Origin: an uncultured Verrucomicrobia subdivision 3 bacterium
Lineage (GTDB): Bacteria; Verrucomicrobiota; Verrucomicrobiae; Limisphaerales; UBA11358
Reading direction: 5' to 3'
DNA length: 12,424 nucleotides
NCBI GenBank assembly: GCA_903921455.1
Contig: CAIXPZ010000152.1
Span: forward strand, 1 to 12,424
Positions within the stretch are counted from its first letter, which is position 1, and the number at the start of each line of letters is the position of its first letter. A model generated the notes under the pieces. The model was not told the DNA's origin. It saw only the letters and a list, made by a program, of their open reading frames with translations, and searched no databases. Position numbers and translations under genes: made by a program. This document shows positions 1 to 12,424 of this stretch, in pieces.

Positions 1-90
1 GAAGCTCCCCCTCCTGCTGCTTCTACCTCGAAGCGGAATCAACAGCTTGACGGAGACCTGAAAATCCAGTTCCCTTTGCTCGGAAGGTGA
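1..90 (+). CDS. C-terminal tail of an upstream gene (partial)
   Basis: An open frame enters from the left edge and stops at TGA 88-90. It encodes 29 residues: an Ala/Pro-rich start, then Lys/Arg/Gln-rich sequence, ending in LKIQFPLLGR. The other two forward frames hit stops at about 48 and 60, so this frame is the best candidate for a real gene end. It runs in the same direction as the two genes that follow and is separated from the first by 60 bases, so it may belong to the same operon. If the locus is a Dnd/Dpt restriction operon, the slot upstream would suit dptF or another dpt gene. Nothing in 29 residues supports a family assignment. Confidence 0.5.
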   Translation, partial: EAPPPAASTSKRNQQLDGDLKIQFPLLGR

Positions 91-150
91 GGCACTTTTC
101 GAGCGCCACCCGCCGCACTTTTCAACCGCCGTTTACAGATTTCATGTGAT

Positions 151-732
151 TTGTATCAAGAAAACAATCTCTTGCCCGCGCAAGCCGTCGAAGCTTTTAT
201 TTCTAAGATCGAGAATTCAGAGGAGTGGCAACGGGCACTCACCGAGAATGGCGCGTTTGAAAAATGCCAGCGGATTTTGCGCGACCAAGTCCATTGGGGT
301 GAAGACTACGAAGGCCCGAACGACCCGCAACAACTGCTTGTTACGTTCCGCCAGGCGGCGATGAAACGCCACCGGCAGCACGTTGCCAATATCCACCGAA
401 ATTACGGACGAGAAATTGGATTGGTTTCAAAACGCGGCACGGTGAAATTGCGTTATGCCCCCACAGACGCACTGTTGAAAACTTTGTTGTTTGCTAATGT
501 CGGAAAGCGGATTGAGCTTAACCAATTCCTTTGCAAGCTGCATGGCCGATATGGTCTTGTGTTTGGCGACAAGGAAGCCGAACAAGTTTTGGCAAAGGAC
601 GAATTCGACAAAAAGGCGTTCCAGGCTAATTCACGCCGGCTTGAACAACGGCTTGGCAGCGTCGGGTTGCTACGTCGTCTTTCAGACGGCTGCGCTTATG
701 TCGTCAACCCATATCACGCGGAGGCCAAATGA
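151..732 (+). CDS. Unassigned protein encoded just upstream of the DptH-like gene
   Basis: This encodes a 193-aa soluble, charged protein with no signal peptide or membrane segment. I do not recognise its family. The C-terminal half (about residues 110-190) looks helical with a winged-helix flavour: the stretch containing RYGLVFGDKEAE is followed by a segment ending in GLLRRLSDGCAYVVNPY, like a small DNA-binding or adaptor domain. The last codons overlap the start of the 1751-aa gene (ATGA at 729-732), so the two are translationally coupled and their products probably work together. In dptFGH loci the gene before dptH is dptG; this protein holds that position but is much shorter than the DptG proteins I know, so the name is not applied. 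The start is uncertain: TTG at 151 has no ribosome-binding site, and the frame is open back to the TGA at 88-90 without an ATG or GTG. Confidence 0.75.
   Translation: MYQENNLLPAQAVEAFISKIENSEEWQRALTENGAFEKCQRILRDQVHWGEDYEGPNDPQQLLVTFRQAAMKRHRQHVANIHRNYGREIGLVSKRGTVKLRYAPTDALLKTLLFANVGKRIELNQFLCKLHGRYGLVFGDKEAEQVLAKDEFDKKAFQANSRRLEQRLGSVGLLRRLSDGCAYVVNPYHAEAK
720..724 (+). promoter_or_regulatory. Ribosome-binding site for the DptH-like gene
   Basis: GGAGG lies four bases before ATG 729, inside the end of the preceding gene. It fixes the start and supports translation coupled to the upstream gene. Confidence 0.75.
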
Positions 733-3700
733 CCAGCGATCAACTCATCGGCAGGGTGGCAGCTTCATATCTTCGCAACCGTCTCACCCAGGATGATTCC
801 TCGGGCGTAGCCCGATATTTGTTGGACTGTCTGACCGCCGACCAGACCGCCGCCATCGCAAAGGCTATTCTCGCAGATGCCAGCCTTGCCCAACTTGTCG
901 AAATAAAACTGCCTGTTCATTTTGTCGGCAGCCACGGATTACCGTCGGCGGTTTTGACTGAGGAACGCACGACCTATTTTCGAAATGCCGCTTGTGAAAA
1001 ATCAGCCCTCCTTGTGGCAAATACGGGTGACGACGAGGAACAATCTCTCAAAGAGTTGGTTCCAATCGGTGCGCAGCAGCTACAGGCTCATCCAGAACTT
1101 TGGGTGAGTCTTGCCACCGAAGGATTACCAATCACCGAACAGCATCAGGTTTGGTGGGTAAAAGCGCTCCAGGGATTGCTTGAAGTTCGTTCATTCGCGC
1201 TAGACCGCTTGGCCGACTACATCCTGCAAACCCGAACGGCGATTGAGGACGGCCAACCCATTCTTTACGCACTAGGCGTTGCTTTCCCAGCCCTCCGCGT
1301 CCCCAAGGACAGTGCCTTTTTTTGCAACTTAAACGAAAAAACCGCCGGCCAGCTTTCCAAGTGGAAGACTCTTTACGCGCAGGCTATAAAAAGGCGCTCC
1401 TGCTACCTCGTAAAGCAAACGCCCGCGCAGGCGTTGCTATTGGAGGAAGACCTTACCACCTCGTTTAATAAAGTTCAGGATGCCATCCCGGAAATACTGC
1501 ATCCGATTATCAAAACATTTATTCAAGCTGACAGCGGTTGGAATAAAGAGGCTGCGAATCTGGCAGAGTGTGAATGGGAATTGGTGAAGCCACTTTTCGA
1601 CGGTCTTAAAAAAGAGCAATTCAATCTCGGCAAGGCGACACTTGAGTTTTACGACGAGCGCGAGACAGATTTGTTGAGACCCGAAGAGCGTGATTACTTG
1701 GCTCGTTTGCGCGACAACAAGCGAAGCGAAGCGCAGGATGAAGACGAAGATTTTTACAGGCAGCACCGAAACGAATTGAAAGAGCTTCCGGCCCTTAAAG
1801 TAAGGTGGGACAGATTCATCTTCGGGACCCCCATCGAAACCGAAGATTTCCTTTTAGGCATTGCATTGTGCTTGGAATGGCTTTTCAACGAAGACATGCC
1901 GTCGTCTAAACGCCGACTGAAGATCACTTGCGACCGCCGCACAAAAAAAGACCTGAAGGACATAAACGAAGACGCTGCCCTGTTTTTTGTTTGCCGTTAC
2001 CGAGGACTGAAGTCGCTTTTGGGGAATCGCGTTTCTTGGGACGTTGGTGAATTGATGAATTTTGAGGCGTTGAGCGACCAATGGCGGCGGGCGACAAAAG
2101 CTTATCGAAATAATTCCGTCGCCAAATCAGCGTTACAGTTGAAATTTTATCTGGATCTAGAGGTAGAGCTTTCAACCGGCACAACCGAGACGTATTCCAA
2201 GCAACTTGTCTGGAAATACAATCCAAATGCTATCGCGAGTGAATTTCCCGGCGACTGGTCGCGGCTCGCCGACCATCCGCTTGTTTACAGTTGTGTCAAC
2301 CGCGAGCCGGTGAGCGGAAAGGGCCGCTATCAATCACTTGATCTCCGCAATGTCCGCACCCTTTATCCAGCTTACGGACAGGACCGGGGTTCGTTCGTCG
2401 CCACCTACCGGAAAGAATCCGACATTTCGCTGATTTGGCCAGCACATCTCTCGAACGCGCAGGAACAAGGGCTTGTTTCCGAGCAAACCGCCAGCAAACT
2501 TTTAGAACTATTCCAAGTCTTTCAGCAGAGCTATCAAATCGCCGTCAAAGGCTTCGTTGGGGAAGGTTTGTCGAACACCCATCTAGTAAAGCAAGCGGAG
2601 GACTACGGCGCACTGCTACACGCCATAAGTAGGGATGCCAAAGGCGACCGAAACAGGGAAAATCTTTTACGCCCGCTTCTACAAATCGGGACCGTCGTCG
2701 TTGACGGAGGCAGAGTCACCGCCATTGTTGCCCCCTGGCAGCCACTTCGTCTCGCGGCAATTGCAACCAAAGCAATCCAAGTTGCATCCCTGGTGAGGTA
2801 TTTGTTGACCGCCGAAAGCGTGTTTTTTGGCGATCCGCCTTTATTTTTCAAAGAACTTGAACAGGAGTTGTCGCATCCTTTCTACCCCGAAATTGTGCTG
2901 GGCTGGCATGAAAAAAAACCCGAACTTTTGTCGCTGACCGACCATCATCTTGATTACAGCCTTCACGAATCCCCCGTCATCAACAACGACGGGTTTGACG
3001 ACACGAACGAAAACCCCTCTGAAACCTCATTGCTCGTTCTCGATTTGACCAAACGCTTCTTATCGCTCTATCCACATGAGCGGGCCAATCTCTCCGTTGT
3101 TCTTTACAACTGCGATTCCGCCCGACTGCCCTATGCCCTCGTGGACAAGATGAACGAACTTCACGAAGACGAGGAGGACATGCGATGCCAGATCATTCTT
3201 CGCCATCGGGACGGGGTGAAGTTGCGCGACCTTTACGAGAAAATCATTGAATCATCCGATGCGGATGCGGACACGTTTGTTTCCAGTGAGGCCGCTAAAG
3301 ATTTTATGGCCCGGCTTCGCATCGGAATCATGGCTGACCAGGCCCCCGTGCCCGATCCCAAAGACGGCCCGCCTGCGGACATTGTTTTCTTACAGGATGT
3401 TATTGCGCGGCACGCAGGATTGGAATGGTATCTGGAAACATGCAATCCGATGGCTTCAGCGACCCTAATTCCGGCCCGGTGGTCCCGGCGGCGTCCGGCC
3501 GCAGCCGACGACATGAAGTCGGTTGTCTATCTTTGCTGCCCAATTCAGACGAAGGAAGGATGGTCTTTTACAACAGCCATCACAACTTTCATCAAAGGCG
3601 ATTGGGATGGCGTGGAAGGCAAGCGGTTACTGCCAGCACGGAAACTTGATTTCAACGACAATCAGACCGCGAGCATTTTCAAAGAGATTCATAATCTCGG

Positions 3701-5984
3701 CAATTGGGTAGTGAATTACGACGAGCTACTTGACCGTCGCCAGCTCCTTAACCAGAACGTCAAAGTCATCCGCTACAAACAAGGAACGACGCAGGGACGC
3801 AATGTTTTGATTTCTTCGACCGCGCCATTAAGTTTGCTCCGCTCTATGGTTTTCGGGCGGGTCAAGGATTTGAACCTTGAGTTGTCTGACTCTGAATACC
3901 GGGAACTCACTGAAAAGTTTATCAATGACGCCAACGAAATATCCGGTGACATCGTTTTGCGTGCGGCAAAGCGGGGACGCAATGCGAGTGAATTGATGGG
4001 GGTTGTATTGAGCCGTTACATGATTCGGCACGAACTCGGCACCAATCGCCGCTTTGGCTGGTATTTCTTGGATGACTATGCGGAGTGGCTTGGTCAACGC
4101 GAAGAACAAATCGCTGACATTCTCGCTCTCACCCCGGAACAGACACTAGATGGAAAGATGCAGCTTGCTGTCATCATCTCCGAAGCAAAATACATTGATG
4201 CCGCAAGCCTTGCCGCCAAACGCAAGGAATCCCAGAAACAACTGCGCGATACGGTTCGGCGCATTAACGACGCCATATTCGGCGACCCCAAACGCCTTGA
4301 CCGCGATTTGTGGCTATCGCGGTTTTCAGACTTGATGCTCAACGGGATTCAATTCCCAGCCAATTCGCCAATTGACCTGGCTGCGTGGCGCAGGGCTGTG
4401 CGCGAAGGCGAGTGCTCAATTCACTTGCGAGGTTATTCCCACATTTTTGTCTCAGGGCCATCCGACTCCCCCGAATGTTCCGACTTTGCCGCTGTTGCCG
4501 AAACCGACCAGTCATATCAGGAGGTATATTCGAGGGCGCGGTTGCGCGAATTGGTATTGGGCTACTGGAAAAACAGCGATCCAACCTCCATCCGAAAAGC
4601 CGTGGCCTCTACCGACATTTGGAAGGAACAAATCTATCGGCGACCTTCGGATCGTGTTCAGATTATCCAGCAACGTCCTACTAGCGACGAACAGCCAAGC
4701 CGCAACGCAACGCCGGCAAAAAGTGAGCCAGCGAAAGCCAAACCGGACGCAACGGCTCCCTCACCGGCCAAACCCTCTATGCCAACGCCAAAAAATCAAG
4801 ATGCACAGGCCGTTGCCGAGCCGATTTCCAATGGCGTATGGGCTTCCCCAAAAATCGGTAAGTTGCTCGCTGACTATCAAGGTGGCACGCAGGACTCCGC
4901 CGCCGAACTGGAATGGCTCAAGCAGGTTGAAAGCCTGTGCAAGGGTGCTCTACAACAATTCCAGTTTCAGTCCAAACTCCTCAGCAGCACTCTGACGCCG
5001 AATGCAGCGCTCCTAAAGTTCCAAGGGAGTGCCAACCTGACCGTCGAACAAGTTCTCCGCCGCCGTTCCGAATTTCTCACCACGCACAAGTTGAACGTGA
5101 TTTCTGTCCGTGCCGAACCTGGTATTGTGGCAATCGCAATAGCCCGGACAAATCGGCGAGTCCTACACCTACCTGAAGTGTGGAAGAGCTGGAATTCTAA
5201 TTGTGTAAATGGAAACCATGATTTGCTGATTGCGATCAAAGAAGAGGACAGCAGCCATTTATTCCTTTCTCCGAAAGCGAACGCGCCTCACACCTTAATT
5301 GCCGGCTCCACTGGCAGCGGAAAGTCCGTGCTGATGCAGAACATCATTTTGGGCATCGCTTGCACAAACACGCCTGACCAAGCCAAGATTGTCCTGATTG
5401 ACCCCAAACAGGGTGTTGACTATTTCGCCTTTGACGGACTGCCCCATTTGCAGGGAGGCATTATCGAAGACCAGGATAACGCCATACTCACCTTGAATCA
5501 GCTTGTCGAGGAAATGAACCGGCGTTATTCGGTCCTAAAAGAAAACCGGGTTTCAAACATTTTTGACCTCAATAACAAACCCAACCCCACCGAGCGACTA
5601 CCGTTTCTTTGGGTCATCCATGACGAGTTCGCCGAGTGGATGATGACGGAACAATATGCCGATGCCGTGTCCGACATTGTCGGCAGGCTTGGTGTTAAGG
5701 CACGGGCCGCAGGAATATCGCTGGTGTTTGCCGCACAACGCCCCGATGCCAACGTAATGCCAATGCAGCTTCGGGCTAACCTTGGGAATCGTTTAGTGTT
5801 ACGCGTGGACGGCGAAGGCACGTCCGAAATTGCCCTGGGTGAGAAAGGAGCGGAGAGGCTTCTCGGCAAAGGACATTTGGCTGCAAAACTGGAGGGAGAA
5901 CCGTCCGTTATTTTCGCCCAAGTTCCATTTGTTGATTCAACTTTCTTGGCGGAAACGGTCAGTGCCTTAAAGAGTGCGGCGTGA
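729..5984 (+). CDS. dptH: DptH-like phosphorothioation-dependent restriction protein with C-terminal FtsK motor
   Basis: This encodes a 1751-aa cytoplasmic protein. Residues 1-1100 match no domain I can name. A candidate PD-(D/E)xK nuclease core follows: D1130 in ADIL and E1152/K1154 in ISEAKY. Residues about 1317-1370 are a Pro/Ala/Lys-rich linker. From about 1390 there is a FtsK/SpoIIIE-type motor: a beta-domain-like segment with PGIVAIAIA, Walker A AGSTGSGKS at 1525-1533, Walker B LWVIHDEF with D1632/E1633, and AAQRP at 1668-1672 as the sensor. DptH of Dnd restriction systems is a protein of about this size with a C-terminal FtsK-like ATPase; it acts with DptF and DptG against DNA lacking phosphorothioate modification. 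The DndA-like desulfurase next door supports that reading. A FtsK-fused protein of another defence system is the alternative, since dptF, dptG and dndBCDE are not visible. The start is fixed by GGAGG and the ATGA overlap. Confidence 0.65.
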   Translation: MTSDQLIGRVAASYLRNRLTQDDSSGVARYLLDCLTADQTAAIAKAILADASLAQLVEIKLPVHFVGSHGLPSAVLTEERTTYFRNAACEKSALLVANTGDDEEQSLKELVPIGAQQLQAHPELWVSLATEGLPITEQHQVWWVKALQGLLEVRSFALDRLADYILQTRTAIEDGQPILYALGVAFPALRVPKDSAFFCNLNEKTAGQLSKWKTLYAQAIKRRSCYLVKQTPAQALLLEEDLTTSFNKVQDAIPEILHPIIKTFIQADSGWNKEAANLAECEWELVKPLFDGLKKEQFNLGKATLEFYDERETDLLRPEERDYLARLRDNKRSEAQDEDEDFYRQHRNELKELPALKVRWDRFIFGTPIETEDFLLGIALCLEWLFNEDMPSSKRRLKITCDRRTKKDLKDINEDAALFFVCRYRGLKSLLGNRVSWDVGELMNFEALSDQWRRATKAYRNNSVAKSALQLKFYLDLEVELSTGTTETYSKQLVWKYNPNAIASEFPGDWSRLADHPLVYSCVNREPVSGKGRYQSLDLRNVRTLYPAYGQDRGSFVATYRKESDISLIWPAHLSNAQEQGLVSEQTASKLLELFQVFQQSYQIAVKGFVGEGLSNTHLVKQAEDYGALLHAISRDAKGDRNRENLLRPLLQIGTVVVDGGRVTAIVAPWQPLRLAAIATKAIQVASLVRYLLTAESVFFGDPPLFFKELEQELSHPFYPEIVLGWHEKKPELLSLTDHHLDYSLHESPVINNDGFDDTNENPSETSLLVLDLTKRFLSLYPHERANLSVVLYNCDSARLPYALVDKMNELHEDEEDMRCQIILRHRDGVKLRDLYEKIIESSDADADTFVSSEAAKDFMARLRIGIMADQAPVPDPKDGPPADIVFLQDVIARHAGLEWYLETCNPMASATLIPARWSRRRPAAADDMKSVVYLCCPIQTKEGWSFTTAITTFIKGDWDGVEGKRLLPARKLDFNDNQTASIFKEIHNLGNWVVNYDELLDRRQLLNQNVKVIRYKQGTTQGRNVLISSTAPLSLLRSMVFGRVKDLNLELSDSEYRELTEKFINDANEISGDIVLRAAKRGRNASELMGVVLSRYMIRHELGTNRRFGWYFLDDYAEWLGQREEQIADILALTPEQTLDGKMQLAVIISEAKYIDAASLAAKRKESQKQLRDTVRRINDAIFGDPKRLDRDLWLSRFSDLMLNGIQFPANSPIDLAAWRRAVREGECSIHLRGYSHIFVSGPSDSPECSDFAAVAETDQSYQEVYSRARLRELVLGYWKNSDPTSIRKAVASTDIWKEQIYRRPSDRVQIIQQRPTSDEQPSRNATPAKSEPAKAKPDATAPSPAKPSMPTPKNQDAQAVAEPISNGVWASPKIGKLLADYQGGTQDSAAELEWLKQVESLCKGALQQFQFQSKLLSSTLTPNAALLKFQGSANLTVEQVLRRRSEFLTTHKLNVISVRAEPGIVAIAIARTNRRVLHLPEVWKSWNSNCVNGNHDLLIAIKEEDSSHLFLSPKANAPHTLIAGSTGSGKSVLMQNIILGIACTNTPDQAKIVLIDPKQGVDYFAFDGLPHLQGGIIEDQDNAILTLNQLVEEMNRRYSVLKENRVSNIFDLNNKPNPTERLPFLWVIHDEFAEWMMTEQYADAVSDIVGRLGVKARAAGISLVFAAQRPDANVMPMQLRANLGNRLVLRVDGEGTSEIALGEKGAERLLGKGHLAAKLEGEPSVIFAQVPFVDSTFLAETVSALKSAA

Positions 5985-6006
5985 CCCAGGACGTTGCTTC
6001 CAGCGT

Positions 6007-7137
6007 TCAAGCGCGAAGCATTGCAACGCTTTTCACCAACGCCGTTACGCAGGCATCCACATCATTTGTCGTTGAATCAATCCCAAGGGAAAATCGCAAA
6101 GATTGACGGGCCATCAAGCCGTCCGGTTTCATGGCCTTGATAACGTGAGACGGCCCATCAGAATCACCCAAGCAAGCCGAGCCTTTAGAAGCACAAATGC
6201 CAGCTTGATCCAGCATGGCGAGCAGTGCATCTGATTCGACCCCACGAAACGCGATGTTTGTAGTGTTTGACAATCGAAGGCTCGGATGGCCGTTGATTTC
6301 TGTATTGGCAATTCCGTCGAGAATTTCCGATTCCAACTTGTCGCGCAACGGCAACACTTTCGCATTGAATGTCGGTAGATCCTCCATTGCAATTTCAGCG
6401 GCTTTTCCAATTCCCACAATTAAGGGAAGATTTTCCGTTCCACCACGCCGACCATTCTCTTGATGCCCTCCGAAAAGAAAGGGCACGAACGGGGTTTTCT
6501 CCCGAATATACAGAGCGCCCACTCCCTTTGGGGCAAAGAATTTGTGACCCGATATTGAAAGGAAATCTACCGGAGTTCGCCGAATATCAATTGGCAGCTT
6601 GCCCGCCATTTGCACGGCGTCGCAGTGAAACAAAACACCACGCTCTTGGCACAATTCCGCGATTTGTTGAACCGGAAACAGAACACCAGTTTCATTGTTG
6701 GCCCAAATCAAAGATACGATTGCTGTTTGTTCGGTGAGCGCATTCTTTAAATCTGTCATGCTCAATAATCCGCAACGGTCCACTGGTAGTTTTGTAACGC
6801 GATAGCCGTCCTTTTCTAATTCTTGGCAGTGATTCAAAATCGAGGAATGTTCAACGGCAGAGGTGACGATGTGGCGTTTTCCAGGGTTCGCTTTGAGGGC
6901 TGCCTGAAGCGCTGAATTATTGCTTTCCGTGGCGCAAGAAGTGAAAAGGATTTCATCCGGGAGCGAACCGATCAACGCCGCCACTTTTTCGCGAGCTGCC
7001 AGGATGGTCTGTTTGTGCTTTGAACCGAAACGATACGCGCTCGATGGATTGCCCCAGTCATCGCAAAAGAATGGGCGCATTGCCTCGAAAACTTCAGGCG
7101 ATGCCGGCGTTGTTGCGTTGTAATCAAAATAGATCAC
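6007..7137 (-). CDS. dndA: Cysteine desulfurase, DndA/IscS-like
   Basis: This encodes a 376-aa PLP-dependent class V aminotransferase-fold enzyme that takes sulfur from L-cysteine as an enzyme persulfide. Visible family features are IYFDYNATTP at the N-terminus, H97 (VEHSS), D173 and Q176 (HCDAVQ), the PLP lysine K199 in SGHKF, GGTEN at 232-236, the sulfur-carrying C322 in GSACLG, and R348 in LRFSLG. The length is normal for DndA/IscS/NifS proteins. Lying tail to tail with the DptH-like gene, only 22 bases away, it most likely feeds sulfur to phosphorothioate modification of DNA (the DndA role). A house-keeping IscS/NifS is less likely because no iscU, nifU or iscR is nearby. The start is GTG, overlapping the stop of a three-codon ORF. 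No terminator separates it from the convergent gene. Confidence 0.85.
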   Translation of the reverse strand: MIYFDYNATTPASPEVFEAMRPFFCDDWGNPSSAYRFGSKHKQTILAAREKVAALIGSLPDEILFTSCATESNNSALQAALKANPGKRHIVTSAVEHSSILNHCQELEKDGYRVTKLPVDRCGLLSMTDLKNALTEQTAIVSLIWANNETGVLFPVQQIAELCQERGVLFHCDAVQMAGKLPIDIRRTPVDFLSISGHKFFAPKGVGALYIREKTPFVPFLFGGHQENGRRGGTENLPLIVGIGKAAEIAMEDLPTFNAKVLPLRDKLESEILDGIANTEINGHPSLRLSNTTNIAFRGVESDALLAMLDQAGICASKGSACLGDSDGPSHVIKAMKPDGLMARQSLRFSLGIDSTTNDVDACVTALVKSVAMLRA

Positions 7138-7145
7138 GCCGACAT
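7134..7145 (-). promoter_or_regulatory. Three-codon ORF (Met-Ser-Ala-stop) overlapping the desulfurase start
   Basis: On the minus strand AAAGGA (plus 7153-7158) lies seven bases before ATG TCG GCG TGA, whose stop overlaps the GTG start of the desulfurase as GTGA. From the same site the GTG is 15 bases away, which is long for direct initiation. Ribosomes may therefore load on the mini-ORF and restart on the GTG. This is an inference from spacing only. Confidence 0.4.
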
Positions 7146-7355
7146 TTTGCCGTCCTTTTAAAAAATGAGCAATGGAAACAAGCCAAATGCAAGCCGGCCA
7201 CCCACTGTCCCACCGGCAACCGAACTGTCTTGGGGCTGTTCACCAGATTACCGAATGGTTAAACTCGCGCCCATGAGACTCCAAGCCTACGTTTTCTGCG
7301 GCTGTTACGAAAATGGCCGCGCAAAGCTCCCGACGCCCGACCACCCCCCGCTGCC
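7138..7355. other. Region between divergent genes
   Basis: This 218-bp region lies between the desulfurase start and the next rightward gene and should hold promoters for both. I see no convincing -35/-10 pair. It contains the short open frame 7165-7359 described separately. Confidence 0.5.
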
Positions 7356-7359
7356 ATGA
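7165..7359 (+). pseudogene. Short open frame, possibly a remnant of a truncated gene
   Basis: The frame runs from ATG 7165 to TGA 7359, 64 codons, and overlaps the next start by ATGA. The first 36 residues look non-coding in flavour: Pro/Thr-rich with no ribosome-binding site. From ATG 7273 the 28 residues beginning MRLQAYVFCGCYENGR resemble the N-terminal strand of small proteins that start with a Cys-containing strand followed by ExGR. That resemblance is from memory and weak. It could be a decayed N-terminus or pure chance. Its only functional hint is the overlap, which could couple translation to the next gene, itself lacking a ribosome-binding site. Confidence 0.25.
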
Positions 7360-7946
7360 GCCAAACCGAATCATTCCGGGCCAGCCGTGAGGCGCTGGTG
7401 CTCCGCCTGCGGGACCAGGAAAAACTGACCTTCCAGCAAATCGGCGACCGGTTCGACCGCTCCGATTGTCGGGCCGCGCAGATTTATCAGGCCGCTCGCC
7501 GTAAAATCCAATTCCCGCCCAACGGCCTGTCCAACCGGATCAATCGCCTTCTAACCAGGTCCGGTTTTACCGTCGATAAAACCGCTATCGCCATCGCTCT
7601 CCGAACCGGCAAACTCTATCCGGGTCTCCTGCCCCTCAACTATGGAATATACGCGCACCGCGACGTCTGTCGCTGGGCTGGCGTTGACCCCACGTCCCTG
7701 CCGTATCCCAGCCATCATTACGAACGGTTCCCAGACAACGGCCTTTCCTACCGGACGAACAAATTCCTTAAATTTACCGGCATCCCTGCCACGAAAGCGG
7801 ACGTGCTCAAGTCCTTGAAGAATGGCGACCTGACCCCCACCAAACGCCCCATCGGCTATGGCAAGGGGACGCACGCGGAACTTTGCCGCTGGGTTGGAGT
7901 GACACCGAAACTGTTCAGAGACCGTAAAAAGGCGGGCAGTCAATAG
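7356..7946 (+). CDS. Putative DNA-binding protein with N-terminal HTH and two internal repeats
   Basis: This encodes a 196-aa basic protein. Residues about 10-50 resemble a sigma-70 region 4-type helix-turn-helix: VLRLRDQEKLTFQQIGDRF, then a basic recognition-like helix ending in ARRK. The rest is an internal duplication, residues about 56-114 and 128-186. Both copies read NGLSxRxNxxL, a basic or turn segment with G, then K(L/T)xx, a YG pair, H, CRWxGVxP. I do not know a family for this repeat. It may be a small DNA-binding module, since each copy ends with a helix carrying CRW. No ribosome-binding site precedes ATG 7356; the ATG overlaps the stop of the preceding short frame. It may be a regulator carried by the island, but no target is evident. 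Confidence 0.7.
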   Translation: MSQTESFRASREALVLRLRDQEKLTFQQIGDRFDRSDCRAAQIYQAARRKIQFPPNGLSNRINRLLTRSGFTVDKTAIAIALRTGKLYPGLLPLNYGIYAHRDVCRWAGVDPTSLPYPSHHYERFPDNGLSYRTNKFLKFTGIPATKADVLKSLKNGDLTPTKRPIGYGKGTHAELCRWVGVTPKLFRDRKKAGSQ

Positions 7947-7963
7947 CATCCGCACCCGCTTTT
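7927..7963 (+). terminator. Weak terminator-like hairpin
   Basis: AAAAGGCGGG at 7927-7936 pairs with CCCGCTTTT at 7955-7963 with one bulged base and a loop of 18. It spans the stop codon of the HTH gene and is followed by TTTCCCCCTT. The loop is long and the T-tract short, so termination is only possible. Confidence 0.3.
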
Positions 7964-8133
7964 CCCCCTTCGCAGAAACTTCCCCGCATCAATTCCCCCG
8001 TGCCGGACTCCGCCTTGAAACGGTGAAGATTCTGCTCTCCCATGGGCGCTCACTTGTGAAGTTATTTTCGCACCGTTGCGCAGGCTCCACTCTGGCTCCA
8101 TAACTCCACAAGAGAGCGACCCGCACCGGAAAT
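7947..8133. other. Gene-free stretch before the hairpin array
   Basis: This stretch has no supported gene. It is C-rich at its left end and otherwise unremarkable. The minus-strand open frame across 7940-8239 runs through the palindromic repeats and has no ribosome-binding site, so I do not call it. Confidence 0.5.
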
Positions 8134-8249
8134 GGGCGCGAGGCTTCGCCCGCCCAGGACCAAGCAATAGGCCGCGTGACTTCGTCCGGCCAAGACAGGC
8201 ATTAGCCCGCGATGCTTCGCACGGGCAAGACATCAGCAATATGCCGCGA
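8134..8249. repeat. REP-like tandem array of bulged hairpins (three full units plus half a fourth)
   Basis: Three 22-bp palindromes lie at 8134-8155, 8170-8191 and 8205-8226, with a fourth half starting at 8242. They start 35-37 bp apart. Each has a 5-bp outer stem, an inner stretch of exactly 12 nt containing a short CGA/TCG (or CG/CG) stem, and a 2-nt bulge on the 3' side. The outer stems are GGGCG/CGCCC, GGCCG/CGGCC and GCCCG/CGGGC, so the sequence changes but pairing is kept. Spacers are similar: (A/G)GAC followed by GCAATAG-like ends. Structure and setting resemble REP sequences, which are intergenic, palindromic and known targets of IS110 elements. The fourth unit is interrupted by the insertion sequence. 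Confidence 0.75.
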
Positions 8250-8285
8250 GCTATTCTCTGGTTTGTAAATTATTTTTTATGGGAG

Positions 8286-9551
8286 TTATTCACCAGTTTT
8301 GGCCGGTGTTAGATTGACCAACGACAACACCCACGAGCCATGCTTCTGCTGGTTGCGAGCGTGCAATTCGGCATCATACGGTTTTTTATCCACGATGATG
8401 CGAAAGACGATTTTGAGTAGCCTTTGAGCCAGGCACCGCAGGGCACAGGCGTGACTCATGCCTTCGGCGCGCTTCTTGTTGTAATAAACCTCCCCCCACG
8501 GGCTGGCGCGGTGGAAAGTATCCGCCCACAGATGGACGGTGTGGCGTAAAAATTTGTCGCAGGCCCGCCGCATTTTGACCGTGTGGTGCTGGCCGGATTG
8601 GAAACTGATGGGGGCAGTGCCCGCGAACGCTTGCAGCACCTCCGGATTGTTGGCATACCTGCCGGGGTCGGAACCGATGGCGGCCAGCAGACGCGGGGCG
8701 AGTTTCGTTTTGGCTCCGGGCAGGGACGCAAACAGATGATGATCGGGATGCTGCGCAAAAAGCTCTGCAATTTTTTGACGATAGTCGTCCAGTTGCTGCT
8801 GCAAAGTTCGCAACAGCTTGCACAAGCTCACGGCCAGATGGCTTTTGACTTCAGTGATCGCGGCGGAGCCCTTGAACTGGTCAGCCCCGGCAAATACTTG
8901 GAGCCGATGTTCCAACGTGGCCGGCCGCCAGAGACGATGCAGGTGTAAAAACTTTTGCCAGCGCCGCTGACCGGCCTTGGTCAAGGCAGTTGGTGTGGGG
9001 AACGCGATGATGAAATCCCAAGTGTAGGATTGGGTCCAGTCATCGAAAGCCTCCAAAGCAGCGGGATAGTATTCGACCAATGCCTGCTGGAGTTGATTGA
9101 CCAGTTGTGTGCGTTGCGAAATCAAAACCACTTCATCCTGACACAGCCACTTGAGCTTGAGGCTGGCGTCGTCGGTAAGCTTTAGCGGCTTCCATTCATG
9201 TCCGTCCAGGCGCAACGCCTCGGCAAGCGCCCACGCATCCACATGGTCGGACTTGGCACCGCTGGGCATTTTGCGTTGCCGGTAACTTTTGGCCGCCACT
9301 GGGTTGACCGGATAGACCGTGCACTCATGTTGGAGCAAGTGATCCACCGCTGCCCCCTGATTGGTTTCAATCGCGAAGGCCAGACCGGTGAAGGCTGCCG
9401 TTTTATCCCGAAACTTCTGCCAGCCGCTCCGGGTGTGATCAAACTGAAAGTCGGCGACGATTTGTCCTTGTAGATCCACCACGACCACGGCGTGATGCTC
9501 ACGCCCCCAATCGAAGCCGCCATAACTGGTGATTTGTTGCGACGATTTCAT
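8286..9551 (-). CDS. IS110-family DEDD transposase/recombinase
   Basis: This encodes a 421-aa recombinase that moves the element with an RNA guide. The N-terminal RuvC-like DEDD domain shows D14 in GGFDWG, E62 in AIETNQG and D102/D105 in KSDHVDAWALAE. A helical middle part follows (about 125-265). The C-terminal Transposase_20-type domain shows SLPGAKTKLAPRLLAAIG at 276-293, FAGTAPISFQSG at 309-320 and a conserved tail to about 388. S319 of QSG is the best candidate for the serine that joins DNA in this family (inference). The start ATG 9551-9549 is chosen because AAAGGA lies six bases upstream. A longer in-frame reading to 9962 would run through the RNA leader and out of the element, so it is rejected. 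Length and both domains are complete. Confidence 0.92.
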   Translation of the reverse strand: MKSSQQITSYGGFDWGREHHAVVVVDLQGQIVADFQFDHTRSGWQKFRDKTAAFTGLAFAIETNQGAAVDHLLQHECTVYPVNPVAAKSYRQRKMPSGAKSDHVDAWALAEALRLDGHEWKPLKLTDDASLKLKWLCQDEVVLISQRTQLVNQLQQALVEYYPAALEAFDDWTQSYTWDFIIAFPTPTALTKAGQRRWQKFLHLHRLWRPATLEHRLQVFAGADQFKGSAAITEVKSHLAVSLCKLLRTLQQQLDDYRQKIAELFAQHPDHHLFASLPGAKTKLAPRLLAAIGSDPGRYANNPEVLQAFAGTAPISFQSGQHHTVKMRRACDKFLRHTVHLWADTFHRASPWGEVYYNKKRAEGMSHACALRCLAQRLLKIVFRIIVDKKPYDAELHARNQQKHGSWVLSLVNLTPAKTGE

Positions 9552-9557
9552 AATGTT

Positions 9558-9563
9558 TCCTTT
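9558..9563 (-). promoter_or_regulatory. Ribosome-binding site of the IS110 transposase
   Basis: AAAGGA on the minus strand lies six bases before ATG 9551-9549. It decides the start against the in-frame upstream ATG at 9575, which has no such site. Confidence 0.7.
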
Positions 9564-9582
9564 CTTGTTTGGCATCGTGACG

Positions 9583-9646
9583 CTGTCGTGAGTCGACCTA
9601 ATATAGGGAGCCTCGCAGGCTGTCATTCTCTCAGACTTTTTGACAG
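9583..9646 (-). ncRNA. Donor-binding loop of the bridge RNA
   Basis: The stems are 9583-9587 with 9642-9646, and 9591-9594 with 9634-9637. The left guide (RNA AGAGAAT, 9625-9631) equals the transposase-sense sequence of the element end at 8253-8259. The right guide (RNA ATATTAGG, 9597-9604) is complementary to the transposase-sense sequence of the other end at 9859-9866. The cap hairpin is 9609-9621. Confidence 0.82.
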
Positions 9647-9652
9647 GCGCCG

Positions 9653-9719
9653 CCAAGCGGGCCGGTGAGCTCGCGGTGATCCTTGCAGGATTTGGCTTCG
9701 CGGACCGTGATCCGCTTGG
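9653..9719 (-). ncRNA. Target-binding loop of the bridge RNA
   Basis: The outer stem is 9653-9660 with 9712-9719, and the inner stem 9663-9666 with 9704-9707. The left guide (RNA GCGAAGC, 9695-9701) equals the transposase-sense strand of the flank at 9866-9872. The right guide (RNA CCGCGAGCT, 9668-9676) is complementary to the transposase-sense strand of the flank at 8244-8252. The cap hairpin is 9679-9691. Polarity of both guides is as described for IS621. Confidence 0.85.
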
Positions 9720-9865
9720 GGCGATGCCGCCAGAATTTTTATATTCCAACGGCAAATTTTGTGCATAACTTTTTTCGCGCGCGGCACGTTTATTCACCAC
9801 AGGCTGCGGGGATCTCCCATGAGATCTCCTCGCCAGTGATGAAGTAACCGTGTAAACCATATTAG

Positions 9866-9894
9866 GCTTCGCCACGGCCAGGACATCGGCAATA
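9866..9894. repeat. Right half of the interrupted REP-like hairpin and its spacer
   Basis: GCTTCGCCACGGCC at 9866-9879 completes the fourth hairpin whose left half is at 8242-8252; GCCG pairs with CGGC. The spacer AGGACATCGGCAATA (9880-9894) matches the array spacers. A degenerate further unit may follow: GTCGTGAG at 9895, then AGCACG (9901-9906) pairing with CGTGCT (9919-9924). Confidence 0.75.
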
Positions 9895-9924
9895 GTCGTG
9901 AGCACGTCCAGCTTTCGCCGTGCT

Positions 9925-10247
9925 GCGCTTGCAAAACTTTCCGTCCTCACTGCAAAAACCAATTAGTCTGACCTCCACCGTTTTATTTTCCACTGCGTTG
10001 CACCCAAATCGTTGTAAGTCAGAAAAGGTCAACACGCCGAATTTCTTCAAGTGCGTTTTTAATCATTCCCGCTGCTGTCGTATTCAGCCTATCGCCCTTT
10101 CTGGGCCGACTTCACCGAGGGGCCTTCGTGGTTCCCTCCGACGGGATTCCTCCCACGGGCCGCCGTCGGTTGCGCGGCCTTGCTTCAGTGCAGGGCGATA
10201 GACCGAATACGAACAATCAAGCGCGGGAACTCTGGAAAAAAAACACT
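9925..10247. other. Gene-free stretch upstream of the radC gene row
   Basis: I call no gene here. The left part (9925-10077) is plain sequence with T-rich stretches, and the right part is the 135-bp inverted-repeat element described separately. A promoter for the rightward gene row probably lies here, but I cannot place it. Confidence 0.5.
10078..10212. repeat. 135-bp element with 20-bp imperfect inverted ends
   Basis: The left end, 10078-10097, and the right end, 10193-10212, are inverted copies matching at 18 of 20 positions, including TATCGCCC/GGGCGATA and TCGTATTC/GAATACGA. A second perfect stem, CCGACGG 10138-10144 with CCGTCGG 10163-10169, lies inside. No target duplication is visible. 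It may be a miniature mobile element, or a structured RNA or DNA regulatory element in the leader of the next gene, whose start is 35 bases away. Confidence 0.6.
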
Positions 10248-10616
10248 ATGAAAAATCCAAAACCAATTTTAAGCCAGGGGCTCCTGAGCCGATCCGAACA
10301 ATCATCGGGGCAAGCCGGGGAGGCAGCCAAATACATTGTTATTTTGTGGAATCAGAAGGAGCAGGTTGTCGCGTTTCCCAACCGCGTGCAGCACGCCGAG
10401 GTTTTCAAATACACCAAGCAGGAAGCCCCACACATTCAGCTAATCAGCGCAGGCTTTTTTATCGCCGACGGTGATGCCCTCTGGGTTGGCGGCGAAAGCA
10501 CTTCATTGGATTTGAAGTCCCGCCCGCAGGACACCGACTTGCTGAAATCATTCCTTGTCAGCCAAGACCGCAGCCTTTGGGATTTGACTCTTTTGACCGC
10601 CGGAGGTGCCCAGTGA
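10248..10616 (+). CDS. Hypothetical island protein upstream of radC
   Basis: This encodes a 122-aa soluble protein that I do not recognise. After a short polar N-terminus (about 30 residues, Ser/Gln-rich) it has an alternating strand/helix pattern, with YIVILWNQKEQVVAFPN near residue 40 and FFIADGDALWVGGES near 75. The start ATG 10248 has only a weak GGAA-like site; it is preferred to an upstream in-frame start at 10128 because the latter would read through the inverted-repeat element. Its stop overlaps the next start (GTGA at 10613-10616), so it is translated together with the RadC-like protein. The family is likely one of the many island-borne orphans that travel with radC. Confidence 0.7.
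   Translation: MKNPKPILSQGLLSRSEQSSGQAGEAAKYIVILWNQKEQVVAFPNRVQHAEVFKYTKQEAPHIQLISAGFFIADGDALWVGGESTSLDLKSRPQDTDLLKSFLVSQDRSLWDLTLLTAGGAQ
10602..10607 (+). promoter_or_regulatory. Ribosome-binding site deciding the radC start
   Basis: GGAGGT lies five bases before GTG 10613. It rules out the in-frame TTG at 10577, which would lie upstream of this site. Confidence 0.75.
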
Positions 10617-11134
10617 ACACGGACACCAACACGCCCAATTTACCCGGCATTGAGAGCCTTGTGCAGCCGTTCAAGTTCCAATCACAGCCGCATGAATACA
10701 AGGTGACCGCCTTGCGCGAATGTCCCACGCCGATGGATTTGCAGACATGCGACACGCCCGACAAGGTTGCGGCCTACTGGCATCTTCACATCGCCACCAA
10801 TTCCTACCACGATCCAGAAAGAGAATGCTTGGCTGTGATACTTTTGAACACCCGCCGCCGTGCCAAGGGACACCAGCTTGTTTCCATCGGGACGCTGGAC
10901 ACGCTGCTTGTCAGCCCGACCTCTGTTTTCCGGCTCGCGGTGATGACTTCAGCGGCATCAATCGTTTTGGCACATCAGCATCCGTCAGGGGACTGCCAAC
11001 CATCGGAAGCCGATATTAAAGTGACGCGCGACCTCATCCGCGCCGGACAGCTCCTTAAAATCGAAGTTTGCGACCATGTGGTAATTGGCCGTCCGAATTT
11101 TTCCAGTCTCCGCTCGCTTGGCTACTTCTATTGA
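10613..11134 (+). CDS. radC: RadC-like JAB/MPN+ (JAMM) domain protein
   Basis: This encodes a 173-aa protein with the RadC-type JAMM metal site: E71 in ERECLAVILLN, H121-x-H123 in HQHPSG, S131 and D134 in PSEAD, followed by the typical DHVVIG strand and the SLRSLGYFY end. The N-terminal helix-hairpin-helix part of full chromosomal RadC is absent, so this is the short form common on plasmids, phages and genomic islands. The fold is that of metal-dependent (iso)peptidases; the substrate of RadC proteins is not established, and the old role in DNA repair is doubtful. It starts with GTG overlapping the stop of the preceding gene and is followed seven bases later by the next one. It looks metal-binding competent. 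Confidence 0.88.
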   Translation: MNTDTNTPNLPGIESLVQPFKFQSQPHEYKVTALRECPTPMDLQTCDTPDKVAAYWHLHIATNSYHDPERECLAVILLNTRRRAKGHQLVSIGTLDTLLVSPTSVFRLAVMTSAASIVLAHQHPSGDCQPSEADIKVTRDLIRAGQLLKIEVCDHVVIGRPNFSSLRSLGYFY

Positions 11135-11141
11135 GATTTTT

Positions 11142-11438
11142 ATGCGACACACCAAGCGAATCCCCAACGACAAAGCCCAGACCGAGTTTTTCGGCATCGT
11201 CTGGCTGACCAGTGAAACCCATCCCCACCGGCTCCGGGCGGGCGATGTCATCCGTTACGACGGCAAACTGGCCCGCATCGTTCGGGTGAATGACAGCAAC
11301 GCCGTAGTCGTTATGAATCGGCCAGTTCGCCAGTTTGAAACTCGTTTTCGCGGGCCGGTGAAGTTTCAGCCAGCGCCCGCCAGGTTCTACATCTCACCAG
11401 AGTCGGAATGCGAAATCCTCAACCGAAAAATTAAATGA
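11142..11438 (+). CDS. Small hypothetical island protein
   Basis: This encodes a 98-aa basic protein of unknown family. The central part (LRAGDVIRYDGKLARIVRVNDSNAVVVMNRP, about residues 31-61) reads as a small all-beta barrel like those of SH3-type or plasmid accessory proteins; that is a guess from pattern. The start ATG 11142 is seven bases after the radC stop. An earlier in-frame start would lie within radC and has no ribosome-binding site. The stop overlaps the next start by ATGA (11435-11438), so it belongs to the same transcript. Confidence 0.7.
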   Translation: MRHTKRIPNDKAQTEFFGIVWLTSETHPHRLRAGDVIRYDGKLARIVRVNDSNAVVVMNRPVRQFETRFRGPVKFQPAPARFYISPESECEILNRKIK

Positions 11439-11809
11439 TTATGACCACCACCACACCACAACGCCCGCCATGTGATTGCGGGAATCCCAATGCCGACTGG
11501 CACGGCGACCGCACCGGCCAGCGTGAATACATGTGCGCCCAATGCTGGCAGGAAAAACAAACCACCAGCCACGCCGCCGCCAAGCCCATCGGCCACCAAT
11601 GGCGCGGCATTTTCCTAGACGGTCCCCAATCTGACCTTGACCCCGAAGGTGAGGAAATTCCCGTGTGGGTCGTTTATGTCGGCAACGACGATGCCGACCC
11701 TGTCGGCACGGTCTATCGCCTCCACCACTACAAGTCCGCCGAGCTTCTGGCCTACCGGATGGCCGAAGACCGGAATCTTGAACTCATCCACGAAGCCATG
11801 CCCGATTGA
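11435..11809 (+). CDS. Small protein with N-terminal zinc ribbon
   Basis: This encodes a 124-aa protein. C13-x-C15 and C34-x-x-C37 (in YMCAQCW) form a likely four-cysteine zinc ribbon. The rest is acidic, with an IPVWVVYVGNDD strand around residue 75 and an HHYKSAELLAYRMAED helix near the end. No family is recognised. The start is ATG 11435 (overlapping the previous stop) or ATG 11441 in the same frame; neither has a clear ribosome-binding site, which fits coupled translation. Cysteine-ribbon proteins of this size often bind nucleic acid, but no substrate can be named here. Confidence 0.7.
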   Translation: MIMTTTTPQRPPCDCGNPNADWHGDRTGQREYMCAQCWQEKQTTSHAAAKPIGHQWRGIFLDGPQSDLDPEGEEIPVWVVYVGNDDADPVGTVYRLHHYKSAELLAYRMAEDRNLELIHEAMPD

Positions 11810-11812
11810 TTT

Positions 11813-12259
11813 ATGAAAACACAGAACACCAACACAACACACACCATGAAAGAAGAACCAACACAGGCCGACCGCGAAAACTTTTTCGGCGGCGTCCTCT
11901 ACGCTTACAGCCGCTCCCAAGCCGTCGCCGACGGCGTGCAGGTTGACGTGACCAAGACGGCCCAAGAGGCGGGAATCAAATTCCCAATGTTCCTGACGCG
12001 GGCAGTTTTCGACAACTACATTGCCGTGCCCGAAGGCGTGACCGGCCAAGACGAAGCCGGAAGATTGTGGGATCTGATTTGGATGACCCGCTTCGCCATC
12101 CTCCGCAGCCTCGGCCACACCGACCGCTTGCCGGTCGCCTTGTATGTTCGCAACGACAACCACCGCGCCAAGCTGGTGAAGCTCATCGCCACTTGCTCCG
12201 CGCTGGACATTGATGACCCGCAGCCCGCTTTGACCCTGATGATGACAGACGAGGACTAA
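11813..12259 (+). CDS. DUF6573-like island protein
   Basis: This encodes a 148-aa protein with the run SRSQAVADGVQVDVTKTAQE, then AGIKFPMFLTRAVF, then QDEAGRLWDLIWMTRFAI. From memory this pattern belongs to the DUF6573 family, which is frequent in mobile islands near radC and of unknown function. No catalytic motif is evident. The start is ATG 11813, three bases after the previous stop, or ATG 11846 in the same frame, which removes a Thr/Asn-rich 11-residue head; the family core begins near residue 17 in either case. It is followed by a terminator-like hairpin. Confidence 0.75.
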   Translation: MKTQNTNTTHTMKEEPTQADRENFFGGVLYAYSRSQAVADGVQVDVTKTAQEAGIKFPMFLTRAVFDNYIAVPEGVTGQDEAGRLWDLIWMTRFAILRSLGHTDRLPVALYVRNDNHRAKLVKLIATCSALDIDDPQPALTLMMTDED

Positions 12260-12267
12260 CCAACAAT

Positions 12268-12292
12268 GGCGCATGGCTCGCACCCATGCGCC
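12268..12292 (+). terminator. Terminator-like hairpin after the DUF6573-like gene
   Basis: GGCGCATGG (12268-12276) and CCATGCGCC (12284-12292) make a perfect 9-bp stem with a 7-nt loop, eight bases after the stop codon. Only GCTTT follows, so the T-tract is weak. It may end the transcript or act as an RNA-stabilising hairpin. Confidence 0.55.
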
Positions 12293-12309
12293 GCTTTCCA
12301 ATTCAATTT

Positions 12310-12424
12310 ATGACCTTGCCCAATTTGACCCGCACCAAGACCGAGGCGCTACAACTCGCCGCCGAGCTTTTCCCCGGCGAACGTGTTGCCGTCGCCCAGT
12401 TGAAACCCGGCACCACGTTCCCGC
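12310..12424 (+). CDS. N-terminus of a further island gene (partial)
   Basis: An open frame from ATG 12310 continues past the right edge; 38 codons are visible. The product begins MTLPNLTRTKTEALQLAAEL and goes on with a VAVAQLKPGTTFP stretch. It has no ribosome-binding site of note and no recognised family. Orientation and codon style match the preceding genes. It lies 17 bases after the terminator-like hairpin, so it may be a separate unit. Confidence 0.55.
   Translation, partial: MTLPNLTRTKTEALQLAAELFPGERVAVAQLKPGTTFP

Follow-up and report, generated by a model that had tools for sequence, protein, structure and literature searches.

An IS110-group element from a Verrucomicrobiota genome with a predicted left-end bridge RNA whose guides match both halves of its insertion site

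The stretch of DNA analysed here (the window, 12,424 nucleotides from an uncultured Verrucomicrobia subdivision 3 bacterium) carries on its minus strand an IS110-family element of about 1.6 kb. This is almost certainly an IS110-group element with a bridge RNA in its left end, the guides of which mark both halves of the insertion site. The anatomy of the element, the covariation of guides with flanks, that of the donor and handshake positions, and the conservation of the RNA structure come from the present analysis; expression of the RNA, a circular intermediate and the recombination chemistry would be as in the published work on IS621. The kind of RNA is already known, and a constraint on the reading frame that crosses it sets this clade apart as a variant.

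Anatomy of the element and its guide matches

The element and its predicted RNA comprise the following features, with window coordinates.

8286..9551, minus strand: transposase/recombinase of the IS110 family, 421 aa from the ATG at 9551
9859..9865, minus strand: left end of the element, core CT (9864-9865) and right-donor bases, from the letters
8249..8259, minus strand: right end, left-donor bases, handshake AG (8251-8252) and core CT (8249-8250), from the letters
9583..9731, minus strand: predicted bridge RNA, approximate extent, upstream of the transposase, with 5' hairpin, target-binding loop and donor-binding loop
9653..9719, minus strand: target-binding loop with closing stem CCAAGCGG/CCGCTTGG, from fold and alignment consensus
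9694..9701, minus strand: left target guide GCGAAGCC, its last base being the core C; equals flank 9865-9872
9679..9691, minus strand: capped hairpin ATCC-TGCAA-GGAT between the two target guides, from fold and alignment consensus
9670..9676, minus strand: right target guide CCGCGAG, pairing with CT-CGCGG; complement of 8244-8250
9668..9669, minus strand: target-loop handshake guide CT, complementary to donor AG 8251-8252
9583..9646, minus strand: donor-binding loop, from fold and alignment consensus
9625..9631, minus strand: left donor guide AGAGAAT, equal to right-end bases 8253-8259
9598..9604, minus strand: right donor guide ATATTAG, complement of left-end CTAATAT
9597, minus strand: donor-loop handshake guide G, complementary to target P7 (C, 9866)
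9866..9872, minus strand: left target GCGAAGC in the host flank, from the letters
8244..8248, minus strand: right target CGCGG in the host flank, from the letters

The transposase contains the Pfam domains DEDD_Tnp_IS110 (RuvC-like DEDD) and, at its C-terminus, Transposase_20 (Tnp_20), both above cut-off, scores 157.6 bits against the NCBIfam model NF033542, "IS110 family RNA-guided transposase" (cut-off 140), and has sequence matches in the PDB to IS621 and ISCro4. Five residues are invariant among 35 aligned proteins (D14, E62, D102, D105 and S319), of which D102/D105 and S319 align with D102/D105 and S241 of IS621 by our own count, with a two-residue chain offset allowed. The long left end (314 nt from core to ATG) and short right end (35 nt from stop to core) are the layout of the IS110 group and not of IS1111. 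The element thus belongs to the IS110 family and, within it, to the IS110 group. Both of its ends carry the core CT, as does the right end of 21 of 22 loci, the remaining one (L001) having CG under a search pattern that admitted only CT or CG.

The original prediction, made from the letters of the window, held that minus-strand 9695-9701 (GCGAAGC) equals 9866-9872 and that 9668-9676 (CCGCGAGCT) is the exact complement of 8244-8252 (AGCTCGCGG), with one guide sense and the other antisense on either side of a capped hairpin. All these letters and coordinates are correct, and in the predicted fold the two matches do flank the capped hairpin, inside the stem CCAAGCGG/CCGCTTGG. The extents need refinement: the left match, given as seven nucleotides, is really eight (GCGAAGCC, 9694-9701 against 9865-9872) and includes the core C, and the nine-base match, right in its letters, is not all flank, as the target contributes CGCGG (8244-8248), the core contributes CT (8249-8250), and the last two bases, AG (8251-8252), come from the right end of the element itself. 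These five target, two core and two element-end bases are the pairing of the finished product, donor-core-target. By analogy, the two extra bases CT 9669-9668, opposite AG 8252-8251, would occupy the handshake position of IS621, in the structures of which the target loop pairs with donor positions 6-7 after strand exchange, according to the portion of PMC11208158 available to us. The rejoined site is accordingly GGCGAAGC-CT-CGCGG, that is GGCGAAGCCTCGCGG, with one C more than the GGCGAAGCTCGCGG proposed earlier; in short form the target is GCGAAGC-CT-CGCGG, the longer stretch of the rejoined empty site being GGCGAAGCCTCGCGGC. The rejoined unit fits both guides fully.

When the 312-nt left end was shuffled 20,000 times with dinucleotides preserved, the left 7-mer arose in 1206 shuffles and the right 7-mer in 771, and both together, in order and 10-45 nt apart, in 3 of the 20,000. 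On the window alone the joint match is therefore very unlikely by chance, as had been claimed, and covariation in relatives is much stronger evidence.

The window's bridge RNA has a fold that is not striking by itself (z -1.59). A 26-locus alignment gives a consensus of 33 pairs, 21 of them with compensatory change; sliding the partners by 1-3 columns lowers the paired share of alignment cells from 96.5% to 26-47% and the covariation score from 0.574 to 0.069-0.135. Rfam at its own cut-offs gave no match anywhere in the window.

Covariation of guides, flanks and element ends

Relatives were gathered by a scan of genome contigs (15 loci) and by whole-genome searches and the regions these returned; further genome searches for extra loci gave nothing new, scanned viral contigs held no relatives of the element, and scanned plasmids held distant relatives only (best 36.2% identity). 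For the guide test 26 loci were compared, the window among them, with duplicate fetches, fragments and loci below 46% identity set aside. Guides were taken from fixed alignment columns and flanks from the element ends, the left flank being unusable in L003, L004, L006, L024, L040 and L063, and the right end absent in L008, L034, L040 and L103. At the five non-core positions of the right target 96 of 110 comparisons match in 22 loci (permuted mean 34.3, sd 6.5, maximum 64), and at the seven of the left target 113 of 140 match in 20 loci (permuted mean 68.3, sd 5.2, maximum 96), where the left target was scored at the best of four offsets and the permutations were given equal freedom. None of 100,000 permutations reached the observed score on either side, which supports the reading of these segments as target-binding guides that follow bridge RNA logic. 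With the window removed and one locus kept per distinct guide, the matches are 63/70 on the right (14 loci) and 103/126 on the left (18 loci), again with 0/100,000. Weak matches are confined to L001, L027 and L054 (3/7 each) and L103 (4/7) on the left, and to L001 (0/5), L009 and L010 (3/5 each) on the right. Relatives with other guides hence have other flanks that fit those guides, as the original prediction had expected, and target guides on opposite strands covary with the insertion, L001 being the exception.

No locus compared combines the same guides with an unrelated flank. L001, from genome G001, encodes a transposase 93% identical to that of the window and is the one relative with identical guides; its flanks together contain the same GCGAAGCCTCGCGG target, with a junction about 4 bp off, such that the left flank carries four extra bases, the right lacks about as many, and the right core reads CG instead of CT (L001, 2160-2200 and 3780-3810). 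The shift could stem from a displaced strand exchange or from rearrangement after insertion. Its flank is not unrelated sequence and so falls short of refuting the original prediction, but the displaced junction counts against guided insertion.

The donor side behaves in the same manner. At donor positions 3 and 7 the element ends agree with the donor guide in 21/21 loci (counted, not permuted); the target-loop handshake agrees with donor P7 in 21/22 loci (0/100,000 permutations) and the donor-loop handshake with target P7 in 17/22 (3/100,000). The handshake P6 shows no covariation in either loop (target loop 14/22, 4194/100,000; donor loop 8/22, 15,439/100,000). In L063 the donor end reads CTGGTAT, as expected from the altered donor guide of that locus, and because of this reading the locus had escaped the end-pattern search. 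The donor loop thus matches the joined element ends.

These data bear on three other accounts of the guide matches. The first, that the recombinase protein selects the site unaided, the RNA match being incidental, is very improbable, as transposases that are 50-69% identical use different targets, and these follow the RNA; the IS621 assays likewise show RNA dependence in the part of PMC11208160 at our disposal. Still less credible is an origin of the left end as a copy of the host flank made at landing, so that the matches reflect common descent and not guidance: the letters of guide and flank are indeed identical, but one guide is sense and the other antisense at the same structural positions in 26 aligned loci, and the donor guides match the element's own ends. 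Chance, or a palindromic make-up of the flank, draws on the GCGA that both guides share because the target is a palindrome and on the occurrence of single 7-mers in 4-6% of shuffles, but is already refuted by the covariation of guides and flanks over loci with different targets, 14/17 rejoined sites not being strong hairpins.

For the guided insertion that we prefer, the steps can be modelled on IS621. In the excised circle the right end would abut the left, and a promoter may arise there from a candidate -35 (TTTACA, 8264..8269, minus strand) and a candidate -10 (TATGGT, 9856-9861), elements that we take to be such and that lie 17 nt apart only in the circular form. Bridge RNA made from the circle would bind the recombinase, its donor loop pairing with the joined ends and its target loop with GCGAAGC-CT-CGCGG, which is a single unit of the lineage-specific hairpin repeat. 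Once the top strands had been cut after CT and had changed partners, the handshake bases would stabilise the resulting state. Through these pairings and the strand exchange the guides would therefore mark both halves of the insertion site.

We also observed that in L024, L028, L050-L052, L054 and L102 the right end measures 208-242 nt after the stop codon, all of these having right guides for CTTGAC-type targets.

The recombinase frame across the bridge RNA

Upstream of the transposase its frame continues without interruption:

9552..9863, minus strand: left end, stop-free in the transposase frame across the whole bridge RNA, with a conserved in-frame GTG at 9795-9797

The same frame lacks stops over the 282 nt upstream of the gene (or all that is available) in 22/26 loci, the exceptions being L010, L024, L040 and L050; the stops over this distance in the 26 loci number 8 in the transposase frame and 80 and 113 in the others. 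In the full-length left ends of the 22 loci with a recognised left end there are 4 stops in frame against 123 and 64, and 25 close loci give 5, 104 and 70 by frame. Measured from the core to the position of the first residue of the window's transposase, the left end has a length of 2 mod 3 in 21/22 loci, across 13 distinct lengths. L010 and L050, with one and three frame stops, are included in the 22-locus total and excluded from the two null models and the GTG counts. Permuting letters within alignment columns in the remaining 20 loci predicts 21.6 stops (minimum 10 in 1000) against 0 observed; under the same null frame 1 agrees with expectation (53 observed, 55.7 predicted) and frame 2 almost does (95 observed, 106.5 predicted, 9/1000 as low). 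Simulation along a tree with site-specific rates and composition predicts 21.3 stops (minimum 7 in 400), and 0/400 simulations gave none. The in-frame GTG is present in 20/20 aligned left ends and the transposase ATG in 19/20.

The depletion is absent from distant IS110 elements (14 loci; 21, 30 and 44 stops by frame, with none in frame in L038 and L110), from one annotated IS621 copy (2, 2 and 1 stops in 205 nt), from an 85%-identical relative (1, 1 and 2), and from two further IS110 genes (1, 3, 2 and 4, 1, 5). Held-out left ends were available as 18 fragments. L114 has a left end of 299 nt, 2 mod 3, with no in-frame stop, and L053 and L141, which are one place fetched twice with 77 nt available, have none either. 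Against the pattern stand L035 (three in-frame stops, with a start extrapolated over 62 unmatched residues), L038 (45% identical; one stop and a left-end candidate of 1 mod 3) and L119 (37%; three stops).

Selection on the amino acids of the extension is not supported, as the pooled pN/pS is 0.76 in frame and 0.98 and 0.80 in the other frames; the transposase gives 0.23 for the same nine pairs (which share members). In an AlphaFold model of modest quality (mean pLDDT 63) the first 84 residues have pLDDT below 50. Because the amino acids are hardly constrained and the confidence of the fold is so low, it seems to be the openness of the frame, rather than the peptide, that is under selection. 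Fusion to host genes as the cause of the open frame was considered and rejected: the median open host flank is 31.5 codons in frame against 41 in the other frames.

The reading we favour is that ribosomes would read through the bridge RNA into the recombinase, perhaps from the circle only. An AAAGGA before the ATG at 9551, seen by eye and presumably Shine-Dalgarno-like, suggests that a short form of the transposase is made too.

At window 9552-9962 the longest ORF called as transposase, of 558 aa, runs through the bridge RNA into the host flank, and the database proteins P0001 and P0003 likewise read through the bridge RNA. Among 24 aligned homologues (from 120 listed), 14, chosen for length, continue through the left end; since gene callers choose long frames, such extended proteins are no independent proof. 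In the titles and abstract openings of the open literature, subscription papers being outside the scope, we found no report of an open frame through a bridge RNA, and the phrase "reading frame" is absent from those portions of the text of PMC11208160 and PMC11187229 that were available.

Further upstream, in the circular arrangement, a start codon may lie in the right end. An ATG stands there exactly ten codons before the core and in phase in 14/22 loci, and at 13 and 8 codons in two more; it is found in 16/19 loci without a stop in the left-end frame and in 0/3 loci with stops. Among eight fragments in which the right end was found, the in-phase ATG (at 8, 10 or 11 codons) occurs in 7/7 at 48% identity or more and not in the distant one; here L055 and L056 are from one genome and identical over the printed stretch, and L035 has the right-end ATG despite its left-end stops. 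The window has ATA at this place, shifted by one base from the phase, and then a stop seven codons ahead of the core; it is without the right-end start, yet its left-end frame and in-frame GTG are intact. L001 has ATA at the same place plus an ATG one codon before its displaced core, and in L052 the start is shifted. Ahead of the GTG stops are few in every frame (0, 2 and 6), which makes the start in the right end less secure than the open frame that begins with the GTG. Coupling of the transposase stop to the right-end ATG was rejected, as the gap between them, where the ATG is present, spans from a 4-nt overlap to 194 nt.

These observations raise the possibility, to which we give an even chance, that in a clade mainly of Verrucomicrobiota the bridge RNA is nested in frame within a translated N-terminal extension of the recombinase. 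In most members only the excised circle would join right-end ATG, core, bridge RNA and recombinase; ribosomes would cross the guide RNA, the peptide, predicted to be disordered, would be free to vary whereas the RNA would not, and each transcript would be either guide or message. If the frame constraint stems from translation, an RNA guide and the enzyme it guides would be written in the same letters with a built-in switch of role. The finding also warns that gene callers can label such guide RNAs as protein.

By eye, a GGTGAATAAC-like motif with an inverted partner recurs in the left ends of the clade (for example at window 9785-9850), where it may hide the in-frame GTG within a hairpin; another GGTGAATAAC-like copy, also noted by eye, lies at the right end near the transposase stop.

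The hairpin repeat and comparison with known systems

The insertion site lies within a tandem array of period 35, next to intact units:

8130..8236, minus strand: three intact units (8130-8164, 8165-8199 and 8200-8236) of the ~35-bp hairpin repeat that the element interrupts, from the tandem repeat, folds, compensatory pairs and model hits

The view of the target as an interrupted hairpin is borne out by these neighbouring units, which fold alike (z -1.4, -1.6 and -2.5) and have a stem backed by compensatory changes; the rejoined window site does not itself fold with unusual stability (z 0.35). The common hairpin, with stems of 5 bp and 3 bp, a GAA loop and a bulge, was derived from the three intact window units, two units each from L097 and L098, and one beside L001; folds of single sequences do not choose the same pairs in every unit. 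Both sides change at 4/8 pairs, and the two core bases CT coincide with the end of the inner stem and the start of the bulge, one base each. The intact units differ from the 14-base site by 1, 3 and 1 mismatches.

A model of the repeat finds at least five strong copies in G001, a lower bound because scoring covered 150 first-look candidates in each genome (G001 had 1081); the second L097 unit scores highly with the model and is absent from the copies listed. Among the candidates scored in G002, G003 and G134 there is no copy of comparable strength. G001 also contains part of the same array without the element. The exact 14-base target is absent from four related genomes, and a 16-base target allowed two mismatches has 23 hits against 9 for the control in G001, 6 against 3 in G002, 36 against 25 in G003 and 11 against 13 in G004. 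Scanned phages have no match to the repeat. Judged by its sequence, the repeat is probably a lineage-specific family of ~35-bp hairpins and a candidate intergenic, REP-like target. A general preference of these elements for hairpins was tried as an explanation and rejected, as z falls below -2 in only 3/17 rejoined sites, with the window's not among them.

As far as the portions of PMC11208160 and PMC11208158 to hand describe it, the IS621 bridge RNA system resembles the present one in its DEDD and Tnp_20 domains, the long left end upstream of the gene, the two loops, the target and donor guides on opposite strands, the CT core and the handshake positions. Unlike in IS621, the target in the window is a hairpin repeat of a Verrucomicrobiota lineage, and the right guide pairs over seven bases including the core, where those sources give four for IS621 and more for some orthologues; unlike in the IS621 copy examined, the left end is open in the recombinase frame. 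The seekRNA of IS110/IS1111 elements is similar in being an RNA from the upstream non-coding region that matches both target strands, but in IS1111 it usually lies downstream with the guide order reversed, whereas the window RNA lies upstream (parts of PMC11187229). Insertion inside a short palindromic repeat recalls the insertion sequences in REP sequences of Tobes and Pareja 2006 (PMC1525189, in part); unlike there, a guide accounts for the choice of site, and most relatives lie outside strong hairpins (z below -2 in 3/17). A single raw sequence was enough to read the bridge RNA and its target correctly, and the pairing at target, donor and handshake positions was derived anew in a clade far from IS621.

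Beside the element, window 151-7137 holds a match to the C-terminal part of SspG, an FtsK-like SspH of 1751 aa, and DndA/SspA (PADLOC), genes that by their sequence are probably part of a defence system linked to DNA phosphorothioation. On the other side an inverted repeat, GTATTCAGCCTATCGCCCT / AGGGCGATAGACCGAATAC, flanks a G+C-rich stretch at window 10080-10210, as seen by eye.
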